Shown here: piece after piece, positions 1 to 64,000 of the stretch
How the letters are laid out: each line of letters begins with the position of its first letter
Position numbering within the stretch: position 1 is the stretch's first letter
Notes under the pieces: model-generated
What the model was told of the DNA's origin: nothing
Seen by the model: only the letters and a program-made list of their open reading frames with translations
Databases searched by the model: none
Source of the DNA: a virus
IMG/VR virus record: IMGVR_UViG_3300040809_000464
Location: 1 to 64,000 of that record
Direction: 5' to 3' (one strand)
Length of the DNA: 64,000 nucleotides
Position numbers and translations under genes: made by a program

Positions 1-162
1 CTCACCTCTACTAAGCTCACCCCTCTTAATAGCATTCCTAATAGAACTCTCTCTAGATTCCTTACCAAGAATATCTCTAGCGGCAGCTCTTACAGACATT
101 TCGTTGTTGAGTGCTTCTTGTAGTTGTTGTAATTCTTCATCAGTAAATTTCTGCATACTCAT
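1..162 (-). CDS. Partial protein with HTH-like N-terminus (3' end beyond window)
   Basis: This leftward reading frame starts at an ATG at 162, preceded by a GAGAG ribosome site, and runs open off the left edge. A second in-frame ATG lies at 155. The visible ~54 residues include a segment (MSVRAAARDILGKES) that looks like a helix-turn-helix of the kind found at the N-terminus of some phage enzymes. The catalytic part, if any, is outside the window, so no function is assigned. Confidence 0.55.
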   Translation of the reverse strand, partial: MSMQKFTDEELQQLQEALNNEMSVRAAARDILGKESRESSIRNAIKRGELSRGE

Positions 163-170
163 ACACTCTC

Positions 171-377
171 TTATAGTCTTTTATAGTTACCAGATACATT
201 CCAATGCTTATTAAGGTAAGCACACTTAGTAAGACGCTCTTCAAAGATAACACCTCGTAAGAACTCTGCCTTGACAGATCCTTTAGGATAATCTTCATGG
301 TCTCTGTAATATTGCTGTCCTAGCTTGAATGATGCTTCTTTTGGTGTAAGGTTTGGATCTAAAATAGTTGATGTCAT
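171..377 (-). CDS. Hypothetical protein, 68 aa
   Basis: Small leftward gene starting at an ATG at 377 behind AGAGGAG, a good ribosome site. It ends 8 bp before the next leftward gene, so the two are probably co-transcribed. The product is charged, with no membrane segment, cysteine pair or motif that I recognise. Confidence 0.6.
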   Translation of the reverse strand: MTSTILDPNLTPKEASFKLGQQYYRDHEDYPKGSVKAEFLRGVIFEERLTKCAYLNKHWNVSGNYKRL

Positions 378-420
378 ACGTTCTCCTCTGACTGGTTTAC
401 TTTCTACTACAGTTTTATGC

Positions 421-495
421 GCTAAAAAGTGTTACATCTCTACAGTTATATGTACATAAAAGTGTTATCTACATAGGTACATAAAAATGTAACAC
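421..495. repeat. Iteron-like direct repeats upstream of the 171-377 gene
   Basis: The 127 bp gap between leftward genes holds three variants of an AAAAgTGTTAcat-like motif. GTACATAAAA occurs twice about 24 bp apart, each followed by TGTTA or TGTAAC. Short tandem A/T-rich iterons like these can be protein-binding sites for replication or repression. I see no clean sigma70 promoter here. Confidence 0.4.
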
Positions 496-504
496 ATTAA
501 ATAT

Positions 505-1221
505 CTAATCAAACAAATGAGCTATTACTCTATCTAAGTCTGGCTCTACAAAGCTTGAAGGTTTAATCACCTTACCATTCTCATTACGGAACACTAAATA
601 AGTTTCATCTTCATAGGTAACAGCTTCATACGTCACTTCCTTAAGGTCTTTCCCTTTAGCTGTATAGATACTCTTGATGTCTTCCATCTCTGTAGCAGCA
701 ATCTCTTCAAGGTCTTCCAGAGGAATCCCTGTAACGTCAATGAACTTAGATAGGTTGCTCTTATGTACTTCTTCTAAGGCTGCGTTATGATCTATATTTA
801 GGTCTATAAGAATGTTTCTTGCATTACATAGTAAGTATATAGGATCAATTCTATCATTAAAACCCCCGCTATACATGTGGATCTGGTTAATATTAAGTTC
901 TAAGGTATAACCTAGTTGGGTACTTCCTAAGTGTAGTCCCTCTAAGAAGTGTTGATAGAATCCAGCTACATAGAAGATATCACAGCATCCATCCACTACC
1001 TCCCTTAAAGATTCTCTCTCTGTAAGTTCATTACCATCTACATCAGTCCCATTGAAAGCACAAACTGTTTCGTTAGCTTCTTCTATGCACAAGTCTTTAT
1101 AGATTTTACGTAAGAAGTCTTTATCTTTTCTAGTGTTACCAGCTATGTGGTTGAACTTCATAACTTGTTCTAGGTGGTGATCCCATAAGTTGATAGTATA
1201 CTTCTCTAGATCATATTTCAT
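505..1221 (-). CDS. MazG-like all-alpha NTP pyrophosphohydrolase
   Basis: The 238 aa product has the signature of the all-alpha NTP-PPase superfamily: an IEEANE helix (around residue 47), a REVVDGCCDIFYV helix (around 74) and later HNAALEEVHKSNLSKF, the family's second acidic helix. Such enzymes hydrolyse (d)NTPs to NMPs plus pyrophosphate and may clean the pool or counter host alarmones. The C-terminal ~60 residues appear extra. The start overlaps the DUF3310 gene by 4 bp, implying translational coupling in a nucleotide-metabolism pair. The fold is well supported; the substrate is unknown. Confidence 0.75.
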   Translation of the reverse strand: MKYDLEKYTINLWDHHLEQVMKFNHIAGNTRKDKDFLRKIYKDLCIEEANETVCAFNGTDVDGNELTERESLREVVDGCCDIFYVAGFYQHFLEGLHLGSTQLGYTLELNINQIHMYSGGFNDRIDPIYLLCNARNILIDLNIDHNAALEEVHKSNLSKFIDVTGIPLEDLEEIAATEMEDIKSIYTAKGKDLKEVTYEAVTYEDETYLVFRNENGKVIKPSSFVEPDLDRVIAHLFD

Positions 1222-1550
1222 AGTTTACCGTCCTTCTTACATAGATGCTTATGCTGTTCAAACAACACCTCATAGAACTTAGCCTTGTTCAACTCTTGTT
1301 CTACGTTATCCTTGCCACCAGCTCTAAGTTTATACTTCAACTGATTACCTAAGCAGTAACCTAAAAAGGCTTCCTCTGTAAGAGTAGAGGCAATCACTTC
1401 GATAGCTTCTATACCCCCTAAGAGTTGATAATGTGAAGGATTCTTAACGTTATCTGTAAGGTCAAGTTCCTTACTCATAGCTTTAATCGCTTCATCTTGT
1501 AAGGCTGTTATACCCTTCATAGGTCTACCCTCACCATCATAAATATCCAT
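1218..1550 (-). CDS. DUF3310 protein, T7 gp1.7-like nucleotide kinase family
   Basis: The 110 aa product carries the DUF3310 pattern: NPSHYQLLGGIEAIEVI (around residues 37-53), then FLGYCLGNQLKYKLRAGGKDN and a C-terminal KAKFYEVL helix. T7 gp1.7, a nucleotide kinase, belongs to this family, so a role in dNTP supply is plausible. It overlaps both neighbours by a few bases, typical of a translationally coupled operon. Confidence 0.75.
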   Translation of the reverse strand: MDIYDGEGRPMKGITALQDEAIKAMSKELDLTDNVKNPSHYQLLGGIEAIEVIASTLTEEAFLGYCLGNQLKYKLRAGGKDNVEQELNKAKFYEVLFEQHKHLCKKDGKL

Positions 1551-1746
1551 CAGTATTCTCCTCTAAGTCATTCCCGTTAAAGTCTGTGATTATCCAATCT
1601 CTCTTACGTAGCTTCTTAAGAGCTTCTTCTTCAGAACATCTATGCCAAGGACTTCCTTTAACAGTAGTGCAGATGAATTGACTCTTAAGCTCACCCCAGT
1701 AGTAGATATCTGTATCTTCTTTGTATCTAAAGTAGAATGATTTCAT
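1537..1746 (-). CDS. Hypothetical protein, 69 aa
   Basis: Aromatic-rich small protein (several Trp and Tyr) with a C-terminal acidic stretch. It overlaps the downstream DUF3310 gene by 14 bp and starts 3 bp after the stop of the preceding gene. No recognised domain; the compact overlapping arrangement is the main evidence that it is real. Confidence 0.6.
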   Translation of the reverse strand: MKSFYFRYKEDTDIYYWGELKSQFICTTVKGSPWHRCSEEEALKKLRKRDWIITDFNGNDLEENTDGYL

Positions 1747-1749
1747 AGG

Positions 1750-2211
1750 TTATGCTTCAAATGTATCTTGTTTAGGCAATACTTCACCCATGATTGTAGC
1801 ATTCTTATCCGTATCTTCCTCACCATGCTTGTCCATATACTCTTCATCATACTTCTTCATAAATTCTTGATAGGTTGGGATAGCTTTATTATAAACTATA
1901 GCGGATGCCTCTGCTAGTTGTTTTGTGTAGGTTTCATCATTCTCGATAAGATGTGCATGAGTTACTAGATATTTAATTCCTACACGATCTACCAATGCAT
2001 CCCAGAGCCACTGATCATAGTATTCTTCAAAAGAACTAATCCCGAAGATCTTCTCAAATGTGATATTGTCAGGATCATCTTTATCAGGTGGTAATACAGA
2101 AGCTTCCATCTCAAATGCTTCTACCGTCTTTTCGTATGAAGATAGGAACATAGGTTTCAATGTTTCTCTGACTTCATCAATGTTGTAGTTAATTCTAATC
2201 TGTTTTCCCAT
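1750..2211 (-). CDS. Hypothetical acidic protein, 153 aa
   Basis: Soluble, acidic, apparently helical protein with a charged tail. It starts at an ATG at 2211 behind AAGGATACCTAA and sits in the operon running toward the MazG-like gene. No family recognised. Confidence 0.65.
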   Translation of the reverse strand: MGKQIRINYNIDEVRETLKPMFLSSYEKTVEAFEMEASVLPPDKDDPDNITFEKIFGISSFEEYYDQWLWDALVDRVGIKYLVTHAHLIENDETYTKQLAEASAIVYNKAIPTYQEFMKKYDEEYMDKHGEEDTDKNATIMGEVLPKQDTFEA

Positions 2212-2227
2212 TTAGGTATCCTTCTTA

Positions 2228-2500
2228 TTATTTATGTTTGGCTGTACGGTAATCGTGAAACTGTTGTTGCTCGTCTGTTGACCATTTAGACCAACTCCAG
2301 AGGTCTTGTGTTTGCTTATACTGCGAGTCCTTTTCGAAATAATCTAAAGTCCAGCTTAATTGAGCATCCCAAGGAGTGTAATTACTTTTCACATGGTTCC
2401 AATCTGAATGAGTAAACTGTAACACGGTATCTTCTTTTACTTTTGCTGGTCTATTCTGTATCATAATAATACCCCCAGCTTTAACTTTTATTTCGTACAT
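2228..2500 (-). CDS. Hypothetical protein, 90 aa
   Basis: I start this gene at the ATG at 2500 because AGGAG lies 6 bp upstream; an upstream in-frame start at 2554 would overlap the preceding gene without a ribosome site. The product is Trp- and Gln-rich, with several Trp residues in the second half. No domain recognised. Confidence 0.6.
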   Translation of the reverse strand: MYEIKVKAGGIIMIQNRPAKVKEDTVLQFTHSDWNHVKSNYTPWDAQLSWTLDYFEKDSQYKQTQDLWSWSKWSTDEQQQFHDYRTAKHK

Positions 2501-2510
2501 GTTATCTCCT

Positions 2511-2888
2511 CTACTTTCGAGCAGTCTCTGTAACTTCTTCTGAGAACAACTCATACAGTTTTATCTTAGTATCTTCTTTGGTATCACCTACCACTTCAAC
2601 AGAGGTCGCTAGATCTCCTATGTGTAATGCTAAGTTTACTTCTTCACTTTCTGTCTCAGTAATATGTTTGATGTTTTGTTTCAAGTATAGTCTACCTTTA
2701 GGCGTACTCCTAAGAGTTGCAATAGAAGTACACCCTTTAGGGTATGTTATACTCTTTACATACTCCTGAGTGAGAGCGTCTTCTAAAACTTCAGTATACT
2801 CTAACTCACTGCATCTCATCAAGAAGTTATCTGAAAGTTTAAATTGAGATAAGAACATGCACATATTCACTGTTTGCAAGTCACTCAT
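2511..2888 (-). CDS. Hypothetical protein, 125 aa
   Basis: Leftward gene of mixed alpha/beta character with no recognised motif. Its ATG at 2888 lies just after a 160 bp non-coding stretch, so it may start a new transcription unit, although no consensus promoter is visible. Confidence 0.6.
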   Translation of the reverse strand: MSDLQTVNMCMFLSQFKLSDNFLMRCSELEYTEVLEDALTQEYVKSITYPKGCTSIATLRSTPKGRLYLKQNIKHITETESEEVNLALHIGDLATSVEVVGDTKEDTKIKLYELFSEEVTETARK

Positions 2889-2903
2889 ACCTACCTCTAA
2901 GTT

Positions 2904-2931
2904 AAATAGGAGACCGTTAAGCCTCCTAAAT
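2904..2931 (-). terminator. Stem-loop upstream of the 2511-2888 gene
   Basis: TAGGAG (2907-2912) pairs with CTCCTA (2923-2928) around a 10-nt loop. Read leftward it is followed by TTTAACTT, a short T-rich tail, so it could terminate or attenuate transcription coming from the 3050-5787 genes. Confidence 0.4.
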
Positions 2932-2954
2932 AAGATTATTCTAACAAGTACATC

Positions 2955-3019
2955 AAAAGGAATTAAAACTATTAGGTTCCTACTCTTAAAGTATTATCTC
3001 TTTAAGTTTTAATCCTTTT
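2955..3019. repeat. Nested inverted repeats (cruciform-like)
   Basis: A 14-15 bp arm at 2955-2969 (AAAAGGAATTAAAAC) is the reverse complement of 3006-3019 with one extra base. Inside lie a TAGG/CCTA mini-hairpin and a perfect 7 bp stem CTTAAAG (2985-2991) / CTTTAAG (3000-3006). Together they could fold into a three-arm structure in DNA or RNA. It may be a termination/processing site or a replication signal; the sequence alone does not decide. Confidence 0.55.
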
Positions 3020-3049
3020 ATGTAAAGCGTTATAAGACTAACATACAAA

Positions 3050-3505
3050 TTAACTAATGTCAAACATCTTTTTAGCCTTATTCAGAATCGTCTTAGGCTT
3101 ATGTTTAGGATTACCTTCAAAGCCAAACTGAGACAGATACTCTACCAAGTCTCCACTCTCTTCAATTGACGCTGCATAGTCCCAATCTGGTGAAGCAACT
3201 GTTGAAGCTACACCCCCTCCATCGTCTTCTTCCTCCACAGTTCCTTCTGTCTCAGGTAGTGCTTCAACGACCTCTGGCGTATCTTCTGTTTGATTCTCTT
3301 CAATCGGTTTTTCATAAGTGTCCTCTTCTGGTGTCACCTCTTCTGGTGTTGGTACGTCTGAGGTGTCTGTATAGGTAATCTCCACTACAGAGTTAGCTTC
3401 ATAGATAGAATAACCTACGTCTGGGTTCTCCCATAACGTAGCCACTACATCATTGATAGCATCACCAACTTTAGTCGGACCTTTAAACTGTTTACGCTTC
3501 TGCAT
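3050..3505 (-). CDS. Hypothetical protein with acidic Glu/Thr/Pro-rich centre, 151 aa
   Basis: The ATG at 3505 is preferred over the in-frame start at 3571 because AAGGAGA stands upstream and the longer form overlaps the neighbour heavily. The middle (about residues 50-115) is low-complexity and rich in Glu, Thr, Pro and Val. The C-terminus is basic (NPKHKPKTILNKAKKMF). The acidic linker between basic ends is reminiscent of DNA-mimic or scaffold-type proteins, but no family is recognised. Confidence 0.6.
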   Translation of the reverse strand: MQKRKQFKGPTKVGDAINDVVATLWENPDVGYSIYEANSVVEITYTDTSDVPTPEEVTPEEDTYEKPIEENQTEDTPEVVEALPETEGTVEEEDDGGGVASTVASPDWDYAASIEESGDLVEYLSQFGFEGNPKHKPKTILNKAKKMFDIS

Positions 3506-4214
3506 TATCTTCTCCTTGTGTTTCTTGTGAGTCTTCTTTAATTGTGATTGTAACATCTTCTGCTTGACCATCCACTATCAGTGTCACCTCTTCATCTTTC
3601 TTTGTAGAGGTTTTCTTACCAGTAGATTTCTTCTTAGCGTTAGTCTGTTTACGTTCCTCTGAGGCAGCTTTCTTCTCAGCTTCATGTTCCTCTACCAACT
3701 TAGCAGCATCTTCCCGCATACGATCTGTAGGTTCTTCAAACTCTTTAAGGTACATATTAGGATAAGCCTCTACCATAGCATCTCGTACAGTCATCATATA
3801 ATCACTTACCTTAAGAGTCGAACTATCTGGAAGTTTGAAACCTCCTAGGTTGTACTGTGATAGTGCGTCCATTACTTGCTTGATGTTACGTCGGCTGTTC
3901 TTAATCTCTTTATCCCAATGACCCCAGTCAACCTCTTGAGGGAGGACCACTATACGGTAATCTCTTAGGTTAATCTTAGCAGTGACCAATCCAGCTTCCT
4001 TCTTAGCTTTCTCAAAGGCTTGCTCTCGTAGGAATTCGATATCTTTCGGGTCAAACATCAAACCAGTTAAGTAGTTCCCTGACTGAGAGAAGCATTTATG
4101 ATTTGAAGCTGGGAAGCGTTGTAATCCTTGTTTAGTGTAATGATCGTACCAGTCCAGAGCTGTATTAGTATCCCCTGAGATTTTTCTGAATACGATAATC
4201 TTTCTAGTTGCCAT
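3492..4214 (-). CDS. Hypothetical protein with Lys-rich tail, 240 aa
   Basis: A folded N-terminal part of about 170 residues is followed by a charged coil and a Lys/Thr-rich stretch (KKKSTGKKTSTKKDEE, around residue 195), then an acidic end. The basic stretch could contact nucleic acid. It overlaps both neighbours by a few bases. The conserved core is not one I can name. Confidence 0.6.
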   Translation of the reverse strand: MATRKIIVFRKISGDTNTALDWYDHYTKQGLQRFPASNHKCFSQSGNYLTGLMFDPKDIEFLREQAFEKAKKEAGLVTAKINLRDYRIVVLPQEVDWGHWDKEIKNSRRNIKQVMDALSQYNLGGFKLPDSSTLKVSDYMMTVRDAMVEAYPNMYLKEFEEPTDRMREDAAKLVEEHEAEKKAASEERKQTNAKKKSTGKKTSTKKDEEVTLIVDGQAEDVTITIKEDSQETQGEDNAEA

Positions 4215-4485
4215 TAAATGTTTCCTCTATGAATTTTAATGTGTTTAGTGCTTTGGTTAATGTTTTCTTACAATCATCTAGTATATCGGAGTCGCCAACA
4301 ATATCATCTGGGTCTGTATTGCAGACATCCCCTAGAGAGTCTTGCATGTTGCATACCAGTAGGTTTACATCAAGAATGCTTATAAGTTGTTCTACTTTAG
4401 CGTCCTTCTCGTGTAGCTGTTTCTCAAGATCCTTAATAGTTTTGTTAGCTATCTCAAGTTTCTTATCTTCTTTAGTATCAGCCAT
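4204..4485 (-). CDS. Hypothetical coiled-coil protein, 93 aa
   Basis: Start placed at the ATG at 4485, where GGAG lies 5 bp upstream; a GTG two codons earlier is less convincing. Residues 8-40 form a clear heptad-like helix (KLEIANKTIKDLEKQLHEKD). It overlaps the upstream gene by 8 bp and the downstream gene by 11 bp. Confidence 0.6.
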   Translation of the reverse strand: MADTKEDKKLEIANKTIKDLEKQLHEKDAKVEQLISILDVNLLVCNMQDSLGDVCNTDPDDIVGDSDILDDCKKTLTKALNTLKFIEETFNGN

Positions 4486-4942
4486 CTTCACTCCATTCTT
4501 CTAATGTAACACCATTGAGGTGGTTATGTCGTAGGTCTCTGTTAGTTGTCTTCGTAGTCTTGTGCAAGCCTTCAAGCTCGTTACGTAAATACTTATCTGT
4601 TTCTTTGACAAGCATATACTCCACAGTTTTTATTCCATGTAGGTCTAAGTAAGATTGATCTGCAAAGCCATATACTAGGTGTGTATCTACTACTTTGTTC
4701 TCTAGGTTACGATACTTGTAAGCTTCCTTAGTAACAAGGTAAGGTAGCTCTGTATCGAAGCCTAGATATTTCATAGCTGCTTTGAGTGCTTCTACTTGGT
4801 TCTCTTCTACGTTTACATCATAACCTTGACTCTGTAAGTATCTAGCTTGAGAGATAAGATCTGTTAGGGCTATCTTCCAATTGTAGTCTGCGGTGACTAG
4901 TGGATCAACTTCTTTGTTGTATACCTTTTTGGTTTCTGTCAT
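4478..4942 (-). CDS. Hypothetical protein, 154 aa
   Basis: Soluble leftward product with a Tyr-rich middle and no recognised motif. It sits inside a run of tightly spaced genes and overlaps the coiled-coil gene by 8 bp. Confidence 0.6.
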   Translation of the reverse strand: MTETKKVYNKEVDPLVTADYNWKIALTDLISQARYLQSQGYDVNVEENQVEALKAAMKYLGFDTELPYLVTKEAYKYRNLENKVVDTHLVYGFADQSYLDLHGIKTVEYMLVKETDKYLRNELEGLHKTTKTTNRDLRHNHLNGVTLEEWSEDG

Positions 4943-4956
4943 ACTACCTCTCTTTA

Positions 4957-5190
4957 CTATTCTAAGGTTTTCATCACTTCAATGTAAGCATCCATAACCC
5001 CGATAACCTTACTTAATTGCACTACCTGTTGATCTTCCTCTGAATAGGTATCAACTACGCTGTCCATACTTTCTAGTACATCTTTTGCTATCTTCTCTGC
5101 AAGAGCTACAGCTTCAGCTCCTTTGTTTTCAGAGATTAAACCAATCAGTAGATACTTTACTAATTTTATTTGTTCTATTTCTTCATTCAT
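4957..5190 (-). CDS. Hypothetical helical protein, 77 aa
   Basis: Short, predicted all-helical and acidic product that starts at the ATG at 5190 behind GAGGGG. No family recognised. It is one of a chain of small co-oriented genes between 3.0 and 5.8 kb. Confidence 0.55.
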   Translation of the reverse strand: MNEEIEQIKLVKYLLIGLISENKGAEAVALAEKIAKDVLESMDSVVDTYSEEDQQVVQLSKVIGVMDAYIEVMKTLE

Positions 5191-5203
5191 TGTGGTTCCC
5201 CTC

Positions 5204-5515
5204 TTATTCGTAATATGTTACAGTTTCTACACGTTCTTTCTTTTCCACTATCCAGAAGTCTTCATCTAGGTCATACTCTAAGTCCATATCCTCCATACAA
5301 GCATCACCTGTAATAATGTATTTATAGAATTTAATATAAGTGTCATTTAATTTGTGTACACACTCCTGTCTGTTATACCAACGATGTACATCCATATCCG
5401 AATCTGCCCATACCTCTTCTCCATCATCTAAGATTGTTTCTATAAGGTCACAATCCCTAATTTCATAATCTTTCTCAATATTGTACTGTGTAAGTAGTCC
5501 TCTTAGTTCACTCAT
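5204..5515 (-). CDS. Hypothetical acidic protein, 103 aa
   Basis: Strongly acidic product with many Asp and Glu residues and several Tyr and Trp, behind AGAAGG upstream of the ATG at 5515. The charge pattern fits a small phage inhibitor or DNA mimic, but I see no specific match. Confidence 0.55.
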   Translation of the reverse strand: MSELRGLLTQYNIEKDYEIRDCDLIETILDDGEEVWADSDMDVHRWYNRQECVHKLNDTYIKFYKYIITGDACMEDMDLEYDLDEDFWIVEKKERVETVTYYE

Positions 5516-5526
5516 CCTACCTTCTC

Positions 5527-5787
5527 CTAAAAATCACTACCAGAACTGCTGCTACTTCCACTATCATATGAACTTGAACTACTACTGTAGGAGCTACCAC
5601 TGTCATAAGATGATGAAGAATAACTACTTGAGCTGCTACTAGAATCAGAAATCCATCCTCCTGCTAAGGCTTCTACTTCAACTGTATCTGAGTAGGTTAG
5701 GTTTGTTAAGTATACCCATGTGTTAGTATGTGAATCGAAAGCTTGTTTGCGACCATTGTATTTACGTTTCTTTGTATATCGTGCCAT
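5527..5787 (-). CDS. Small basic protein with long Ser/Tyr/Gly low-complexity tail
   Basis: The first ~45 residues are basic and aromatic. The last ~40 are almost only Ser with periodic Tyr, Asp and Gly, in two repeats of a SSSYDSGSS-like unit. Ser codons alternate between TCN and AGY classes, so the tract is maintained at protein level rather than being a simple DNA repeat. It has a strong promoter of its own at 5823-5851. Function unknown; such tails are often disordered and phase-separating or adhesive. Confidence 0.65.
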   Translation of the reverse strand: MARYTKKRKYNGRKQAFDSHTNTWVYLTNLTYSDTVEVEALAGGWISDSSSSSSSYSSSSYDSGSSYSSSSSSYDSGSSSSSGSDF

Positions 5788-5822
5788 TGTAGTTCTCCTG
5801 TGTTTCCTAATTCGGAAGGTGT

Positions 5823-5851
5823 ATTAAACCATAAAATGTGTTGTTTGTCAA
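5823..5851 (-). promoter_or_regulatory. Sigma70 promoter for the 5527-5787 gene
   Basis: On the minus strand, TTGACA (complement of 5846-5851) and TTTAAT (complement of 5823-5828) are separated by exactly 17 bp. It lies about 35 bp before the ATG of the Ser-rich protein and probably drives the leftward genes down to about 3 kb. Confidence 0.75.
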
Positions 5852-5872
5852 GGGTTAATTTAGATTAAGACC

Positions 5873-6280
5873 TCAAAGTAAATAGCCTACCAGAAGACCA
5901 GCAAGAAAAGTTATAGGTAAACTTTTATAGACTATCTTTATCAGGTCTTTCTTATGAAGCTCAATATTAACCTTTAGTCTGCTTTCTAATCTCTCTACAG
6001 TACCTTTACTTATTATATCTACATTATCACTTACTTTGTTATATAACTCATCAAATATATCAAACCTTTTTCCATATCGCCAAGGTTGATAACTAAGGTC
6101 TAAATTTTCTATAATGTCGTCTAAAGGTCTATCTTTTAACCACATAAGATTAACTATATCATCTCTTCTCTTGTCCCTTTCTTTGGTCAACTCTTCTATC
6201 TCTTCTTTCAAATCTAATTTCTTATTAACACTTAGATTATAAGAATTCTTATGCATAATACTTTCTACACGGTTACTCAT
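5873..6280 (-). CDS. Hypothetical protein with C-terminal membrane anchor
   Basis: Start chosen at the ATG at 6280, which has GAGGAG upstream and overlaps the HNH gene stop by 8 bp. The body is charged and helical; the last ~20 residues (ITFLAGLLVGYLL) form a tail-anchor membrane segment. It is the last gene before the 5.8 kb promoter gap. Confidence 0.6.
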   Translation of the reverse strand: MSNRVESIMHKNSYNLSVNKKLDLKEEIEELTKERDKRRDDIVNLMWLKDRPLDDIIENLDLSYQPWRYGKRFDIFDELYNKVSDNVDIISKGTVERLESRLKVNIELHKKDLIKIVYKSLPITFLAGLLVGYLL

Positions 6281-6839
6281 TAATATTCTCCTCATTCAAT
6301 AACCATTCAACTATTTGTTTACGTCTCTTAGTGGCATTACTCTCAGGAACTATCCCTCTATGTTCCAACCACTTCTTATCTATCTTCTGCTTCTGAATCT
6401 GTATAGCTTTCTTCTCAGCAACAGCCTCTTCAAAGGTAATCCCCATACGTTCTGCATAGGACTTAATCTTATGAGCTTCCTTCTTAACAAGAGCCATATT
6501 ATCAGGTGGTGGGATAAGATGCAAGACAAATTTTAGAATATCTTCAACGGATGTTAGTGATACATTCCCTTCTATGTGGTCCACCTCTAGTTTGCTCTTA
6601 CCTTCCCATTCACCTGTCAAGTAGCAATACTGCCCAGACTTAGCTCTACCAGTGTAATCTTCTGGGGGTTTGCTACAGGACTTATTCTTGAAGTCTAGTT
6701 TGATAGAACTCTTTTCCCAAAGACCCCTTCGAAGCCCTCCACGTAACCATGTCCAGAATTTAGCCTCTGTAGGGAATAGATGCGGATACCACTTCCATGG
6801 GGCAAACTCTGTAGTTTGATCTTTAGTTTCTTTCTTCAT
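6273..6839 (-). CDS. HNH endonuclease
   Basis: The 188 aa product has a CYLTGEWEG segment followed by LEVDHIEGN (around residue 85), then DNMALVKKEAHKIKSYAER, which gives the D-H / N / H-K pattern of an HNH fold. Proteins like this sit in phage replication operons near the 5' exonuclease and may be structure-specific nucleases for recombination or packaging rather than homing enzymes. No NUMOD DNA-binding motif is seen. It overlaps the next upstream gene by 4 bp. Confidence 0.7.
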   Translation of the reverse strand: MKKETKDQTTEFAPWKWYPHLFPTEAKFWTWLRGGLRRGLWEKSSIKLDFKNKSCSKPPEDYTGRAKSGQYCYLTGEWEGKSKLEVDHIEGNVSLTSVEDILKFVLHLIPPPDNMALVKKEAHKIKSYAERMGITFEEAVAEKKAIQIQKQKIDKKWLEHRGIVPESNATKRRKQIVEWLLNEENINE

Positions 6840-7309
6840 AGGTTCTCCTCTTCAGTGATTATTTCGTAAAAACCTTTTCTGATATGTATATAATATTCAG
6901 GTAGGTGTAAAGAACCAACCTCATCAATGTCGTCTTCTCTAACGGTAATGATTTTATCTCCACACTCTACAATAGCTCTAAGAGTAAGTGTGTAACGGTA
7001 CAACCCTTGACGGCTTTGCACTTCCAACTTCGGTCTCTCTTTAGGTATACCTTCTAGCAATAATTCTTTCAGTAATCTAACTCTTACAGTGTTGTTATTG
7101 ATAAGCTTAATCTTGAAGAAGTCTGACATTCTGTCTACATTTATTCCTAGACTTTCTAAGTGATCTCCTTCTGCTTTGTTAGCCAACATATACTTAACTT
7201 TATCATCACACCCTTTTATGAAATATTGTTGGTCTAACTTGTCGAATACCTCTTTAGGTACATCGACAGCAGTATAGTACCCACCTTTCTCTGTATACAT
7301 CTCATACAT
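6836..7309 (-). CDS. Hypothetical protein, 157 aa
   Basis: Alternating charged and aliphatic residues suggest a mixed alpha/beta soluble fold. It overlaps the HNH gene by 4 bp and lies 2 bp from its upstream neighbour. No family recognised. Confidence 0.6.
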   Translation of the reverse strand: MYEMYTEKGGYYTAVDVPKEVFDKLDQQYFIKGCDDKVKYMLANKAEGDHLESLGINVDRMSDFFKIKLINNNTVRVRLLKELLLEGIPKERPKLEVQSRQGLYRYTLTLRAIVECGDKIITVREDDIDEVGSLHLPEYYIHIRKGFYEIITEEENL

Positions 7310-7311
7310 AG

Positions 7312-7668
7312 TTAATTATCCTCTTCAGTTATATTCTTATGCAGTACCAACAATAACCCCAGTATATCAGTGATCTTCTTAATAAGGTATTTTGCAAGGC
7401 ACTCTTTATCATTACCTAAGAGATTACCAACCTCTACATATCTTCTATCGTCACTTTCGCTGTTCCATATTTCATTACCTAAGAAGTGGATGCTAATGCT
7501 TTCTTCATAAATACCTTTGTGAGTTTTCATCCTAAAGATGTTATATAAACCAGTATCCTCAAACTGCCTATGTAACGTATCAATAGTTTCAAATAGGGTG
7601 TGCGTTACATAGTCAAAGCATTCGGTAATCTCTTCTTTAGTTAAATCTGCATTGGTAAAACTCTTCAT
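7312..7668 (-). CDS. Hypothetical protein, 118 aa
   Basis: Small soluble product whose C-terminal ITEEDN resembles that of the exonuclease upstream; both encode ITEEx ends over an AGAGGA site that serves the next gene. No domain recognised. Confidence 0.6.
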   Translation of the reverse strand: MKSFTNADLTKEEITECFDYVTHTLFETIDTLHRQFEDTGLYNIFRMKTHKGIYEESISIHFLGNEIWNSESDDRRYVEVGNLLGNDKECLAKYLIKKITDILGLLLVLHKNITEEDN

Positions 7669-7670
7669 CT

Positions 7671-8981
7671 TTACTTCTCCTCTTCAGTTATATTCTTATT
7701 AGGTTCATCTACATCAGGTTCCTCTACGTTTGGATTGGTCTTGTAGGGGACTCCTAGGCTGTCTAATATATCGGTAAACACAGGAATCTTATCTCTTTCT
7801 CTTAACATCGCTACCATTACATACATCTGATTTAACCACTCGTATGTTGTCATAGTGATCTCCTTCCCAGACCAGCTTGTAAACTTAACCTCATTATCAG
7901 GGAACCATCTATAATATTGTGCTACTATAACCTCACACATCTCTTTTAAAGATTTACAACCCTTAAGTAAATTGTATGCAGATTTATCCCCAAAAGAGAT
8001 ACCTAAGTATTTTGTGGGAGAATAGGTGTCACAAGAGTCACCTGCAAGGATCTGGAAGCCCTTGAAGAGATATCCATATCCCTTTACAGAGCCTTTTTTG
8101 TTAAGGTATAATTCCCCTAGACCTGTAATTAGGTAAGGATGCGGATGTTTCCAGTTACCAGAATTATCTTTCATAAAATTGAATATCAACCCTTCATGCG
8201 ACATAGAGTCTTTATCTATTGATATACCTATATACTTGTGAGTGCCATATCTCTTGTAATGCTTATGTGATTCATACATATAGATGTTTAGAGCATCGTC
8301 CGCTTCGATCCCCGTAATTCTTTCAGATTCATCTTTCTTTAGCACGTAATCCCTAACCGCTCCCAATTGCGGTGGTCTCTTAGCCACCCTAGAGCCTTTA
8401 TAGCGACCCATTTCAGGAGAGTCTTTATGGCGAGGGTTTAGAGGCATCTCAAGTTTATGTCTGTGGCAATCTGTAGTACCAACCAAGATCACCGCTTCCT
8501 GTACACCTAGATAGTCTTTAACCTCTTGGATTTTCCTATTAAAGTTTCCATATGCAAAGTGAATCTCATTAGGTATCAACTCTTCATCAAACTCGAAATC
8601 TTCAACCTTATAGGGTTCTTTACCTTCAGATTCTCTTTGTAAGTTATGCTCTCCAAGCCAACCCTCTATAGTTTTCTTCTTACGACCTTTGAACTCCGTG
8701 ATGTTCTTAAAACGTTCGTTGATAAATTTACCTGTACTACGTTTCTCGTAAATAGGTTTCTCATCACCGTTATAGAAAGCACCAAGTACAGAACTATTAG
8801 TACAGACAGTTTCAAATTGCTCAACGTTTTCTGCTTTAAAGAACTCCTTTCCAGTCTCTTTTAAGAATACTTTAAATACTTTTGTGGTGTTAGCACTCGC
8901 AGATGTATAGATGAACGTGTCAGCATCTATAATAAGTTTAACATCATCTGTGACGATATCCCGCCAGTTTTTACATATCAT
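7671..8981 (-). CDS. 5'-3' exonuclease / flap endonuclease (T7 gp6-like)
   Basis: The 436 aa product has FEN-family acidic motifs in order: LIIDADTFIY near residue 15, YKGSRVAKRPP near 194, ITGIEADDALNIYMYE near 223, ISIDKDS near 253, then a helix-hairpin-helix-like GDSCDTY region near 313. These residues bind two metal ions in this family. It would remove RNA primers or process recombination ends with the phage polymerase. A charged insertion near residues 90-130 makes it longer than T7 gp6. GAGG precedes the ATG. Confidence 0.85.
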   Translation of the reverse strand: MICKNWRDIVTDDVKLIIDADTFIYTSASANTTKVFKVFLKETGKEFFKAENVEQFETVCTNSSVLGAFYNGDEKPIYEKRSTGKFINERFKNITEFKGRKKKTIEGWLGEHNLQRESEGKEPYKVEDFEFDEELIPNEIHFAYGNFNRKIQEVKDYLGVQEAVILVGTTDCHRHKLEMPLNPRHKDSPEMGRYKGSRVAKRPPQLGAVRDYVLKKDESERITGIEADDALNIYMYESHKHYKRYGTHKYIGISIDKDSMSHEGLIFNFMKDNSGNWKHPHPYLITGLGELYLNKKGSVKGYGYLFKGFQILAGDSCDTYSPTKYLGISFGDKSAYNLLKGCKSLKEMCEVIVAQYYRWFPDNEVKFTSWSGKEITMTTYEWLNQMYVMVAMLRERDKIPVFTDILDSLGVPYKTNPNVEEPDVDEPNKNITEEEK

Positions 8982-8990
8982 CGTTAGCCT

Positions 8991-9224
8991 CTATCTATTT
9001 TTGTTTAGTAATATCTTACCAGATTTTATTCTACTAAGATCCTGCCATGAAGTTTCCCCTGTAGTTAGTAATTTAACCAAGACTTTATTAAAAGTTATAT
9101 ATCTAAGGATCTTCACATAACCATCTTTGGTCTTATATACACGACCTTCGTAGAATCTTTTATTTCTCTTCCGTCTAAGTTTAAAATTATAAACTACTTC
9201 TTTATTGTACCTCTTATAATTCAT
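8991..9224 (-). CDS. Small basic protein, possible DNA-binding fold
   Basis: The 77 aa product is very basic (RRKRNKR near residue 18). Its GRVYKTKDGYVKILRY..FNKVLVKLLTTG pattern resembles the small beta domain found at the N-terminus of some phage HNH/AP2-type proteins, here without a nuclease domain. It may be a remnant or stand-alone DNA-binding module; confidence in function is low. Confidence 0.55.
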   Translation of the reverse strand: MNYKRYNKEVVYNFKLRRKRNKRFYEGRVYKTKDGYVKILRYITFNKVLVKLLTTGETSWQDLSRIKSGKILLNKNR

Positions 9225-9481
9225 AATTCACTTACCACTTCAATATCCACCACATCTGTATTTGATTCAAACCACACCCTCGCCCCGCAGCTCAAAGGAT
9301 TAAACGGGGAATATACAAATTTACCAAGATACTCACCAGATTTAGTCCTCAATATAGCCTCATAAGCATAGTTATTACTCTTATAAGTTTTGACCGTAAG
9401 AACTGGTAGGATATCTTCATCGTTCTCTGCTTTGATGTTCTTCTTTATATGATGCTGGTTTACATGTACGATCTGTTTCAA
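9221..9481 (-). CDS. Hypothetical protein, 86 aa (TTG start)
   Basis: The start is a TTG at 9481, supported by AAGGAG seven bases upstream and a TTGA overlap with the stop of the Ntn hydrolase gene. The product looks beta-rich. No recognised family. Confidence 0.55.
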   Translation of the reverse strand: MKQIVHVNQHHIKKNIKAENDEDILPVLTVKTYKSNNYAYEAILRTKSGEYLGKFVYSPFNPLSCGARVWFESNTDVVDIEVVSEL

Positions 9482-9969
9482 GTTAATTCTCCTTCAGAAA
9501 TAAATTCACGTAGTTTATACACTTTAAGTTCTCCACCAGAAGCACTATCTTGTAAGAATGCATGTTGGAAAGCCTCTGGTATATCCATATTAGCAGCTAA
9601 AGCTCCCCATAGGTGATAAGCCCCAGAGCCAAACGCTAAATTCTTCTCCTCCATATCTTCTACTTTATTCTTCCAGTAGAACTTAAAAGGACCCACTTCT
9701 ATTGGGTTAGGTTCATAGATTGTAACATCACCAGTTAGTTTACTTATTATTGCAACTATGGAGTATTTAAGTCTTTTAGTTTTACCCTTCTTAAGTTTCC
9801 TTACAAAGGTATCTATCTCTTCAACACTGCCACTACCAACGGCATAACTGAATATATCAACCTCCCAACGTTTGCACATAGTATCTGTGTGCCCACTACC
9901 ATCTGTGTAAGTACCTCTGCTGTCAGTCACCACCATGTTATACTGCTTAGATATTAATATAGTTGTCAT
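9478..9969 (-). CDS. Proteasome-like Ntn hydrolase
   Basis: The 163 aa product begins MTTILISKQYNMVVTDSRGT, the typical start of proteasome/HslV-type Ntn hydrolases: a Thr next to the initiator Met as nucleophile, then a beta strand and the (A/T)DSR loop. It continues with AVGSGSVEEIDTF and AFGSGAYHLWGALA, matching the family's Gly-rich turns. Phages encode single-domain relatives of unknown substrate. It is followed by a macro-domain gene in the first leftward transcription unit, so it should be made early. Protease versus amidohydrolase activity is unknown. Confidence 0.7.
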   Translation of the reverse strand: MTTILISKQYNMVVTDSRGTYTDGSGHTDTMCKRWEVDIFSYAVGSGSVEEIDTFVRKLKKGKTKRLKYSIVAIISKLTGDVTIYEPNPIEVGPFKFYWKNKVEDMEEKNLAFGSGAYHLWGALAANMDIPEAFQHAFLQDSASGGELKVYKLREFISEGELT

Positions 9970-9984
9970 AGTTTCTACACACCT

Positions 9985-10431
9985 TTATAGTTCCCAAATC
10001 TCGATATCAAACTCTTTCAAGATAACCTCGCACAACTCACTCACAACGTCCCAATCACCACCAGCCAACTCTGAAGCCATCTTATAAGGAATGATCACTG
10101 TGAAGGGGTCTGCTCCTAGTGCTTTCTGTATAAGATTCAGGTAGCCTTTAACTTTAAAGAGACACCATGATAGATGTCCGTAGTGTACTTGTCTTTTATC
10201 TGTCCCTACATGTTCCTGAGCTGTTAAGTTCATCACCATATCGTTCTCATCATAAGATACGTCACCTAAGTTATGATCCTCTAAGTAAGCTCTATAGGTT
10301 TTGGGATAGGTGAGTTTAATCTGCCTAGCAATACCTGCCCCCATCACACCTTGAGCGTTACAACAATGTAGCAATACTGTATTATCCTTATGTTGGTGTC
10401 TCTTAATAGCACAACCTTTATAGTGTTTCAA
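9985..10431 (-). CDS. Macro domain protein (ADP-ribose binding/processing)
   Basis: The 148 aa product contains the macro-domain signature near residues 22-45 (HCCNAQGVMGAGIARQI), the loop that binds ADP-ribose, and a central GHLSW segment. Members hydrolyse ADP-ribose-1''-phosphate or remove ADP-ribose from macromolecules. The start is a TTG at 10431 with AGAGGAG seven bases upstream. It is the first gene of the leftward operon, directly behind a sigma70 promoter. A role against host ADP-ribosylation or NAD-derived signals is an inference. Confidence 0.8.
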   Translation of the reverse strand: MKHYKGCAIKRHQHKDNTVLLHCCNAQGVMGAGIARQIKLTYPKTYRAYLEDHNLGDVSYDENDMVMNLTAQEHVGTDKRQVHYGHLSWCLFKVKGYLNLIQKALGADPFTVIIPYKMASELAGGDWDVVSELCEVILKEFDIEIWEL

Positions 10432-10450
10432 GTTATATTCTCCTCTAACA

Positions 10451-10479
10451 TTGACAATTCATAGAACATACTGTATCAT
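10451..10479 (+). promoter_or_regulatory. Rightward sigma70 promoter overlapping the leftward one
   Basis: TTGACA (10451-10456) and TATCAT (10474-10479) are 17 bp apart and would drive the membrane peptide at 10517. The footprint overlaps that of the leftward promoter almost completely, so one RNA polymerase should exclude the other. Confidence 0.7.
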
Positions 10480-10498
10480 ACTGGCTATCGTAAGTCAA
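10470..10498 (-). promoter_or_regulatory. Leftward sigma70 promoter
   Basis: On the minus strand TTGACT (complement of 10493-10498) and TACAGT (complement of 10470-10475) have a 17 bp spacer. It would start transcription about 30 bp before the macro-domain TTG codon. Its -10 overlaps the -10 of the rightward promoter. Confidence 0.65.
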
Positions 10499-10516
10499 CA
10501 CATAAAAGGAGAAAAC

Positions 10517-10672
10517 ATGAAAAGAATACTCTTCAAAGCCTTAGGCAGTAAAGAAGGTGATACAGATAAAGAGGCTGATAAGGTGGCAATGGTCAGGCTC
10601 GTGCTTGTAAGTATCGCTCTTGTGACGAATATCCTTATCAGTGTGAACATTGTCATAGGATGGTTACAATAG
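10517..10672 (+). CDS. Small membrane protein, 51 aa
   Basis: The ATG at 10517 has AAGGAG seven bases upstream and is preferred over an in-frame start at 10451 that lies inside the promoter. The N-terminal half is charged (KALGSKEGDTDKEADK); the C-terminal half is one hydrophobic segment. As the first rightward gene it is probably expressed early. Function unknown. Confidence 0.65.
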   Translation: MKRILFKALGSKEGDTDKEADKVAMVRLVLVSIALVTNILISVNIVIGWLQ

Positions 10673-10710
10673 ATTAGTATCTCTTATATGAATCTCTTAT
10701 AAGAAAACTC

Positions 10711-10739
10711 TTGACAAATGGTTTATGTACAAATACTAT
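10711..10739 (+). promoter_or_regulatory. Sigma70 promoter for the methyltransferase gene
   Basis: TTGACA (10711-10716), 17 bp spacer, TACTAT (10734-10739), then the ATG at 10772 behind AGAGAGG. Confidence 0.75.
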
Positions 10740-10771
10740 ACTTACTATATTAATTAACAGAGAGGTAAAAT

Positions 10772-11506
10772 ATGTTTGATAAAGATAATAAATGGTTAAT
10801 GCAAGGTGATTGCCTTGAAATGATGAAGCAGATCCCTGATAGCAGTGTCGATATGATATTGACAGACCCTCCTTATGGTACTACAAAATGTAAATGGGAC
10901 TCCATTATACCTCTTGAATCTATGTGGGGACAGTTGAAAAGGGTATCAAAAGATAACAGTGCCATATTACTTTTTGCACAAACCCCTTTTGATAAGGTAC
11001 TAGGTTCAAGTAATTTACCTATGTTACGTTATGAATGGATCTGGGAGAAGACTGCCGCAACAGGTCATTTGAATGCCAAAAAGATGCCTATGAAAGCACA
11101 TGAAAATATATTAGTTTTCTATAAAAACCTCCCTAAATATAATCCAATTAAGACAAACGGTCACATTAGAAAGACCACTAAACAAGTCAGACATGAAAGC
11201 TCTCTTTACGGTAATCAAGATAGTTATACTTCTTATGATAGTACCTCCAGATACCCTAGGAGCGTACAAGAGTTCTCTAGTGATAAACAGAAAGAAAACT
11301 ACCATCCAACACAAAAACCTACAGCTTTGATCGAATACCTAATTAACACCTACACTAATAAAGGTGAAACGGTTTTAGATTTCACAATGGGTAGTGGTAC
11401 AACGGGTGTAGCTTGTAAAAACCTTGATCGTAAATTCATAGGTATAGAGTTAGATGAGAATTATTTCAATATTGCCAAGAACCGTATCGAAGGAGAAACC
11501 TTATGA
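10772..11506 (+). CDS. DNA N6-adenine/N4-cytosine methyltransferase, beta class
   Basis: The 244 aa protein shows catalytic motif IV TDPPYG at residues 31-36 and the AdoMet-binding motif I near 199-215 (DFTMGSGTTGVACKNL, then GIELDENYF). Motif IV before motif I is the beta-class order. DPPY enzymes methylate N6-adenine or N4-cytosine. No cognate restriction endonuclease is present, so it probably protects phage DNA from host restriction or regulates it. Its stop overlaps the start of the nuclease gene by 4 bp. Confidence 0.85.
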   Translation: MFDKDNKWLMQGDCLEMMKQIPDSSVDMILTDPPYGTTKCKWDSIIPLESMWGQLKRVSKDNSAILLFAQTPFDKVLGSSNLPMLRYEWIWEKTAATGHLNAKKMPMKAHENILVFYKNLPKYNPIKTNGHIRKTTKQVRHESSLYGNQDSYTSYDSTSRYPRSVQEFSSDKQKENYHPTQKPTALIEYLINTYTNKGETVLDFTMGSGTTGVACKNLDRKFIGIELDENYFNIAKNRIEGETL

Positions 11507-12066
11507 GGCGACCTAAACAGTTCAAATTTATGATATTACTTTTATCTGTACTAATCTTACTATCCTACCTCTTCACTAATGTGAGTAGTGGTCAGTCTAT
11601 AATACCATCTGATGAAGTGTGGCACTATGAAGATATACAGAAGGAGTATAGCGCTAAGAAGTTTGATACGAAAGAAGAATACCATTTCGTGTATGATGGA
11701 GATACTTTCTTCGTATCTAATAAGAAGTGTATGAAGGAAACACCAGTACTGTGCAAACGTATAGGTGTAAGGATCAGAGGAGTGGACACACCAGAGTTAC
11801 ATTCTGCTAAGTGTGAACGTGAGAGGAAGTTAGCTTTGATGGCGAGGGGTTATCTGAGATGGACTTTAGAGAGTCAAGAGTTTGAGCTGAGGAATATAGA
11901 TAGAGGTAGTCGTTTTAGGGTGATTGCTGATGTCTATATCAAGGAAGGTAATCTTCTACCATTCTTACTTGCTAAGGATTTCTATAGAGAGTATTCTGGT
12001 AAGAGTAAGCGTGAACCTTGGTGTAGTCAGAGTGAGATGGAAGCTTTTAAGAGAAACAAGAAGTAG
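11503..12066 (+). CDS. Membrane-anchored/secreted staphylococcal nuclease-like protein
   Basis: Residues 9-26 form an N-terminal hydrophobic segment (signal anchor). The rest is an SNase fold: VYDGDTF near 63 (metal ligand Asp), RIRGVDTPEL near 90 (catalytic Arg and Asp-Thr-x-Glu set) and an Arg-rich RNIDRGSRFRVI near 129. SNase-like enzymes cut DNA and RNA. Periplasmic location would let it degrade incoming competitor DNA or host nucleic acid after lysis, while the coupled methyltransferase acts inside. This pairing is inference. Confidence 0.8.
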   Translation: MRRPKQFKFMILLLSVLILLSYLFTNVSSGQSIIPSDEVWHYEDIQKEYSAKKFDTKEEYHFVYDGDTFFVSNKKCMKETPVLCKRIGVRIRGVDTPELHSAKCERERKLALMARGYLRWTLESQEFELRNIDRGSRFRVIADVYIKEGNLLPFLLAKDFYREYSGKSKREPWCSQSEMEAFKRNKK

Positions 12067-12073
12067 ATATAGA

Positions 12074-12182
12074 CGTATAACGCTCTGTATGGCATTCTAA
12101 GAGGATATCACCTATCAAGTAGGGTCATTGTACTGGGTAAGGTGTAGAACCTCTTAGGATTGATTACAGAAAGGGTTATACG
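12074..12182 (+). repeat. Intergenic hairpin element A
   Basis: This 109 bp element folds into a long imperfect hairpin: CGTATAAC (12074-12081) pairs with GTTATACG (12175-12182), TCTGT with ACAGA, ATTCTAAGAGG (12094-12104) with CCTCTTAGGAT, and an inner CACCT with AGGTG. A related element (B) lies in inverse orientation at 17765-17862, with the same 57 bp distance between conserved arms. No ORF of note is inside. It fills the gap between the nuclease and exonuclease genes. Confidence 0.7.
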
Positions 12183-12213
12183 TAGACGTATATAAACATT
12201 AAAGAGGAAACAT

Positions 12214-12891
12214 ATGAAGATTAGATTAACAGATAGTGAGACGGCAGGTTTCGATGGTGGTATTGTTGAGATTGGTTCTATAGAGATTGATAAGGATGGT
12301 AAGATACTATCCACGTATGAGACTCTAGTGAACCCTGAGAGGGAGATTGAGATTGGGGCTATGGTAGTACATAACATCACTAACGAAATGGTTGTAGAGG
12401 CTCCTACGTTTGCACAGGTGAAGCATAACATTACAGATGCAGACGTTAGTATTGCCCATAACAGCTCTTTCGATGCAAGAGTGCTTGAGATGAAGGATTA
12501 TAAGTGGTGGTGTACTTTAGGGGCTTCTCGTTTAGTGTATCCTGAGTTGAAGTGTCATAAGAACATGAGTTTGTTTTATGAACTAGGTCTGCATAAGGAA
12601 TTCTCTTTTGATGGCACTCCTCATAGAGCTTTATTTGATTGCCATGTAACGTTAGAGCTTGTACGTGATATGATGAGGAAGATGGATATGGACTTGCTTG
12701 AGTTGATGTCTTATGTAGAGGATATGGCTGGAGAGAAGATCTGTCAGTATAAGAAGTATAAGGGACTGCCTTGGAAGATTGTTCTTGAGACGGATGAAGG
12801 ATATTGTCGATGGTGTGTGGAGAATAGTCTGAAGAAGGGTCCTGAGCAGGCTGTTAGAGAGTGGTTGGTTAAGAGGTTGGGTCAGGAGTGA
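12214..12891 (+). CDS. DnaQ-fold 3'-5' exonuclease, ExoX-like
   Basis: The 225 aa protein has the DEDDh residues: D7 and E9 in LTDSETAG, AHNSSFDARV near 81, and HRALFDCHVT near 137. The C-terminal ~60 residues (GEKICQYKKYKGLPW onward) match the short extension of E. coli ExoX-type enzymes. It is likely a distributive single-strand DNA 3' exonuclease acting in repair or end trimming. GAGG precedes the ATG. Confidence 0.8.
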   Translation: MKIRLTDSETAGFDGGIVEIGSIEIDKDGKILSTYETLVNPEREIEIGAMVVHNITNEMVVEAPTFAQVKHNITDADVSIAHNSSFDARVLEMKDYKWWCTLGASRLVYPELKCHKNMSLFYELGLHKEFSFDGTPHRALFDCHVTLELVRDMMRKMDMDLLELMSYVEDMAGEKICQYKKYKGLPWKIVLETDEGYCRWCVENSLKKGPEQAVREWLVKRLGQE

Positions 12892-12925
12892 GTGTAGAAA
12901 ATCAGGCACTATCCCAGATTAAACC

Positions 12926-12954
12926 TTGACAAATTAAAGATTCCATGTTATAAT
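12926..12954 (+). promoter_or_regulatory. Consensus sigma70 promoter for a 58 aa gene
   Basis: TTGACA (12926-12931), 17 bp spacer, TATAAT (12949-12954): a perfect consensus on both boxes. It precedes a small gene with AAGGAG. Confidence 0.85.
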
Positions 12955-12980
12955 ATTAGTGTAAGTTTAAGGAGATTTAA

Positions 12981-13157
12981 ATGTTTGCAAGATCAGAAGA
13001 TGTTACAAAAGCATTATTAGCTGGAGAAACAACAGTAAGAAAGATACGTAACAGGATCTCATATCACAGGGTTAGAGGTAACGTACCTGCTGTAATGATG
13101 TTCTTAGAGGGTATTGAATGGTACTTGTACGAGAAAGAATATAAACCTGAAGAGTAA
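12981..13157 (+). CDS. Small basic protein, 58 aa
   Basis: The ATG at 12981 stands behind AAGGAG, and 27 bp after a perfect promoter. The protein (starts MFARSEDVTKALLAGETTVR, ends EYKPEE) is basic in the middle (RKIRNRISYHRVRG) and looks like a compact folded domain, possibly nucleic-acid binding. A hairpin with short T tail follows at 13208, so it may be a monocistronic, strongly expressed regulator. No family recognised. Confidence 0.65.
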   Translation: MFARSEDVTKALLAGETTVRKIRNRISYHRVRGNVPAVMMFLEGIEWYLYEKEYKPEE

Positions 13158-13207
13158 ACAGTTTAGGTAGTTCGAGGGGGGTATCTATTTTTACAACTAA
13201 GCTACAG

Positions 13208-13228
13208 CCCTTATTTTATAAGGGTTTG
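13208..13228 (+). terminator. Terminator-like hairpin
   Basis: CCCTTAT (13208-13214), TTT loop, ATAAGGG (13218-13224), then TTTG. A perfect 7 bp stem 50 bp after the 58 aa gene. Confidence 0.55.
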
Positions 13229-13264
13229 TGCCAATTGGTAGTGTAGGAATGTTTCCAGAATATA

Positions 13265-13323
13265 CCTTATCCTTTCTATTCTTATTATTATCTTTCTATT
13301 TCTCTTATTCTATCCTTCTCTTT
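13265..13323 (+). other. 59-nt polypyrimidine tract
   Basis: The top strand has 51 pyrimidines, eight A and no G over 59 nt, in the leader of the compact polymerase gene. Such strand-asymmetric tracts can be unwinding elements, primer sites or rho-loading sites. Confidence 0.6.
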
Positions 13324-13384
13324 AAGAGTATTCTTTAGAGATAGCTCTTTAAGTATTAACTTTAACAGTAACTTTAGAGGTTAT

Positions 13385-14749
13385 ATGATTTATGAATTAA
13401 GTAAATTAAATATATTTAGTATAGAGGACCTTAAACTAAAGAGTCTTAGGTATTCTCTCTATTATAACAAGAGTAAGCATTATGAAGTAGTGGTTAAATT
13501 ATTAATTAAGGAATATGGTAAGAAGTATGAACCTGATATAAGATGCTTAGTTACTAACATAGCTAAAGCATTTAAATCAAGAACAAAGTATCTTACTGTA
13601 ACACTACATGCTGCACATTATTCTAATAATATACTAGATATATCTTACCGTAAGACACGTAAACTAATATCTTTAATGGAACAAGATGGTTACATAGATA
13701 TTTATAAGGGTTTCTCTAAAGGTAAGAAGGTTAATCAAGAGTTTGAAGTATCTTTAAGTAGTGCTACAATAATTAAATTTAATAAACCTCTTGAAAATAT
13801 ATGGGAAGACAGGTATCATAAGTATGTAAATCTAATAGATTTCGATCTTATAGAAGTTAGAGACAGAGAAACTAAGAAAAGTAAAAGCACAAGAGGCTTT
13901 AAAGGTCTGTCTGATAAGAAAGCTTTTATGAAGAAGTATAATATGTTACTAGAGAATGTAGAGTTTAGTGTTATGGGTGAAATAGTTCCATCACCACTTT
14001 ACAAAAGAGTATATACAGATAATCCATCTAAAGGTGGTAGGTTCTATAACTGTGGGAATTTCCAAACTATGAAGAAAGAATTAAGACCAAGTATTAAGAT
14101 TGATGGTGAAGATACCGTATGCTTAGATTATTCCGCATTACATCCTTGTCTATGTTACAACCTTGTAGATGTCGAACTAGAAGATTGGTTCTCACCTTAT
14201 GATTGTGATACCAGTTTTATTAAGGTGGATGAAGAAAAGGTTGAAGAATTTAGGAAGAAATATAATAAGCCTAACTACGACCCTGTGAGAAACCTTGTAA
14301 AGATTGCCATGTTATGTGTGCTTAACAGTCCTGAAGGCAATGGTGAGAATAATGCTTCTGTAGCTATATTGGCAATATCTAGTAAGATCGGTCTCGACAG
14401 AGCTAAACAGAATGATGAAGAAACTGTTGGTGATTCTATGTTCTATGGTTTATGCTTTGGTAGGAAACCTATACCAGTTAAAGAACTTGTAAAGAGTATC
14501 TTGACACATAATTTCCCTATTGCAGAGTTCTTCTTTACAGATATTGGATTAGAGTTGCAACGACATGATAGTGATATGGCTGAGTACATCTTAGGGCATT
14601 TCTTACAGAAGAATGAGGTATGCCTCAGTTGGCACGATGGATTTGTTGTCAAGAAAGACTTGAAAGACGAACTCAACAGTGTTATGCTAGATGCTTACAA
14701 AGAAGTGACTGGTACAGAAAAGAATTGTAAGATTAAACAAGAGTATTAG
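13385..14749 (+). CDS. Compact family-A-like polymerase (TV-Pol-like), with winged helix
   Basis: The 454 aa protein has palm motifs of superfamily A polymerases: motif A LDYSALHP with D248; a KIAML/FYG region with K306, like the finger helix; and motif C SWHDGF with H417-D418. The N-terminal part contains a winged-helix-like segment (ISYRKTRKLISLMEQDGYI, near 90). There is no exonuclease domain and it is half the length of the replicative polymerase. This matches my recollection of the transposon-virus polymerase (TV-Pol) family proposed to combine priming and polymerisation. Palm assignment is fairly firm; the family and activity are inference. AGAGG precedes the ATG. Confidence 0.65.
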   Translation: MIYELSKLNIFSIEDLKLKSLRYSLYYNKSKHYEVVVKLLIKEYGKKYEPDIRCLVTNIAKAFKSRTKYLTVTLHAAHYSNNILDISYRKTRKLISLMEQDGYIDIYKGFSKGKKVNQEFEVSLSSATIIKFNKPLENIWEDRYHKYVNLIDFDLIEVRDRETKKSKSTRGFKGLSDKKAFMKKYNMLLENVEFSVMGEIVPSPLYKRVYTDNPSKGGRFYNCGNFQTMKKELRPSIKIDGEDTVCLDYSALHPCLCYNLVDVELEDWFSPYDCDTSFIKVDEEKVEEFRKKYNKPNYDPVRNLVKIAMLCVLNSPEGNGENNASVAILAISSKIGLDRAKQNDEETVGDSMFYGLCFGRKPIPVKELVKSILTHNFPIAEFFFTDIGLELQRHDSDMAEYILGHFLQKNEVCLSWHDGFVVKKDLKDELNSVMLDAYKEVTGTEKNCKIKQEY

Positions 14750-14760
14750 AGAGGTGTGAT

Positions 14761-14952
14761 ATGAACAATTTCGATGTAATTAAAAACCATATGTTTGAAG
14801 ATGAAGAGGTTGTCTTTAACAGTGATGACTTTAATGAATGTAAACGAGTATGTGATGAACTATCTAAGAACGCCTCTTATGGATATAGATATGCAGTTTA
14901 TCCTAGTGAGGTTATGCTAGCTTATGGAGGACATAATTATGGAGTGGATTAG
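14761..14952 (+). CDS. Hypothetical protein, 63 aa
   Basis: Short protein rich in Asp, Glu and Tyr. The middle (DDFNECKRVCDELSKNASYG) may be a helix. It is followed by a 14 bp overlap with the DUF551 gene. It may bind the preceding polymerase, with which it is probably co-transcribed, but there is no direct evidence. Confidence 0.55.
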   Translation: MNNFDVIKNHMFEDEEVVFNSDDFNECKRVCDELSKNASYGYRYAVYPSEVMLAYGGHNYGVD

Positions 14953-15163
14953 TGTAGAAGATAACCTTCCAGCATTAGGCGTTCCAGTATTGACAATCTT
15001 TAGATGCGAAGCTTTAGTGTTGGTACTCTGTGAGGAACATCCTTCTTATGAGGAAACCTTTGAACCTTTTGCGTATTGGAGTGAACCCTATAGTGGGATA
15101 TTGGAACCTGACTGGTATGAAGTAACTCACTGGATGCCATTACCAGAATTACCTGAGAAGTAG
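14939..15163 (+). CDS. DUF551 protein
   Basis: The ATG at 14939 has GGAGG eight bases upstream and starts MEWISVEDNLPALGVPVL; an ATG at 14924 is also in frame but lacks spacing. The protein ends with YEVTHWMPLPELPEK. WISVED-LP at the start and THWMPLPE-P at the end are the DUF551 signature, a small phage/prophage domain of unknown function. Confidence 0.75.
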   Translation: MEWISVEDNLPALGVPVLTIFRCEALVLVLCEEHPSYEETFEPFAYWSEPYSGILEPDWYEVTHWMPLPELPEK

Positions 15164-15173
15164 AGGAGATAAA

Positions 15174-15599
15174 ATGGGTGAATATGCAGAGTATTTCTTG
15201 TATGATGTTGCTGAAGAAGAGAACCTAATAGAAAACCAATACGATTTATCTTTGGAAGAAGCTTATGATTTAGGTTTAACGGATCACTATGGAGCTACGG
15301 ATAGATTGCCTACATCTGGTTCAATGTCTCTAGAAAGCATTACGCAAGAGTTGGAACTATGTACAGCTCAGTTTGATAATTTATGCAGTAAGACTAATGG
15401 TTATTCTTATGATAATACCTTTACAGTGGTATTAAACAAATCTGCTGTAGAGAACCTTAAGAAAGCATCACCTACCTGTAATGTATGTAGCAAGCTTATG
15501 AAGAGTAGAACTGGAAAGTATGGTAAGTTTTATTATTGTTCTTGTGAGGGTCAACCTACAGTGAGTGATAGTTATTGGCAGAGTGTTAGAATTAAGTAG
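15174..15599 (+). CDS. Protein with C-terminal zinc ribbon, 141 aa
   Basis: Acidic N-terminal half, then CNVCSKLM near residue 100 and YYCSC near 120. The two Cys pairs around a basic GKYGKF hairpin resemble the topoisomerase-type zinc ribbon. It probably binds single-stranded nucleic acid or a protein partner. AGAGGAG precedes the ATG. Confidence 0.6.
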   Translation: MGEYAEYFLYDVAEEENLIENQYDLSLEEAYDLGLTDHYGATDRLPTSGSMSLESITQELELCTAQFDNLCSKTNGYSYDNTFTVVLNKSAVENLKKASPTCNVCSKLMKSRTGKYGKFYYCSCEGQPTVSDSYWQSVRIK

Positions 15600-15611
15600 A
15601 GGAGATATAAT

Positions 15612-15917
15612 ATGTGGACAAGATTTATGGATATGCATTCAGGTGGTGGGTGTAAACTAGATTGGGAATACATCTACATAGAAGCACCTGAAGAGGAAGC
15701 TATAGAGGTATTTTCTAATAAGTTTGGTCGTGACCCAGAAGATGTTACGTGTGATTGTTGTGGACCTGATTATTGTATATCGGAGTATGACACACTAGAA
15801 GAAGCAACAAGGTATGATGTAATTTCTAGCTTAGAAGAATACCTTGAAAGAGATGACGTATTTGTTATGAATAATGTAGAGATTGGTTTAGATATGGTAT
15901 TGGAGAAGATATTATGA
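15612..15917 (+). CDS. Conserved phage protein (MWTRFMDMHSGGG type), Cys-rich
   Basis: The 101 aa protein opens with MWTRFMDMHSGGG and contains IYIEAPEEEA, FGRDPEDVTC and DCCGPDYCISE. I recognise this as a widespread but uncharacterised small phage family. The Cys cluster (CDCC-x4-C) suggests metal binding. AGAGGAG precedes the ATG. Its stop overlaps the next start by 4 bp. Confidence 0.65.
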   Translation: MWTRFMDMHSGGGCKLDWEYIYIEAPEEEAIEVFSNKFGRDPEDVTCDCCGPDYCISEYDTLEEATRYDVISSLEEYLERDDVFVMNNVEIGLDMVLEKIL

Positions 15918-16123
15918 TAGTAACCAAAGTTAGATTAACAAAGAATTACGCACTCTTTAAGAAGTTACTCTTCAAAGACACGATCCTATATGTGTCTGGT
16001 GATTACCATGTAGAAGGTCATGGACGTTGCTCAGAGGTTTATTCTGAAGAAGGTACTTATCTAGGTCTTATAAGAGGTACATATGATAAGTTACCAGTAG
16101 ATATAGTATGGGGTGATGAGTAA
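15914..16123 (+). CDS. Hypothetical beta-rich protein, 69 aa
   Basis: Overlaps the preceding gene through ATGA. Sequence alternates hydrophobic and polar residues, as in a small beta barrel. No family recognised. Confidence 0.55.
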   Translation: MIVTKVRLTKNYALFKKLLFKDTILYVSGDYHVEGHGRCSEVYSEEGTYLGLIRGTYDKLPVDIVWGDE

Positions 16124-16195
16124 TCTTAATAAATCCCTTGCAAGATTATCTTAGTAGTGTTATTCTTAGATGGTGTTTAATTGAGAGTAGATAAT

Positions 16196-16513
16196 ATGAA
16201 CAATAAAGTTAATGTTCCTATAGGTAACTATGAAGAACCCTATATAGAGTATAAGCTTACAGATTTCATTGATAACTTAAAGGAAGATTTAAATAAAGTT
16301 CCTGAGAATTTTGTAGATCAGGCATATATAGAAATAGAAGCTAATACAGATATGTATGGGGATACTTCTGTGAGTCTTGGTATTTATTATAAGAGACCTA
16401 AAACAGAAGAAGAGTTATCTAAAGATTATGCGTTTATGCAGACACAGGAGTATAAGCAACGTGAAAGTGATTTATCAGAATATAATAGGCTTAAAGAGAA
16501 ATTAGGATTGTAG
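16196..16513 (+). CDS. Hypothetical protein, 105 aa
   Basis: Started at the ATG at 16196 with GAGAG upstream; an in-frame TTG at 16181 overlaps that site. Acidic, soluble, with a helical C-terminus. No recognised motif. Confidence 0.55.
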   Translation: MNNKVNVPIGNYEEPYIEYKLTDFIDNLKEDLNKVPENFVDQAYIEIEANTDMYGDTSVSLGIYYKRPKTEEELSKDYAFMQTQEYKQRESDLSEYNRLKEKLGL

Positions 16514-16526
16514 GAGAAAAGATATT

Positions 16527-16721
16527 ATGAATCTTATAAAATTAATACTACCTAGCCTTGTATTAGGACTATTACTTGCAGGGTTATCCTTGTGGTTGTA
16601 TAATATATTTGGGTATGATATTAAGAACCACCCTGATAAGTTAGGTTTAATGATTGGCACTATTTTCGCTTTTATGTGTGGAGTTATGGCTGGAGTACAC
16701 CCTGATTTCCATAAGGAGTAA
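16527..16721 (+). CDS. Small membrane protein, two TM segments, 64 aa
   Basis: Two hydrophobic segments (residues ~4-27 and ~41-57) flank a short NHPDK loop. AGGAG precedes the ATG. Size and topology fit an inner-membrane phage effector or small holin-like protein, with no specific family match. Confidence 0.55.
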   Translation: MNLIKLILPSLVLGLLLAGLSLWLYNIFGYDIKNHPDKLGLMIGTIFAFMCGVMAGVHPDFHKE

Positions 16722-16729
16722 TTTTAAAT

Positions 16730-17008
16730 ATGAAAGAAACACCAGAGGACGAATACCGTATAAAGCCAATACTTAAAAGGTTTGACATCGAAGATGAACA
16801 ACTCTATGAAGCTTTAGTCGAACAGTTTGATCGTGTATGTGGTGATTATATGAGGGTTACTAAAGATGTTAAGAATTCTATTAATTTGTCTATAAGTTGT
16901 GTCCTTAAGGTTTGTTTAGACTTTGATGAGGATGGTAAGAAACCTTTGAGAAAATCTATAAAGGACTTAGCAGATCAACTAGAAAGTTATTCACGTAAAG
17001 GGTGTTAG
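16730..17008 (+). CDS. Hypothetical helical protein, 92 aa
   Basis: Charged and helical throughout. The ATG at 16730 follows AAGGAG at a long spacing. No recognised family. Confidence 0.5.
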   Translation: MKETPEDEYRIKPILKRFDIEDEQLYEALVEQFDRVCGDYMRVTKDVKNSINLSISCVLKVCLDFDEDGKKPLRKSIKDLADQLESYSRKGC

Positions 17009-17020
17009 GGAGATATAGTT

Positions 17021-17224
17021 ATGAACATTTACGAACACGAAGGTAAGTATTATACAGATAGAATAGACACACCTATCGACTCATACTACGAAGAAGATCC
17101 TTCTAAGTATCACTACATGGAGGTGGAATTAAATTCTTCCTTCGAGTGGAAGATACTTATGCGAGGGAGTTATCTTAGTAAGAGAGAACCTTTAGAAGTG
17201 GTTCCTGAACAAGAGTTAGGTTGA
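17021..17224 (+). CDS. Hypothetical protein, 67 aa
   Basis: Tyr- and Glu-rich small protein behind GGGAG. It belongs to the same run of small accessory genes; no motif recognised. Confidence 0.5.
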   Translation: MNIYEHEGKYYTDRIDTPIDSYYEEDPSKYHYMEVELNSSFEWKILMRGSYLSKREPLEVVPEQELG

Positions 17225-17269
17225 CTTATGATGTGTATAATAGGTTGAATGAAAGAGAGGAGAACAATA

Positions 17270-17761
17270 ATGAGCAATGAAAACATTAAAGAAACGACAG
17301 AACAAGTATTATCTACAGAAGCTATTTCTGAAAAGGTAGACGTAGTAGATAAACTTAATGATTCCCTTGTAAGGATGATCGAAGGTATTGAAGATGGAGC
17401 AGTATTCTTAAGTGGTGAGATCCCAGAATTTGTTAATCAACTACTTATGTGGCATCTTGTTAAGAATGGTCTGATGGCTATATTTGGTTTAATCTTTATA
17501 GGAATGTCTATATACACACTACATCTATGTTTAAAGTTCTTTAAAAAGGCAAAGAATGACCACAAAGAATGTAAAGAGTGGACTATGTACGGGAGCCATC
17601 CAGAAGTAACATCCAGTCTATATGATATTCATGGTTCTGTAATTATAGCCCCTCTAGTGTTATTTATTATAGGGCTACTAATGATGAACCTAGAATGGTT
17701 ACAGATATGGATTGCCCCTAAAGTCTGGTTAGTTGAGTATATCACTACATTAGTTAAATAA
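17270..17761 (+). CDS. Membrane protein with two TM segments, 163 aa
   Basis: The ATG at 17270 sits behind GAGAGGAG; an in-frame ATG at 17249 has no ribosome site. About 60 soluble residues precede a first TM (near 65-90) and a second TM (near 125-148), with a short tail. Could be a host-envelope modifier or superinfection-exclusion factor; no family match. Confidence 0.55.
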   Translation: MSNENIKETTEQVLSTEAISEKVDVVDKLNDSLVRMIEGIEDGAVFLSGEIPEFVNQLLMWHLVKNGLMAIFGLIFIGMSIYTLHLCLKFFKKAKNDHKECKEWTMYGSHPEVTSSLYDIHGSVIIAPLVLFIIGLLMMNLEWLQIWIAPKVWLVEYITTLVK

Positions 17762-17764
17762 CTT

Positions 17765-17862
17765 ACACGTTAACCCTAACAGAATCAATCCTAAGAGGTT
17801 ATCTCTACAAGACCTAAGCTACCGTACCACTTAGGAGAACAACCTTCTTAGAATGCTTTATA
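17765..17862 (-). repeat. Intergenic hairpin element B (inverse copy of element A)
   Basis: Read on the minus strand, GCATTCTAAGAAGG is followed 57 bp after its start by ACCTCTTAGGATTGATT and then AGGGTTAACGT, the same order and spacing as element A (12092-12182). The middle differs, but an inner stem CCTAAG/CTTAGG forms where A has CACCT/AGGTG, which looks like covariation. It lies downstream of the membrane gene and before the 17906 promoter. Confidence 0.65.
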
Positions 17863-17905
17863 AGAAATATTTTAAGAAAAGTTTTGTATTTTATTAAAAT
17901 ACCAC

Positions 17906-17934
17906 TTGACAGATTTGAGATGTGATGTTATAGT
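17906..17934 (+). promoter_or_regulatory. Sigma70 promoter for the 17977 gene
   Basis: TTGACA (17906-17911), 17 bp, TATAGT (17929-17934). The ATG at 17977 with GAGGAG follows. Confidence 0.8.
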
Positions 17935-17976
17935 GATGCTTTGATAATAAATTGCGATAAAACGCAGAGGAGTAAA

Positions 17977-18252
17977 ATGACAAAATCAATCATAAGTATG
18001 GTAGCACCTGATGAAAGCGGTGTGTTAGTATTACAAGAGACGGTATTGAAAATCTTGGAGTCACCACATACAGATGAACTAACTAAACAGAAAGCTTTAG
18101 AAGTAATGGCTAAAGGTGTAACACCACCAGAACATATACATGTATCTGGTTGCAGCTTCGTCTGTCATGAAAACTCTTGCAAAGATCAAGAACTGGAGAA
18201 ATCAACTGTAGACCAAACTGTAGAAGACTCTTTAGATAATTTTGCTGACTAG
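17977..18252 (+). CDS. Hypothetical protein with His/Cys motif, 91 aa
   Basis: Start set at the ATG at 17977 with GAGGAG five bases upstream, rather than the in-frame TTG at 17941. Residues near 55-70 read PPEHIHVSGCSFVCHENSC, a His/Cys arrangement that could bind a metal. The C-terminus is acidic. It is the first gene of a new unit and is followed by a structured non-coding stretch. Confidence 0.6.
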   Translation: MTKSIISMVAPDESGVLVLQETVLKILESPHTDELTKQKALEVMAKGVTPPEHIHVSGCSFVCHENSCKDQELEKSTVDQTVEDSLDNFAD

Positions 18253-18400
18253 TGCTTGGTTTAAACCATTGCCTATGCGGTGGTAGCAAAACGGTGCGGT
18301 GTACATCGTAAGCAACAATACACCCGTAGTTAAGATGTATCTACGATACTCCTTGGCGGAGGTTAGTTCGCCTATGACGTAACAAGAACTAACACATATT
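18253..18400 (+). ncRNA. Candidate structured RNA / 3' UTR with stem-loops
   Basis: After the 91 aa gene the sequence forms, in order: GGTTTAAACC palindrome (18258-18267), TTGC/GCAA stem, GGTGTA/TACACC stem, CGTAG/CTACG stem, CTCC/GGAG stem, and an 8 bp GTTAGTTC/GAACTAAC stem that is followed by a T-rich stretch. It contains no ORF of note and would be transcribed from the 17906 promoter. I tested for a tRNA cloverleaf and found no TTCRA T-loop in place. Confidence 0.45.
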
Positions 18401-18407
18401 TTAAACA

Positions 18408-18435
18408 TTTACATAATCTACATTGTAGATATAAT
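18408..18435 (+). promoter_or_regulatory. Sigma70 promoter with embedded 15 bp palindromic operator
   Basis: TTTACA (18408-18413), 16 bp, TATAAT (18430-18435). The spacer holds the perfect palindrome ATCTACA-T-TGTAGAT (18416-18430), which reaches into the -10 box and is well placed for a dimeric repressor. Drives the zinc-finger gene at 18456. Confidence 0.65.
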
Positions 18436-18455
18436 ATTAATAACAGGAGCAGTAT

Positions 18456-18731
18456 ATGTCTAGATGTAGAGCATGTAACCGTATGATAGATATATATGAT
18501 AAGAACGCTGTATTAGAATTCCCTTCAGATAGTGAAATCTTAGAAGCATTGTACGATTTAGATGAAGAAACATTAGAAGAGTCTTTCAACAAAGAACCTA
18601 ATAGCGTTCGTGAAGAAGAAGACCTATGCAGTCATTGTCGTGTAGAGGTGATTAACTCAGTGCGATACTCAAGAGAATATGAACACGAAGATGTAGTGAA
18701 TGACCCTCTAAGAGAAATATTTAATAACTAA
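18456..18731 (+). CDS. Small zinc-finger protein, 91 aa
   Basis: CRACNRM at residues 4-10 and CSHCRVEV near 58-65 give a CxxC...CxxC zinc site separated by an acidic helical insertion. Proteins opening MSRCxAC are common in phages, function unknown. CAGGAGC precedes the ATG. Confidence 0.65.
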   Translation: MSRCRACNRMIDIYDKNAVLEFPSDSEILEALYDLDEETLEESFNKEPNSVREEEDLCSHCRVEVINSVRYSREYEHEDVVNDPLREIFNN

Positions 18732-18745
18732 ATTATATTATTCTC

Positions 18746-18774
18746 TTGACAAGACTCTAATTATATGATATAAT
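18746..18774 (+). promoter_or_regulatory. Consensus sigma70 promoter for the terminase region
   Basis: TTGACA (18746-18751), 17 bp, TATAAT (18769-18774), about 85 bp before the putative terS gene; extended -35 reads CTTGACAAG. Confidence 0.85.
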
Positions 18775-18859
18775 ACTAGGTAGATTATTTTTATGTATAT
18801 CTCTTTCTTGGTATCCATAAGAATAAAGATTTATCAGAATTACATATAAAGGAGCCTTT

Positions 18860-19189
18860 ATGAGACCTCTATTGGAAGATGAGGCTAAAAAGAATAACCG
18901 TAAAGCATTCACCAAACTTCTCAAACGCTGTGGTGAAAGCCTCCCTAAAGCTCTCGATACCATCCTAGATATTATGGATGATCCTAATGCACCTATCACG
19001 TCAAAACTCCAAGCAGCTCGTACCGTTATAGATTTAGTATCTAGCGGTGATAAAGTCTTGAAGAGCTACTTAGAAGATAGGCTTGAGAATGAATACGGTA
19101 AAGCCAAACAAACTAAAAAGAAAATCATTGAAGAAAACCCAGAATTAGATGAAGAGACTGAAGTGGTTGTTTCTATTACAGGCACATAA
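18860..19189 (+). CDS. Putative terminase small subunit
   Basis: The 109 aa protein is helical (residues ~12-70, ALDTILDIMDDPNAPITSKLQAARTVIDLV) with a basic then acidic C-terminus. Position upstream of the large terminase, size and helical content fit a TerS. It lacks an obvious N-terminal helix-turn-helix of the classical type, so the call rests mainly on location. AAGGAG precedes the ATG. Confidence 0.45.
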   Translation: MRPLLEDEAKKNNRKAFTKLLKRCGESLPKALDTILDIMDDPNAPITSKLQAARTVIDLVSSGDKVLKSYLEDRLENEYGKAKQTKKKIIEENPELDEETEVVVSITGT

Positions 19190-19431
19190 ACAGACCTCTC
19201 TATCATAGGAACCTAATACGTTCCACATCAACAAGAATCTCTCCCAACCTTCCATATTAAGCTATATCCTCGTAGCTATCTCTTATCTATACCTTTAGAT
19301 ATCCCTATTAAGCTATCACGCTTATTGGAACATATTTCTCCTCTGCCAAGGATGGCAACCCTCTTCTACTGTTTATCTGTAGATCTTCTATATAACATGA
19401 GTATTCTTGTACAACACTAAAAGGATACAAC
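19190..19431 (+). other. 242 bp non-coding gap
   Basis: Between putative terS and the holin-like gene. The only structure I see is GGAAC (19208-19212) / GTTCC (19220-19224) with a 7-nt loop and two copies of TATTAAGCTAT about 60 bp apart. A packaging site could lie here but nothing proves it. Confidence 0.4.
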
Positions 19432-19845
19432 ATGGCACTCCCTCTTATACCAATACTAACTACCCTAATATCCCCTGTCACAGATTATCTTACACGAAGA
19501 CAAGACAGAAAGCAATTACAACAACAAGCAGAAGCAAAGATTACACAGTCACGACTTGACAATGACAAAGCTATAGAACTATCTATACATGAGTGGGAAG
19601 CCATAAATGTAACTAAACAGGATAGCTCTTGGAAGGATGAACTTGTAACGTTAGTCTTCCTATTACCTATCATTATGATCTTCGTAGGGAGTATCTATGG
19701 AGCCTTCACTGGTAATATGACACTACTAGAAGGAACTCTCAAAGGTATTGAAGCCTTAAAGGAACTCGGGATAGACTTCGGTACAATTACTACTACTGTG
19801 GTGTTCGCTGCTGTAGGTATCAAAGCTGTTAATAGATTCAAATAA
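19432..19845 (+). CDS. Holin-like protein (GTA_holin_3TM-type)
   Basis: The 137 aa product has a hydrophobic N-terminus (MALPLIPILTTLISPVTDYL), a charged coiled middle, the SSWKDE segment near residue 63 that precedes a TM (near 69-92), and a C-terminal TM. This order, with the SWKDE box, matches the 3TM holin family first named in gene transfer agents. It probably permeabilises the inner membrane. The recognised partner endolysin is not in the window. AAGGAT precedes the ATG. Confidence 0.6.
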   Translation: MALPLIPILTTLISPVTDYLTRRQDRKQLQQQAEAKITQSRLDNDKAIELSIHEWEAINVTKQDSSWKDELVTLVFLLPIIMIFVGSIYGAFTGNMTLLEGTLKGIEALKELGIDFGTITTTVVFAAVGIKAVNRFK

Positions 19846-19856
19846 GAGGTATGTAT

Positions 19857-19931
19857 ATGAGTTTTAAGTCATTCCTAAGAAGACAACACGATAAAGATAA
19901 TCAGGATAAGAACGATGCCAGTAAACCGTAA
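19857..19931 (+). CDS. Very small polar peptide, 24 aa
   Basis: ATG at 19857 behind AAGAGG; peptide MSFKSFLRRQHDKDNQDKND plus four residues. It overlaps the start of the next small gene and is probably translated as a coupled leader; could also be fortuitous. Confidence 0.35.
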   Translation: MSFKSFLRRQHDKDNQDKNDASKP

Positions 19932-20088
19932 ATTTAGAAGGATGGGCTGCTTCAGAGGTATGCGTCAATGTGTCCTTAGAGGCTTCCCTGAGAGTCAGTA
20001 TAAGTGGTTAGGTCGTGGTAGGTATGGACGTATGAGGTTGGGATCTAATAAGAAGTGCTTTGGGGTTGGCTGGAGGAGTGTGTGCTAG
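19915..20088 (+). CDS. Small basic Cys-containing protein, 57 aa
   Basis: ATG at 19915 inside the preceding peptide gene; the product is rich in Arg and Gly with four Cys (opens MPVNRKFRRMGCFRG, ends WRSVC). Highly basic and Trp/Gly-containing, it could bind nucleic acid or phospholipid. Overlaps the next gene. No ribosome site stronger than GATAAG is seen. Confidence 0.4.
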   Translation: MPVNRKFRRMGCFRGMRQCVLRGFPESQYKWLGRGRYGRMRLGSNKKCFGVGWRSVC

Positions 20089-20264
20089 ATATATTAAAAC
20101 TATACGTGTGGCTACCCTTTGTACTGATCGGAACTGTATGGGCTTCTGCTGTGTTTGTTATCTATGGAGCCTACTTTGAGTTATTCTTCTTATGGTTCTG
20201 TACTTGGAGGTGTACCTTTGACTTGGTGGGGACTTTAAGGATTATATTGAGAGGTGTTGTTTGA
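20082..20264 (+). CDS. Small hydrophobic membrane protein
   Basis: A GTG at 20082 with GGAGGAG upstream (short spacing) or a GTG at 20055 could start it. About 60 residues are almost entirely hydrophobic with many aromatic residues and two Cys. Located after the holin-like gene, it may be a lysis accessory (second holin or antiholin). Its stop overlaps the GIY-YIG TTG start. Confidence 0.45.
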   Translation: MLDILKLYVWLPFVLIGTVWASAVFVIYGAYFELFFLWFCTWRCTFDLVGTLRIILRGVV

Positions 20265-21175
20265 AGTATTTATATATAATTCATAATAGTGTTAATGATA
20301 AGAAGTATGTTGGTGTTTCAATAAGACCTGATGAAAGGTTTAAACAACATAAAAGAAGAGAAGGTTGCCCAGCTCTACGTAGTGCAATGAAGAAATATGG
20401 CACTGACAAATTCAGTATGGAACTACTTTGTGTAGGTGATGCAGAAACAATAGACCAGTTAGAGATTGAAGCTATACAGTTGTTCAATTCAGTAACACCT
20501 AATGGGTATAATGTATCGTTAGGCGGTGAAGGTGCTAAGTACATACAATGGTCAGATGAACAAGATAATCTTTTATATACGCTTAATAACATTACTGTAG
20601 CTAAACTTTTAAATATAGACCAGAATACAGTAGCTAGACGGAGGAGATTCTTAGGTATACCAAATATACCTCAAGATTTTAGTTGTAAGGAATTTAATAT
20701 AACTAAAGATGTTGAAGAAATATTCAGAGACACATCTATAACTATTAACACTGCGGCTAGAAAAGTCGGATGTGATAAAGCAACTGTATCAAAGTTTAGA
20801 AAGAAACATAACATAGGTCTTGATATAGGTGTACGTAAGGTAAATGGTGATCTAGTAAAGTTTGAACTTACAGAGGATATCATAGAGGAATATAAAGAGG
20901 GTAAACCTTATAAGTTTTTCAAAGAAAAGTATGGTATATCAAGAAGCTTGTTTAACAGACATAGATCAGGTCTTAAACTAACAGTTAGTAATGCGATTGT
21001 TTGGACAGAGGATATGTTAGAAGTGTTATTAAATAAAGAGTACACTGTAAGTAAGAAAGCAAGATTACTAGGATTGAATTACCGTACAGTAGAGAAAAAG
21101 TTGAGGAAGATACATGACAAAAAAGAAACAAATAGTATTGAGTCCTCAGAAAGGACCTCAAGAAGAATTCCTTAA
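20261..21175 (+). CDS. GIY-YIG homing endonuclease with NUMOD/HTH repeats
   Basis: Begins at a TTG (20261) behind GAGAGG. Residues 3-17 read YLYIIHNSVNDKKYVGVS, the GIY/YIG pair; R23 in SIRPDERF, a conserved Glu in LEIEAIQLF and NVSLGGEG complete the catalytic module (first ~95 residues). The rest holds several HTH-like units (TINTAARKVGCDKATVSKFR, SKKARLLGLNYRTVEKKLR) for target recognition. It overlaps the terL start by 62 bp and contains its ribosome site, as expected for a mobile endonuclease beside its target. Confidence 0.85.
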   Translation: MKYLYIIHNSVNDKKYVGVSIRPDERFKQHKRREGCPALRSAMKKYGTDKFSMELLCVGDAETIDQLEIEAIQLFNSVTPNGYNVSLGGEGAKYIQWSDEQDNLLYTLNNITVAKLLNIDQNTVARRRRFLGIPNIPQDFSCKEFNITKDVEEIFRDTSITINTAARKVGCDKATVSKFRKKHNIGLDIGVRKVNGDLVKFELTEDIIEEYKEGKPYKFFKEKYGISRSLFNRHRSGLKLTVSNAIVWTEDMLEVLLNKEYTVSKKARLLGLNYRTVEKKLRKIHDKKETNSIESSERTSRRIP

Positions 21176-23648
21176 AAGAAAAGATGAGGTGTTCCTTGTT
21201 CTCTTTGGTGGAGGTGCAGGTGGCGGTAAAGCACTAAGGGATGACCAACTAGTTTTAACTCCTACAGGTTGGGTGCAGATATCAGATTTAAAGTTTGGTG
21301 ATGAAGTTATGACACCAGACAATGAAGTAACTAATGTTACAGGAGTTTATCCGCAAGGTAAAGTAGATCTATATGAAGTCACTTTATTAGACGGCAGGAA
21401 GTCGATCTGCTGTGGTGATCACTTATGGGAGTGTTGGGATGCACGTAGAGCAAAGAGAACAGTAAGAAAGACTTCAGAGCTTATAGAACGTATTAAGCAT
21501 ATAAATGTATTATTACCAACTGTAGAGGAGATAGATTACTTATCAGAGTACCAAACAGAATTACCTTTAGATGCTTACGTGTTGGGCGCTTTATTAGGTG
21601 ATGGAGGTATGAGTAGCGACAGTGTTAGTTTTACAACTGCTGATGAGTTCTTTATTAAAGAGTTCATTAAGTTAGGTGTAGATATTGTTAAGTGGAATAG
21701 TGGTAAATACGCTTACGGTATTAGAGGTTTAAATCCTACACTAAGATCGCTGAATCTTATGTTTAAGACTTCTCATACTAAATTCATACCAGATATCTAT
21801 AAGAAAGCTTCTATACAAGACCGTAAGAATCTTATACAAGGTTTGATGGATACAGATGGTTATGTCTCTAAGGAAGGTAAACTTTACTATTATACTGTTA
21901 GTGAACAACTTGCAAAGGACTTCCAAGAGGTTGTCAGAAGTCTAGGGGGTTCAGCAACTATAACAGATAAGTATACTAAGTATAACGGTAAGCGTGTTAA
22001 GTCTTATAGTGTTTATATCAAATACAATGAGGGTAAAGAGCTTGTAAGATTACCTAGAAAGAGAAACCTTGCAAGGACTAAGAATACACATAACGGTGTT
22101 CGTATCAAGAGTATTGATAAAGTTGAATCTGGTGAGGCAACTTGCATTAGTGTGGCTTGTCCTAAGAAATTATTTATTACGAATGACTTCATAGTTACTC
22201 ATAATACGTATGGTATACTTTTAGACAACCTTCTATATATCAATGATCCAAATTATTTCTCTGTGTTCTTTAGACGTACACTTGTTGAGTTGAAGACGAA
22301 TCTGTTCCCCGAGATGTTGAGGTTAGCAGAACCATTCTTATTCTATCAGAGCGGTCCAAACAAAGGTAAGCCTAAAGGTAAGGCACATATAAGCCTTCAA
22401 GATTACACAATAACATGGCCATCTGGTGCTAAGACAACTTGTGCATATTTAGATCTAGAAAAAGATTCTGACAAATGGTATGGTGCTGAAATATCAAGAG
22501 CTTACTTTGATGAATTCCAGTTTACAAGAGAATATTGTTTCGATGTAATACGTTCTCGTATGCGTTCTAAAGCAAAGATAAAATCTTGTATCAGGTGTAC
22601 ATTGAACCCAGACGATTCACACTTCTGTTATAACTACGTTAGAATATTCTTAGATGAGGAAGGATTCCCAATCCCAGAGTATAGCGGTAGAGAAGCATTC
22701 TTCTTAATACATGACGGTGTGACGTACACAGCTTGGACTAGAGAGGAATTACTTGAGAAGTTCCCTGAGAAAAAAGGCGGTATAAAGAACTACACTTACA
22801 TACCTTCTACCCTAGAAGATAACGCTATCCTTATGAATTTAGAAGCTGATTATAAAGCCACACTAGATTCATTACCAGAAGCAAAGCGTAAGCAGCTCTT
22901 ATTAGGTTGCTGGCACGCTAGTCAGTCTGAAGGGGAGTATTTCCGTAAAGATTGGGTTAAGATGGTAAATGGTTCTGCTGAGAATGCTACTAGGTGTAGA
23001 GCTTGGGATTTAGCTGGTGTAGAACATGATCCTAATAGTACAGGGTATGCTAAGAATCCAGACTGGACTGCTGGTGTACTTATGAGTAAGAGACCTACTC
23101 CGAGCGGTGTACCTATCTATAGGGTTGAAGATGTAATTAGGGATCGTAAATCTATTGGTGATATCGTTAGCTTGATAGTACAGACTTCTGTAGAAGATGC
23201 AGAACTATACGGTGATAAGTATTCAGTATTCATCCCTTCAGATCCAAACCCTTCAGCAACAGCCTTCGCTAAAGATATTGTTAGCAAGTTAGTTGAGAAA
23301 GGTATCAAGGCGTACACTTCAAGTAGTAGGGATAGCAAGATAGACAGATACTTACCATTCTCTTGTGCTTGTCAGAACGATCAAGTTGAGGTTACAATAG
23401 CTCCTTGGAACAAAGAATATTTCCTTGAGTCTGAAAAGTTAACCTCTGACAGGTTGAAACAGAAGAAGCAAAAGGATGATCAGGTGGATGCTACTAGTGA
23501 TGCGTTTATAAGATTAAACAGTACTCGTGTTGTACCAGTCCCCACCTTACCAGCATCTTCTCAATCGACAGCAACCCGTTTAGATGAGCTTCGAAGGGAC
23601 ACTGGCAGAGGATTACCTAACGTGAATGACCTTAAGAAGAACCGTTAG
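21114..23648 (+). CDS. Terminase large subunit interrupted by a class 3 intein
   Basis: The 844 codon gene encodes a ~519 aa terminase after removal of a 325 aa intein (residues 40-364). The extein Walker A is GGGAGGGK|TYG, Walker B AYFDEF near residue 466. The RNase H-like nuclease shows RAWDLAG near 632, SDPNPSA near 710 and DDQVDATSDAF near 788. The enzyme drives ATP-dependent DNA translocation into the prohead and cuts concatemers. Translation starts at 21114 behind GAGG within the GIY-YIG gene. The intein must splice for ATPase activity because it separates the Walker Lys from the Thr. Confidence 0.9.
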   Translation: MTKKKQIVLSPQKGPQEEFLKRKDEVFLVLFGGGAGGGKALRDDQLVLTPTGWVQISDLKFGDEVMTPDNEVTNVTGVYPQGKVDLYEVTLLDGRKSICCGDHLWECWDARRAKRTVRKTSELIERIKHINVLLPTVEEIDYLSEYQTELPLDAYVLGALLGDGGMSSDSVSFTTADEFFIKEFIKLGVDIVKWNSGKYAYGIRGLNPTLRSLNLMFKTSHTKFIPDIYKKASIQDRKNLIQGLMDTDGYVSKEGKLYYYTVSEQLAKDFQEVVRSLGGSATITDKYTKYNGKRVKSYSVYIKYNEGKELVRLPRKRNLARTKNTHNGVRIKSIDKVESGEATCISVACPKKLFITNDFIVTHNTYGILLDNLLYINDPNYFSVFFRRTLVELKTNLFPEMLRLAEPFLFYQSGPNKGKPKGKAHISLQDYTITWPSGAKTTCAYLDLEKDSDKWYGAEISRAYFDEFQFTREYCFDVIRSRMRSKAKIKSCIRCTLNPDDSHFCYNYVRIFLDEEGFPIPEYSGREAFFLIHDGVTYTAWTREELLEKFPEKKGGIKNYTYIPSTLEDNAILMNLEADYKATLDSLPEAKRKQLLLGCWHASQSEGEYFRKDWVKMVNGSAENATRCRAWDLAGVEHDPNSTGYAKNPDWTAGVLMSKRPTPSGVPIYRVEDVIRDRKSIGDIVSLIVQTSVEDAELYGDKYSVFIPSDPNPSATAFAKDIVSKLVEKGIKAYTSSSRDSKIDRYLPFSCACQNDQVEVTIAPWNKEYFLESEKLTSDRLKQKKQKDDQVDATSDAFIRLNSTRVVPVPTLPASSQSTATRLDELRRDTGRGLPNVNDLKKNR
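21231..22205 (+). other. Class 3 intein with LAGLIDADG homing endonuclease
   Basis: In-frame insertion of 325 residues beginning with Ala and ending FIVTHN, followed by extein Thr. Splicing blocks: DHLW gives W66 (block B:12), TCISV gives C305 (block F:4) and VTHN gives T323 (block G:5), the WCT triad of class 3 inteins, which start splicing from the block F Cys instead of residue 1. Block B Thr is replaced by Cys (CCGDH). The central domain carries two LAGLIDADG motifs, YVLGALLGDGG and LIQGLMDTDGYV, so it is probably a full, active element. It sits precisely in the terminase P-loop. Confidence 0.85.
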
Positions 23649-23679
23649 AAGATGGATACCTAAAGGTTTCCTAAAGGGT

Positions 23680-23735
23680 CTTGTCAAGCCTTATTTCGTT
23701 AAATTTACATTTCTTTTAAGAAAAAGCTTGACAAG
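23680..23735. promoter_or_regulatory. 10 bp inverted repeat flanking the promoter
   Basis: CTTGTCAAGC (23680-23689) is the exact reverse complement of GCTTGACAAG (23726-23735), 36 bp apart; each arm is itself palindromic around one base, and the right arm contains the -35 box. This could be a pair of operator sites or the remnant of a second -35. Confidence 0.5.
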
Positions 23736-23756
23736 ATTTACTTACCGTGTTATAAT
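23728..23756 (+). promoter_or_regulatory. Consensus sigma70 promoter for the portal-segment gene
   Basis: TTGACA (23728-23733), 17 bp, TATAAT (23751-23756). It lies between terL and the small gene at 23800 and should also transcribe the structured leader and portal. Confidence 0.85.
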
Positions 23757-23799
23757 AATAGGGTAAAATTTACAGAGTAATCTAAAAAGAGGAGAGAAT

Positions 23800-24009
23800 A
23801 TGAGTACTGAGGAATTTATAGGCGGGGGTTGCACTTTACATATACCTAGAGGTATTTTAGATAAAGCTGCTAAAGACAACGAATCTCCTGAAGCAGTCCT
23901 TTTGAAAGATTTAGAAAAGGATGCAGCTCTTATTTCTGATGGTACTGAAAAGTATTTGGTACTCCCAGATGTAAAAGGTTTTAGATTAACCTCTACTAAG
24001 TCAGTATAA
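23800..24009 (+). CDS. Orphan homologue of the portal clip-like segment, 69 aa
   Basis: This 69 aa protein aligns along nearly its whole length to an internal segment of the portal encoded at about 25416-25625. Shared: HI-P...L-KAA-D--SPEA-L---E-DAA-IS----Y...DV, then -L-S---V. I count about 19 identities over 43 positions. It starts at an ATG behind GGAGAG. In the portal the segment lies between two long helices, where the clip domain of portals is found. It has a stop before any portal flank, so it is a free domain rather than a frameshifted portal. Function unknown: packaging regulator, decoy or remnant. Confidence 0.7.
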   Translation: MSTEEFIGGGCTLHIPRGILDKAAKDNESPEAVLLKDLEKDAALISDGTEKYLVLPDVKGFRLTSTKSV

Positions 24010-24502
24010 AAAGTTTATAGTTCTCCCTAAGAAGAGGCGGCTACCTGAGACTATCTTAGAAGGTATGTTTGCAAGCGAGGGGATATAATAGTCTTTAACG
24101 TATTAGGGGTGGATTGGATAGAGCCTACCGTATATACTTTAATTAGTATTACGCTTACGCCCCCTAGAACTATTTCTTATACGATAAGCCCTGAACCTTC
24201 ATGCTAAAGGGTGTGCGATTGACTGCACTTAAGAGATTCACTGCTTAGAGGGAAATACTTAATAGTATTAACTTCTGAAGTGTGGACTATACCAATAGGC
24301 TGTAGAGGGGCGTATCACTCGACTACAAGCGGCAGGTAGATATATCTTACTCTTTAGTACTTTATAGATACCACTGATACATTACAACAGTTTCTCCTCA
24401 GACACCTTTTAAGTTTCCCCTTTAATGGCTCTCACCATGTTTACGGCTTAGAAGGTGTCGTCCCATTCTCTATCAATTCCTACCATATCAAAGGAACACT
24501 TA
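24010..24502 (+). ncRNA. Long structured leader upstream of the portal gene
   Basis: 493 bp without a convincing ORF. Stems include CTAAGA (24027-24032)/TCTTAG (24054-24059), AGACTAT (24048-24054)/ATAGTCT (24088-24094) in pseudoknot order with the former, GTGC/GCAC (24213-24228), AATACT/AGTATT (24254-24269), TGTAG/CTACA (24301-24326) and GACACCTT (24401-24408)/AAGGTGTC (24452-24459). The pseudoknot arrangement recalls P3/P7 of group I introns, but there is no room for P4-P6. Could be a regulatory or stand-alone RNA. Confidence 0.45.
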
Positions 24503-26182
24503 ATGGCTGAACAGTCAAAGAAAACGCCTAAGACGAATTATTTAAGGCGTAATAAAAGTAGGAATAGTAATAAGAATAAGAATAACACTATTCAGACTCC
24601 CGTACAGAAAGCAGACACAGAAGATTTAGTTATCGAAAAGGAAATCAACGGACAGTCTGTAGTAATTAAAGGTACTTCCAATTTAGATAGACCAGTCTCA
24701 AGATTAGGTTCTAAGCAGAAGTCCTACCCAGCTCTATCTGTTACAGGTGGTAAGATAACAGAAGAACGTATTAAAGATTTACAGTATCAGAATCTATATA
24801 AAACTGTCAATGAGATGGTGAACGATGATGCTGTAGCGTTAGGTTACTTCACTAAGAGAGCGTTATTACAGATAGCACTTTCTAAGGCTCGTATCAAGAA
24901 AGGTAAGAGTACTTCTCCTCAAGCTAAAGAAGCTTACGAATTTATAAAGTGGGTGTTCGATAATATTGATCAGTCTTGGTATGATATTATAAGTAACATC
25001 ACTACATATCCTAAATATGGTTTCTCCTTACAAGAGATTGTACTCACCACGATCAAAGAGGGTAAGTATGAAGGTAAGAAGAAGCTTAAGAGATTGTCCC
25101 CTATATCAGCCAAGTCTGTAGAAGATTGGGTCTTTACAGATGACCAGAGAGAGTTGTTAGGTATTACACAATCTACAGCTTGGATGAATGACACTGGAAT
25201 AGCTGGCACAAACACTTTTAAAACTGCTACAGAATTTAGAAGACAAGACAATAAAACAGATATTGCAATACCTATTGAAAGGTTACTACACTTTGCTTAC
25301 AACGCCGAAGCTAATAATCCTACAGGGGAATCTCAGTTTAAGAGAGCCTATATAGCTTGGCGTGAGAAGACCCTTATTCAGGATCTAGCTCTTGTTGGTG
25401 TATCTAAAGATATGTCTGGTGTAATTCATATAGAGATACCTTCCGAAGTACTGGTCAAAGCAGCTAACGATCCAACCTCTCCAGAAGCAGACCTAGTAAA
25501 CCAGATGGAAAGGGATGCAGCTAACATATCAGCCAACTCTCAAGCTTATTTTATTACTGCTTCTGATGTAGATGAAGTTGGTAAGAATAAACTATACAGT
25601 ATGACCTTGAAGGGTGTTGAAGGCGGTAGTAAGAACTATGATGCAGATGCTATGGTGTCTACTCGTAGGAAAGCTATCTTAGACATCTTTGGTGTAGGCT
25701 TCATTGATAATAACTCTAACAGTTATAATAGCTCTGAAGCTGGTGCTAACTTTCATGAGCTGTTACTTGAGAGTGAATTAAATTTCATACTAGAACAATT
25801 CAACAGTAAACTTATCCCAACACTTCTAGCAGTGAATGGCTTTAGAGTGGACTCTGATGAAGCTCCTTATATGGAAGCTGGTAACGTTACAGAACGTTCA
25901 AGAGATGAGACCTCTAAGTTTATCCAACGTGTATTCGCTGTTAATGGTATCCCACGTACTAAAGAGATCATCTTAAAGCTTGTTGAAGATTCAGGACTAC
26001 CTACAGAGGAACTTGAAGATTTAGAGACTGAAGAGATATGGGAACTTATGGGGTGGAATCCAGAAGATAAACCTACTAGCAGATCTTCACAAGGGATGGA
26101 AAACGGGATGCCTAATGGCACTGGAAATGCAGATGGCAGTTCTGGTGATAGTAGCTCCTCTAACAATGAGAATGCTGAGTAA
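24503..26182 (+). CDS. Portal protein
   Basis: 559 aa from the ATG at 24503 (AAGGA upstream); a GTG at 24455 lies within an inverted repeat and is less likely. The N-terminus is basic and disordered, followed by a body with FIKWVFDNIDQSW, YPKYGFSLQEIV, REKTLIQDLALVGV and a long helix near 400-430. The C-terminal ~40 residues are Gly/Ser/Asn-rich. Order of genes (terL, portal, S49 protease, decoration, capsid) supports the call. It forms the dodecameric DNA gate at the capsid vertex. Confidence 0.85.
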   Translation: MAEQSKKTPKTNYLRRNKSRNSNKNKNNTIQTPVQKADTEDLVIEKEINGQSVVIKGTSNLDRPVSRLGSKQKSYPALSVTGGKITEERIKDLQYQNLYKTVNEMVNDDAVALGYFTKRALLQIALSKARIKKGKSTSPQAKEAYEFIKWVFDNIDQSWYDIISNITTYPKYGFSLQEIVLTTIKEGKYEGKKKLKRLSPISAKSVEDWVFTDDQRELLGITQSTAWMNDTGIAGTNTFKTATEFRRQDNKTDIAIPIERLLHFAYNAEANNPTGESQFKRAYIAWREKTLIQDLALVGVSKDMSGVIHIEIPSEVLVKAANDPTSPEADLVNQMERDAANISANSQAYFITASDVDEVGKNKLYSMTLKGVEGGSKNYDADAMVSTRRKAILDIFGVGFIDNNSNSYNSSEAGANFHELLLESELNFILEQFNSKLIPTLLAVNGFRVDSDEAPYMEAGNVTERSRDETSKFIQRVFAVNGIPRTKEIILKLVEDSGLPTEELEDLETEEIWELMGWNPEDKPTSRSSQGMENGMPNGTGNADGSSGDSSSSNNENAE

Positions 26183-26271
26183 TGAAGTTAACAATACAAG
26201 AATTAAAACAAATAGTAAAATGGGTGGGATATACAAATCCATCATCACCTAAGAAATACCTTAAGGAGTAA
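26182..26271 (+). CDS. Tiny coupled peptide, 29 aa
   Basis: Starts at an ATG overlapping the portal stop (TAATG) and encodes MKLTIQELKQIVKWVGYTNP plus nine residues. Its last codons AAG GAG form the ribosome site of the protease gene. It could couple translation of the head operon rather than act as a protein. Confidence 0.5.
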   Translation: MKLTIQELKQIVKWVGYTNPSSPKKYLKE

Positions 26272-26273
26272 CG

Positions 26274-27737
26274 ATGGCAGGTCCACTACAGAGACTCACC
26301 TCTAAGTTGTATGACACACCACACATTGTAACACAATCCCGATTAGATGACATCTTTGGTTATCTAGAAGAGCGTAACTTACGTCCTCATGACTTCCCAA
26401 CTGATCAAGAACTCGTTAATGAATCAGCTCGCATTAAAGGTGAGTATGAAGCTACAGAGTTACAGATTGAAGATGGTATCGCTACATTAGACTTAAGAGG
26501 TACAACAGTTTACAGAGAGTCTGCTATTGATGCTTTCTGTGGATTGGTATCTTATCAGGGTTTGGTACGTAATATTGATACGTTAGTTTCTCGTAAAGAT
26601 GAAGTTAGCTTATTAGCTGTATTCATTGACTCACCGGGTGGTGAAGCCTTTAGAGCATTCGAAGCAGGTCGTTCTGTTAAAGAGAAACTTACTCAAGCTG
26701 GTATACGTTCAGTAGCTTACGTTGATGGTATTGCTGCTAGTGGTGGTTATGTATTAGCTAGTGCTTTCGATGAGATTGTAGCTAATCCAGATAGTGAAGT
26801 AGGTAGTATTGGTGTTCGTGTAGCTCTACGTAATCCTTCACAAGAAGAAAAAGATAGAGTTCTGTATGTAACAGCAGGTGAGAATAAAGTTCCATTCGAT
26901 GCAGAAGGTAACTTCACAGAGAGCTTTATTAATAAGATTCAAACAGGGATCAATGAAACATATGACACGTTCGTTACTTATGTAGCTGATATGCGTGGTA
27001 TGACTCGTGAAGCTGTTATCGATACAAAGGCAGATACTTTCTCAGCTAAACGTTCATTAGAGATGGGCTTGATTGATAAAGTTATGACAGGTGATGAGTT
27101 TGTAAACTACATTGCTGATTTAAAAGATTCAAGTACTAAGAGTGGTAACTTACTAACTGTTAGTGCTGACACAGATTCTCGTATAGAGGATGATTCCGTT
27201 GCAGAAGATTCTATTGTGGTTGAAAGCAACGAAAACTTAAATGTCGAGGAATTGTCCTCAGACGATACTACTATTGAAAATGGAGACATAATGTCTGATA
27301 AAGAATTAAGCCAACTTGAAGTGATGGAAAAGACCATTGCAGATATGCAAGCTCAAATGACTACTCTTACAGAGGCTAATGCTAAGTTAGCTGCTGAAAA
27401 GGTTGCTGCTGAAGAAGCTGCTGCTGAAGAGTTAGCTCGTAAACAAGAAGCAATTGATGCACAAGATAAAGAAGCTTATGGTGAATTCCTAAGTGGTTTA
27501 TCTTTTGTTTCTGATAAAGAAGCTATGACCGATACGTTATTCAAGATTGATCGTTTTGAAGCTCAAATGGCTGATGTTATCACTAGCGCTTTAACTGATG
27601 CACAAGCAGCTATCGATGCTGTTCCTGAGCAAATTTCTGTAGCGGCTCCTGAAGAAGAAATCGCTGAAGAAGCCTCTGAAGATGAAGCTCATGTATCTCG
27701 TGTAGCATCTCGTCTTAAGAACCTAACAAACAAATAA
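26274..27737 (+). CDS. S49-family prohead protease with C-terminal scaffold domain
   Basis: The 487 aa protein has the SppA/ClpP-like fold: IDSPGGEAFRAFEAG (118-132), VDGIAASGGYVLASAF (150-165) with nucleophile S157, GSIGV, and a candidate general base K205 in AGENKVPF. The C-terminal part from about residue 340 is an Ala/Glu-rich coiled coil typical of scaffolds. This matches lambda C/Nu3: protease and scaffold fused, with the scaffold also made separately. It matures the prohead. Confidence 0.85.
   Translation: MAGPLQRLTSKLYDTPHIVTQSRLDDIFGYLEERNLRPHDFPTDQELVNESARIKGEYEATELQIEDGIATLDLRGTTVYRESAIDAFCGLVSYQGLVRNIDTLVSRKDEVSLLAVFIDSPGGEAFRAFEAGRSVKEKLTQAGIRSVAYVDGIAASGGYVLASAFDEIVANPDSEVGSIGVRVALRNPSQEEKDRVLYVTAGENKVPFDAEGNFTESFINKIQTGINETYDTFVTYVADMRGMTREAVIDTKADTFSAKRSLEMGLIDKVMTGDEFVNYIADLKDSSTKSGNLLTVSADTDSRIEDDSVAEDSIVVESNENLNVEELSSDDTTIENGDIMSDKELSQLEVMEKTIADMQAQMTTLTEANAKLAAEKVAAEEAAAEELARKQEAIDAQDKEAYGEFLSGLSFVSDKEAMTDTLFKIDRFEAQMADVITSALTDAQAAIDAVPEQISVAAPEEEIAEEASEDEAHVSRVASRLKNLTNK
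27291..27737 (+). CDS. Nested in-frame scaffold protein, 148 aa
   Basis: An in-frame ATG (residue 340, MSDKELSQLEV) has GGAG five bases upstream and starts exactly at the coiled-coil scaffold region. The lambda Nu3 precedent makes independent translation of this part likely. The domain is Ala/Glu/Lys-rich with long helices. Confidence 0.6.
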   Translation: MSDKELSQLEVMEKTIADMQAQMTTLTEANAKLAAEKVAAEEAAAEELARKQEAIDAQDKEAYGEFLSGLSFVSDKEAMTDTLFKIDRFEAQMADVITSALTDAQAAIDAVPEQISVAAPEEEIAEEASEDEAHVSRVASRLKNLTNK

Positions 27738-27758
27738 GAATAATAAGAGGATAATATA

Positions 27759-28172
27759 ATGGCTAACGTTGGCTCTAAAAAAATTCGTTCTGGTGATGTA
27801 ATCCAGTATGAACAAGCTCCACAGTTTGGTTTCTCTCGTGAAATGGCAACTGTTCAAATCGAAGCAGGTATGCGTGTCGGTGCTGTAGTTCAATGGGTAT
27901 CTGGTAACTCTCGTTACGAGTGGGTTGCTGATGCAGATGTTGCTACACTTGACGCTGATGTACGTATCTTAGTAGATGATTACTTATACGATAAAGATTT
28001 AAGCACTGTTCCTGTTGACCTTGAACTTGCTACATTAATGGATGATTCAATTGTAGGTCGTACTTTCTTACAGTACGCTGATACAGTATCAGGTCCTAAT
28101 CAATTAATCGTTGAAACAGCATTGAAAGATCGTAATGTTAAAGTTACTGATCAAGTACCTGCTAATTCTTAA
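27759..28172 (+). CDS. Head decoration protein (lambda gpD-like position)
   Basis: The 137 aa beta-rich protein lies between protease/scaffold and the capsid gene. It starts MANVGSKKIRSGDVIQYEQA and has repeated short beta strands with Asp-rich turns. Size and location fit a trimeric capsid-stabilising decoration protein. AAGAGG precedes the ATG. Codon use is more biased than elsewhere, consistent with high expression. Confidence 0.65.
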   Translation: MANVGSKKIRSGDVIQYEQAPQFGFSREMATVQIEAGMRVGAVVQWVSGNSRYEWVADADVATLDADVRILVDDYLYDKDLSTVPVDLELATLMDDSIVGRTFLQYADTVSGPNQLIVETALKDRNVKVTDQVPANS

Positions 28173-28203
28173 TCCATAATAATAATTATAAGAGGTTTAA
28201 AAC

Positions 28204-29265
28204 ATGGCAATTTCACGTTCACATAACGATGTAAATCGTTTCGTAGACCACACAGCTACAGTATCAGAGATGCCTAATCTGTATGGTTTATTCAACCAGA
28301 TGGGTTTATTCACTGAGGTAGGTATCCGTTCTACTTTCGTTCAATTCTGGAAAGAGTATCACACTGTAAGCTTACTTCCTTCTGCTCCTCGCGGTGGTCG
28401 TGGCTTCGTTAAAGGTAAAGACAAAAGCGCTGACCTTTTCGTATTGAACACAACTTTCTTCAAGTACGCTGATCATATCACTTCTGAAGATATCCAGAAT
28501 TACACTCAAGTTTCTAGCACAGAAGAGCCTTTAGAAGAAACTGAAGCTAATATCGTTGCAGATAAGCTACAAATAGGTCGTGAACACTTCGATCAAACTA
28601 TCGAGTATATGAAGTTCAATGCGGTTACTGGTATCTCTGTTAACCCTGATGGTGATGTACTTGCTAACATGTTCACTGAATTCGGTGTCACTCAAGATGT
28701 TGTCAACTTCGACTTAGGTAATGCATCTAGTAATATCACGAAGCATGTATCTGAATTGAAGCGTATTGTTGCAGCTAACCTTAAGATGGGTCGTAATTTA
28801 ACAGACTTATTCTTAGTAGTTGATAAGCAATTCTTCGATGATTATGTTAACCACGCTGATGTAGTTGATCGTTGGAATCAATACAACAATGCTGGTATGC
28901 AACGTAACCGTGACAACCTTCAAGATTTCCGTGAATGGGGTGCAATTTCGGTCTTTGAAGACCGAGGATTAACCCTAATCGAGTATAACCCGGAGTTCAC
29001 ATTACCAGATGGTACTACTACTAACGTACTGACTGCTGGTGAAGGTATTGCAATTGTTCCGGGCTTCACAGGTGCTAATGCAATCTACCGTGGCTACTAC
29101 GCTCCTTCTGACAAGAAGTCTGATGCTAACCGTCCGGGTAACGAATTGAACGCTTGGGAATACACAGATGATCGAGATACTTATACAGATATCGAGATGC
29201 AGTCTGCACCATTGTTCTTCAATACTCGTCCGGGTATTGCTGTTAAGGTTACTGATCAGCCTTAA
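28204..29265 (+). CDS. Major capsid protein (lambda E-like HK97 fold)
   Basis: The 353 aa protein resembles the phage capsid E family: a short N-arm, LFNQMGLFTEVGIRSTFVQFW, PRGGRGFVKGKDK, then LQIGREHFDQTIEYMKFNAV, and a C-terminal CPR..-type SAPLFFNTRPGIAVKV. It is flanked by decoration and connector genes and followed at once by a strong terminator, as expected for the most highly made virion protein. AGAGG precedes the ATG. Confidence 0.85.
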   Translation: MAISRSHNDVNRFVDHTATVSEMPNLYGLFNQMGLFTEVGIRSTFVQFWKEYHTVSLLPSAPRGGRGFVKGKDKSADLFVLNTTFFKYADHITSEDIQNYTQVSSTEEPLEETEANIVADKLQIGREHFDQTIEYMKFNAVTGISVNPDGDVLANMFTEFGVTQDVVNFDLGNASSNITKHVSELKRIVAANLKMGRNLTDLFLVVDKQFFDDYVNHADVVDRWNQYNNAGMQRNRDNLQDFREWGAISVFEDRGLTLIEYNPEFTLPDGTTTNVLTAGEGIAIVPGFTGANAIYRGYYAPSDKKSDANRPGNELNAWEYTDDRDTYTDIEMQSAPLFFNTRPGIAVKVTDQP

Positions 29266-29273
29266 TAAATGAT

Positions 29274-29296
29274 AAGAGGGTTTTGTCCCTCTTCTC
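29274..29296 (+). terminator. Terminator after the major capsid gene
   Basis: AAGAGGG (29274-29280), loop TTTTGT, CCCTCTT (29287-29293), then a T/C-rich tail. Confidence 0.7.
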
Positions 29297-29299
29297 TAC

Positions 29300-29328
29300 T
29301 TTACATAAATACATTTTCAAGTTATAAT
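29300..29328 (+). promoter_or_regulatory. Sigma70 promoter for the PD-(D/E)XK endonuclease gene
   Basis: TTTACA (29300-29305), 17 bp, TATAAT (29323-29328), immediately after the capsid terminator. Confidence 0.75.
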
Positions 29329-29360
29329 ATTCTTAAGTGTATTTATATAAGGTAACAATT

Positions 29361-29888
29361 TTGAAAGATAATTATTTAAACGAAGCAAGACTAGGTGAAC
29401 ACTTAAAAGTTATTTTCCCTGATAATGAATTTGTTCATGATAAACCAGTGCCTGATTCTTCTAATAAAAGAAGACGTCCAGATTATAGATGTGATGAGCT
29501 AATGTTAATAGTGGAGTTCGATGGTATATCACATTATCAAAATATTAATATTATACTTTCTGATATTGAAAAAGATAAAGATTACTCTTCTTTAGGTTAC
29601 AGAGTACTACGCATACCTTATTTTGTACAACTGGACAAAACCACTACATATAACATATTCGGAATAGCTTTAGAAGAAGAGCTATACAGTTACCCTCAAG
29701 GTTTTATAGATAAGAAAGCAACTTTGCCAGCAAGCTTCTGTTACAATGGTTTGATGAAGTTTGAAGAAGACTTAAAAAGATTCTACTGGCTATCTCCTGA
29801 TATACTATACAGCTTAGAAAGTAAGATACAGGAATTAGGTGAAGAGAGAGTCTTGCCAAAACCTTTACTACATTTGATAACTCAATAA
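29361..29888 (+). CDS. PD-(D/E)XK (Vsr/DUF559-like) free-standing endonuclease
   Basis: Starts at a TTG at 29361 with TAAGG eight bases upstream; a GTG at 29337 is in frame but has no ribosome site. Residues ~28-52 read KRRRPDYRCDELMLIVEFDG then SHYQ, the PD...ExDGxxHY core of Vsr/DUF559-type nucleases; YRVLRIPYF follows. Its own promoter, flanking terminators and position after the capsid gene fit a mobile endonuclease (HEG-like) cassette. Confidence 0.7.
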   Translation: MKDNYLNEARLGEHLKVIFPDNEFVHDKPVPDSSNKRRRPDYRCDELMLIVEFDGISHYQNINIILSDIEKDKDYSSLGYRVLRIPYFVQLDKTTTYNIFGIALEEELYSYPQGFIDKKATLPASFCYNGLMKFEEDLKRFYWLSPDILYSLESKIQELGEERVLPKPLLHLITQ

Positions 29889-29892
29889 CAAT

Positions 29893-29936
29893 ACCCTCTA
29901 CGCCTCTATGATAAGCGTACCAGAGAGGGTTTCTTT
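29893..29936 (+). terminator. Terminator after the endonuclease gene
   Basis: ACCCTCT pairs with AGAGGGT (29924-29930), with an inner ACGC/GCGT stem, and TTCTTT follows. Confidence 0.65.
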
Positions 29937-29986
29937 ACATAAGAGTATTCCTGACGAGTCCCACTTAGAAGTGTTCTTATATAAAG
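29924..29986 (+). repeat. Direct repeat copy 1 flanking the 30.0-32.1 kb module
   Basis: A 21 bp block (29924-29944) and an 18 bp block AAGTGTTCTTATATAAAG (29969-29986) are identical to 32145-32165 and 32199-32216. A more diverged third copy precedes the endonuclease start (TTTACATAA at 29300, AAGTGTATTTATATAAGG at 29335-29352). Confidence 0.65.
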
Positions 29987-30028
29987 TATTTGATACATAG
30001 AATATTCATTACAAGATAGGATATAATA

Positions 30029-30373
30029 ATGGCGTTAGTTAATACAGTTGTAGCATCTACAACAAACGGTGCAGAGTTTCAACAATCAGATAGTGAGTTC
30101 TCTGTTGAGGTTAACCCGTCACTAGGAAGACACCAAGTAGGTGTATTTACAGATGTAACCCCTACAGCGGGAACTGCTTCAGTTTTTTATGAAGTATATA
30201 AAAATGTATACCTACCTGTAAAAGAAGAAGGTGTTAATAAAGTTATAGATCTAACAAACCCTCAAACATTTAGCATGGACGTCCATACAGCCAGTTTTAA
30301 GTTTGTTCTCTCAGGTTTTGATGCTGACAAATTTGTGGGTGCATCGATTTACTCTAAGAATGATTTATCCTAG
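30029..30373 (+). CDS. Small virion-type beta protein, 114 aa
   Basis: All-beta sequence with SVEVNPSLGRHQVGVFTD, reading like an Ig- or jelly-roll-type decoration/fibre accessory. ATG at 30029 behind GATAGGATA. It precedes the spike-like gene within the repeat-bounded module. Confidence 0.5.
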   Translation: MALVNTVVASTTNGAEFQQSDSEFSVEVNPSLGRHQVGVFTDVTPTAGTASVFYEVYKNVYLPVKEEGVNKVIDLTNPQTFSMDVHTASFKFVLSGFDADKFVGASIYSKNDLS

Positions 30374-30382
30374 GAGTGATCT

Positions 30383-32122
30383 ATGAGCGTAAGAAACATA
30401 GAAGCTGTCACATTAGGTAATTCTTCTTCTGACTTACCTACAAAGGTATTCACACCAAGCGACCCTACAGGCAGTAAAGACGTAGCAGCAGAGTTAGAAC
30501 AGTTTGTTACCAATAATCAAGGTAAGACAATTAGAGTAGATGGTGTTACTATCTTGCTTAATGATTTTGGTAATAAAGGCTTCCTTAAAGCTACAGATGA
30601 TATCTTAATAGATTTCACTAACAGTACTATCCTTTACGATGAAGGTGAGGTTAGTATGTGGTTAGATAACAGCGGTAATGCTTCTTCAGAAGTCGGTGTA
30701 GCAAGTGTAATAGATACCACTATTAATTCTGTTAGCGGTGTTACTCAAATTACATTAGACTCAACATTAAACGCTAAAGCACATGATTGGATAGCTATAT
30801 ATTCAGATGATGCTAACCCGTCTAGAGCTGGTGGTAAGCTTGGTGAGATAATGCAAATCTCAGAGGACGAGTCAGGTCTAGTTATAAACTTAACAGGTAA
30901 GCTTGGTAGGACTTCACTGTATAGTACTAATGTAAGGGCAAGACTATTAGACAGTACTCGTAAATGCCAAATAATAGGCGGTACGTGGAAAGCTAATGGT
31001 GATACTGATAACCCTGCTATTACTGACAGAGAGCAAGCTCTACATATTCAAGGCTTTGTAAATGCTAGACTAACTAATCTAACCTTTGACGCCCCTTGGG
31101 CACAGGGTGTACAAGTTCAATGTACAGCAGCAACAATTGTAGACAACCTAGAGATACGTAACACTCTTAATATGGGTAACTTCCAAGGGTTCTCTTATGG
31201 TGTTGTTCTTTACGGTATGAATGGCAGTAGTATAGTTAAGAATACTGTAGCTAGAAACTGTAGACATCCCGGAGGTACTACTGATGGCAATACAGCTTCT
31301 TCTACTTGGTATCAATTAGGTTTCCCTACATATTATAAGTTCCTGAACACAGCAGGCTATAACTGTTATGGTTCTATAGGGGACTCTCATGAAGAGGGTA
31401 TGTATGGTCTGTGGGATGGTCTTTGGGATCACAACCCTATACAAGATGCTAATGGAAGTTTCGTAGGAAGATTATTCCAAGGTCGAGCTGCTTTTGAAAC
31501 AGTACGTAATTTCGCTTCAATAGGTGGCTGTAGAGGTATCTCCTTTGATGATATAGACCACGGAGTTCTTGACGTTGTAGTTGTACAGAATGGTACAGTA
31601 CGTAATAAGAATAATAGTGCGGTTAATGCAGAAGCTATCTATCTAGCAGATAACACTAATACTAATAAACGACATTACAAGATTTCTAATGTAGAAATTG
31701 AGAAGGTCGATACAGGTATTTATGCAGGTAGAGAAAACATTATAACCTTAGATAATGTTAAGGTTAGCGGTAGTGAAGAGTATGCAGAATGTAGACCGGG
31801 CTGTGACATAACTGTAACTAATATGGTTAATGACCATAGAAACTCTGATGCTGCTGGTGCTACTTATGTATTCCAATGTCGTTCTGATGTAACTTCAGGA
31901 GGATGCTCTGTAAGAATACTTGATAAACCTGTAATCATGAAAGGTAATTCTTCTAACAGACCTTCTGCACTGTTTAATGAAATAGATACTAATGCTAATA
32001 AGACTGTATGGCATAACGGTATCATACAATATAACCCAGATGGTGTTACAGATATATTATCTAAATCTTCTGGTAGTACTACTTTTGTCAATGCAACAGA
32101 TATTGTAGAAGTAGCTTTATAG
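30383..32122 (+). CDS. Spike/decoration protein with pectate-lyase-like beta helix, 579 aa
   Basis: The N-terminal ~80 residues include TDDILIDFTNSTILYDEG, then a long right-handed beta-helix-like series (ENLEIRNT, NVARNC, YGMNGSSIVKNT, KISNVEIEKV, NIITLDNVKV), ending in a small beta domain. Such parallel beta helices occur in phage tailspikes and depolymerases. Its position beside the capsid gene rather than the tail genes is unusual, so it could be a head or neck decoration with glycan binding. Confidence 0.65.
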   Translation: MSVRNIEAVTLGNSSSDLPTKVFTPSDPTGSKDVAAELEQFVTNNQGKTIRVDGVTILLNDFGNKGFLKATDDILIDFTNSTILYDEGEVSMWLDNSGNASSEVGVASVIDTTINSVSGVTQITLDSTLNAKAHDWIAIYSDDANPSRAGGKLGEIMQISEDESGLVINLTGKLGRTSLYSTNVRARLLDSTRKCQIIGGTWKANGDTDNPAITDREQALHIQGFVNARLTNLTFDAPWAQGVQVQCTAATIVDNLEIRNTLNMGNFQGFSYGVVLYGMNGSSIVKNTVARNCRHPGGTTDGNTASSTWYQLGFPTYYKFLNTAGYNCYGSIGDSHEEGMYGLWDGLWDHNPIQDANGSFVGRLFQGRAAFETVRNFASIGGCRGISFDDIDHGVLDVVVVQNGTVRNKNNSAVNAEAIYLADNTNTNKRHYKISNVEIEKVDTGIYAGRENIITLDNVKVSGSEEYAECRPGCDITVTNMVNDHRNSDAAGATYVFQCRSDVTSGGCSVRILDKPVIMKGNSSNRPSALFNEIDTNANKTVWHNGIIQYNPDGVTDILSKSSGSTTFVNATDIVEVAL

Positions 32123-32130
32123 ATAGGATA

Positions 32131-32156
32131 CCCTCTAAGCTTATAGAGGGTTTCTT
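32131..32156 (+). terminator. Terminator after the spike-like gene
   Basis: CCCTCTA (32131-32137), loop AGCTTA, TAGAGGG (32144-32150), then TTTCTT. A perfect 7 bp stem. Confidence 0.75.
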
Positions 32157-32216
32157 TACATAAGAATATTTATAGTATGCGTATAAAATACACCTTAAAA
32201 GTGTTCTTATATAAAG
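32145..32216 (+). repeat. Direct repeat copy 2
   Basis: Matches 29924-29986 in two blocks, 21 bp (32145-32165) and 18 bp (32199-32216), in the same order; the spacer is 9 bp longer and diverged. Confidence 0.65.
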
Positions 32217-32283
32217 ATAGAAACCTATACAGACCAACCTTACAATTTAACATCCTCATTAACAAACCTTAAAAGGAGATATT

Positions 32284-32676
32284 GTGACAGACAATATTAA
32301 ACGGATTTTAGGCTTTGTATTAACCTTCACACTCTATACCCTCTTTGGTTTACTCCTCTTAGATAACCCTTATCTAGCTTCATTCTTCTTAGTTACATTC
32401 TTAGGTATGCTCTTTGGTAATAACACCATTAAAGAGTATTGCACTAATGTATGGTTCCAGATAGATGTATTAGCAGGCAGTGTATTCCACTTTAAGAAGA
32501 GACGTACAGTTAGTGGTATTACTGGTGAGAGAGCTATTAATGAAAGGTATGGAGCTATTATCATGGAGAAGCTTATTAATAAACTCTTCAATGATGACCT
32601 CCACTGTAGAAGAGCCTACTATCACGAGATTAAGCTTATAGAGTTTGAAGACTCTTTAAAAGAAAAACAGGAATAA
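32284..32676 (+). CDS. Conserved phage membrane protein with ISGxxGERA motif, 130 aa
   Basis: Two TM segments (residues ~5-48), then VLAGSVFHF, TVSGITGERAINERYG, LFNDDLHCRRAYYHE. The ISGxxGxR...Y...LF...HC..AY.HE pattern recurs in a small uncharacterised phage family I recognise only by pattern. It starts at a GTG at 32284 behind AAGGAG. Likely an inner-membrane accessory; function unknown. Confidence 0.55.
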   Translation: MTDNIKRILGFVLTFTLYTLFGLLLLDNPYLASFFLVTFLGMLFGNNTIKEYCTNVWFQIDVLAGSVFHFKKRRTVSGITGERAINERYGAIIMEKLINKLFNDDLHCRRAYYHEIKLIEFEDSLKEKQE

Positions 32677-32679
32677 GAG

Positions 32680-33387
32680 ATGTCATTACTTCAAGATATT
32701 ATTGATGAACTAAACACTGGAAGTTATTCTTCTGATGATGTGACAGCTCTTGGAGAGTTGCAAGCTTCGGGTATAATGAATCAAGGACCTGCTCCTGCTG
32801 GTTTAGTATTAACCTATTTAGCTGAAATTGGTAAGTTACAAACTGTAGAGGATATATCTAATAATAGTTCTCATCCTCTACAGAACGCTGCTAAAGCTGT
32901 AGTAGTTACATATTCTAATCGTACAGAGTTTGAGTTTCAGAAACCTACTGTACAAGCTATGTGCCAAGCCTTCGTAGATCTAAAACTAGACGGTAATCCT
33001 TCTAATGGCGTTGATGATGGTATTCTCACACAAGTAGAGAAAGATAACTTAGAAGCTATTGGACAGACTCCTAGATTTGAACAAGCTACATTAAGACTTG
33101 TTAGGGAAGCTCGTGGTAAGACAAATACTCAGACGTTAAACTATGAAGTGAATAAGAATATCAAGCTAACTGTTACAGATCCTCTACATGAAAGTGTTCG
33201 TCCTTATATAACTTATAGTGATGGTGTGGCTGCTGATAACTTACCTCTTGGTGCTACGGTAAACATAGATGGTTCTAAGCTGTATTATGAAGTAGACTTG
33301 AAGAACTTAAGATTAAAACTTAGAGGATCAACTGTATTCACTATCGAGCTAGGAGCGCCTAATAGTTTTACCGTTGAGATGGTGTAG
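32680..33387 (+). CDS. Structural/fibre protein, 235 aa
   Basis: N-terminal helical part (residues ~1-60), a SNNSSHPLQNAAKAV segment common in phage fibre proteins, and a C-terminal beta domain (LYYEVDLKNLRLKLRGS). It is probably a short virion fibre or anchor for the downstream repeat protein, whose start is 3 bp after its stop. Confidence 0.5.
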   Translation: MSLLQDIIDELNTGSYSSDDVTALGELQASGIMNQGPAPAGLVLTYLAEIGKLQTVEDISNNSSHPLQNAAKAVVVTYSNRTEFEFQKPTVQAMCQAFVDLKLDGNPSNGVDDGILTQVEKDNLEAIGQTPRFEQATLRLVREARGKTNTQTLNYEVNKNIKLTVTDPLHESVRPYITYSDGVAADNLPLGATVNIDGSKLYYEVDLKNLRLKLRGSTVFTIELGAPNSFTVEMV

Positions 33388-33389
33388 GT

Positions 33390-35219
33390 ATGCCGTGGGC
33401 TTTACAATTTGATGGTGTTGATGATGTGCTTGTCGTACCATGCAGTAGTACAACAGTAACAGCAACAATAAACATAAAACTTGGCGATGATATCCCAGCT
33501 TGGGCAGGAACAAATACCTATCTATTTGATGCAAGGTTAAGTAGATCGGCATATATATATAGAGCGGCATCCAATGGCAATGTATATTCAAGCAACGTTT
33601 CAAATTTTAAAGTTAACGGTGCGTCAGTTGGTGTTGCTGATCTATTTTCTGCGGTGGCTGGTGATGTTTTATCTTTTGATTCAGATGTTAGGTTTAATTT
33701 TAAATTATTCAATAAGTACGATGAGACTAGCGGTCTGGCTGGAGCGGTTGAGTATGTTGAGCTGGATTATGGCAATGGAGTTATACAGCGCAATGACGCA
33801 ACAGCCAGCGACCATAGCAACACAGGACAGCAGCCTGTACTAGTTGATACCGTTGGATCCAATGACGCTACAGGTGTTAATATGCCGACAGACGGTAGCG
33901 CTTGGGTTGATCTTGGAGGTGGTGCTACACAACTCTTAGTAGATAACTCCTCTCAGATACAAGTTTTAGGGGTATCAACGTTAGATACTACTACAGGTTT
34001 AATAACGGATAATGCTTTCCAAGAACAAACAGTAGAGAATGTAACACTAGTGAGTGGTGCTACCAGTTTGTCCGTGTTTAGCTCCTTCCAAGAACAATTC
34101 TTAGATACGGCTACACTAGATACTACAACTGGTATTACACCTGATAGTTTAGAGCAATTACAATTACTTAACACTGTTACGTTAGATACTACAACTGGTA
34201 TTACACCTGATAGCTTAGCTCAAGTACAGATACTTGAAGCTGCCCTATTAGATACTACAACTGGTATTGTTCCTGATAGTTTATCGCAGACACAGGTGTT
34301 GGATACAGCATCACTATCGTCAGGTACCAATATCTTAGTAAGTAACCTTCAGCAATTACAATTCACTGAAGAGGTCTTGCTAGATACGCTCACTGGGTTA
34401 CTTGTTAATAACTCTTTTCAAGATCAGACAATCACTAATGTCTCCCTCGGTGTTGGTACATCATTACCCGTATCTGATATAGCCCAAGAACAATTCTTAG
34501 ATAATGTTGCGGTAGATACCTTAACGGGTTTGCTTGTAGATAATACACACCAGACACAGCAAGTAGCTAATGCAAGTTTAGACACTGCAACTGCGTTACT
34601 AACTGATAGCTTAGTACAACAACAATTCTTAGAAGGTGTGTTACTAGATACTACTACGGGTGTTATACCTAACAATACTATACAACTACAGATTGTTGAA
34701 AATGTATCCTTATCTACCGATGGGGTATTATTAGCAAGTAGCTTGATACAAGAGCAGTTCTTACAAGGTACTACTGTAGACACCACTACAGCACTACTAA
34801 TAGATTCTACGTATCAAGATCAGACTGTAACGAATGTTTCTTTAGATGCTAATATAGATTTATTAGTTGCATCTGCATATCAAGAACAATATACACAAGA
34901 ATCCTCTTTAGACACTACTACCAACATTATACCTCATAATAGTTTTCAAATACAGACGGTAACTAATGTAACATTTGGTGATGATGTAGTAGTTGTAGAT
35001 AACTCCTATCAAGAGCAATATTTACAAACTGTAGTCGTGATTACTGATGACTCTGTTTATCCAGATAGTTCTATACAATTACAATTTGTAGATACCGTGT
35101 TCTTAGGTGATAAGGTTAATGGTTATATTACCCTAACTATTACAGAACAAAATAACATATTTGATGTTCAGGTACAAGAGTTATCTGAAATCTTTAGTGC
35201 AAACATTTATATTAATTAA
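33390..35219 (+). CDS. Lectin-like domain plus eighteen 22-residue repeats
   Basis: 609 aa. Residues 1-175 look like a LamG/concanavalin-type sandwich (opens ALQFDGVDDVLVVP; WAGTNTYLFDARL). Residues ~181-579 are 18 tandem ~22 aa units of consensus xLDTTTGLLxDSxxQxQxLx. A short beta tail ends the protein. It is probably a virion fibre in which a repeat stalk presents a sugar-binding head. Base and codon use of the lectin part (more G+C, codons GCG, GGC) differ from the stalk, suggesting recent domain exchange. Confidence 0.65.
   Translation: MPWALQFDGVDDVLVVPCSSTTVTATINIKLGDDIPAWAGTNTYLFDARLSRSAYIYRAASNGNVYSSNVSNFKVNGASVGVADLFSAVAGDVLSFDSDVRFNFKLFNKYDETSGLAGAVEYVELDYGNGVIQRNDATASDHSNTGQQPVLVDTVGSNDATGVNMPTDGSAWVDLGGGATQLLVDNSSQIQVLGVSTLDTTTGLITDNAFQEQTVENVTLVSGATSLSVFSSFQEQFLDTATLDTTTGITPDSLEQLQLLNTVTLDTTTGITPDSLAQVQILEAALLDTTTGIVPDSLSQTQVLDTASLSSGTNILVSNLQQLQFTEEVLLDTLTGLLVNNSFQDQTITNVSLGVGTSLPVSDIAQEQFLDNVAVDTLTGLLVDNTHQTQQVANASLDTATALLTDSLVQQQFLEGVLLDTTTGVIPNNTIQLQIVENVSLSTDGVLLASSLIQEQFLQGTTVDTTTALLIDSTYQDQTVTNVSLDANIDLLVASAYQEQYTQESSLDTTTNIIPHNSFQIQTVTNVTFGDDVVVVDNSYQEQYLQTVVVITDDSVYPDSSIQLQFVDTVFLGDKVNGYITLTITEQNNIFDVQVQELSEIFSANIYIN
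33930..35128 (+). repeat. Coding tandem repeats, 66 bp period, 18 copies
   Basis: Each unit encodes about 22 residues with a strong QxQ pair and an LDTTTG turn. Units near 34120-34280 share long identical DNA stretches (for example GATACTACAACTGGTATT three times), so copy number may change by recombination. Confidence 0.8.
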
Positions 35220-35234
35220 AAAAACGAGGATGAA

Positions 35235-35603
35235 ATGGCTAAAGCTATACCTGATGCTATTATAGATTTACAATTAGGCGTACTAGAAGGTGATTCAGTT
35301 AATGTTAACTCTGCTGAACCTACAAACTACACCGAAGCAACCTCTACTTTCCAGCTTGCTTCACAACCGATCACTGGTGCCAACTTTACTTATGCTGCTG
35401 GAGATGTTAGTGGTCGTAAATGGACATTAACACCTGCAACAGGCACTAACATAGATAACTCTGGTACAGCTACTCATGTATCTATCACTAACTTAGGTGA
35501 TACAACTTTGAGGTTAGTAACTACCTGTACATCTACTGCATTAACAGCCACTAACGCTGTAGATATTAATGCTTTCCAACATGAAATTCGTGACCCAGCT
35601 TAA
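35235..35603 (+). CDS. Small virion-type protein, 122 aa
   Basis: All-beta, Thr/Ala-rich, with GDVSGRKWTLTPATGT; looks like an Ig-fold decoration or fibre accessory. ATG at 35235 behind AACGAGGATG. Confidence 0.5.
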   Translation: MAKAIPDAIIDLQLGVLEGDSVNVNSAEPTNYTEATSTFQLASQPITGANFTYAAGDVSGRKWTLTPATGTNIDNSGTATHVSITNLGDTTLRLVTTCTSTALTATNAVDINAFQHEIRDPA

Positions 35604-35614
35604 GGAAATAAAAC

Positions 35615-35827
35615 ATGACAGTTGAAATTAAATTAATCAAAGTAGTAATGCTAGAAGATTACAAACACGGTCGTGAAACTCTATGGAAAGGTAACTCTTA
35701 TCCATTAGAAGAGCATGTTGCAGAAACTTTATTAGATGCTGGTGTATGCTCTACAGAGGGTCGTGAAGTTAAAGAACGTGCTACAGGACCTTTCAAGATC
35801 TACCCGATGACTGTAGACCCGCAGTAA
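35615..35827 (+). CDS. Hypothetical protein, 70 aa
   Basis: Short protein with KVVMLEDYKHGRETLWKG, resembling the small head-completion or Ig-linker-like proteins that lie between fibre and connector genes. No firm family. AAGGAA precedes the ATG. Confidence 0.5.
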   Translation: MTVEIKLIKVVMLEDYKHGRETLWKGNSYPLEEHVAETLLDAGVCSTEGREVKERATGPFKIYPMTVDPQ

Positions 35828-35844
35828 TAATATAGGAGGAGCTT

Positions 35845-36159
35845 ATGCCATCTCCTAATAATACATCTTATGTTATTGTTAAATCTATACGTAATCAATC
35901 TACTGGTGAGATTATCAACGATGCTACTGTAACATTAATAGTATACGACTCTAATGATATCCCTATGACAGGTGATACCTTCCCTAAAACACTAACATAT
36001 ATCCCTGATAGTAAAGGTCAGTATGAGGCTACATTATCGGATAGTATCCCTTGGGTTGTTGGAGAGGTCTACACCTACGAGTATACGGTTTTGTGGATGG
36101 GATTAAAAAGAGTCGTTACTTGCACTAAGACTGCTACAGAAGATACTTGTGGTTGTTAA
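35845..36159 (+). CDS. Ig-like small protein, 104 aa
   Basis: Beta-sandwich-like: IRNQSTGEIINDATVTLIVYDS and GQYEATLSDSIPWVVGE read as strands of an Ig/carboxypeptidase-regulatory-like domain. Ends in a Cys pair (TCGC). Possibly a capsid or fibre adhesion decoration. AGGAGG precedes the ATG. Confidence 0.55.
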   Translation: MPSPNNTSYVIVKSIRNQSTGEIINDATVTLIVYDSNDIPMTGDTFPKTLTYIPDSKGQYEATLSDSIPWVVGEVYTYEYTVLWMGLKRVVTCTKTATEDTCGC

Positions 36160-36162
36160 TAT

Positions 36163-36180
36163 TACTAACAAAGGTTAGTA
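36163..36180 (+). terminator. Weak terminator-like hairpin
   Basis: TACTAAC/GTTAGTA with a 4-nt loop, then GACTAATTTTAA. A T-run follows at a short distance. Confidence 0.4.
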
Positions 36181-36252
36181 GACTAATTTTAATATAACAT
36201 AATCATTTAATGGAATGTACACGACAGATGATTTCTCTCAAAAGAGGACATT

Positions 36253-36504
36253 ATGTCAAGCGCGAATTATGTTGTAGACGACACAGCTTATACATTAGTA
36301 TCAGCTACAGATAATGTGTTACAGAATAAATCTTCTGTGCATGTTAGAGTTATATTCTCTACAGTGCTTCCTGCTGTAGATGATGATAGTTATTTCTCAA
36401 TACCACCCAATCAAGGTTTTGTTACCAAAGATGCACTCCCTGTAGGAAACACCTATGCAAGAGCTGAAGAAGGTACTGCTAACGTTGTGGTCGGGGAGGG
36501 ATAA
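36253..36504 (+). CDS. Small beta protein, 83 aa
   Basis: Reads like a short virion beta-sandwich (VHVRVIFSTVLP, NTYARAEEGTANV). AGAGGAC precedes the ATG. No family recognised; a fibre or decoration accessory by location. Confidence 0.5.
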   Translation: MSSANYVVDDTAYTLVSATDNVLQNKSSVHVRVIFSTVLPAVDDDSYFSIPPNQGFVTKDALPVGNTYARAEEGTANVVVGEG

Positions 36505-36506
36505 CT

Positions 36507-36656
36507 ATGATTCTTATTCAAGAATACTTAGTCAATTGGATTATCAATCCAGAAGAACTTATTACTAGAACTACTCCTACTTTTCCTTGGATTTTAGATA
36601 CAGGGCAATGGACGGACTCTGCGTTCTGGTTAGATAATTCAGTATGGATAGACTAA
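36507..36656 (+). CDS. Trp-rich small peptide, 49 aa
   Basis: ATG at 36507 behind GGGGAGGG, a strong ribosome site. Peptide contains five Trp and a WTDSAFWLDNSVWID repeat, similar to small fibre-linked peptides. Stops 1 bp before the next start. Confidence 0.55.
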   Translation: MILIQEYLVNWIINPEELITRTTPTFPWILDTGQWTDSAFWLDNSVWID

Positions 36657-36657
36657 T

Positions 36658-38070
36658 ATGGCTAAGATATCACAAGTAAATAACGGTGATACTGGCTTAG
36701 TATCCCGTAATAAATTAAACGAAGCAATTGAAACTGTAGAAGTAGATGGAACCACTGTAGCAGGCGATGGTAACGTAGGGACACCTCTTAACGTATTATC
36801 TACAGGTTTGGATGCTGATCAGATCCCTTTCACATCAACCACTCCCAATATAACCGAGACAGAGTTAGGTCCAGCTTTAAACCAAATAGGTAACAGAGCA
36901 GCTAACTTAACAAAGGTTATCAATACAGAAGCAGACTTCCCAGCTCCAGTTAGTGGTGTTATCACATTAGAAGATAACATAAACTACATTATTGGTCAAC
37001 CTATCACAACAGCTAACAGGTTTGTCTTAGGAGCTAACAATTCTATAACAGCACGTAACCCGCTTATACCATACCTAACTTACACTGGTACTGGTACAAT
37101 GTTCACAGGTACAGATACACCCTTAGAGATGTCTGCTATAGCTATCAACTGCCCTAATGCTGAAGCTTTTAATATTACAGGAACTAACTTTGGTACGTTT
37201 GTATTATTTACTAAGGTGCTTGTAATATTCGCGCAGAAGTGGGGAACCTTTACTAATACAGATACACTTGATATATCTAACTCAGGAAGTCTTTCTGTAG
37301 AAGATGGTATCTCACTAGGTGGTAGCTTATATTGGAAGCTTCTCACTATAGACCGTTTAAGTATTAAGACAACTAATGCCTCTGCTATTGCTTTAGATGT
37401 TGGTGGTTCTGTACACCCTACTTTCAAGGTAAACTCTTTAGAGGTTGAAGGTGTACCGGGTACTATAGGTATATCTGGTTTAGCTAATTCAGCTAACATT
37501 ACAGCAGGTACTATAGCAGCAGTTAATGATGGTGGTTTCTTAGGAGGTATGACACCTCTTAGTGGTATAGATGTAGATGATATTAGATGGTCTTTTGCTA
37601 ATAATTCTAATCTGGAGAATTCTGTAGTAGCAGCAAACCCTTATGTAGACCCTTTAGCATCACCTCTTACTGTACCAATCACTACAGTAGGGACATTTGT
37701 AAAGATTAATCAGGGTGCGTGGTTATCTACAATTAGTAAGAAGTTATCTGTAACTACTAATGGTGATGTAGTTAATGATACAGAAATACCTCTTCAGTTG
37801 GACTGTAATGGTTTCGTAACTATGGAGAAGTCTGGTGGAGGTAGTGATGAATTGGCTGCTAGATTGGTGATCAATGACCTACCTAACGATACAGCTTCAG
37901 TAGTTACAGAGAACTCTACGCAGAATACCACACCTACTAGTGTACCCCTTGTCGGCTTATTCACATTGCAACCGGGTGATACTATCTCACTGTACGTAGC
38001 TAACTTAGATGGTACATCTGATGTAATAGTACATAATGCTAAGTTCGTAAACTTCAGACTATTCCAATAA
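36658..38070 (+). CDS. Beta-helix fibre/whisker-like protein, 470 aa
   Basis: N-terminal region typical of phage fibre adaptors (VNNGDTGLVSRNKLNEAIE), then a beta-solenoid with repeated short strands (DISNSGSLSVEDGIS, LEVEGVPGTIGIS), and a C-terminal jelly-roll-like domain. Likely a virion side fibre or neck whisker, in keeping with the gene block between head and connector genes. Confidence 0.55.
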   Translation: MAKISQVNNGDTGLVSRNKLNEAIETVEVDGTTVAGDGNVGTPLNVLSTGLDADQIPFTSTTPNITETELGPALNQIGNRAANLTKVINTEADFPAPVSGVITLEDNINYIIGQPITTANRFVLGANNSITARNPLIPYLTYTGTGTMFTGTDTPLEMSAIAINCPNAEAFNITGTNFGTFVLFTKVLVIFAQKWGTFTNTDTLDISNSGSLSVEDGISLGGSLYWKLLTIDRLSIKTTNASAIALDVGGSVHPTFKVNSLEVEGVPGTIGISGLANSANITAGTIAAVNDGGFLGGMTPLSGIDVDDIRWSFANNSNLENSVVAANPYVDPLASPLTVPITTVGTFVKINQGAWLSTISKKLSVTTNGDVVNDTEIPLQLDCNGFVTMEKSGGGSDELAARLVINDLPNDTASVVTENSTQNTTPTSVPLVGLFTLQPGDTISLYVANLDGTSDVIVHNAKFVNFRLFQ

Positions 38071-38101
38071 CATTTAAAATAAAATTAAAAAGGAGACTCT
38101 C

Positions 38102-38167
38102 ATGGGTTCTACAACTACACCTAAACGTGGCGGCGGTACTAAACCTAAAAAACCTTCTAACCGTTAA
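38102..38167 (+). CDS. Tiny basic peptide, 21 aa
   Basis: ATG at 38102 with AAGGAG nine bases upstream; peptide MGSTTTPKRGGGTKPKKPSN plus Arg. Gly/Lys/Pro-rich like the disordered minor peptides found near phage fibre genes. The strong ribosome site argues that it is translated. Confidence 0.5.
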   Translation: MGSTTTPKRGGGTKPKKPSNR

Positions 38168-38186
38168 CTTAATATTGTAGGTCAAG

Positions 38187-38720
38187 ATGGATATACAAGC
38201 TTTCCTAAATACACATTTAATAGACTCTATCTTTATTAGTTTATATTTAATATTAACGCTGATTTATATAAAGTCTAGGAAGGCTTTTATTCCTCTAGTG
38301 TTATCGATTTCAGTAGGATTACCTCTATTCTTTGTAACTAAATATGTAGAGGTATTTGAAAGTATTGAGCATATGTGGAGGTTCTACTTCATAATGACAA
38401 TACTAGACTTTGGAGCTTTCTCAGTAGTTACATCTTCATATATAGATCTTAAAAAGAGAGCAGGCTTTTATATAAAGTTTGGATGTGCTTCTCTAATGAT
38501 AGCATCTTTCTTCTCTCTAGTAGAGACAGCGTTTAACATAGAAAGAAACTCTATCAGTGATATCTTCTATAAGGTTATAACTCCATTAGCTCATATTCTC
38601 ATAATAGTTAACCTGTTCAGAATAGGAGATCAATGTGTCAAAGGATTACCTGATAGCAGTGTTTCTAGGGATAGTGTTAGTAATAAGAGTAGTACGGATA
38701 ATAGTGGAGGCTTACCGTGA
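38187..38720 (+). CDS. Multi-pass membrane protein, 177 aa
   Basis: About four hydrophobic segments spread over residues 10-145 and a Ser/Asp-rich C-terminal tail. Location before a one-TM gene suggests a lysis or superinfection-exclusion pair. Its stop overlaps the next start. Confidence 0.55.
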   Translation: MDIQAFLNTHLIDSIFISLYLILTLIYIKSRKAFIPLVLSISVGLPLFFVTKYVEVFESIEHMWRFYFIMTILDFGAFSVVTSSYIDLKKRAGFYIKFGCASLMIASFFSLVETAFNIERNSISDIFYKVITPLAHILIIVNLFRIGDQCVKGLPDSSVSRDSVSNKSSTDNSGGLP

Positions 38721-39037
38721 TGATCAATGTAATGGAGAGATTGAGTCGAGTACTAACGGAACATCCGATTACTGATAAACTTACAGTGCAGACTACAGCG
38801 ATTGCTTCTGGAGCTGGTACTGTTGCAGTGGATACGATGGTACAAGCACAACCTGAAATGTGGTTTGGTTTTACTATAGTTGATTGGGCTGCAATCTTCT
38901 CAATCTGTTTGGCGTTAATAGCTCTAGGGAAGGAAGTCTTTAAAGGTATTAGAACGTTTAAGAATTTTCTTGAGAAGAGAAAACAAAAGAAATTAGAAGA
39001 ACAACAAGAAAAGGAGACTCCAAGCAATGACTTGTGA
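38717..39037 (+). CDS. Holin-like single-TM protein, 106 aa
   Basis: A short N-terminal helix, a Gly/Ala-rich segment, one TM near residues 50-68 and a basic/acidic coiled tail (EKRKQKKLEEQQEK). Size and topology match phage holins or antiholins. The C-terminal tail overlaps the ribosome site of the next gene (AAGGAG). Confidence 0.5.
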   Translation: MMINVMERLSRVLTEHPITDKLTVQTTAIASGAGTVAVDTMVQAQPEMWFGFTIVDWAAIFSICLALIALGKEVFKGIRTFKNFLEKRKQKKLEEQQEKETPSNDL

Positions 39038-39515
39038 TATTTCTCCACCAGACTTTACTACAGAACTTGGTAAGGTCAGATACTATTCGGGTGATAGAAC
39101 TCTTAATGAGAATGGGCAGTATATCATCCCCGATGCAGTGATATTAGAAATACTAGATATGTATGCTGATAAGCCTTCCTCTTGGAGAGTTTACTACGCT
39201 ACATTAGATACACTCTTAATGATGAAAACAACCTTTGCCCCTTATGCAGCTAGAAGCAGAGAACGTGAAGGTAGTGTTGAGGTTGAATTGTATGGTAATG
39301 AACGTTATCAGAATATCTGTGACCTGTATGATTGGTTTAGGAAGAAGCCTGACATCATCGTTAAAGACGCTGTACAAGGTTCTATCATCATAGGTGGTGT
39401 TCGTATAGATAAATACTGTGATGTATTGACTGATGCGAATGGTCTTTATAAAGGCTCTCGTATTGATGATATCTATAAAGTTCCAGTTACTTCTAAGGCT
39501 CATAAACAACCATAA
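39027..39515 (+). CDS. Head-tail connector protein (head completion, gp6/Ad1-like)
   Basis: 162 aa: an N-terminal GKVRYYSGD segment, a helix (VILEILDMYADKPSSWRVYYATLDTL) and a charged beta C-terminus. Its position first in the connector cluster, after the head and fibre genes, suits the adaptor that docks on the portal. Family assignment by context and size. Confidence 0.55.
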   Translation: MTCDISPPDFTTELGKVRYYSGDRTLNENGQYIIPDAVILEILDMYADKPSSWRVYYATLDTLLMMKTTFAPYAARSREREGSVEVELYGNERYQNICDLYDWFRKKPDIIVKDAVQGSIIIGGVRIDKYCDVLTDANGLYKGSRIDDIYKVPVTSKAHKQP

Positions 39516-39532
39516 GAATAAAAGGATAAGTT

Positions 39533-40006
39533 ATGTTGAAAGCATCCCTAAGAACAACAGTTACACATGACTTAGACGAAATAATAAGAAACTTAGAAGA
39601 ACTAGACAACACAGAGGTTTCTGCTGGATATTACGACAGTCAAGAACATCCAGAACATGACCTTACAGTGCCAGAGATAGCAACGATAAACAACTATGGC
39701 TTCTTCAATGTACCTCGCAGACCTTTTATGTCTGATGCAGGGCAGGATAATATAAAAAAGACTACGGAATATATTGGAGAAGCTATCGTAGATGCTATAC
39801 AGAATAAACCTGTAGATGATGACCTTCAAAGAGCTGCTGATAACTTAAAACAAAACATACAAGCTCGTATCCTTACTAATGATTATGAAGAGAATAGAGA
39901 ACCTTATAAATCATTCAAGCAAGAGGTATATGGTCATACTAAACCTTTAATAGCTACAGGGTATATGAAAGATAATGTGAATACAAGAGTAAAGAAAGGT
40001 GGATAG
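39533..40006 (+). CDS. Neck / tail-completion protein (HK97 gp10/gpS-like)
   Basis: 157 aa with the pattern SAGYYDSQ.HPEHDLTVPEIATINNYGFFNVPRRPFMSDAG..., typical of phage minor tail/neck proteins: strand, EIA helix, NYG and PRRPFM. It completes the tail end that meets the head. A 1 bp gap separates it from the next gene. Confidence 0.75.
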   Translation: MLKASLRTTVTHDLDEIIRNLEELDNTEVSAGYYDSQEHPEHDLTVPEIATINNYGFFNVPRRPFMSDAGQDNIKKTTEYIGEAIVDAIQNKPVDDDLQRAADNLKQNIQARILTNDYEENREPYKSFKQEVYGHTKPLIATGYMKDNVNTRVKKGG

Positions 40007-40393
40007 ATGATTTCAGGATTTCCTACTACAATGGGTTCGTGGAGACCTAAGCTACTACCAAGATTTACTTACCAAGCATACCACTACCAAGAAGTCACTG
40101 ATGCAAGGGGTCGACCTTTAGCGCCAATCACAGAAGAATTTACAATAGAGAATGCTTCAGGACTTCAACCTGTGGATGGTGATGTGCAGATGACTTTACC
40201 AGAAAACCTTAGAGATAAGGAAGTCTTCTGGTTTGCTACAACTACTCCTGTCAACACTGTAATGAACTTCACTGTAGAGTTATCTGATAGAGTAGTTGTT
40301 AATGGAGTCACTTATATAGTAATACGTAGTAAGAACTGGACCAGTAAGGTTAAGAACCATTATGAGATTTTAGTAGTGAGAGAGGATACATAA
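40007..40393 (+). CDS. Connector / head closure protein, 128 aa
   Basis: Small beta-rich protein (FTVELSDRVVVNGVTYIV) between the gp10-like and terminator genes. Context supports a head-closure (stopper) role. Its stop overlaps the next start as TAATG. Confidence 0.55.
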   Translation: MISGFPTTMGSWRPKLLPRFTYQAYHYQEVTDARGRPLAPITEEFTIENASGLQPVDGDVQMTLPENLRDKEVFWFATTTPVNTVMNFTVELSDRVVVNGVTYIVIRSKNWTSKVKNHYEILVVREDT

Positions 40394-40965
40394 TGAGTTT
40401 CTATGATATTAAGGTTACTGTTGAGAATGCTGTATGGGACTTCGTTAAAGATGTCTCTCAGTATGATGATAACAACATTACCTTTGGTAAGACTAATAAG
40501 ATACGCCCAGAAGACCCTTATATCACTATAAGGTTTCTCAATGCAGAGAGGTATGCTAGAGGTAGACGAGAAGGTTACACTCCTACTTGTGAAGAACAGA
40601 CAGCAGCAGACTACAAACTACAATTCGAAATAGCTGCATTCAGAGATGACCCTACCAACTCTATAGACCCTTTCGCTACACTATGGCAAATCACTCATGC
40701 TTTTGGTCAACCCTCTCACTTACAAATTTTTAATGATGCTAATATAGGTTTCTCAGATAGTACAAACGTAATAGATACGTCTGGTGTACGTGATGGTGCT
40801 ACTTGGGAACAGTCAGGATCATTCTTCCTTACACTTAATGTTGGCGTCTTAGAGGTAGGTCGTGTACCTATTGATATTATTGAGACAGTCAACATGGAAG
40901 CAACACTTTTAGATACAGATGAATCGGTGATCGCTCAAGAGAACATATCTGTAACCAACCCTTAA
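40393..40965 (+). CDS. Tail terminator protein
   Basis: 190 aa protein with YITIRFLNAER and LQFEIAAFRDDPTNSIDPFATLWQI, plus a C-terminal ILEVG-like strand set. This matches the LIC_12616-type tail terminators of myoviruses that cap the tail tube before joining the head. Confidence 0.65.
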   Translation: MSFYDIKVTVENAVWDFVKDVSQYDDNNITFGKTNKIRPEDPYITIRFLNAERYARGRREGYTPTCEEQTAADYKLQFEIAAFRDDPTNSIDPFATLWQITHAFGQPSHLQIFNDANIGFSDSTNVIDTSGVRDGATWEQSGSFFLTLNVGVLEVGRVPIDIIETVNMEATLLDTDESVIAQENISVTNP

Positions 40966-41007
40966 ACATTTTAAATGTGTACACAACAATAACAATGGAG
41001 TCAATAT

Positions 41008-42366
41008 ATGGCTATAGCTGATATTAGTCAAGTAGTCAACGTCACCGTTTCACTTGATACAGCACCAATCCCACAGCAAGGTTTTGACACGGTTATGTTC
41101 TTAGGTGAACATAAAGTCTTCACTGAGCGCTGGAAGGTATATAACACTGCTGCTGATATGCTTAATGATGGTTTTGAATCTACAGACCCTTCATACTTAG
41201 CAATTGCAACTTTATCTAGCGGTCCTAACAAGCCTAAGATTATGATGGTAGGTCGTAGAGAGGTTGATAGCCTCACATATACACCTACAGTAGAGAACTT
41301 AGCAGTTTACACCTTAGAGCTTAAAGTAAAAAGTAAAGCTTTTGAAGAGTTTACTTTTACATCTGATGCTGATGCTACTGCTACAGAAATCGTTAATGGT
41401 TTGATTGCAGATTTTACAGCTAACGCTACACCAGCTTTAGCAGCAGTGGTTACTCTTACGAATGTAGCTGATGAATTAGAGGTTACAGGTACAGACGAGT
41501 GGGCAGTAAGAAATGTAACATCTAACTTAAATCCTGCTACAGCATCAAAAGTAGTAACAGAAACTATCCCTGAAGCCTTAGCTGCTCTTAAAGTAGCAGA
41601 TGCTACATGGGCATATTTCGGTATTGAATCTAGACTAGCTGTAGATGTTAACGCTGCTAGGGACCATGCAGAATCTACCACTGAGATATTTGGTTTCTCT
41701 ACCTCTGGTGCGGAAGGTAAACTACCTAATGGTAACAGCAGCCTAGATGATGCCTACGCAGACTTATCTCAATACAGTGTAGGTATCTGGAGTGCTGATG
41801 CTGCTATGTATCCTGAGATGGGAATGCTTCGTCCATTAGCTACTGTTCAGATTCCGGGTCAAACTACTCTTCACGGTCAACAGTTATATGGCATCGCTGT
41901 AGATAAAGATTCTACACTCACTAATTCTGAATCTCTTATTGTACGTGGTAAGAACGCTAACACTTATGAACTCATTGGTGGTGTTGGTTTTGTACGTGAT
42001 GGTAAGGTATTCTCTGGTGAGTTTGTTGATAACGTAGACTTAGCTCGTTGGTTTAAAGCTCGCTTACAAGAGAACGTATACCAGTTAGTAGTATCTAAAG
42101 CTCGTGCAAACACTAAAGTACCTTATACCAACTCAGGTATTGCTATGGTTGGTGATCGTATCATCGAAGTAGTTAATCAAGGGATCAATGGTGGAGTCTT
42201 TAATGGTGACTTCAATAATGGTCTAGGTTATATCTTAGAGTTACCAGCTTTAGAGGAAATCCCTACTAATGATAGAGCTAACCGTGTATTGAATGGTGTT
42301 AAGATTACAGTACAAACTACTGGTGCAATCTACACTATCAATATCGATGGTATCATCACAGTATAA
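41008..42366 (+). CDS. Contractile tail sheath protein (DUF3383)
   Basis: 452 aa. The N-terminus (ADISQVVNVTVSLDTAPIPQQGFD) and GVNGGVFNGDFNNG, then a C-terminal IYTINIDGIITV strand typical for DUF3383 sheaths. Internal domain (residues ~95-180, VKSKAFEEFTFTSDADATATEIVNG) is a known insertion type. Defines this phage as a myovirus. Confidence 0.85.
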   Translation: MAIADISQVVNVTVSLDTAPIPQQGFDTVMFLGEHKVFTERWKVYNTAADMLNDGFESTDPSYLAIATLSSGPNKPKIMMVGRREVDSLTYTPTVENLAVYTLELKVKSKAFEEFTFTSDADATATEIVNGLIADFTANATPALAAVVTLTNVADELEVTGTDEWAVRNVTSNLNPATASKVVTETIPEALAALKVADATWAYFGIESRLAVDVNAARDHAESTTEIFGFSTSGAEGKLPNGNSSLDDAYADLSQYSVGIWSADAAMYPEMGMLRPLATVQIPGQTTLHGQQLYGIAVDKDSTLTNSESLIVRGKNANTYELIGGVGFVRDGKVFSGEFVDNVDLARWFKARLQENVYQLVVSKARANTKVPYTNSGIAMVGDRIIEVVNQGINGGVFNGDFNNGLGYILELPALEEIPTNDRANRVLNGVKITVQTTGAIYTINIDGIITV

Positions 42367-42383
42367 TAACATAGGAAATAATA

Positions 42384-42845
42384 ATGGCACAACTATTAGA
42401 TGTAATTAATCCTTCAACGGATATAGTAAACATCTCTGGTCACGAAGTAACAGGTTTCGCTGATGACTCTATGTTAACTATTTCTCGTGATGAAGATGTA
42501 ATGCTTAAGACTGTTGGTGTACAAGGTGATATGACTTTGTATCAAAACCAAAACAGAACAGGTACTCTAACTATCAGATTGCAAGAGACTTCACCTACGA
42601 ATGATTTCTTCTCTGGTATCTTAGCAGGTATGAGAACTGGGACTATCAAAGGTGTAGTACCTTTCACTGTTATCCGTAATGGTTCTTACTCAAGTATCTC
42701 TGGTGGTCAGTGTTGGATTCAAGGTCAACCAGATCGTACATACGGTAAAGAGGGTGAAGTATATGAATGGACCTTCGGAGTGTTCGACTCTGAAGTGGGT
42801 ATTTTAGGTGCAATAGAACAAGCTCAGGATATTGCTGGTCTATAA
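42384..42845 (+). CDS. Tail tube protein (DUF3277-like)
   Basis: 153 aa protein of tube fold: GHEVTGFADDSMLTISRDEDVMLKTVG, QNRTGTLTIRLQETS, QGQPDRTYGKEGEVYEWTFG. It follows the sheath gene in canonical order and stacks as hexameric rings inside the sheath. Confidence 0.85.
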   Translation: MAQLLDVINPSTDIVNISGHEVTGFADDSMLTISRDEDVMLKTVGVQGDMTLYQNQNRTGTLTIRLQETSPTNDFFSGILAGMRTGTIKGVVPFTVIRNGSYSSISGGQCWIQGQPDRTYGKEGEVYEWTFGVFDSEVGILGAIEQAQDIAGL

Positions 42846-42888
42846 TGTACTTATATTTCACACTATATAATTTTTAGGATTTTCGATT

Positions 42889-42924
42889 GTCGTGTGGTCA
42901 TGGAAGACCTTTTTCTTACACGAC
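42889..42924 (+). terminator. Attenuator-like double hairpin before the chaperone gene
   Basis: Outer stem GTCGTGT (42889-42895)/ACACGAC (42918-42924). Inner stem GGTC (42896-42899)/GACC (42906-42909) followed by TTTTTCTT. Either inner hairpin plus T-run (intrinsic terminator) or the larger stem followed by TTTCATTTT could reduce read-through, lowering chaperone level relative to tube. Confidence 0.55.
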
Positions 42925-42948
42925 TTTCATTTTAAGGATTAACACGAC

Positions 42949-43380
42949 ATGACAATTCAAAACAATCAATCTCACATCAAAACCTCAAACAATACTTATC
43001 TCGCACATAGCTGGAACATGATTACACGCTTCCAGAGAATCCCCTACTTCGGTAAAATCTTAGGTATCCCATTCGCTCAGTTAGCCTCTGCTAAAGAGGA
43101 AGCAGACTTTGGAGAAGCCTTAGCAGACTCACTCTTCTTACTCTTCACTACTTTAGACGAAGTTGGTACAGTAGACCTTATCAATAAACTACTAGATGGA
43201 GTACACTCTGTCAAAACTAATCAGCAAGTGGATATTGAAGCAGACTTCGATGGTGATATGTCTGAAGTAGTAGAGTTATGTGTAGCAGCCTTTAAGTTCC
43301 AATACGGGAGTTTGCTCAAGGGAAAGTCTTTGACAGGTCTAATCGAAGTGGGGAGCGGAATAAGCGCCTTAAAGGGTTAG
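42949..43380 (+). CDS. Tail assembly chaperone (gpG-like)
   Basis: 143 aa protein, mostly helical, with IPFAQLASAKEEADFGEALADSL. It lies between tail tube and tape measure and ends just past a slippery site. It binds the tape measure during tail assembly. Its shifted product is annotated separately. Confidence 0.8.
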   Translation: MTIQNNQSHIKTSNNTYLAHSWNMITRFQRIPYFGKILGIPFAQLASAKEEADFGEALADSLFLLFTTLDEVGTVDLINKLLDGVHSVKTNQQVDIEADFDGDMSEVVELCVAAFKFQYGSLLKGKSLTGLIEVGSGISALKG

Positions 43381-43607
43381 ACGAATACATTGAACATAAC
43401 ACAACTGTTCCTTGGTATATGGCTAGAGTGCATAACCTTTTAAGAAGTTCTCAGAATAAGAATGGACAGCTTACATATGACACTGTTATGTATAAGATGA
43501 GCCTAGAAGAGTTTATCCAAGCAGAGGAGCAGTTTGATATATTTCAGATGTATGAAGATGAGCTTGAGAAGATTGCTGAAGCGGAAGCTAAGACTAAAAA
43601 TAATTAA
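42949..43607 (+). CDS. Tail assembly chaperone frameshift fusion (gpGT-like), ~219 aa
   Basis: A -1 shift at GGGAAAG (43320-43326) joins the first 126 codons to a reading frame that stays open to 43607. The shifted frame reads VFDRSNRSGERNKRLKGLDEY, then a conserved-looking ...WYMARVHNLLRS...T domain. The ATG at 43419 lacks a ribosome site, so independent translation of the second part is unlikely. Confidence 0.8.
43320..43326 (+). other. -1 frameshift slippery heptamer GGGAAAG
   Basis: Zero-frame reading is AAG GGA AAG, so G-GGA-AAG has the X-XXY-YYZ order; it is the same heptamer used in lambda G/GT. Confidence 0.8.
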
Positions 43608-43623
43608 GGTAAGGTACTAGATC

Positions 43624-45669
43624 ATGGCAACAACTACAGTTAATGTTTCTGAAATTAAAAATATAGCCACGGTTGATACTAGGTCTGCCTTAAGAAAGCT
43701 TAAAGAATATAAGAAAGAGCTAGAATCTTTCAAGAACATACAAATACCTAAGATTGGTCTTCAACGTTCTCAAGCTGTTACTAAGATGGGCTTAAAGGCT
43801 CAGAAGCAAGTCAATGAAGAGTTACGTAAGCAGAAAGAACATAGGAAGATGCTTGCTAATGCGGAGAGGGAAGCTCACAGAGAGAACTCTCAACGTATTA
43901 AGGAAGCTATAAGGCTCAGGCAACAACAATCTAAAGCTGAACAGAAAGCCTTAAACGATGCTCAACGTCAAGAAGCGAAACGTAGACGTGAACACGCTAT
44001 CAAGGAAGAGAACATAGACTTCACTCGTGATAAGCTCAAGACTATGGGGGTCAGACCTGATAGTAAGCTTGCTAAGAGTGTGGAAGAATCTTCTAAGAGG
44101 TTACGTAGTGGTACTATCTCATTAAAGCGGTACAGACATGAAGTACGTATGGCTGAGATGGAGAACCGTAGATTAGCCCGTTCCACTAAAACTGTTGGTG
44201 AATCATTTAGAAGTCTTCGTTCAATGATTGTAGCTGCTACAGCCTCTATGACGTTGTTTGCAGAAGGTAGAGAGATAGTTAGTACAGGTCTTGAGATTGA
44301 AGGTCTCCACTTAGCGTTGAAAGCTATTACGAAGGATACTGGTGCTGCCACTAAAGAGTATGAGTTCTTTAGGGGTGTAGTACATCAAACAGGTCTTGAC
44401 TTACTTTCTAGTGCTAAATCATTTAAGATATTCACAGCAGCAGCATCTACTACAACATTGAAAGGTGAGAAGGCTAGAGCGCTCTTTGAAGAAACTTCTA
44501 AACAGATAGCTACATTAGGTTTGAGTGCTGATGAAGCATTCGGTATCTTCAAAGCTATGGGTCAGATAATGTCAAAGAACCGTGTTAGTGCGGAAGAATT
44601 ATCTAACCAGTTGGGTGATAGGATGCCCGGTGCTGTAGGTTTGGCAGCTAAAGCGATGAACATGACAACCAAAGAGTTGTTAGCCTTAGTAGCTACAGGT
44701 AAGCTTACTGCTGAAGAGTTTTTACCTAAGTTAACCAAAGCCCTAAAGGATTCTAATAGTGGTTTCGCTGCTATGGCTGAAGAGAGTAAACGTATTGCTT
44801 TCGGTAGGTTCAAAACAGCTATCACAGATCTTCGTAATACAATCTTCCAAGGTGGTTTCGGGCAAGGGTTGGCTGATTTAGCTAATACCATGTCAGAGAT
44901 ACTTATGAAGGCTAAACCGTTAGGTGCTTTCTTAGGTGGTACATTTAGAGGTATCCTTCTTGGTCTAGCTACTCCTGTTATGATACTAGTTGCTGCTTTA
45001 GTAGACCTAGTAAATATCCTTTCTGAAATATTCTTCGACAAAGCCTTTATAGATTTAGATAAGACAGACTTAGACCTTATAGCATTGACAGGTACTATAG
45101 GTGGACTGGCTATTGGCTTAGGTGCTTTATCTGTAGTCTTAGTTAAGATAGTTGGTATCTTCAAATCACTACGTAAAGTGGCTCTAGGCGCTAGTTTAGC
45201 TATGTGGTTAAACCCTTTAGGTATTGCAGTAGCACTGTTCATAGGTTTGGCAGCAGGTGCAGTAGTCTTTAGAGATGAGCTTAAGGGTGTTATCGAGGTA
45301 ATGGATAAACTATTTGATAAGATGGAATCACTTTCAGAGTTTGCTGACAAGTTCCAACTAGGAGAGTGGTTTAAAGGTTTGCAAAGATTCAGTGAGTTTG
45401 TATCCCCGTGGACATCTGCACAAGGTAGACTTGATATACTAAGAGATAGATGGAATGAGAGTATCAATCCTCAAGCTTCTGTGCAAGGTAATACTACATC
45501 GGTCTCATCTAGTAACACTATTCAGAATGGTACAAGTGCGGCTCCTAAGACTGATGTGACTATCACATTACAGGGTGAACAATCTTGGCTTAGTGACTTT
45601 ATCAACATCATTGTAGATGATAAAAGAGCGGATAGTGTACTTAAGATAATGAATGCAACATCTAAATAG
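43624..45669 (+). CDS. Tape measure protein, 681 aa
   Basis: N-terminal coiled coil (residues ~20-200, Arg/Lys/Gln-rich), then a tape_meas_nterm-type domain with IMSKNRVSAEELSNQLGDRMPGAVGLAAKAMNMTTKELLAL, and hydrophobic segments (~420-560) that may cross the host membrane at DNA entry. Length would correspond to a tail of roughly 100 nm if about 1.5 angstrom per residue applies. It has no visible lysozyme domain. Confidence 0.85.
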   Translation: MATTTVNVSEIKNIATVDTRSALRKLKEYKKELESFKNIQIPKIGLQRSQAVTKMGLKAQKQVNEELRKQKEHRKMLANAEREAHRENSQRIKEAIRLRQQQSKAEQKALNDAQRQEAKRRREHAIKEENIDFTRDKLKTMGVRPDSKLAKSVEESSKRLRSGTISLKRYRHEVRMAEMENRRLARSTKTVGESFRSLRSMIVAATASMTLFAEGREIVSTGLEIEGLHLALKAITKDTGAATKEYEFFRGVVHQTGLDLLSSAKSFKIFTAAASTTTLKGEKARALFEETSKQIATLGLSADEAFGIFKAMGQIMSKNRVSAEELSNQLGDRMPGAVGLAAKAMNMTTKELLALVATGKLTAEEFLPKLTKALKDSNSGFAAMAEESKRIAFGRFKTAITDLRNTIFQGGFGQGLADLANTMSEILMKAKPLGAFLGGTFRGILLGLATPVMILVAALVDLVNILSEIFFDKAFIDLDKTDLDLIALTGTIGGLAIGLGALSVVLVKIVGIFKSLRKVALGASLAMWLNPLGIAVALFIGLAAGAVVFRDELKGVIEVMDKLFDKMESLSEFADKFQLGEWFKGLQRFSEFVSPWTSAQGRLDILRDRWNESINPQASVQGNTTSVSSSNTIQNGTSAAPKTDVTITLQGEQSWLSDFINIIVDDKRADSVLKIMNATSK

Positions 45670-45677
45670 GATAACTT

Positions 45678-46334
45678 ATGGCAGACAACCTTGTAATATT
45701 AGCTGGAGGAGGTAGGAACTTAAATGAATCTGCCTTAATACCTTCAGTAGCAATAACAGTAGAACATAGTATGTCTAATGAGATCAGTAGTTATCCTATT
45801 GAGAAGATGGCTGATGCACTACTCAACTCTAAGAAGAATAACAACATCATTACGATGTCAGGTATGTTCTCCGAGATACATTTACCTGCTGTCCTTGGTG
45901 GTGTTACTACTCCAGATGTTCTGAAAAGCACTATAGACTCTGGAGGTAACAGACCTCAAGCAGCTTTCGATTTGATTGAAAGAGTAAGGAATGACAGCTC
46001 TTATGTAGATTTAGTCACCAAATATAAGACCTATAAAGATTGTCTCATCAAGACTTTCTTAGTGAATGAGGACAGTACAACTGATAAGGTTATGAGCTTT
46101 CAGATTACCTTTGAACAACCTCGCTTCATAGTTACTACTCAACAGGTAACAGCTAATATAGTTGAATCTAAACAGGATAGTGCTAGTGATAATATCTCTG
46201 GTAATCCTGCTACGAAGAAAGAAGAAGATGAGAAAACTTTAAGGGCGTTAGGTGATGTAGGAGATCTTATAGAGGATATAGCTTCTGGGATCTTAGATAC
46301 ACTTAACCCTACAGAGGAGACACCAACACCATGA
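45678..46334 (+). CDS. Baseplate/tail tip protein, 218 aa
   Basis: Starts MADNLVILAGGGRNLNESALI, followed by VEHSMSNEISSYPIEKMADALL, a pattern seen in tail proteins just after the tape measure. C-terminal ~60 residues are acidic and variable. Probably a tube initiator or Dit-like hub component. GATAAC precedes the ATG. Confidence 0.6.
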   Translation: MADNLVILAGGGRNLNESALIPSVAITVEHSMSNEISSYPIEKMADALLNSKKNNNIITMSGMFSEIHLPAVLGGVTTPDVLKSTIDSGGNRPQAAFDLIERVRNDSSYVDLVTKYKTYKDCLIKTFLVNEDSTTDKVMSFQITFEQPRFIVTTQQVTANIVESKQDSASDNISGNPATKKEEDEKTLRALGDVGDLIEDIASGILDTLNPTEETPTP

Positions 46335-46684
46335 CAGTATTTTCATTACCTGTATCAGATTATGCAGACAATACCCAAACGATTGTTTTGGATGGTGTAT
46401 CCTACAGTATGAGATTACAGTGGAACACAAGAGATGAGTCTTGGCAGTGTTTCTTAGGTGCTACTGGAAGGGAGTTTAAGTGTAAGTTTAAAGTGGTTGT
46501 TGGTTTTGATTTACTAAAACCTTTTAAAGCTTATGACGAGACACCAAACGGTAAGCTTTTCGTGTGGGACAATGAGCGGTATTTTGGTAGAGTTGGGAGA
46601 GATAACTTCGGTATTGATAAGCGCTTTGAGTTCTTTTACGAAACAGAAGATGGTACAGTAGCAGACCAACTCTTAGGAGAGTAA
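46331..46684 (+). CDS. Baseplate plug-like protein (DUF6983-like), 117 aa
   Basis: LDGVSYSMRLQWNTRDESWQ is the family signature I associate with small baseplate/tail plug proteins of T4-unrelated myoviruses. Overlaps the preceding gene by 4 bp (ATGA). Confidence 0.6.
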   Translation: MTVFSLPVSDYADNTQTIVLDGVSYSMRLQWNTRDESWQCFLGATGREFKCKFKVVVGFDLLKPFKAYDETPNGKLFVWDNERYFGRVGRDNFGIDKRFEFFYETEDGTVADQLLGE

Positions 46685-46685
46685 T

Positions 46686-47612
46686 ATGTACAAGTATGAA
46701 CTTATTATAGGTGTTCCTTTAGAGATTGATAATCAGAATATAGATCAGCTAGCTACAGTTACTAATGAGTTCACTCTTACAAATAACCAGATAACGTTTG
46801 ACATCAAGAAGAACAATGCAGCAGCTAGCAACTCTGGAAGTATAATAATAGTTAATGCTCCTCGTGAACTAGCTAACTTACTTACTGAACAACAAGGTCA
46901 ACGTTCTATTATAGAATTCAAAGCTGGCTTCACAACAGATCCAGAGCTACCTGAGATATTCAGAGGAGTGGTTGAGAACGCTACAGAAGACAAGCAAGGT
47001 GTGGATTATCGTCTGACCTTAAAGTTATCTGATGGCGGTTCAAACAAGAGAGAGTTTGTATCTAAAAGAGCATACCCTACAGGTACTTCTATAGATGTCG
47101 TCTTAAGAGATTTAATAGGTGATGCTGGTTTGGCTAGGGGACCTATATATGAGATACGTGAAGAGTTGAAAGCACCCTTATCTGTCTCTGGGAATACATA
47201 CACGAACATAGTTAAGATAGCTGAGAAGTATGGTATGAACTTTTCTACTCAGAGTGGTACAGCTTATTTGATACCCGGTAATGCAGCTACGGAAGCACAA
47301 GTAGTTAGAATCAATGCAGATACAGGTATGGTTGGGAGTCCCTCTTTAGGAAGTAACCCAGCTAATCTATCTGGTGATGGTACGACACCAAAGCAAGGCA
47401 TAGTTGTAACGAGTATCTTAAATGGTAATATCATCCCAGAGAACTTTGTAGAAGTAGCTTCTGAGAATGTGAACGGTTTATATAAAGTAGAAGAAGTACA
47501 TCACAGCGGTAACTATGAAGGTTCTGTATGGTTTAGTAAGGTGACATGTAAACCTACTGATTACACTATTCAGAATTATGTAGTAGAAGTGCCTTATAGA
47601 GTTGGAGGTTAA
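46686..47612 (+). CDS. Baseplate hub protein (gp27/gpD-like), 308 aa
   Basis: Beta-barrel-rich N-terminus (EFTLTNNQITFDIKKNN, GSIIIVNAP), FRGVVENA, and VEEVHHSGNYEGSVWFSKVTC near the end, typical for hub proteins that sit on the spike trimer. Its position before the gp138-like spike is canonical. Confidence 0.7.
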   Translation: MYKYELIIGVPLEIDNQNIDQLATVTNEFTLTNNQITFDIKKNNAAASNSGSIIIVNAPRELANLLTEQQGQRSIIEFKAGFTTDPELPEIFRGVVENATEDKQGVDYRLTLKLSDGGSNKREFVSKRAYPTGTSIDVVLRDLIGDAGLARGPIYEIREELKAPLSVSGNTYTNIVKIAEKYGMNFSTQSGTAYLIPGNAATEAQVVRINADTGMVGSPSLGSNPANLSGDGTTPKQGIVVTSILNGNIIPENFVEVASENVNGLYKVEEVHHSGNYEGSVWFSKVTCKPTDYTIQNYVVEVPYRVGG

Positions 47613-47613
47613 T

Positions 47614-48522
47614 ATGAGTAATGTGAATGATGAGGTTCAAGCTCTTAGTAACTTCATAGACTCAAAGCATAATGATCTATTTACACAGATACCAGCTAAA
47701 GTAACTGATGTAAGTATGGTAACAGAAGGTAAGCCTTTTATTAATGCTGAACCTCTTATCAATACTAAGCGTTCTGATGGTACATATTATGAATTAGCAG
47801 AGGTATTGGAAGTCCCTTTGATGGTATACTCTGCTAACAACGGTAAAGCTAAGTTCACTCTCCCTATTAAGGTTGGTGATAATGTATTACTAATCTATTC
47901 TATGAGGGATACAGAAGATTATCTAACCAAGGATAGAACTGCCGTAGCTAATGCTGAATATCTACAAGTCTTAGGTGAGTACCCTATCATGGCTATCCCA
48001 GCAGGGTACACTCAAAGTAATTATGTAGAGGTAGATCCTGATAATATTCTCATTGAGAATGATATTCTTAAAGTGGTTATGAAACCTGATGGGGAAATGA
48101 CTACAGATAATGATGTTACAAATATTACACATCAAGCAGATGGTACTTCAACGTATTCAAATGATAAGGTCAACGTAGAGTATAACAATGATGGTACAGT
48201 AACTATTACGAATGGTACTGCTACAGTAACTCTTGAATCGGGTGGTAATATAGTAGCTAACACTTCTGGTAATATTACAGCTACAGCAGGTGGTAATGCA
48301 GATGTAACAGCTTCAGCAATCACTCTTAACGGTCCAGTAACTATCAATGGTACACTCAATGTAACAGGTGCTACAACAGCGGCAGCTATTACAGGGGCAG
48401 CTATATTAGGTACAAGTGTTGCTACTACTGGTGGTGTTAACTTGGATAGCTTCAAGTCTGATTACGATACGCATACACATATTTCTAATGGTTCTGGTAA
48501 TGAAACTGACCCTCCTTCTTAA
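47614..48522 (+). CDS. Baseplate spike (Gp138 N-terminal-like, gpV), 302 aa
   Basis: Start at ATG 47614 behind TTGGAGG. OB-fold N-terminus (PAKVTDVS, LPIKVGDNVLLIYS) then a Thr/Gly-rich triple beta-helix (NGTATVTLESGGNIVANTSG and similar), ending DTHTHISNG: the HxH apex that binds a metal ion in P2/phi92 spikes. It pierces the host outer membrane. Confidence 0.8.
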   Translation: MSNVNDEVQALSNFIDSKHNDLFTQIPAKVTDVSMVTEGKPFINAEPLINTKRSDGTYYELAEVLEVPLMVYSANNGKAKFTLPIKVGDNVLLIYSMRDTEDYLTKDRTAVANAEYLQVLGEYPIMAIPAGYTQSNYVEVDPDNILIENDILKVVMKPDGEMTTDNDVTNITHQADGTSTYSNDKVNVEYNNDGTVTITNGTATVTLESGGNIVANTSGNITATAGGNADVTASAITLNGPVTINGTLNVTGATTAAAITGAAILGTSVATTGGVNLDSFKSDYDTHTHISNGSGNETDPPS

Positions 48523-48543
48523 TATGGTCCTAGGATACTCCTT

Positions 48544-49182
48544 ATGTTCGATTTATATTTAGATCCCTACACTAATGATCTTGTGATAGAGAATGATGAT
48601 TTCAAGACAACCACCACGTTAGCCGAATCACTTAGACAGAGGTTATCTATCACGTTAAAGACTTGGCAAGGTGAATGGTTTCAGGATACCACTTACGGTA
48701 CTCCATATATACAGTCTATATTAGGTAAGCCAAGAACGCAAGAAGAAGTAGATGCTATCTTCTTATCTATCATAGGAGAGTATAACGCTGAGATACTTTC
48801 TGTAAACTCCTTCAATTCCAACTTCGATAGACGTACTAGAAACTTTGATTTAGATTTTGATGTAACAGCATTAGATGGAAGTACCCTATCGTTTGGTACA
48901 CCTTTACCTAGGGATGAAGAGATTTACCCTGACCCTGTAGACACAACTATCACACCAGTATGCCCTGTGAATATCCCTTTCGTAGTAGAGTGTGGTAACT
49001 GGTTAGCTCATGCAGCTATGGATGATTTTAGAGTCCAATCAGGTAACTATTTCACTAGTGATAGTGGTGAGATCCCTAATATACCTTATGGTTATGCTAC
49101 GGAATCTGGAGAACCTTTCACTGAGTCAGGCGAAACTATTATGGAGTCAGGAACGTTTAATGATGTTACACCTGACAGCTAA
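48544..49182 (+). CDS. Baseplate gp46/DUF2634-like wedge protein, 212 aa
   Basis: Residues 1-130 follow the gp25/gp46 pattern: MFDLYLDPYTNDLVIENDDF, TLAESLRQRLSITLKTWQGEWF, TYGTPY. The C-terminal ~80 residues are an extra Ser/Gly/Glu-rich domain (TESGEPFTESGETIMESG) with three ESG repeats. Confidence 0.75.
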   Translation: MFDLYLDPYTNDLVIENDDFKTTTTLAESLRQRLSITLKTWQGEWFQDTTYGTPYIQSILGKPRTQEEVDAIFLSIIGEYNAEILSVNSFNSNFDRRTRNFDLDFDVTALDGSTLSFGTPLPRDEEIYPDPVDTTITPVCPVNIPFVVECGNWLAHAAMDDFRVQSGNYFTSDSGEIPNIPYGYATESGEPFTESGETIMESGTFNDVTPDS

Positions 49183-49204
49183 TTAATTTAAAGAGATTTA
49201 TGAC

Positions 49205-50737
49205 ATGGCAGAATTTGGTGTAACAGGTTTTGGTTTTGTAAAGAAAACCAGAAACGAGATACTAGAAGATTTAAAAAGTAAAGCTAGAGACGAATATGGT
49301 AACTCTATAAATACTGATAATGATTCTCTGGTAGGGCAAACCTTAGCGATCTATACTGACCAGCTTACGGACTTATGGGAAGGTTTAGAGGGAGTATATA
49401 ATGCTCAAACTATTAATGGTGCAGAGGGTATTTACCTAGATGATGTACTATCTTTACAAGGTATTAATCGTAGAGGCAAGCAGAAAAGTACAGGTCTAGC
49501 ATATCTAACAACAAATGGCTTTACCCCTAACAATACTGATTTAGATAGTGGTACTACTTTCCTAACTAATACTGGTGAGAGGTATCTACCCGTGTTAGAT
49601 ATTATAACAATCACCAACAATGTGATTGGTTCTAGGGTACATACAGATGATGTTATACTTAATGAGGTTTATAGTGTTACGTGTATATCAGAAGTTACAG
49701 GTACTACAGAGAGTATATCAGTAACAGCAACAACGGACGAAGAGAAGTATACTTTAGTAGTTCAAGGTATTTATAACTTCTTGACGGGATGCCATCCTAG
49801 CCTTATCTCTCTTATACAGTTGGAGACGATAGCGGGTAGCCCTACAACGGGTGCTTGTTACCTCGGTTATGATACTAATCTAAATCTGCAAGGGTTATCT
49901 GTCCCTATCCTCTTTGCTAAGACTCCTCAACTAAATCTTTCAGGTTATGAGTCGCTAGGTACACGTATTACACGTATATCTGTAGAAGCAGAGGAAGCGG
50001 GTATCCAGAACGTTACAGCAGGGTCTCTTAACCGTATATCACCTGAACCAATAGGTTTTGATTCTGTTACTAATATTAACAGTATGTCTGAAGGTGCTGG
50101 CGTAGAGACTGATGCAGCATACAGGTTCAGGTATAATCAGATAGTAGATAGTACAAGTGCTGCTACAAGAGATGCTATAGAGGGTGCATTACTTCAAGTT
50201 AACGGTGTAACCAAAGTACGCATTTATGAGAATACTACCCCAGTCGATACCCCTGAAGCGGATTCTTATTCATTCAATAGTGTTGTCCTTGGCGGTATAG
50301 CAGAAGATATCACACAGACTTTATTCGATAAGAAACCTATCAATGTTAAAGCTTCTGGGACTACTTGTGTAACTGTATTATCTAGTCAAAATGATGCTAC
50401 AGTAGTGTGTTACAGCCCAGCAACAGAACAAGATTTATCAGTACGTATTACATATACAACTAAAGCTGGTACAGCCCTAACACAACAAGAGCAACTAGAT
50501 GTAGCTGAGTCTTTAGAGAACTACTCTGCCAACTTAGATATAGGTGATACAGTCTTTATAGGGCAGCTTCAAAGTTACATATACAATGTTTTAGGTTTTG
50601 ATAGGTTGATATTCTTACAAGTAGAACTTAAAGAGGTTAGCCAACCTGATAGCAGTTATGCTAGTAGTGATTACACACCTGATTTTGATGAAGTAGTTGC
50701 TATCAACAATACCAATATTACATATATAAGGCAGTAA
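49205..50737 (+). CDS. Baseplate J-like wedge protein, 510 aa
   Basis: Baseplate J features: FVKKTRNEILEDLKSKARDEY, GQTLAIYTDQLTDLWEGLEGVYNAQ, GAEGIYLDD, and a middle ETDAAYRFRYNQIVDSTSAATRDAIEGALLQVNGV, the family signature. It forms the wedge that links spike hub to fibres. Confidence 0.85.
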   Translation: MAEFGVTGFGFVKKTRNEILEDLKSKARDEYGNSINTDNDSLVGQTLAIYTDQLTDLWEGLEGVYNAQTINGAEGIYLDDVLSLQGINRRGKQKSTGLAYLTTNGFTPNNTDLDSGTTFLTNTGERYLPVLDIITITNNVIGSRVHTDDVILNEVYSVTCISEVTGTTESISVTATTDEEKYTLVVQGIYNFLTGCHPSLISLIQLETIAGSPTTGACYLGYDTNLNLQGLSVPILFAKTPQLNLSGYESLGTRITRISVEAEEAGIQNVTAGSLNRISPEPIGFDSVTNINSMSEGAGVETDAAYRFRYNQIVDSTSAATRDAIEGALLQVNGVTKVRIYENTTPVDTPEADSYSFNSVVLGGIAEDITQTLFDKKPINVKASGTTCVTVLSSQNDATVVCYSPATEQDLSVRITYTTKAGTALTQQEQLDVAESLENYSANLDIGDTVFIGQLQSYIYNVLGFDRLIFLQVELKEVSQPDSSYASSDYTPDFDEVVAINNTNITYIRQ

Positions 50738-50741
50738 GTAG

Positions 50742-51377
50742 ATGACTGAACCAGTTGAGAAGATACAGCTTGTACCAAACAGAGAAGAACTTGCTCTAGA
50801 ACTTTTACCTTCTCAATACCATGGTAAAGTTAATGTAGAGGGTCTTATAAAGATGTTCTCTGATGAGGTGCAACTTGTAGAGAATACTCTTATAGATTTA
50901 CTTACTCTGAGAACCCTAAATAAAGCTTCTGGTGAGCAACTAGATGAGATTGGTAGGCGATTGAATCTATCAAGGACCAGCCAAAATGATGAAATATTCA
51001 GAACTGCGATAAGAGTTAAAGCTCTAAGTAAGCGTAATGAAGGTACTGAAGAAGATGTAGCTAGGTTATTACAATTAATCAGTGGCGACCCTAATGTATC
51101 ACTCTATAAGTTTGAACCTTATGGTGTAACAGCTACGTATAATACAGCTTGTGTTCCCGAGGATAGAATAGAACAAATATCTGCTATATTCCCTGTAGTG
51201 ACAGATTTATATTTAGAAGAGTTCATTACAGCAAGAGGTTTCGGTTTTAGTTCTATTACAGATCCAAACCCAGATCTTAACACAGTTAATTACGGTCCTT
51301 TCAGTTCCATAGGCTCTCAGCCTGACCCCTTAACTCAAGGTACTTTTGTATCATTAGCATACTCTACCACGACATAA
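50742..51377 (+). CDS. Baseplate protein gpI / DUF2612-like, 211 aa
   Basis: SGEQLDEIGRRLNLSRTSQNDE.F is the DUF2612 signature (around residues 65-88), found in tail proteins after gpJ. C-terminal ~70 residues are variable and probably attach to the spike downstream. Confidence 0.7.
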   Translation: MTEPVEKIQLVPNREELALELLPSQYHGKVNVEGLIKMFSDEVQLVENTLIDLLTLRTLNKASGEQLDEIGRRLNLSRTSQNDEIFRTAIRVKALSKRNEGTEEDVARLLQLISGDPNVSLYKFEPYGVTATYNTACVPEDRIEQISAIFPVVTDLYLEEFITARGFGFSSITDPNPDLNTVNYGPFSSIGSQPDPLTQGTFVSLAYSTTT

Positions 51378-51392
51378 TATTAAGAGAAAACT

Positions 51393-53282
51393 ATGCCTAT
51401 AAATAAACCTAGTGACTTCCCTGTGTGGGCATCTAATGATGTTACATTACCAGTGGCAGGGACAGATAATAAAGTAAAACCTAGAACAATATTGCAAACT
51501 CAGGGTGCAGACTTAGGTAATTTCTTTGCCGCTGAGGAAGCCAACTGGATGTTTGATAACCAGAATCAGTGGGTGCAATACTTTGATCAAGAGATTACAA
51601 ACCTTGACAATCAGAACATAAAAGACTACCCCTCTACAATTGAGATGATAGCAGATACCTTCTTAGAAGAGAATGACTATGTTAGAACATATGGTTATTC
51701 TTCTTTTGGTGATACTGGTGGAGCTATCTATAGAGTACTCACTACTGGCACTGCTGATGGGATGGAGGTTATAGCTCTTTCTAATGGATTGTTTGCACAC
51801 TTCCAATACCTATCTAACGTAGTTAACCCTATGCAGTTTGGAGCTGCTGGTAATGGTACTGCTGATGATACCACTGCCCTACAGAAGATCATAGACCTTC
51901 CAGAAGATAATCCAGCCAACCCTCTCTTCACTAATGGTATTGTAGTAGAGTTGTCTAATAAGAGTTACGCCTGTAGTGTTGTATTTCAGAATAAAACAAC
52001 TATTAGAAATGGTACATTGGTCCAACGTGCTTTAGGTGATAACATATTAGAACATGTAGAGGGCAGTACTAAGAGTACAGGGTGGAAGTTCTTAATAGTA
52101 GAGAATGTAACTTTCGATGGTAATGACTTTGAAGGTACTGATGTAAATACTATTGAGAATGATAACACAGCAGATATCATAAGTGGTAATACAGGATTAT
52201 ATGTAGATATAACAACTGTAGCTGTAGATAATGAATATAACCTATACTTCAAGGGTTGTACTTTTACAAAATTATATAACTCTAATATATGTTACCAGAA
52301 TGCTAAGAGATTCACCACTGAAAAAGGTTTCAATACAATATTTGAAGATTGTATTATAGAGGAGACCACTAATGATGATATCTTTGGTGGACCAGATTAC
52401 ACTAAGAAGTTACAGAATACTTTCATAATTGGTGATCCAGATTTATTTCTTTCTGCTCAACAAGAAGTATTGTTTAAGAATTGTAGGTCAGAAGATATTA
52501 CATTAGGTTACATGTATGATAGAGGCTGTAGATTAATCTTTGACAACTCCTACATTAAAGGCTCGGGTACTTCTGGTGGTCCTAGTTTCTTAACAGGTAA
52601 TGGGTCTGTGTCCTTTCTTAATAAATCGTATCTAGAGCTTACTTTAGATGATGCATTCTTGACAATGGATTCTTACGATCTAGTAGTGGATAATAGTAAA
52701 CTTGTGAATACTGCTACGGGAGAGTTAAAGGTTTGGTCTCAGTTTGGAGGATTCTACACCCCTGCAATGACCTTTATTAGCGGTGGTAACTCTAACCTTG
52801 GACGACTTAGTATCTCTAGGGACTCAAACGGTAATGTTGGAGGAAGACCTGAGGTTAAGGTATCTATAGCAGATTCTTATGCAGATTACTTATTCATAAA
52901 ACCTAGTGACTTGATAGAAGGGACCTCTCCAGACTTCGATACTATAACTATTACAGGTAGTACTCTAGACGATTTCAATATTGTATTAGATAGTGATTAT
53001 AGTAGGTTAACACTTACAGGTAATGTACTTAACAGCTTCACTTCATATACAAACCTAGAGAGTATTGTACTTCCTGATAACACACCCTCAATGATCAGTA
53101 TTACAGGTAATACATGTAATAAGCTATCTGGGGGTTCTGTAACAGCCTTATGTACTGCTGACAGGTCTAATGTAGACACTAATAAATACTTTGCCTTTGG
53201 AGGTAACTGGTTAAACAACTATACGGATCTTCTAAGGTCTACTGATGACAGTACCACCCTCCCTACAGATTATAATTTATAA
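51393..53282 (+). CDS. Tailspike with pectate-lyase superfamily beta helix, 629 aa
   Basis: Residues 1-60 form an attachment helix domain (NWMFDNQNQWVQYFDQEI). Then the pectate_lyase_3 signature NPMQFGAAGNGTADDTTALQKIID (near 146-170) and repeated strands (NVTFDGNDF, LYFKGCTFTKL, VLFKNCRSEDI, SLTGNVLNS). Likely a glycan-binding or degrading tailspike. No catalytic residues assigned. Confidence 0.75.
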   Translation: MPINKPSDFPVWASNDVTLPVAGTDNKVKPRTILQTQGADLGNFFAAEEANWMFDNQNQWVQYFDQEITNLDNQNIKDYPSTIEMIADTFLEENDYVRTYGYSSFGDTGGAIYRVLTTGTADGMEVIALSNGLFAHFQYLSNVVNPMQFGAAGNGTADDTTALQKIIDLPEDNPANPLFTNGIVVELSNKSYACSVVFQNKTTIRNGTLVQRALGDNILEHVEGSTKSTGWKFLIVENVTFDGNDFEGTDVNTIENDNTADIISGNTGLYVDITTVAVDNEYNLYFKGCTFTKLYNSNICYQNAKRFTTEKGFNTIFEDCIIEETTNDDIFGGPDYTKKLQNTFIIGDPDLFLSAQQEVLFKNCRSEDITLGYMYDRGCRLIFDNSYIKGSGTSGGPSFLTGNGSVSFLNKSYLELTLDDAFLTMDSYDLVVDNSKLVNTATGELKVWSQFGGFYTPAMTFISGGNSNLGRLSISRDSNGNVGGRPEVKVSIADSYADYLFIKPSDLIEGTSPDFDTITITGSTLDDFNIVLDSDYSRLTLTGNVLNSFTSYTNLESIVLPDNTPSMISITGNTCNKLSGGSVTALCTADRSNVDTNKYFAFGGNWLNNYTDLLRSTDDSTTLPTDYNL

Positions 53283-53285
53283 GAG

Positions 53286-53540
53286 AATAATAACATGGCA
53301 AAGAATTTATTAACGACCTATCCGGGGAAGGTGAATCCATCTACACCACAATACCCTTATGGTGAACCTAAGAATGTTAACGTTAATGGAGATGGTACGG
53401 GTACACCTTTTGAAGCTGAGTTAGTTAAAGATATTGCAGGTTTCCATCAAGCAATCTTAACTGAGGCTGGTATTGTACCTAGTAACATCGCGGATAATGC
53501 TACTAACAGTCAATATCTTGAGGGATTGAAGAGAATTGTT
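53286..53540 (+). repeat. Duplicated spike anchor, copy 1
   Basis: Leader AAGAGAATAATAAC plus ~84 codons match 55849-56100 (YPGKV.PS.PQYPYGEP, VNGDGTGTPFEAE, ASQYLEG). Intergenic bases are identical, so recombination between the two spikes is possible. Confidence 0.75.
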
Positions 53541-55793
53541 AAACAAGCTAATGTAATTACATCTGATCTTATTTACAACCTTAACAATAATTACAGTACA
53601 GGTGTAGCAATACAAACTACAGGGTTCTCTGTAAACGGTGATGGCGGGGAAGGTTTGTGGTTAAAAACTGCGACAACAGGTACCTCCTCTCAAACACCTG
53701 ATGCATTAGGTTCACCATCACTAACAGATAGTAACGGTAATGTATGGTTGTTAGTATATGGAAATACTATAAAAATTAAATCATTAGGTAATTCTGCTGT
53801 AGCTTGTGAAGGTGTATCCAATATAAAAGTAGATTTACAAGGTCAAACAGTACAAGCATTACTTGCTAGTGTTAACAATCAGTATTTCAATGGCAGTCTT
53901 GTACTTACAGGGGCTAATGCTGATTTTTCTTTACAGAAGAATATCGTAGGTGAGAATGATTATGCTTTAACTAGATCGAGAACTAAAAGCCCTGTATTAA
54001 ACTGGGAGGGTAAGGATGTATTATGGTTAGGTACTTCAATACCAGCTCAAGGAGGTACAAACTCTTACCCTGATATGTTTGCAGATACATTAAACTGTAA
54101 CGTTAGCAACTTAGCCTTTGCAGGTTCCCATGCTCAGTGGGTATCTACAGATGACCCTTTTGCTATAGGTACTATAAAAGCTTTATCCATGACTGAGGCA
54201 GACCGTCAGTGGGGTTTGACAACGTATGGACCTACATCTGCTTATGATGACTCTTTTGACGCGATTACTAAAGCTAGTCAAATGACAGCAGACCATAGAA
54301 TTAAAGCAGAGTTCGCTAAATCAAATAAAGATGTAGTGTTTCTAGATCATAACCACAATGATAGACGTGGGGATGAAGGTGTATTAAACCCTACAAAGAT
54401 AACTGTAACAGGTGTTACTATAGGTACTACCACACAAGTTGAAGTTACGGATGCTTCTAGTCTAACAGTAGGTAACGGTGCTGCTTTAGAGATTGTAGGT
54501 ATTACAAATCTTAACTACGCTGCTGGTAGAATAACATCCATAGTAAGCAACACGGTTACTATAGATTATGACAGTTCTTCTTTTACAGGTACATTTGTAA
54601 GTGGTGATCTGGTAGAGTTGGATAGAGCTACAGTGTATGGTTCTTGGAACTTCTTGATTTACTATATTAAGAATATGTCTGTTATCTATGGTGATGGCGA
54701 TGTTAAGATTATATTAAGTTCTGCACCATCAGAACATACTGATACTAATGTGTATGATCAGTATATCTATAGGATTGGTCGTTACATTAAAAATATAGCG
54801 GATAAGTGGGATTTATCATTCTTTGATGTAGAGTATTTATATGATATTAAGTTTCACGATCATCTTACATATTTCCCTGATGGGGTACATCCAACAACAA
54901 CAGAGTCAAGACAAGCATTAGCAAATCATTGGATCGAGTGGGCTGTAGGTGGAGTTACTAAGCAAGTCAACTCTAAGGATTTCCTACCATCAGCAGGCAC
55001 ACCTTATAAGGATTCAAGAGAAGCTTTATATAGTACCGCTGCTAGTGGTTTTGAAACTCCAGATTTCATATATACAACAGGCACGCAACTTGTTAATGAT
55101 GACTTTAGTGGTGGACTAGGTGATTGGACACTATCAGGTACATCTCCTGTTGTAGTGGGTGCGCCTTGGGTTGGCGGAGGTAGTGCTGTACTTTGTCAAG
55201 GTACTGATGCAACTAACAGCACATTAGATAACTTTAAAGCTTTTGGTGATGATGTAGAGTTTAGTTTTGATTTTCAAATGCCTGTGGTTAGTGGTTTAAT
55301 TGACCAAGGAGACCCATTAGGTACTATTACAATATGCCAATGTAGAGTAGGTGGTGCATATTTACAACTACAACTTATTGCAAGACCTACAAGCCTAAAC
55401 TTTAGAGCTGTTTACTTTGAATCGCCCAATACTGGATTGAATAATCTACCGGGTATTGCATATCCTTTTGAAGTAAATACTAAGTATAATATAAAAGTTA
55501 GACTTACTAAATCTACAAGTGATACAAATCCTAACGGTAAGATCGTTATTGAGATAGATAATGTAATAGTATTCTCAGCTGGTAACCTAGACACATACAA
55601 TCAAAACCCTATTAATGAATTCACATTACAAAGTGCTATGTCTAATGTAGATTCTTTTGATTGTTACTTCGGTAATGTTATTGTTAATCAATTAGATGCT
55701 AATGATTACACTCAAAGGTTTACTGGGAGTTTTACAGCTCAAGGTGGTGAAACTGTAACAGTTGTCAATGGTATTATAACTACTGTCATATAA
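53295..55793 (+). CDS. Tailspike with SGNH/GDSL esterase domain, 832 aa
   Basis: N-terminal ~90 residues are an anchor shared with the next gene. From residue ~238 an SGNH hydrolase: DVLWLGTSIP (block I Ser), HNHNDRRGDEG (block III Asn), and DGVHPTTTESRQ (Asp/His). Gly of block II is in LAFAGSH. The middle has a beta insert (GVTIGTTTQVEVTDA). The C-terminus is a LamG-like sandwich (LGDWTLSGTS). It is likely a polysaccharide deacetylase. Confidence 0.75.
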   Translation: MAKNLLTTYPGKVNPSTPQYPYGEPKNVNVNGDGTGTPFEAELVKDIAGFHQAILTEAGIVPSNIADNATNSQYLEGLKRIVKQANVITSDLIYNLNNNYSTGVAIQTTGFSVNGDGGEGLWLKTATTGTSSQTPDALGSPSLTDSNGNVWLLVYGNTIKIKSLGNSAVACEGVSNIKVDLQGQTVQALLASVNNQYFNGSLVLTGANADFSLQKNIVGENDYALTRSRTKSPVLNWEGKDVLWLGTSIPAQGGTNSYPDMFADTLNCNVSNLAFAGSHAQWVSTDDPFAIGTIKALSMTEADRQWGLTTYGPTSAYDDSFDAITKASQMTADHRIKAEFAKSNKDVVFLDHNHNDRRGDEGVLNPTKITVTGVTIGTTTQVEVTDASSLTVGNGAALEIVGITNLNYAAGRITSIVSNTVTIDYDSSSFTGTFVSGDLVELDRATVYGSWNFLIYYIKNMSVIYGDGDVKIILSSAPSEHTDTNVYDQYIYRIGRYIKNIADKWDLSFFDVEYLYDIKFHDHLTYFPDGVHPTTTESRQALANHWIEWAVGGVTKQVNSKDFLPSAGTPYKDSREALYSTAASGFETPDFIYTTGTQLVNDDFSGGLGDWTLSGTSPVVVGAPWVGGGSAVLCQGTDATNSTLDNFKAFGDDVEFSFDFQMPVVSGLIDQGDPLGTITICQCRVGGAYLQLQLIARPTSLNFRAVYFESPNTGLNNLPGIAYPFEVNTKYNIKVRLTKSTSDTNPNGKIVIEIDNVIVFSAGNLDTYNQNPINEFTLQSAMSNVDSFDCYFGNVIVNQLDANDYTQRFTGSFTAQGGETVTVVNGIITTVI

Positions 55794-55848
55794 CAGAGAT
55801 CATGCAGGGTGTTGTTATAGACTCTGCACATATCAAATACAATAAGAG

Positions 55849-56100
55849 AATAATAACATGGCTAAGAATCCATTAATAACGTACCCGGGTAAAGTACTTC
55901 CTTCTAGTCCTCAATACCCATATGGGGAACCTCGTAATGTCACTGTAAACGGTGATGGTACAGGTACTCCTTTTGAAGCTGAATACTTGAAAGATATCTA
56001 TGGATGGCAACAAGCTATCTTGGTAGAGGCAAATATTGTACCCAGCAATACTGCCGACACCGCTACTGCTAGTCAATATTTAGAAGGTATTAAAAAATTA
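55849..56100 (+). repeat. Duplicated spike anchor, copy 2
   Basis: Second copy of the anchor region at the start of the 55858-57894 gene; protein identity is about 65% by eye over ~84 residues. Confidence 0.75.
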
Positions 56101-57894
56101 GCTAGGATTGTTAATCTAACCACTAGTGATATCATTACCACTTCTACAGACTACACAGATGGTACTGTATTACAGACTACAGGTTATCACTCTTCTGGTG
56201 ATGGTGGTGAAGGTATGTGGCGTAAAACTGGTAACACAGGAGCGCCCTCTCAAGACCCTGCTGCATTAGGTGAGGCTAAATTCACAGACCTTAGTGGGGA
56301 TGAGTGGGAGCTTGTAAATACAACACTTATTAATGTAGCTAGTCTAGGTGTAAACACTGGTATAGACTCAGCACCTATATTTAATGCGGCATTAACTTCT
56401 GTAGTTGATGGTGGTACAGTATTCAACAAGAGTACTTATGACGTAGAATCTGGCGAGATAACAATTCCCCCTTCTAAGACTCTTATAGTAGATCTAGGTA
56501 AGATTAGGCTTAGAGACGGAAGTGATACACCTCTAATATCAGGTACTAATATATTCACCGTAGTCATAACAGGTAACTTCATAGACGGTAACAAGGCTAA
56601 TCAAACCACTCCTCCAGCGGCTATAGGAGATTATCCTCTTATTAATATCTCTGGAAGCGAGAGGGTTACGGTAAAAGACTGTTATATTAAGAATGCTGCT
56701 GATGTATCTATAGAAGTTAATGATACTAAGCAAGTACGAGTGATAGATAACAATATAAATAACTCACAGTCTCATGGTATCGTAGCTGCTGGTAATAATG
56801 AATTAGTTCTTATCTCTTCTAATACGGTCAAAGGTATTACAGAGGGTGCAGGTATAATCCCTATGGGGAATGCTGTATATACTTCTGTAGTAAATAATAT
56901 TGTTGAAGATGTAGATGGAGATTCTGGTGATGCGATTACTTGTTATAGTGACACTGGCAAGTTTATAACTATCGCAGGTAACGTAGTTAAAGATGTAGAA
57001 GGCCATGGTATTCATACAGGCGGGGAGTACGTAACAGTAACAGGTAACGCTATAGACTCAGTAACAGCTGCTGGCATCTATATAAGATCTCAATCTACAA
57101 CTGCTAACTATGTATCTGTAACTGGTAACACTGTCAATGCAGATACTATAGGTGTAAGTACTTTCGCTAGAGATGGTATCTATATTAATAATGTAGAAAC
57201 CTTTGCAGTCACAGGTAACACTATACATAATGCACAAGACCACGGTATACACTTGAAACAGTGTGCCGGAGGTGTTGTAAACGGGAATAGTGTAACTACA
57301 TCTCTTAACACTGGATTATACTCTGAGATAGATGGTATACGTAATGTGTATTGTAATAATGTGTTTAGAAATATTAATAGTACAGCTATGTTATTCGACC
57401 AAGAAGACCAAGGGAAGATAAATGATAACCTTATAGAATCGTGGTCTGTAGTAGATGCTTCTGGTTATGGTATAGACCTAACTGGTACTCTAATGAGTGT
57501 AGAGAACAATAGTATAAGACGAGGCACAGGTACAGTACCAGCTATCGGAAATTCGGTCTCTGCAACAGTGACTCTCAGTAAGTTCAAGGACAATGTAATC
57601 AGCTCTGGTAGTACTATAAATAAAGGTAGTGTTGCATCTAATACAACTACTAACTTACCGCACGAGTATGATTATATCACCATTTCTGGTACTACTCAGA
57701 TAGATAATATGAATACTGATACTTACGAAGGTAGAGAGGTAACTCTTAGATGTACATCTTCAGGTCTTACAATTAAAGACGGTGTAGGTAATCTAATATT
57801 AAACGGTGATTTTGTAACTTCAGGCTCATCTAGTTTCATAAGGTTATTGTTCTCTGGGGGTTCTTGGTTTGAACTCACTAGAAGTATCAACTAA
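55858..57894 (+). CDS. Beta-helix tailspike, 678 aa
   Basis: The anchor (residues 1-85) is followed by a pectate-lyase-type beta helix with repeated GNxV-type coils (ITGNFIDGNK, VVNNIVEDVDGDSG, ITIAGNVVKDVEGHG, VTVTGNAIDSV, VTGNTIHNAQDHG). The C-terminal domain is a short jelly-roll (EVTLRCTSSGLTIKDG). Likely a glycan-specific spike alternative to the SGNH one. It ends 27 bp before the terminator. Confidence 0.75.
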   Translation: MAKNPLITYPGKVLPSSPQYPYGEPRNVTVNGDGTGTPFEAEYLKDIYGWQQAILVEANIVPSNTADTATASQYLEGIKKLARIVNLTTSDIITTSTDYTDGTVLQTTGYHSSGDGGEGMWRKTGNTGAPSQDPAALGEAKFTDLSGDEWELVNTTLINVASLGVNTGIDSAPIFNAALTSVVDGGTVFNKSTYDVESGEITIPPSKTLIVDLGKIRLRDGSDTPLISGTNIFTVVITGNFIDGNKANQTTPPAAIGDYPLINISGSERVTVKDCYIKNAADVSIEVNDTKQVRVIDNNINNSQSHGIVAAGNNELVLISSNTVKGITEGAGIIPMGNAVYTSVVNNIVEDVDGDSGDAITCYSDTGKFITIAGNVVKDVEGHGIHTGGEYVTVTGNAIDSVTAAGIYIRSQSTTANYVSVTGNTVNADTIGVSTFARDGIYINNVETFAVTGNTIHNAQDHGIHLKQCAGGVVNGNSVTTSLNTGLYSEIDGIRNVYCNNVFRNINSTAMLFDQEDQGKINDNLIESWSVVDASGYGIDLTGTLMSVENNSIRRGTGTVPAIGNSVSATVTLSKFKDNVISSGSTINKGSVASNTTTNLPHEYDYITISGTTQIDNMNTDTYEGREVTLRCTSSGLTIKDGVGNLILNGDFVTSGSSSFIRLLFSGGSWFELTRSIN

Positions 57895-57920
57895 ACCCTA
57901 ACGTTCACCTAAAAAACACA

Positions 57921-57955
57921 AAAACCCTCTCAAGAGCAATCCTGAGAGGGTTTTT
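57921..57955. terminator. Bidirectional rho-independent terminator between converging operons
   Basis: AAAACCCTCTC (57921-57931) pairs with GAGAGGGTTTT (57944-57954) around a 12-nt loop. T-runs on both strands flank the stem, so it can end both the rightward spike and leftward SSB transcripts. Confidence 0.9.
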
Positions 57956-58009
57956 CTTTATATGCAATACCTACTATGTAACTCTTCTAAGAACCTCTTA
58001 CAAGGCTAT

Positions 58010-58651
58010 CTAGAATGGTGGTTTATCGCCATCGAAGTCATCTTCTGGTTCAGTTACGTTAGAAGGTTGTGCTGTACTCTCTCCTCCAACCACAGTACCA
58101 AAAGCCCCACCACCTGAAGGTTCATACTCGATAAAGTCTGTAACTAAAAGTGAATTAAGTTTAAGAGATAAACCACCGTAGCTATTCTTCTTAGCAATGA
58201 ATGCTACATCAGCTTTACTGCCATTAGCTACTTTCTTTGTCCATGTAATATCCTCGTTAGTACCATCACCATTAGGTAACAACACTTTAGGTCGCCAATC
58301 TTTAGGTACTAGGTCGCCAGCTTTATATTGATTACCCTGTTTATCAGTGAAGTCATTAGAGAATTTCTCATCTAACTTAAACTTATAAACATACTGCTCT
58401 TCTTGCTCAGGGAATGGGATAGCTACTTTCTTATACTTCTCATAATCTTCATTCTCAATCTCACGGCAAGTATTCTTCTTAAAGATTTTCTTCCAAGCTT
58501 TGTGTGTAGTTGCATCCATAGTAACTTCAATACTGTACTCTTTCTCTGTAGTACTTTCATATTTGAACTGCGGGTTGTTCAAACAGTTGTATGTTAATGT
58601 AACACCACGTAAGTAGCTAAAACCCTTTTCATTGTATTCTAATTTACTCAT
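58010..58651 (-). CDS. Single-stranded DNA-binding protein (gp2.5-like)
   Basis: Started at ATG 58651 (AGAGGA upstream) instead of an in-frame start at 58687. 213 aa: N-terminal OB-like core (FSYLRGVTLTYN, YSIEVTM), VAFIAKKNSYGGLSLKLNSLLV, and an acidic C-terminus ending DDFDGDKPPF, the SSB/gp2.5 tail that recruits polymerase and helicase. It has its own strong promoter. Confidence 0.75.
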   Translation of the reverse strand: MSKLEYNEKGFSYLRGVTLTYNCLNNPQFKYESTTEKEYSIEVTMDATTHKAWKKIFKKNTCREIENEDYEKYKKVAIPFPEQEEQYVYKFKLDEKFSNDFTDKQGNQYKAGDLVPKDWRPKVLLPNGDGTNEDITWTKKVANGSKADVAFIAKKNSYGGLSLKLNSLLVTDFIEYEPSGGGAFGTVVGGESTAQPSNVTEPEDDFDGDKPPF

Positions 58652-58699
58652 AAATATATTTCCTCTTATTTCAACGTTGAATGTCATTCCGACAAAGTT

Positions 58700-58728
58700 A
58701 TTATCTCACAAGAACCTTTATATGTCAA
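58700..58728 (-). promoter_or_regulatory. Sigma70 promoter for SSB
   Basis: Minus strand TTGACA (complement of 58723-58728), 17 bp, GATAAT (complement of 58700-58705). A 5 bp palindrome ACCTC-TTAT-GAGGT partly overlaps the -35, a possible operator. Confidence 0.75.
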
Positions 58729-58752
58729 CCTCTTATGAGGTATTATTTTAAA

Positions 58753-59022
58753 TTAATTTACTATGTGGTTACGTAACTTAATAGGGTTGGTCTCTACAAA
58801 GTAACTTCCCCAGACTCCTAACAAGTACCCTGCTGCAACTACACAAAGGAAGAGAATCATATTGGTAGCTAGTATCTCTACATACGCCATCTCTTCATAT
58901 TCAAACTCATACATACCCTTAGCTATAACGATAAACACTAAAGAATACACCATCCAGCTCAAACTCTGTAGGAAGTAACCAAACACTCTCTTACCTGTAG
59001 AGGAGGATTTCCTGTTAGTCAT
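58753..59022 (-). CDS. Small membrane protein with two TM segments, 89 aa
   Basis: TM1 near residues 14-36 and TM2 near 50-73. Basic N-terminus (RKSSSTGKR). It overlaps the RdgC-like gene by 8 bp at its start and lies before SSB. Function unknown; it may tether replication to the membrane. Confidence 0.6.
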   Translation of the reverse strand: MTNRKSSSTGKRVFGYFLQSLSWMVYSLVFIVIAKGMYEFEYEEMAYVEILATNMILFLCVVAAGYLLGVWGSYFVETNPIKLRNHIVN

Positions 59023-59893
59023 CCTTAAGCTTATCCTCTAAGTCTTTAACCATCAAGGATAACTCTGTAATAGTGTAGATCAGAGTCTTGCACAATGTAT
59101 CATCCTCATCTTCTCCTTCCATATTGCTATCAAAGGACAACCCTTTAAAGACGAACTCCTTAGTGATTTCCCCTGTAATGAAACCATCATAAGCGAACTT
59201 ACCTTGAGTGAACATCTTACCAGCTTCAATCATAGCATGGCATTCTTTACCTTCTACACTATTCTTATCAAGCATCCCTTTAGATTTATCCTCACCTACC
59301 AAGATAATCTTATCACCCCACTCCATCGGTTCGACAAGGCTATTATCAATCAACATACTTGTCATAGTATCGCTAAGGTTATCCACTTGTACCTGCTCAA
59401 TATCTTCCCCTTCTACAACGTCCATACCAATAAGTATATTCTTCATAGTATCAACCTCTTTAGATGAAGCTGAGAAGACGTATAAGCGGTTATCTTTAGG
59501 GTTGAGACATGATAGTACACTCTTGTTAGAATAGTTCGCATCGGGTAATAGAGAAGCTTCTACAGCGTCCATAATATCTTCTTTGGTTTCCTTATCAATA
59601 CTATCTACAGAAGAATACTCACCAGAGTCTACTAAGCTAAGGAACCGTTCATGAGCTACATCTTTAACCTTATCCTTAGAGACTGAACGCTTATGGAAGT
59701 TGACAGAGAACCATAGCTTACCTTCTAGTTGTGTTAAGTATTCGTCCCAAGTATCCTTAATAGGAACCAATCCAATAGATTCCTTATGAGAAGGGATACA
59801 TCTAAAGGCGAATCGTTGCTGTGTATCCTCGTTAAGTAAGTTCTCTAAACGGGTATCTGTTAATTGTAATACTGTTAGGTTTTTTAAATTCAT
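59015..59893 (-). CDS. RdgC-like recombination-associated protein, 292 aa
   Basis: The N-terminal NLTVLQLTDTRLENLL, then FRCIPSHKESIGLVP and LYVFSASSKEVDTM, with a C-terminal acidic helix, resemble bacterial RdgC (E. coli RdgC about 303 aa), a ring-shaped double-strand DNA-binding protein that inhibits RecA. The conserved glycines are less clear, so this is a family-level call. A phage copy could limit host recombination or protect ends. Promoter at 59922-59950. Confidence 0.65.
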   Translation of the reverse strand: MNLKNLTVLQLTDTRLENLLNEDTQQRFAFRCIPSHKESIGLVPIKDTWDEYLTQLEGKLWFSVNFHKRSVSKDKVKDVAHERFLSLVDSGEYSSVDSIDKETKEDIMDAVEASLLPDANYSNKSVLSCLNPKDNRLYVFSASSKEVDTMKNILIGMDVVEGEDIEQVQVDNLSDTMTSMLIDNSLVEPMEWGDKIILVGEDKSKGMLDKNSVEGKECHAMIEAGKMFTQGKFAYDGFITGEITKEFVFKGLSFDSNMEGEDEDDTLCKTLIYTITELSLMVKDLEDKLKDD

Positions 59894-59921
59894 TGTTTCT
59901 CCTTCGTGTTGTTTCGTGTGT

Positions 59922-59950
59922 ATTTTAGTTGTATTTGTTATTTATGTCAA
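59922..59950 (-). promoter_or_regulatory. Sigma70 promoter for the RdgC-like operon
   Basis: Minus strand TTGACA (complement of 59945-59950), 17 bp, TAAAAT (complement of 59922-59927). The -35 overlaps the stop of the HNH gene. Confidence 0.75.
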
Positions 59951-60540
59951 GGGTTTCTTTCTAAATACTTTTCAAGTCTCCATTCAGGTAGACCTTTTAG
60001 TTCTTCCGTAACGAACTCCACCCATTCAGGATTACTTCTACCATTGTATACACTTGAGATAGTGGTACGTGCAAAACCTAAGATATCTGCTGTTTCCTTC
60101 ACACCTTTACCGAGTAACTTATACACCACTGCTTTAGTTCTATCCTCATCAGTTAACTGTTTAGTCTTCCCACGAGGTTTATTGTTAATCTTACCATCAC
60201 GGACACCTTGAACAGTATTCTCCTTCTGTGTACCCCATGCGAGATTGCTTATGTGGTTATTCTTAGAATTATGATCTAAGTGCATCACTTGAGGTTTGTC
60301 CTCTGGGTTAGGGAGGAATGCTTTAGCTACTAGGCGGTGAACATAGCATCTATCGTATAATCTTTTACCCTTACAATCCTTACCCTTATACATCTGGACA
60401 TACATATAACCTGAACCATTATCACCCGGCTTCATTACCTTTTCTTTCCACAGGGAATACACTCTGCCATAATTACTGATCTTATAATTACTGTTTATCT
60501 CTACCGTTTCCCATACTTCATTTTCTAAATTTTCAACCAT
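59947..60540 (-). CDS. HNH homing endonuclease with NUMOD4
   Basis: 197 aa: NUMOD4-type start (EVWETVEINSNYKISNYGRV), HNH_3 core (VHRLVAKAFLPNPEDKPQVM, then HLDHNSKNNHISNLAWGTQ) and a C-terminal HTH (GVKETADILGFARTTISSVY). It is a free-standing HNH endonuclease placed between the DNA polymerase and RdgC-like genes, probably with its target in the polymerase locus. Confidence 0.85.
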   Translation of the reverse strand: MVENLENEVWETVEINSNYKISNYGRVYSLWKEKVMKPGDNGSGYMYVQMYKGKDCKGKRLYDRCYVHRLVAKAFLPNPEDKPQVMHLDHNSKNNHISNLAWGTQKENTVQGVRDGKINNKPRGKTKQLTDEDRTKAVVYKLLGKGVKETADILGFARTTISSVYNGRSNPEWVEFVTEELKGLPEWRLEKYLERNP

Positions 60541-60553
60541 TTCACCACCCCTT

Positions 60554-63247
60554 CTAATGGCATTCTGCCCAATCTCTACCTATTATATAACCTGCTGTTA
60601 ACTCTATATTTAACTTGTAATAGTCTCCAGTTCTTTGAACTGCTTCTGCTGCTAATTGCCCAGCTTTACTGTAAGCCACAAACACACACTTGTCATTAGC
60701 TACAATATCACTCCAGATCTTACTGTTACTTTTAAACTCCGTATCTTTAAACTGTTGTGCTTCCTGTTTAAGTTTCTTAGTATGTAGTTTCTTGTCATCT
60801 TTATCCATATCTTTAAAACCTTCTGGATAATTAAATATCTTGAAAGTGACTTGATCCTTATTTACTTCTAGTTGTGCCTCATCGTGCATCGCTATCATTT
60901 GCTGGCAAAAGTCTTTTTTCTTCCAATCATCTTTAAAGAAATCAACTATTAGGTTATTCTCTCTGAGTAGCTCTTCATGTATTACCATCGCACGTTTAGC
61001 AGCTATAACACCAGCAGACTGAAAAGCAGTGTTTATTACATTACCTTTAGATCTCACAGGTAACTTCCTACCGTCTAACCCTAATAGGAACTTCTTCTGA
61101 CCTTTTGTTTCCCAGTATCTCTGCATATTCTTCTTAAGCTGGTTAAGGGGGAACGCTTGATCCCAGAAAGTATCGAATATTACCTGAGCAGTTGGTAAAT
61201 CACAACCTACGGTCCTTGCCACACGAGGAGGTTGAGCATTATAACTACAGCCATATTTAACACTCTTAGCAGATCCTCTAGGGAAATCAGTACCTAGTAG
61301 GTCAGATATCTTTTCAGCTAATTTAGTATGACAATCATTAGGCTTTTCTAAAGTAAGTGAATTACAATACTCTTTAGTAGGGTCATAGCGCCAACAATAA
61401 TGCGACTCTATCTTAGCTTCTAAACTATCAAAGTCATAACCTATCTGATAATACCCTTCACCAGCACCAAATAGTGACCTCATATTACTACCATACAGAG
61501 AAGTTACCCTAGGTATGTTAGCTACAACCCTGTGTTTCATCCTAGAAGTAGCTGCATCACAAGTACCTGCTGGTGTAGCTATTCTACCATCTTCTCTGAT
61601 ATAAGCCATGTAACCTTTTTCAGCTTCCCCTTCTTCGTCCCATTCAAGACCACCACCTAAGATACTATTACGTCTATGCTTGTAAGTCATATACTCTACG
61701 ATATTTCTAGCGTAGGGGAACTTATCAGATAACTTATCAAGATTAGGACATATCTCTTTTTCTTGACCCTTAGTAAAGTTTGGATTTGTAGGTACTTTAC
61801 ACATACCACCGTCTTTAGTACGTAAAAGCTTAGCCTTCAACCTTGTACGTGTTGTCTCTAGGAGGTCTAACCTTTCTTTACAAAGTGGTGAATTCAATGT
61901 TTCTTCTACATACTTATCTACAGCTTCTTCAAACTCTTGTCTAGTTCTTTTAATCTTAGCTGTTTTAGTTTTTCTTTCATACAGATCCTTCTCTTTGAAT
62001 TCACTAGGGACCCAACCAAACTCCTCAACAAGCCATCCTTTTATATGGGTAGAGTCATTGATAGTTGCAACCATACTGGTCTTTACAGGTTCTAAGTCCA
62101 TTGGTAGTGCATATGTTTTACCATATAAAGTTACTTCTGTATTGGCTTCATTAACACTACCTTCATGTCTATCTAAAAAGTTAACCATATGATTAGATAG
62201 TGTACGTTCTTCTTTTATTACAGTACCTTGTTTAATAGGTAAAGTATATGTCTTACCATATAAGGTACATTTACGGTCATCCAATAACTTCCCATTGTTC
62301 TTGTCAATGAACTTTAACATGATAGCACTTACATCACCACTCTTTTTAAACTGGGTCTTAGGTGGCTCTACTGTAACTACCTTTACCTGATTTACTGGTG
62401 GAGTATGATCAGATAAGAATTTCTTTGTAGCTTTTCTAGGAGGAAGAACTGGCTCTACTGTAACTCTATGCTCTTCCATCATCTTATCTAACTCTTCAAC
62501 AGAATCTTCTGCCAGTTTCCTATTAAAAGCAAAACCTCTATGTTCTTGTCTGGTAACAATATCCGCTACTTTCTTTTCAAGTCTGATCGGGTCATCCCAT
62601 TCCCAGTTACCTTTCTCCTTCTCTAAGTATTTATACACCTTAGTATTTACAAGAACATCCCTGATACAGTAGTACAACATATCTGCTGCAAACTCTTCAA
62701 ACTTCTTTTGTTTGTCCTTGATATAGGGTCTGAAATCTATCTTACGTAAACCCACCTTCTCTGACAAGTTATCAAGACTATGCCCACCAAACCTATCAGG
62801 ATTTAACGTCTTAGACAGTACCATTGTATCAACTATCTCGGTAGGTTTACCACACCAAGAGTCAGGCTCTACTTGATAATCCATACCGTAGTAAAGTTTA
62901 CAAACAAGATGATCATAGTTAATCCCATTGTGAGCCACCACCTTATTTATTTTATTACTTTCAATATAAGATTTAAACTCGTTCAACTGTTTATGTACAT
63001 ACTTGACAGGCTTATAATTCTCCAAGACGTAATCTACATCAATAGATCGACCTTTCTCAGAGTATTTCCTCCCATCAAGTTCATAAGTATCACCATTATA
63101 GAAAGCAATGATCTCTCCAGTCTGGTGGTTCTCTGTAACAATACAATGCATCTTAAAAGAGTTTTTCAACTTGTACGGTGAACTTAGGTAATCAATCGTA
63201 TTATGGTTAAGTAAGTTATTAGCCTCTATATCGAAAGTAATATCCAA
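60554..63247 (-). CDS. DNA polymerase I family (T7 gp5-like), 897 aa
   Basis: TTG start at 63247 behind AGGAG. 3'-5' exonuclease: Exo I D6/E8 (FDIEAN), Exo II near 106 (AHNGINYD), Exo III Y193-D197. Polymerase motif A near 604 (YDFDSLEAKIE), motif B (SAKSVKYGCSYN), motif C H787-D-E. It replicates the genome with the downstream gp4-like helicase and SSB. A lysine-rich insertion near residues 255-420 contains a tandem repeat around two TLYGKTY motifs. Confidence 0.9.
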   Translation of the reverse strand: MDITFDIEANNLLNHNTIDYLSSPYKLKNSFKMHCIVTENHQTGEIIAFYNGDTYELDGRKYSEKGRSIDVDYVLENYKPVKYVHKQLNEFKSYIESNKINKVVAHNGINYDHLVCKLYYGMDYQVEPDSWCGKPTEIVDTMVLSKTLNPDRFGGHSLDNLSEKVGLRKIDFRPYIKDKQKKFEEFAADMLYYCIRDVLVNTKVYKYLEKEKGNWEWDDPIRLEKKVADIVTRQEHRGFAFNRKLAEDSVEELDKMMEEHRVTVEPVLPPRKATKKFLSDHTPPVNQVKVVTVEPPKTQFKKSGDVSAIMLKFIDKNNGKLLDDRKCTLYGKTYTLPIKQGTVIKEERTLSNHMVNFLDRHEGSVNEANTEVTLYGKTYALPMDLEPVKTSMVATINDSTHIKGWLVEEFGWVPSEFKEKDLYERKTKTAKIKRTRQEFEEAVDKYVEETLNSPLCKERLDLLETTRTRLKAKLLRTKDGGMCKVPTNPNFTKGQEKEICPNLDKLSDKFPYARNIVEYMTYKHRRNSILGGGLEWDEEGEAEKGYMAYIREDGRIATPAGTCDAATSRMKHRVVANIPRVTSLYGSNMRSLFGAGEGYYQIGYDFDSLEAKIESHYCWRYDPTKEYCNSLTLEKPNDCHTKLAEKISDLLGTDFPRGSAKSVKYGCSYNAQPPRVARTVGCDLPTAQVIFDTFWDQAFPLNQLKKNMQRYWETKGQKKFLLGLDGRKLPVRSKGNVINTAFQSAGVIAAKRAMVIHEELLRENNLIVDFFKDDWKKKDFCQQMIAMHDEAQLEVNKDQVTFKIFNYPEGFKDMDKDDKKLHTKKLKQEAQQFKDTEFKSNSKIWSDIVANDKCVFVAYSKAGQLAAEAVQRTGDYYKLNIELTAGYIIGRDWAECH

Positions 63248-63259
63248 AATAAACTCCTA

Positions 63260-64000
63260 TTAAAAATCTTCTATAGTTTCTTCTACAGGTTTACCATTAG
63301 GATACATACTATACCATTCTTGTAGTGTTTGGCAAGAGTCATCTTCAAGGAAACCTTCTGGTGGTTCTACATAATCCCCAGTGTCTACATCATAGAACAT
63401 AGGTATCTTACCAGTGCGTCCATGTTTACGATCATCTAGTAGTACCATATGACTAGTGTTAATCTCTTTCTCAGACAATTCTGGATCTTTATTACGTTCA
63501 ATACCGATTAAATAATACGCGGCTCTCATCATTGCTCTACTGCCTGTAAACTGACTAGATACTACCTTACCACCAAACTCATGAGATGGTCCTTGAGATG
63601 GTGCTTTAAGGTGGCAGAAGCAGTAATAAGTGAAACCTAGATCTTTACTCATCTTACTAATTTCATCTGCAAAGCGCTCTAATTCAGTTGAAGCTTCAGA
63701 GGCAGACATACCAGAAGTTAGCCTCGTAATAGGATCAATAATGATATCTTCAATATGTTCTACCAACACAGCATGACGTATAGCTCCTTTAAGCTCATCC
63801 CAATGACATCGACCATAGTTATTATACATAACCAGTCGTGGACCAATGGTATCAACAGCGTAGTCTAATTCTTCTTGAGTGAAGTATGTATCACGGTACT
63901 TAATATCTTCACCCCAGATATCATGCTCTCTTCCTGCTTCATCTATGAAGAGAATCTTCTCAGGGTTAGAAAAGTCTTTCTTGAAGAACTTACCAGCCAC
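63260..64000 (-). CDS. DnaB/T7 gp4-like replicative helicase (C-terminal part, start outside)
   Basis: 246 visible codons; no start lies inside the window (a GTG at the edge is internal). Walker B-like IIIDPITRLTSG, the TGSRAMMRAAYYLIGIERNKD segment typical of gp4/DnaB hexamers and a MVLLDDRKHGRTGKIPMFYDVDTG strand set (arginine-finger loop). It unwinds DNA for the polymerase. It is 12 bp upstream of the polymerase in the same operon. Confidence 0.8.
   Translation of the reverse strand: MAGKFFKKDFSNPEKILFIDEAGREHDIWGEDIKYRDTYFTQEELDYAVDTIGPRLVMYNNYGRCHWDELKGAIRHAVLVEHIEDIIIDPITRLTSGMSASEASTELERFADEISKMSKDLGFTYYCFCHLKAPSQGPSHEFGGKVVSSQFTGSRAMMRAAYYLIGIERNKDPELSEKEINTSHMVLLDDRKHGRTGKIPMFYDVDTGDYVEPPEGFLEDDSCQTLQEWYSMYPNGKPVEETIEDF

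Follow-up and report, generated by a model that had tools for sequence, protein, structure and literature searches.

A 454-residue protein encoded in the window (here, the whole 64,000-nucleotide stretch of DNA analysed, bases 1-64000 of the 88,675 bases of virus record IMGVR_UViG_3300040809_000464) is, by direct homology, a member of divPolA2, a previously named and uncharacterised family. In our view this protein very probably works as a family A polymerase without being the replicase of the phage, and we tentatively propose, at somewhat less than even chances, that it is an accessory enzyme of a primase-polymerase-like kind whose putative target is an imperfect dyad upstream of its gene, at which or through which it would act. 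The site travels with divPolA2 and marks a helicase-like gene too, which offers a first handle on the function of these extra polymerases, which hundreds of sequenced phages carry, the Vibrio cholerae phage ICP1 included.

Family membership and replication context

The protein matches PHROG 4756, a family of unassigned function, over nearly its whole length (E 6.3e-92), and barbavirus divPolA2 records match it directly (E about 1e-9, 85% coverage). Relatives were found by tblastn in 284 phage records, among them ICP1, with hosts that are mostly Vibrio, Rheinheimera (barbavirus), Aeromonas, Pseudoalteromonas and Shewanella; nearly all are annotated as hypothetical. The preliminary description of this DNA had the reading frame right and held that its product lacks an exonuclease, and no Pfam domain, that of a 3'-5' exonuclease included, was found in the 454 residues. 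It had overlooked a second divPolA2 copy beyond the window (record 70338-71702), which is 22% identical to the window copy and also matches PHROG 4756 (E 2e-67). Searches of PDB (phmmer and two profiles) and PADLOC with the divPolA2 protein gave nothing significant. For the winged-helix-like N-terminus put forward in the preliminary description, the winged-helix matches obtained are all sub-threshold and come from single members among the 28 searched (F-93_WHD, E 0.017; TBPIP, E 0.083).

In a literature text search the name divPolA2 appears only in Yutin et al. (2024, Virol J 21:200, PMC11348598) and its preprint. According to the divPolA2 section of that paper, the family occurs in barbaviruses and related phages, some of which carry two or three paralogs; its proteins keep the palm intact, lack an exonuclease, have an N-terminal domain that resembles no known thumb and show structural similarity to mitochondrial RNA polymerase (RNAP). 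Function is left undecided there between a repair DNA polymerase and an RNA polymerase. The window protein resembles its barbavirus relatives in homology, in its palm motifs, in lacking an exonuclease, in occurring beside a regular polymerase and in having several paralogs per phage, but the regular polymerase is PolB in the barbavirus phages and PolA in the 88.7-kb phage of the window. The dyad, its link to phrog_2467 and the gate substitutions reported below are new with respect to that same divPolA2 section.

The separate T7-like polymerase that the preliminary description had recognised in this phage is indeed present (Table 1), and the best PDB match of this main PolA is T7 DNA polymerase (E 1e-18). 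In the related phages searched, the DNA_pol_A model matches another gene or nothing, never divPolA2. With a PolA and a primase-helicase already encoded by the phage, divPolA2 is an addition and not the main replicase. An RdgC-like recombination protein (59015-59893, minus strand; PF04381, E 8e-18) adjoins these replication genes.

The sigma-70 promoter match ahead of the gene (Table 1) is likely the promoter of the divPolA2 unit, and the short reading frame that follows it is possibly co-transcribed with divPolA2. Transcription would probably be by the host RNA polymerase, and we infer from the promoter match that its timing is early. The gene next to divPolA2 encodes 63 residues, and the stand-alone exonuclease of the window was not seen as a conserved neighbour of divPolA2.

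Table 1. Coordinates of the divPolA2 gene, its key codons, the upstream elements and related features (window numbering unless stated otherwise).
Feature	Position	Strand	Remarks
divPolA2 gene, PHROG 4756	13385..14749	+	454 aa, ATG start
Arg of GGR hairpin, R219 codon (Pol I R668-like)	14039..14041	+	Arg 48/49, Lys 1/49
Motif A catalytic Asp, D248 codon	14126..14128	+	Asp 49/49
Position of the Pol I E710 sugar gate, H253 codon	14141..14143	+	His 45, Glu 3, Trp 1 of 49
Fingers (O-helix) motif R302-x3-K306	14288..14302	+	R and K in 49/49
Position of Pol I Y766 / T7 RNAP Y639, N314 codon	14324..14326	+	Asn 46, Tyr 3 of 49
Motif C, H417-D418	14633..14638	+	His 47/49, Asp 49/49
Stand-alone RNase_T/DnaQ-like exonuclease	12214..12891	+	225 aa; PF00929 E 1.6e-15; PHROG 192
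Sigma-70 promoter match, TTGACA-17-TATAAT with TG extension (extended -10)	12926..12954	+	a perfect consensus match, no more
Reading frame between promoter match and dyad	12981..13157	+	58 codons
Imperfect dyad GCTACAGCCCTTAT-TTT-ATAAGGGTTTGTGC	13201..13231	.	154 bp before start codon; model match 13194-13238
Main PolA	60554..63247	-	897 aa; DNA_pol_A and 3'-5' exonuclease domain
T7 gp4-like primase-helicase, in-window part	63260..64000	-	record 63260-65029, 589 aa; PHROG 239 E 8e-132
phrog_2467 sites	loci L148-L152, L154		genomes G012, G009, G004, G014, G018

Catalytic residues and the sugar gate

Residue conservation was read from an alignment of 49 proteins comprising first and second copies, public phages and three bacterial relatives. 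The motifs pointed out in the preliminary description, LDYSALHP (residues 247-254), a fingers lysine and HDGF (residues 417-420), are all borne out by this alignment, in which D248, R302, K306 and D418 are identical throughout and R234 is kept in 48 of the 49 proteins. Since the catalytic Asp pair and the fingers Arg and Lys are invariant across these relatives, the palm is likely active, and it is from these residues that we infer catalytic activity. The sugar-gate position lies five residues after the motif A Asp, and a second site, normally Asn in the family, eight after the fingers Lys; we take these to be the equivalents of E710 and Y766 of Pol I, the latter corresponding to Y639 of T7 RNAP. 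The gate is altered at both, with His for Glu and Asn for Tyr, and divPolA2 would therefore probably accept ribonucleotides or mixed substrates, that is, relax its sugar selection. Contrary to this reading, three members have Glu at the gate and three have Tyr at the Asn site.

The palm motifs are those of T7 DNA polymerase and T7 RNA polymerase alike, but divPolA2 differs from these enzymes in lacking an exonuclease and a recognisable promoter-recognition part, and its gate residue is neither the Glu of the former nor the Gly of the latter. The signature of T7-type RNAPs, Gly at the gate and Tyr at the Y639 position, is absent, His253 and Asn314 standing there instead. The PF00940 model does not match divPolA2, and the control genomes likewise gave no PF00940 match.

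Relationship to the TV-Pol enzymes

It had been suggested at the outset that this is a compact family A enzyme of the TV-Pol kind. At the level of motifs the suggestion holds: divPolA2 has in common with the TV-Pols (Iyer et al. 2008) the minimal family A core of an Arg hairpin, an R-x3-K fingers motif and two palm Asp residues, and it shares two further residues with the likely TV-Pol of Microcystis phage LMM01. Against a TV-Pol set (LMM01, Calothrix, Polaromonas) the divPolA2 profile gives a weak hhalign match (E 0.0019, probability 14%) whose 55 columns run from the Arg hairpin to the end of motif A, pairwise similarity being undetectable; against PolA the E-value is 0.03, at motif A, and against T7-type RNAPs 0.023, at motif C, with column-shuffled controls at 0.3-0.8. 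Single-comparison E-values of this kind are weak, and because even the PolA and RNAP profiles fail to match each other at the same depths (0.53), we regard the TV-Pol match as supportive and not as proof. Sequence profiles thus appear to put divPolA2 nearest the TV-Pols, if weakly.

The comparison with LMM01 depends on the identity of its TV-Pol, which the relevant text of Iyer et al. (2008) mentions for this phage without a gene name. MAP_030 is likely the protein meant, as it lies beside transposases and carries the TV-Pol motifs. It has His at the gate (D+5) and Asn at K+8, as divPolA2 does, and this common alteration predicts relaxed sugar selection in a group of which few enzymes have been assayed. 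The TV-Pol trait list also includes a thumb of two antiparallel helices.

Genomic context sets divPolA2 apart. TV-Pols are linked to a D5 helicase, a resolvase or a transposase, whereas no D5 helicase, resolvase, integrase or transposase was recognised among the divPolA2 neighbours examined; we accordingly call the protein TV-Pol-like and not a member of TV-Pol, the linked helicase or recombinase not having been found. For the roles put forward in the preliminary description (priming, lesion bypass or a plasmid-like replication stage) no support was found, and the D5 helicase/recombinase context on which the primase-polymerase prediction for TV-Pols was founded was not found beside the gene. 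The CcPol-MP and PolA-SSB primases of SCCmec (Bebel 2020; Rice 2023) are likewise family A polymerases of mobile DNA without a working full exonuclease; they are grouped with the TV-Pols and have been shown to prime. CcPol itself retains Glu and Phe as gate residues (PMC7581432), the E710 and F762 of Pol I, where the window protein has His253 and Leu310. Primases of the CcPol type also have an OB-fold partner encoded by the adjacent gene; the gene adjacent to divPolA2 in the window is the one of 63 residues.

A dyad associated with divPolA2 genes

The leaders of divPolA2 genes contain a dyad that reads CTACARRCC-N10-12-GGYYTGTAG. With up to five mismatches the half-site occurs in 15 of 26 leaders and ahead of 9 of 453 other ORFs, a count that is partly circular since the half-site was picked from the same data. 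The stricter test was a model of the dyad, built on 21 leaders in versions with and without pairs and then searched against 143 kb of held-out loci. Its matches at E<0.01 came from six loci and each lay 37-600 bp ahead of a divPolA2 gene, the sources being second paralogs of the 88-kb phages, an Aeromonas-like phage, the second copy of Pseudoalteromonas phage J2-1 and Vibrio phage S4-7. Within the window's record only 13194-13238 and 70154-70198 match, both of them divPolA2 leaders, the next match having an E-value of 0.1. Over 28 whole records (E 0.01) the model marks 37 places, of which 29 lie beside divPolA2 genes and two fall inside unrelated ORFs; the dyad is found upstream of 29 of the 43 divPolA2 genes in these phages, with 21 of the 29 in the training set. 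At the same threshold it is absent at Barba, ICP1, most Vibrio copies and the bacterial relatives, so the dyad is not needed for every divPolA2; for the leaders that do not match, the explanation is either divergence of the site or its restriction to some members of the family.

As to its nature, the dyad scores on both strands, the window copy better on the minus strand, and pair covariation for an RNA hairpin is unsupported, which is a weak negative with the alignment partly out of register. These two observations make a putative DNA site, bound by a symmetric protein, likelier than an RNA hairpin. Folding of the window leader is no better than that of shuffles (z -0.24), and Rfam found nothing in the upstream region. 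With only two copies in the record, the dyad was rejected as a genome-wide RNAP promoter. A 12-base box, GAAAGYACCGAG, was considered as a linked element and discarded, since it is missing from the window copy and one match, in Aeromonas, proved to be a tRNA. In one subgroup this box occurs once per genome, with no mismatch, beside the dyad (loci L015-L017, L019-L021, L023, L034, L038 and L039, at about 5844-5884, plus strand), and at the second copy of the window's phage it lies at record 70206-70217 (minus strand), in the opposite orientation.

The six strongest dyad places away from divPolA2 in the 28 whole records all lie within 130 bp of a phrog_2467 gene (Table 1), and six of the nine phrog_2467 genes in those records have the site, 47-59 bp before the gene in three and 26-128 bp after the stop codon in three. 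These proteins, of 412-435 residues and unassigned function, carry GSGKT, DEEL and a C-terminal Q-x3-R motif and, judged by such motifs in the face of no Pfam match, look like SF2 helicase-type ATPases. The phage of the window has no phrog_2467; the link to divPolA2 is through the dyad alone, in other phages. Because the dyad is shared by both genes, on either side, a site of action or a shared regulator fits better than simple self-repression, and the candidate of a simple operator of divPolA2 alone is weakened.

Selection and evolution of gene and leader

In 35 genome pairs, which share genomes and are not independent, divPolA2 proteins are on average 83% identical, against 43% for TerL in the same phages, while identity is 54% at fourfold synonymous sites, 64% in the leader (-150 to -20, gaps counted against) and 33% in the flank (-600 to -350). 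Members that are 83% identical and differ at nearly half of their fourfold sites indicate purifying selection, and the contrasts of 83 and 64 with 54 and 33% indicate that protein and leader are both held by selection. A degenerate gene is rejected, the protein being under constraint. Recent horizontal transfer, considered as the source of 97% protein identity, is weakened by the strong divergence of fourfold sites in several such pairs. Related copies become alike at a point within roughly 150-300 bases ahead of the gene and cease to be so at its stop codon, the flanks being unrelated, so that gene and leader behave as a single unit. In the second-copy pairs L088/L089 and L090/L091, the catalytic part is highly alike and the first ~100 residues and the leader have clearly diverged, looking as if N-terminus and leader change together.

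Proposed function and alternatives

We suggest that host sigma-70 transcription would provide divPolA2 early in infection as a proofreading-less family A polymerase, close to the TV-Pols and accessory in role. Its altered sugar gate would allow it to use ribonucleotides or mixed substrates and to start or extend short strands in the manner of a primase-polymerase, and it would act at, or be targeted through, the dyad beside its own gene, which in sister phages also stands beside a helicase-like ATPase. Counting against priming is the T7 gp4-like primase, which already covers that function. A bolder form of this proposal, which we think improbable, would have divPolA2, joined in some phages by phrog_2467, begin RNA or DNA strands de novo at the dyad, which would then be a site dedicated to initiation; if true, this would be a two-gene priming or secondary replication system of tailed phages, independent of the T7-like replisome.

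Among the alternatives, a DNA polymerase for gap filling or lesion bypass that binds the dyad, in the form of DNA or of an mRNA hairpin, and so shuts down its own synthesis is unlikely. The dyad lies between the sigma-70 promoter and the start codon in many copies, the leader is better conserved than synonymous sites, and there is a precedent in T4 gp43, whose self-repression works through a hairpin some 40 bases ahead of the gp43 start codon (PMC3014915). Both are phage polymerase genes with an inverted repeat ahead, but gp43 is a family B enzyme with a short mRNA hairpin for an operator, whereas the divPolA2 dyad flanks another gene family as well, in three cases past the phrog_2467 stop codon. 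An RNA version would have to accommodate unsupported covariation and an element that scores in either orientation.

We find it rather unlikely that divPolA2 is a plain accessory repair polymerase and the dyad an unrelated element, serving another phage regulator or inter-phage recombination. A block of homology that reaches from the dyad region to the stop codon, between unrelated flanks, would suit such a view, as would the finding that divPolA2 identity does not track TerL identity and that ICP1 isolates have two different alleles at one place; a separate reason would then be needed for the same dyad at paralogs that are 22% identical and at phrog_2467. The two ICP1 alleles, very different from each other, both lie between gp97 and gp103 (L005, 5977-7281; L009, 5203-6870), and one of them (ORF100) is two genes ahead of a Mom-like DNA modification gene.

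A single-subunit RNA polymerase transcribing a few phage operons, the other possibility named by Yutin et al. (2024), is in our judgment doubtful. This reading draws on the HDS/HDG form of motif C and the loss of the gate Glu, on the profile contact with T7-type RNAPs and on the structural similarity to mitochondrial RNAP given in the divPolA2 section of that paper (PMC11348598). Yet the gate is His and not Gly, the T7 Y639 position is Asn, two dyads in a record do not make a genome-wide promoter set, and the divPolA2 genes studied here have sigma-70 promoter matches of their own. ICP1 is not predicted to encode an RNA polymerase (PMC9040626), a statement that would need revision if divPolA2 were one.

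A defence or counter-defence enzyme in phage-host or phage-phage conflict, which the type III restriction-modification genes adjoining the Rhodobacteraceae relatives and the several, variable copies per phage might bring to mind, is very improbable, given no PADLOC match, a single bacterial lineage and phage copies outside known counter-defence clusters.

Bacterial relatives and neighbouring genes

A Thioclava plasmid gene matches divPolA2 query P0001 (E 3e-13); this copy is short and adjoins an IS21 element. Longer bacterial relatives occur in T. atlantica, in Ruegeria and in another Rhodobacteraceae genome, and the two genes that come next to the T. atlantica copy form a type III restriction-modification pair (PADLOC E 2e-170 and 5e-149), a neighbourhood seen in one bacterial lineage, the Rhodobacteraceae (L131, 7593-13594; L128, 5779-11366; L132, 1590-4671).

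In the window, a DNA N6/N4 methyltransferase gene lies near divPolA2 (10772-11506, plus strand; PF01555, E 1e-35), and a macro-domain-like gene is found within a few kb of divPolA2 both there (9985-10431, minus strand) and in barbavirus locus L006 (8232-8723). The reading frame of the terminase large subunit (844 residues; 21114-23648, plus strand) appears to be interrupted in its Walker A region by an intein that bears a homing-endonuclease-like insert (GGGKALRDDQLVLTPTGWVQISDLKFGDEVMTP ... IVTHNTYG, read by eye).

Follow-up and report, generated by a model that had tools for sequence, protein, structure and literature searches.

The large terminase gene (terL) of the virus recorded as IMGVR_UViG_3300040809_000464 is interrupted, within its P-loop codons, by a genuine and well-formed class 3 intein, a new example of a known family, whose splicing and homing we infer. 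In the window analysed here (the first 64,000 nucleotides of that record), the terminase reading frame encodes 844 residues (21114-23648, + strand, as are all terL features below), of which 325 form an in-frame insert (21231-22205). It is very probable that this insert is a full-length, endonuclease-bearing intein that splices out of the terminase of a tailed phage and homes in the manner proposed below.

The frame is unbroken over the 844 codons. The 39-codon N-extein (21114-21230), which resembles the N terminus preceding the intron of the related J2-1 gene, ends in VLFGGGAGGGK with the Walker A Lys; the insert runs from ALRDDQ to FIVTHN; and the C-extein (22206-23648, stop codon included) starts as TYGILLDN with the Walker A Thr. 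The split thus falls exactly between the P-loop Lys and Thr (FGGGAGGGK/A...THN/TYGIL), with the junction codons AAA (Lys, 21228-21230), GCA (Ala, 21231-21233), AAT (Asn, 22203-22205) and ACG (Thr, 22206-22208), and the gene without its intein would read ...GGCGGTAAA/ACGTATGGT... across the junction. The flanks are those of a terminase by Pfam (Terminase_6N, E = 9.7e-12; Terminase_6C, E = 1.9e-8; both above cut-off), and the C-terminal part is 52% identical to the J2-1 terminase and 78% identical to that of contig L086. The product belongs to the terminases that couple a Terminase_6 ATPase to an RNase H-like nuclease, and its Walker A motif is whole only once the insert is removed. An earlier note made from the sequence had placed an insert at this point of the P-loop, and the exact coordinates and the flanking terminase domains agree with it. 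Its deduction that the intein would have to be spliced out before packaging follows soundly from the disrupted P-loop. This terminase provides a clean case of the Walker A Thr serving as the +1 residue, so that DNA packaging should be contingent on splicing.

Downstream of terL lie genes for the portal, the head maturation protease, the major head protein and the tape measure. The intein is present in a single copy in the virus record of 88,675 bases. No second intein was found in the translation of the family A DNA polymerase reading frame (60554-63247), which has no match to Pfam Hint or endonuclease domains; the adjoining gene is RdgC-like (59015-59893, - strand; Pfam E = 8.1e-18). A conserved phage protein (phrog_4756, E = 6.3e-92; no Pfam match) is encoded at 13385-14749 on the + strand. 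An Rfam scan of the window returned no match at the intein or terL.

The class assignment rests on the markers defined in PMC5222942 and PMC7891396. Position 1 holds Ala rather than a Cys, Ser or Thr nucleophile, and in the relatives it is mostly Ala or Gly. The Trp of block B (B:12), the Cys of block F (F:4) and the Thr of block G (G:5) are W66, C305 and T323, and these are accompanied by the block B His (H64), the C-terminal H324-N325 and the +1 Thr. In an alignment with 56 viral relatives, H64, the block F nucleophile C305 (22143-22145) and the terminal T323-H324-N325 (22197-22205) are invariant, and the W66 column holds Trp in 51 and Phe in 5. H64/W66, C305 and THN also pair with the same residues of the class 3 intein MchDnaB1, a pairing that combines sequence alignment with overall superposition. 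The reading of the insert as a class 3 intein with Ala1 and this Trp-Cys-Thr (WCT) signature, first put forward in the earlier note, is thereby borne out residue by residue. Matches to the Pfam Intein_splicing and Hint models are below their cut-offs.

One detail of that note did not hold. Within block B (C61, H64 and W66; 21411-21428), Cys at position 7 had been regarded as atypical, yet it is the commonest residue of its column (Cys 21, Asp 15, Gly 14, Ser 3 and Thr 3 among the 56 relatives). We therefore rejected the idea that C61 is a catalytic oddity. According to PMC6195587 and PMC7891396, the block B Thr is in general absent from class 3 inteins or not conserved in them, and C61 is usual variation.

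The predicted structure agrees with this assignment. An AlphaFold2 model of the intein, built from 53 aligned sequences, has a mean pLDDT of 95.8. Its splicing part has the HINT fold and superposes on the Msm DnaB intein (6bs8; Z 21.1, 123 of 125 residues) and on MchDnaB1 (6rix) at 1.4 and 1.9 Å, respectively, over 123-128 residues. Failure of the WCT positions to superpose had been named beforehand as evidence against class 3; the fit to 6bs8 favours class 3. The whole model aligns with PI-SceI (Z 27.4; 317 residues; 3.0 Å), and Foldseek concurs with the structural alignments.

The two LAGLIDADG motifs that had been reported from the sequence are likewise present, as LGALLGDGG (residues 118-126; 21582-21608) and LIQGLMDTDG (residues 201-210; 21831-21860), together with Pfam matches to LAGLIDADG_3 (E = 9.1e-12), which bears on the second motif, and Hom_end (E = 6.7e-8). 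Each of the two helices carries its acid: D124 is Asp in 55 of the 56 relatives and Glu in one, and D209 is invariant. Two motifs with both acids mark a full-length homing intein. Such motifs occur in 82.5% of the 1701 class 3 inteins counted so far (PMC7891396), a majority to which the terL intein belongs, so that it represents one divergent addition to at least 1701 known members. A search with a degenerate junction pattern did not find this phage's terL without the intein, an allele that would have pointed to mobility.

Relatives of the intein are widespread and distant. At least 139 IMG/VR viral stretches encode one (best E = 4e-63; the best 80 were kept), which places the element far beyond chance, and at least 761 phage records contain relatives, of which 729 cover at least 80% of the intein, all at less than 60% identity. 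Identity to the closest inteins is only about 40%, the terL intein sits on a long branch of the tree, and no nucleotide-level relatives were found among the phage records. Its viral relatives reside mostly in the P-loops of SNF2-type helicases, PhoH and other ATPases. On the intein tree, host proteins were labelled from the P-loop peptide by a simple rule, and a few helicases fall under 'other'.

What was read directly is the reading frame with its boundaries, the signature residues, the fold and the family; the splicing steps that follow are transferred from tested class 3 inteins (PMC5222942, PMC7664689, PMC7891396), and nuclease activity and homing are likewise proposed. After translation, C305 would attack the Lys39-Ala1 peptide bond with the help of H64 and T323, and a branched thioester would form before the chain is passed to the +1 Thr. 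Cyclisation of N325 would then free the intein, and an acyl shift would leave a normal Lys-Thr bond, restoring the Walker A motif (GGGAGGGKT) and the ATPase. In co-infection, the LAGLIDADG domain would make its cut in the P-loop codons of terL alleles that lack the intein, and repair would copy the intein into the cut allele.

Three other accounts of the insert deserve consideration. Ala1 excludes class 1 chemistry, and classes 2 and 3 both lack a nucleophile at position 1 (PMC5222942), so a class 2-like start in which the +1 Thr attacks the N-terminal junction directly might be envisaged. We consider this scarcely credible, because the class 3 triplet is complete, C305 is invariant in the 56 relatives, and tested class 3 inteins cannot use the +1 residue in place of the block F Cys (PMC5222942). 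It is also quite unlikely that the insert has degenerated into one that no longer splices well, or only cleaves, and that the terminase acts in pieces or has no function. Splicing is deduced here, and pseudogenes are known among intein relatives, one of them in Arthrobacter and not in a terminase (PMC3196547); against this, no catalytic residue and neither nuclease acid has been lost, no break occurs in the 844 codons, and terminase activity is essential to a tailed phage. Nor is it at all likely that packaging is redox-controlled by a disulfide linking C305 to C60 or C61 of block B. A reversible Cys48-Cys118 disulfide does block the class 3 Msm DnaB intein (PMC6195587), and Cys is common at positions 60 (32/56) and 61 (21/56), but the partner Cys of Msm DnaB lies at another position and nothing in this phage points to such regulation.

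The Lys/Thr site has been occupied elsewhere. Class 3-type inteins interrupt the same terminase P-loop in the phages TaPaz (L083), HM1 (L084) and PF672P1 (L085) and in one further contig (L078); those of TaPaz, HM1 and PF672P1 are divergent from the intein described here. On the intein tree, terminase-site inteins are scattered without forming a common group, which suggests either repeated arrival at the site or an ancient divergence of the inteins. We tried a single origin, and it was not supported: the five terminase rows require five changes, three of them forced by supported branches, on a tree whose branches are long. Among the 80 viral loci listed for the same P-loop peptide, 72 are uninterrupted and none carries an intein, a pattern that fits a mobile element of sporadic occurrence.

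The same P-loop segment holds introns in most related terminases. Group I introns lie in the P-loop codons of terL in Pseudoalteromonas phage J2-1 (L082 584-826; E = 2.6e-18) and in Vibrio phage ICP1 (E = 1.1e-9, a match that does not reach the curated score), whose transcript has been shown to be spliced (PMC10448857). The P-loop introns placed in related terminases are, besides that of J2-1, at L089 2714-2939, L094 1966-2252, L096 2252-2538 and L102 3482-3676; the model matches of L094 and L096 exceed the curated score and that of L102 falls just below it. The L095 terminase gene matches the model weakly, those of L099 and L101 are interrupted at the P-loop without a model match there, and those of L103 and L106 are uninterrupted. 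In a rebuilt terminase tree, from which rows L083 and L112 were left out, J2-1 groups with the intron-free, long-branched L090. Further group I matches lie in terL downstream of the P-loop intron (L096 2649-2863 and 3146-3949; L087 3410-4021), one of them in pieces with an endonuclease-like reading frame (HNH-like by eye) between. A second interruption of the J2-1 gene (L082 1244-2056) holds a free LAGLIDADG-type reading frame of 270 residues, judged from its motifs by eye, and the annotated gene starts only past it. The contig of L086, the closest terminase relative, begins 14 codons after the Lys/Thr junction, a break that may reflect a mixed population of alleles.

Immediately upstream, and outside the intein, a GIY-YIG homing endonuclease gene (20261-21175, + strand; Pfam E = 1.7e-9) with a TTG start and helix-turn-helix repeats overlaps the start of terL by 62 bases. 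J2-1 has a homologue in the same place (46% over 136 residues), whose gene spans the ends of the record and, when joined, is split between two frames. The corresponding position in ICP1 is taken by a T5orf172 endonuclease, unrelated to the GIY-YIG protein by BLAST, for which collaborative homing with the intron has been discussed (PMC10448857). We tentatively raise the possibility, which we regard as doubtful, that unrelated self-splicing elements share the P-loop codons as a landing site in this terminase lineage: relatives would carry the group I intron, and this phage would have lost it, or never had it, and acquired the class 3 intein, with a GIY-YIG gene next to terL either way. Should the GIY-YIG enzyme have the P-loop as its target, an intron and an intein, each with an endonuclease of its own, would be rivals for a single site. 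Introns and inteins within one gene are known as 'intron-intein coincidence', a term met as cited in PMC3653736 and PMC2814812, and terL is therefore a new instance and not a new principle. The interest lies mainly in the contrast between intron and intein at one P-loop, and of wider value is how this phage compares with J2-1 and ICP1, whose related terminases have group I introns in the P-loop segment that contains an intein here, with an endonuclease gene adjoining. Whether intron and intein compete in homing to one site thereby becomes testable.

Among the closest known systems is the intein of Acinetobacter phage TaPaz (TaPaz_gp49), likewise WCT class 3-type, full-length (355 residues) and inserted at the Lys/Thr of the terminase P-loop. 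It was published as an intein without a class (PMC8228797); the whole precursors are only 31.6% identical, terminase and intein both being distant, and the TaPaz intein is not the nearest kin on the tree. In mycobacteriophages, an insertion at the TerL1-a site likewise separates the invariant Lys and Thr of the large-terminase P-loop (PMC5050341), but that terminase is of another family (terminase_1), and PMC5050341 names only TerL1-c and TerL1-e beside the class 3 DnaB-b. The mycobacterial DnaB inteins Msm DnaBi1 and MchDnaB1 share the splicing fold, the WCT residues and the site after the P-loop Lys (PMC6195587, PMC7664689, PMC5222942), whereas they are mini-inteins without an endonuclease, have Ser at +1 and reside in a helicase; in Msm DnaBi1, the block B residue is Asp. 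The ICP1 and J2-1 introns, finally, occupy the same P-loop codons of a related terminase with a homing endonuclease gene just upstream, but by our own reading, which takes exon 1 to close with T and the intron with G, they precede the intein site by about 2-6 codons, and they are removed from the RNA and not from the protein.

Follow-up and report, generated by a model that had tools for sequence, protein, structure and literature searches.

In the phages studied to date, the clip of the portal protein is the docking site for the terminase and subsequently for the neck adaptors (PMC10359639, PMC9958956). A helix-loop-helix peptide from the terminase gp17 of phage T4, which constitutes the terminase side of the portal contact, was shown to inhibit packaging in vitro (PMC9958956), while the protein SpbK docks on the clip of the dodecameric SPbeta portal YonE and needs clustering for its activation (PMC12847820, PMC11984713). 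Besides terminase and neck adaptors, at least one immune sensor thus uses the clip as its dock. Here, we analysed positions 1-64000 of a virus record of 88,675 bp (the window, i.e. the whole stretch of 64,000 nucleotides), in which a 69-aa protein, ORF69, is encoded directly between the genes for the large terminase (TerL) and the portal; the other 24.7 kb of the record were examined in the form of separate loci. The following features are referred to in the text:

21114-23648, plus strand: gene for the large terminase TerL (residues 365-828 match phrog_979 with E 5e-126; the insert is matched by other families)

23679-23736, no strand assigned: perfect 11-bp inverted repeat TCTTGTCAAGC (23679-23689) / GCTTGACAAGA (23726-23736), which includes the -35 box

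23728-23756, plus strand: perfect sigma70-type promoter, TTGACA-17-TATAAT, with TG 5' of the -10 box

23790-23794, plus strand: Shine-Dalgarno sequence AGGAG, 5 nt 5' of the ATG of ORF69, read from the sequence

23800-24009, plus strand: ORF69, free-standing portal clip-domain protein of 69 aa, supported by matches to portals, clip profile and codon score

24010-24502, plus strand: stretch of 493 nt between ORF69 and portal without any ORF of at least 40 aa, from the ORF list and RNA search

24503-26182, plus strand: gene for a Mu-type portal (phrog_113, E 3e-39; PF06074, E 2e-10; match to solved portal structures)

25403-25624, plus strand: clip segment of the portal, homologue of ORF69, from the pairwise match, genome search and AlphaFold2

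As read from the sequence, ORF69 starts with the ATG at 23800, ends with a stop codon at 24007-24009 and encodes the protein MSTEEFIGGGCTLHIPRGILDKAAKDNESPEAVLLKDLEKDAALISDGTEKYLVLPDVKGFRLTSTKSV; the ribosome site and clean stop ascribed to it in an earlier note on this DNA were both present. The head module is arranged in the order TerL, ORF69, portal, protease (26274-27737) and major head protein (28204-29265), with gene identities resting on PHROG matches. In the N-terminal part of TerL, GGGAGGGK is followed by an intein-like insert, and the start of the TerL gene is overlapped by a gene for a GIY-YIG homing endonuclease (20261-21175). Just 3' of the major head gene, a 183-aa protein (29337-29888) with a weak HNH endonuclease match (phrog_559, E 3e-4) has a promoter-like site of its own at 29300.

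Judged by its sequence, ORF69 is a free-standing homologue of the portal clip domain. In a pairwise BLASTP comparison, its residues 7-54 aligned with residues 304-351 of the phage's own portal over 48 ungapped residues (42% identity, 60% positives, E 1e-9), and a genome-wide search located the matched portal DNA at 25415-25558. The earlier note had placed the portal counterpart at about 25416-25625, in agreement with the whole clip mapped here, and had described the alignment as extending along almost the full length of ORF69; this holds for most of the protein, but the last ~13 residues, comprising a shortened hairpin and the second strand, align only loosely with the portal clip. The strand and both helices are the best-kept parts; the hairpin is shorter and the second strand has diverged. 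With ORF69 as query, 249 of 50,697 phage records were matched, each at one place and mostly by residues 7-56, and the matches whose context was inspected are portals of Vequintavirinae and related phages. Along residues 7-56, portals of V5-like phages reached 40-46%, the best E-value being 2e-5. A profile of the clip, derived from portals with ORF69 left out, gave a score of 44.4 bits compared to 10.1 for the best shuffle (20,000 shuffles made, 16,610 scored), a strong match that bears out the proposed kinship, and together with the portal matches it rules out chance similarity. ORF69 was also matched by phrog_30239, along its clip part only, while a match to phrog_32989 (E 0.25) was taken as chance and Pfam returned no match. 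ORF69 is not itself a portal protein of the PF06074/phrog_113 type, as it comprises 69 aa instead of about 500 and lacks wing, stem and crown; its ends coincide with the boundaries of the clip domain rather than falling at random.

In an AlphaFold2 model of the portal (44 alignment rows, mean pLDDT 73), which matches solved portals with E-values down to 8e-26, residues 307-370 sit between the long helices 278-304 and 381-395. The clip profile matched residues 255-326 of 9cc7 and segments of four other solved portals, so that model and solved structures agree in identifying the segment as the clip between two long helices, as previously suggested. The model of ORF69 itself comprises a strand (residues 11-15), two helices (17-25 and 30-47) and a weak second strand (62-65) at a moderate pLDDT of 69, and among PDB entries it best matches 9cc7, the connector complex of phiTE, at a TM-score of 0.64 and an E-value of 0.08; this model is not independent of the sequence match, since portal rows formed the alignment on which it was built.

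The consensus sigma70 promoter reported ahead of ORF69 proved to be perfect, while its exclusive assignment to ORF69 is doubtful: the window contains three such perfect promoters (0.14 expected) and, since a search from ORF69 to the portal detected no terminator-like site, this one probably serves the head genes as well. Further strong promoters occur in the genome, one of them ahead of an ORF at 18860, which is possibly the small terminase subunit and has no PHROG match. The inverted repeat, possibly an operator or a hairpin at the 3' end of TerL, lies in a stretch with more stable folding than its mononucleotide shuffles show (z about -5). The palindrome CTTGWCAAG, which may be an operator, occurs three times in the window (18744-18754, 23679-23689 and 23726-23736; 0.6 expected) and also at genome position 74989, and overlies a perfect -35 box at two of the three window sites. 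The ORF-free stretch of 493 nt is unusual in such a compact genome. Locally stable folds were found in it at about 24209-24229 and 24389, but folding of the whole gap between ORF69 and portal is not unusual (z -1.4). In 23600-24560, neither a group I intron nor a known RNA gave a covariance-model match beyond chance, whereas the same search detected a group I intron in another record (L054). An AGACTAT/ATAGTCT complement spotted by eye in the gap was dropped as it received no support from cmscan.

The genes for TerL and portal are overlapping or no more than about 100 nt apart in most relatives, whereas about 850 bp are inserted between them in the window. Clip alignments were used to search about 100 related phage records over their whole lengths, metagenomic fragments included; ORF69 was absent from nearly all of them, although a copy may have been missed in individual fragmentary records, no degraded copies were found, and wide gaps between TerL and portal contained other proteins, none of them clip-like. 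By eye, genes resembling those for GIY-YIG or HNH homing endonucleases were seen at this junction in three records (L075:4273-4944, L099:4295-4957 and L093:4231-4965). The viral contigs searched contained no orthologue of ORF69, and blastn with 23600-26200 returned no similar phage record. A scan of genome contigs yielded no host- or plasmid-borne relative; the one good plasmid match, CP057073, was set aside, since its length and the 76% match suggest that it probably represents an assembled phage including an entire portal.

One other full free-standing clip was detected among the approximately 100 records. It is encoded in IMGVR_UViG_3300013939_000002 (116,766 bp; locus L123:2352-2627) by a gene that starts 14 nt past an nrdD-like gene, at a large distance from the portal, and its 91-aa product consists of a Cys-rich leader (MCKCNSEIRSPFCENC...) followed by the full portal clip. 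The match has an E-value of 6.5e-6 with alignment A2, 6.4e-17 with alignment A5, which includes that protein, and a score of 21.2 bits compared to 8.4 for the best shuffle. Like ORF69, this protein is a free-standing full clip from the same portal group; unlike ORF69, it carries a leader, lies beside the nrdD-like gene, and has a shortened first helix and a full hairpin. In Vibrio phage eugene 12A10, a protein with a Cys leader is similar to the leader of the 91-aa protein only, not to its clip, and was discarded. In the phage carrying the 91-aa protein, a group I intron with an HNH-like ORF splits the portal gene precisely where the clip begins (L054:5741-6723). In addition, a 92-aa protein ending in RSGEQAFYVLPSD... 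from a Certrevirus-like record matches the clip with an E-value of 0.0075. Its family, phrog_12907, was found with at least 80% query coverage in 25 phage records, and loci in Certrevirus-type phages include L124:2143-2421, L126-L128 and L204-L207. In G011, KaOmega and POP15, the tail of these proteins is similar to strand one of the portal hairpin (GEQSFFMLPSD), and in CR8, phiTE, P7_Pc, PcCB7V and SS-2025 to strand two (QYSMTLKGID) (0 and 5 of 5000 in shuffle tests); it is absent from more distant members. The N-terminus is weakly similar to a ribbon-helix-helix domain (PF07878, E 0.002, below the cut-off), and the tail of this conserved, ribbon-helix-helix-like small protein of Certrevirus phages resembles pieces of the clip hairpin. 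Clips or clip-like parts outside portals were found in three forms: alone, behind a Cys-rich leader and on a ribbon-helix-helix-like protein. It is conceivable, albeit doubtful, that the clip, whole or in part, has been split off repeatedly within the V5-like portal group of phages and that the resulting proteins form an undescribed class of mimics, which would govern docking of the terminase or weaken portal-sensing immunity; the finding that different parts of the clip are retained in the other detached copies counts against one common mechanism. The earlier note knew of no described phage with a separate clip protein. We likewise found no description in the literature searched, most subscription papers being outside its reach, but the second full copy and the Certrevirus pieces show that ORF69 is not the only case.

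Is ORF69 a functional gene or what is left of a duplication? The phage's head genes contain no other duplicated pair in a self-comparison. In a tree, ORF69 groups, albeit weakly supported (89/40), with the portal of its own phage and has a long branch (1.86 compared to 0.54); on this basis, it probably goes back to an old duplication of the portal in this lineage and has since evolved faster. The long branch would also suit a portal fragment left by recombination, open by chance or weak constraint and without present function, as would the absence from nearly all relatives and the acceptance of inserted genes at the TerL-portal junction of other phages. In a neutral simulation down to 42% identity, moreover, the frame stayed open in 18% of runs, so that the open frame by itself is weak evidence. 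However, the codon score of ORF69 (0.449 per codon) is like that of 69-codon pieces of the phage's genes (0.361 +/- 0.12) and unlike that of other frames (-1.12 +/- 0.51), and in the comparison with the portal clip pN (0.38) is below pS (0.67, near saturation), a constraint that lies partly on the portal side. A pseudogene is disfavoured by these two results. With its intact frame, strong ribosome site and perfect extended promoter, ORF69 also lacks the marks of a portal pseudogene, and the earlier statement that it is not simply a decayed portal stands, simple decay being unlikely; the clip-domain boundaries and the independent full clip elsewhere likewise speak against a functionless remnant. 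We regard such a remnant as a possible but rather improbable explanation.

Our preferred reading, which is tentative and open to considerable doubt, takes ORF69 to be a genuine small gene for a portal clip that was duplicated and kept as a separate protein; it is probably expressed and would act as a soluble clip mimic that tunes terminase docking. It is favoured because clip homology, domain boundaries, coding signal, promoter and ribosome site coincide, because a second stand-alone clip exists, because ORF69 lies between TerL and portal while the clip is where terminase docks, and because a terminase-side peptide inhibits T4 packaging in vitro. The long branch and the constraint shared with the portal weaken it, and a monomeric clip may bind terminase weakly. 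The strong host-type promoter would express ORF69 ahead of the head genes. Probably, the protein could not build a portal ring, since stem, wing and crown are absent and the hairpin is shortened, but with the clip strand and two helices it could occupy the surface by which the large terminase binds the clip, and would thereby delay or tune docking of the motor on proheads. Expression, solubility, the partner and the regulatory effect are what we infer; TerL, as product of the neighbouring gene, would be the likeliest partner, although this too is tentative, and ORF69 may compete for whatever binds the clip docking site. Among the mimic readings, an immune decoy ranks second because SpbK docks on the portal clip: a free clip would soak up host clip sensors without assembling the activating ring. 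SpbK requires clustering on the dodecameric clip and could be blocked by a monomeric one (PMC12847820, PMC11984713), its modelled contact, the helices, is the best-kept part of ORF69, and a fast-evolving copy would fit an arms race. On the other hand, SpbK is known from Bacillus and no anti-defence family matched, in a search that covered defence models only; we consider the decoy unlikely. Even less probable is that translation of ORF69 and the 493-nt untranslated stretch set the portal level with the protein itself being inert. A shared transcript without a terminator-like site, the long ORF-free stretch and its local folds would be consistent with such a leader ORF, but retention of the clip sequence would stay unexplained, folding of the whole gap is ordinary and no RNA family was found. 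Finally, the clip might block the terminase of co-infecting relatives. ORF69 is about equally similar to V5-like clips (37-40%) and to its own portal's clip (37%), but it would need to spare the phage's own terminase, and we consider this use very unlikely. The functionless duplicate and the defence decoy come right after the TerL mimic in this ranking, and sequence alone cannot separate the three.

What is new here is a detached domain of a well-known portal protein, with possibly a class behind it. If true, a phage-made soluble clip would provide a natural handle on the timing of motor docking or an antagonist of portal-sensing immunity, and ORF69 offers a minimal clip for biochemistry. The Certrevirus protein with the clip-like tail occurs in cultured phages, which makes the idea partly accessible to laboratory work. 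Compared to known systems, ORF69 shares its profile and, as its moderate-confidence model suggests, the order strand, helix, helix, strand with the solved clips of the phiTE portal (9cc7), phi92 gp120 (21vl), Pakpunavirus P7-1 (11bp), Bas63 (9mt4) and Sf14 (9c39), but differs from them in being a separate protein without stem, wing and crown, with a shorter hairpin and a diverged second strand. In the SpbK-YonE and Nip systems of Bacillus phages, as in the case proposed here, the portal clip is a surface recognised outside packaging; YonE, however, is an entire portal, Nip is a counter-defence protein directed at SpbK, and neither of the two is a stand-alone clip. The gp17 peptide of T4 illustrates, as proposed for ORF69, that a short piece of the portal-terminase interface can block packaging, but that peptide derives from the terminase and was added in vitro, whereas ORF69 is a piece of the portal side encoded by a phage gene.
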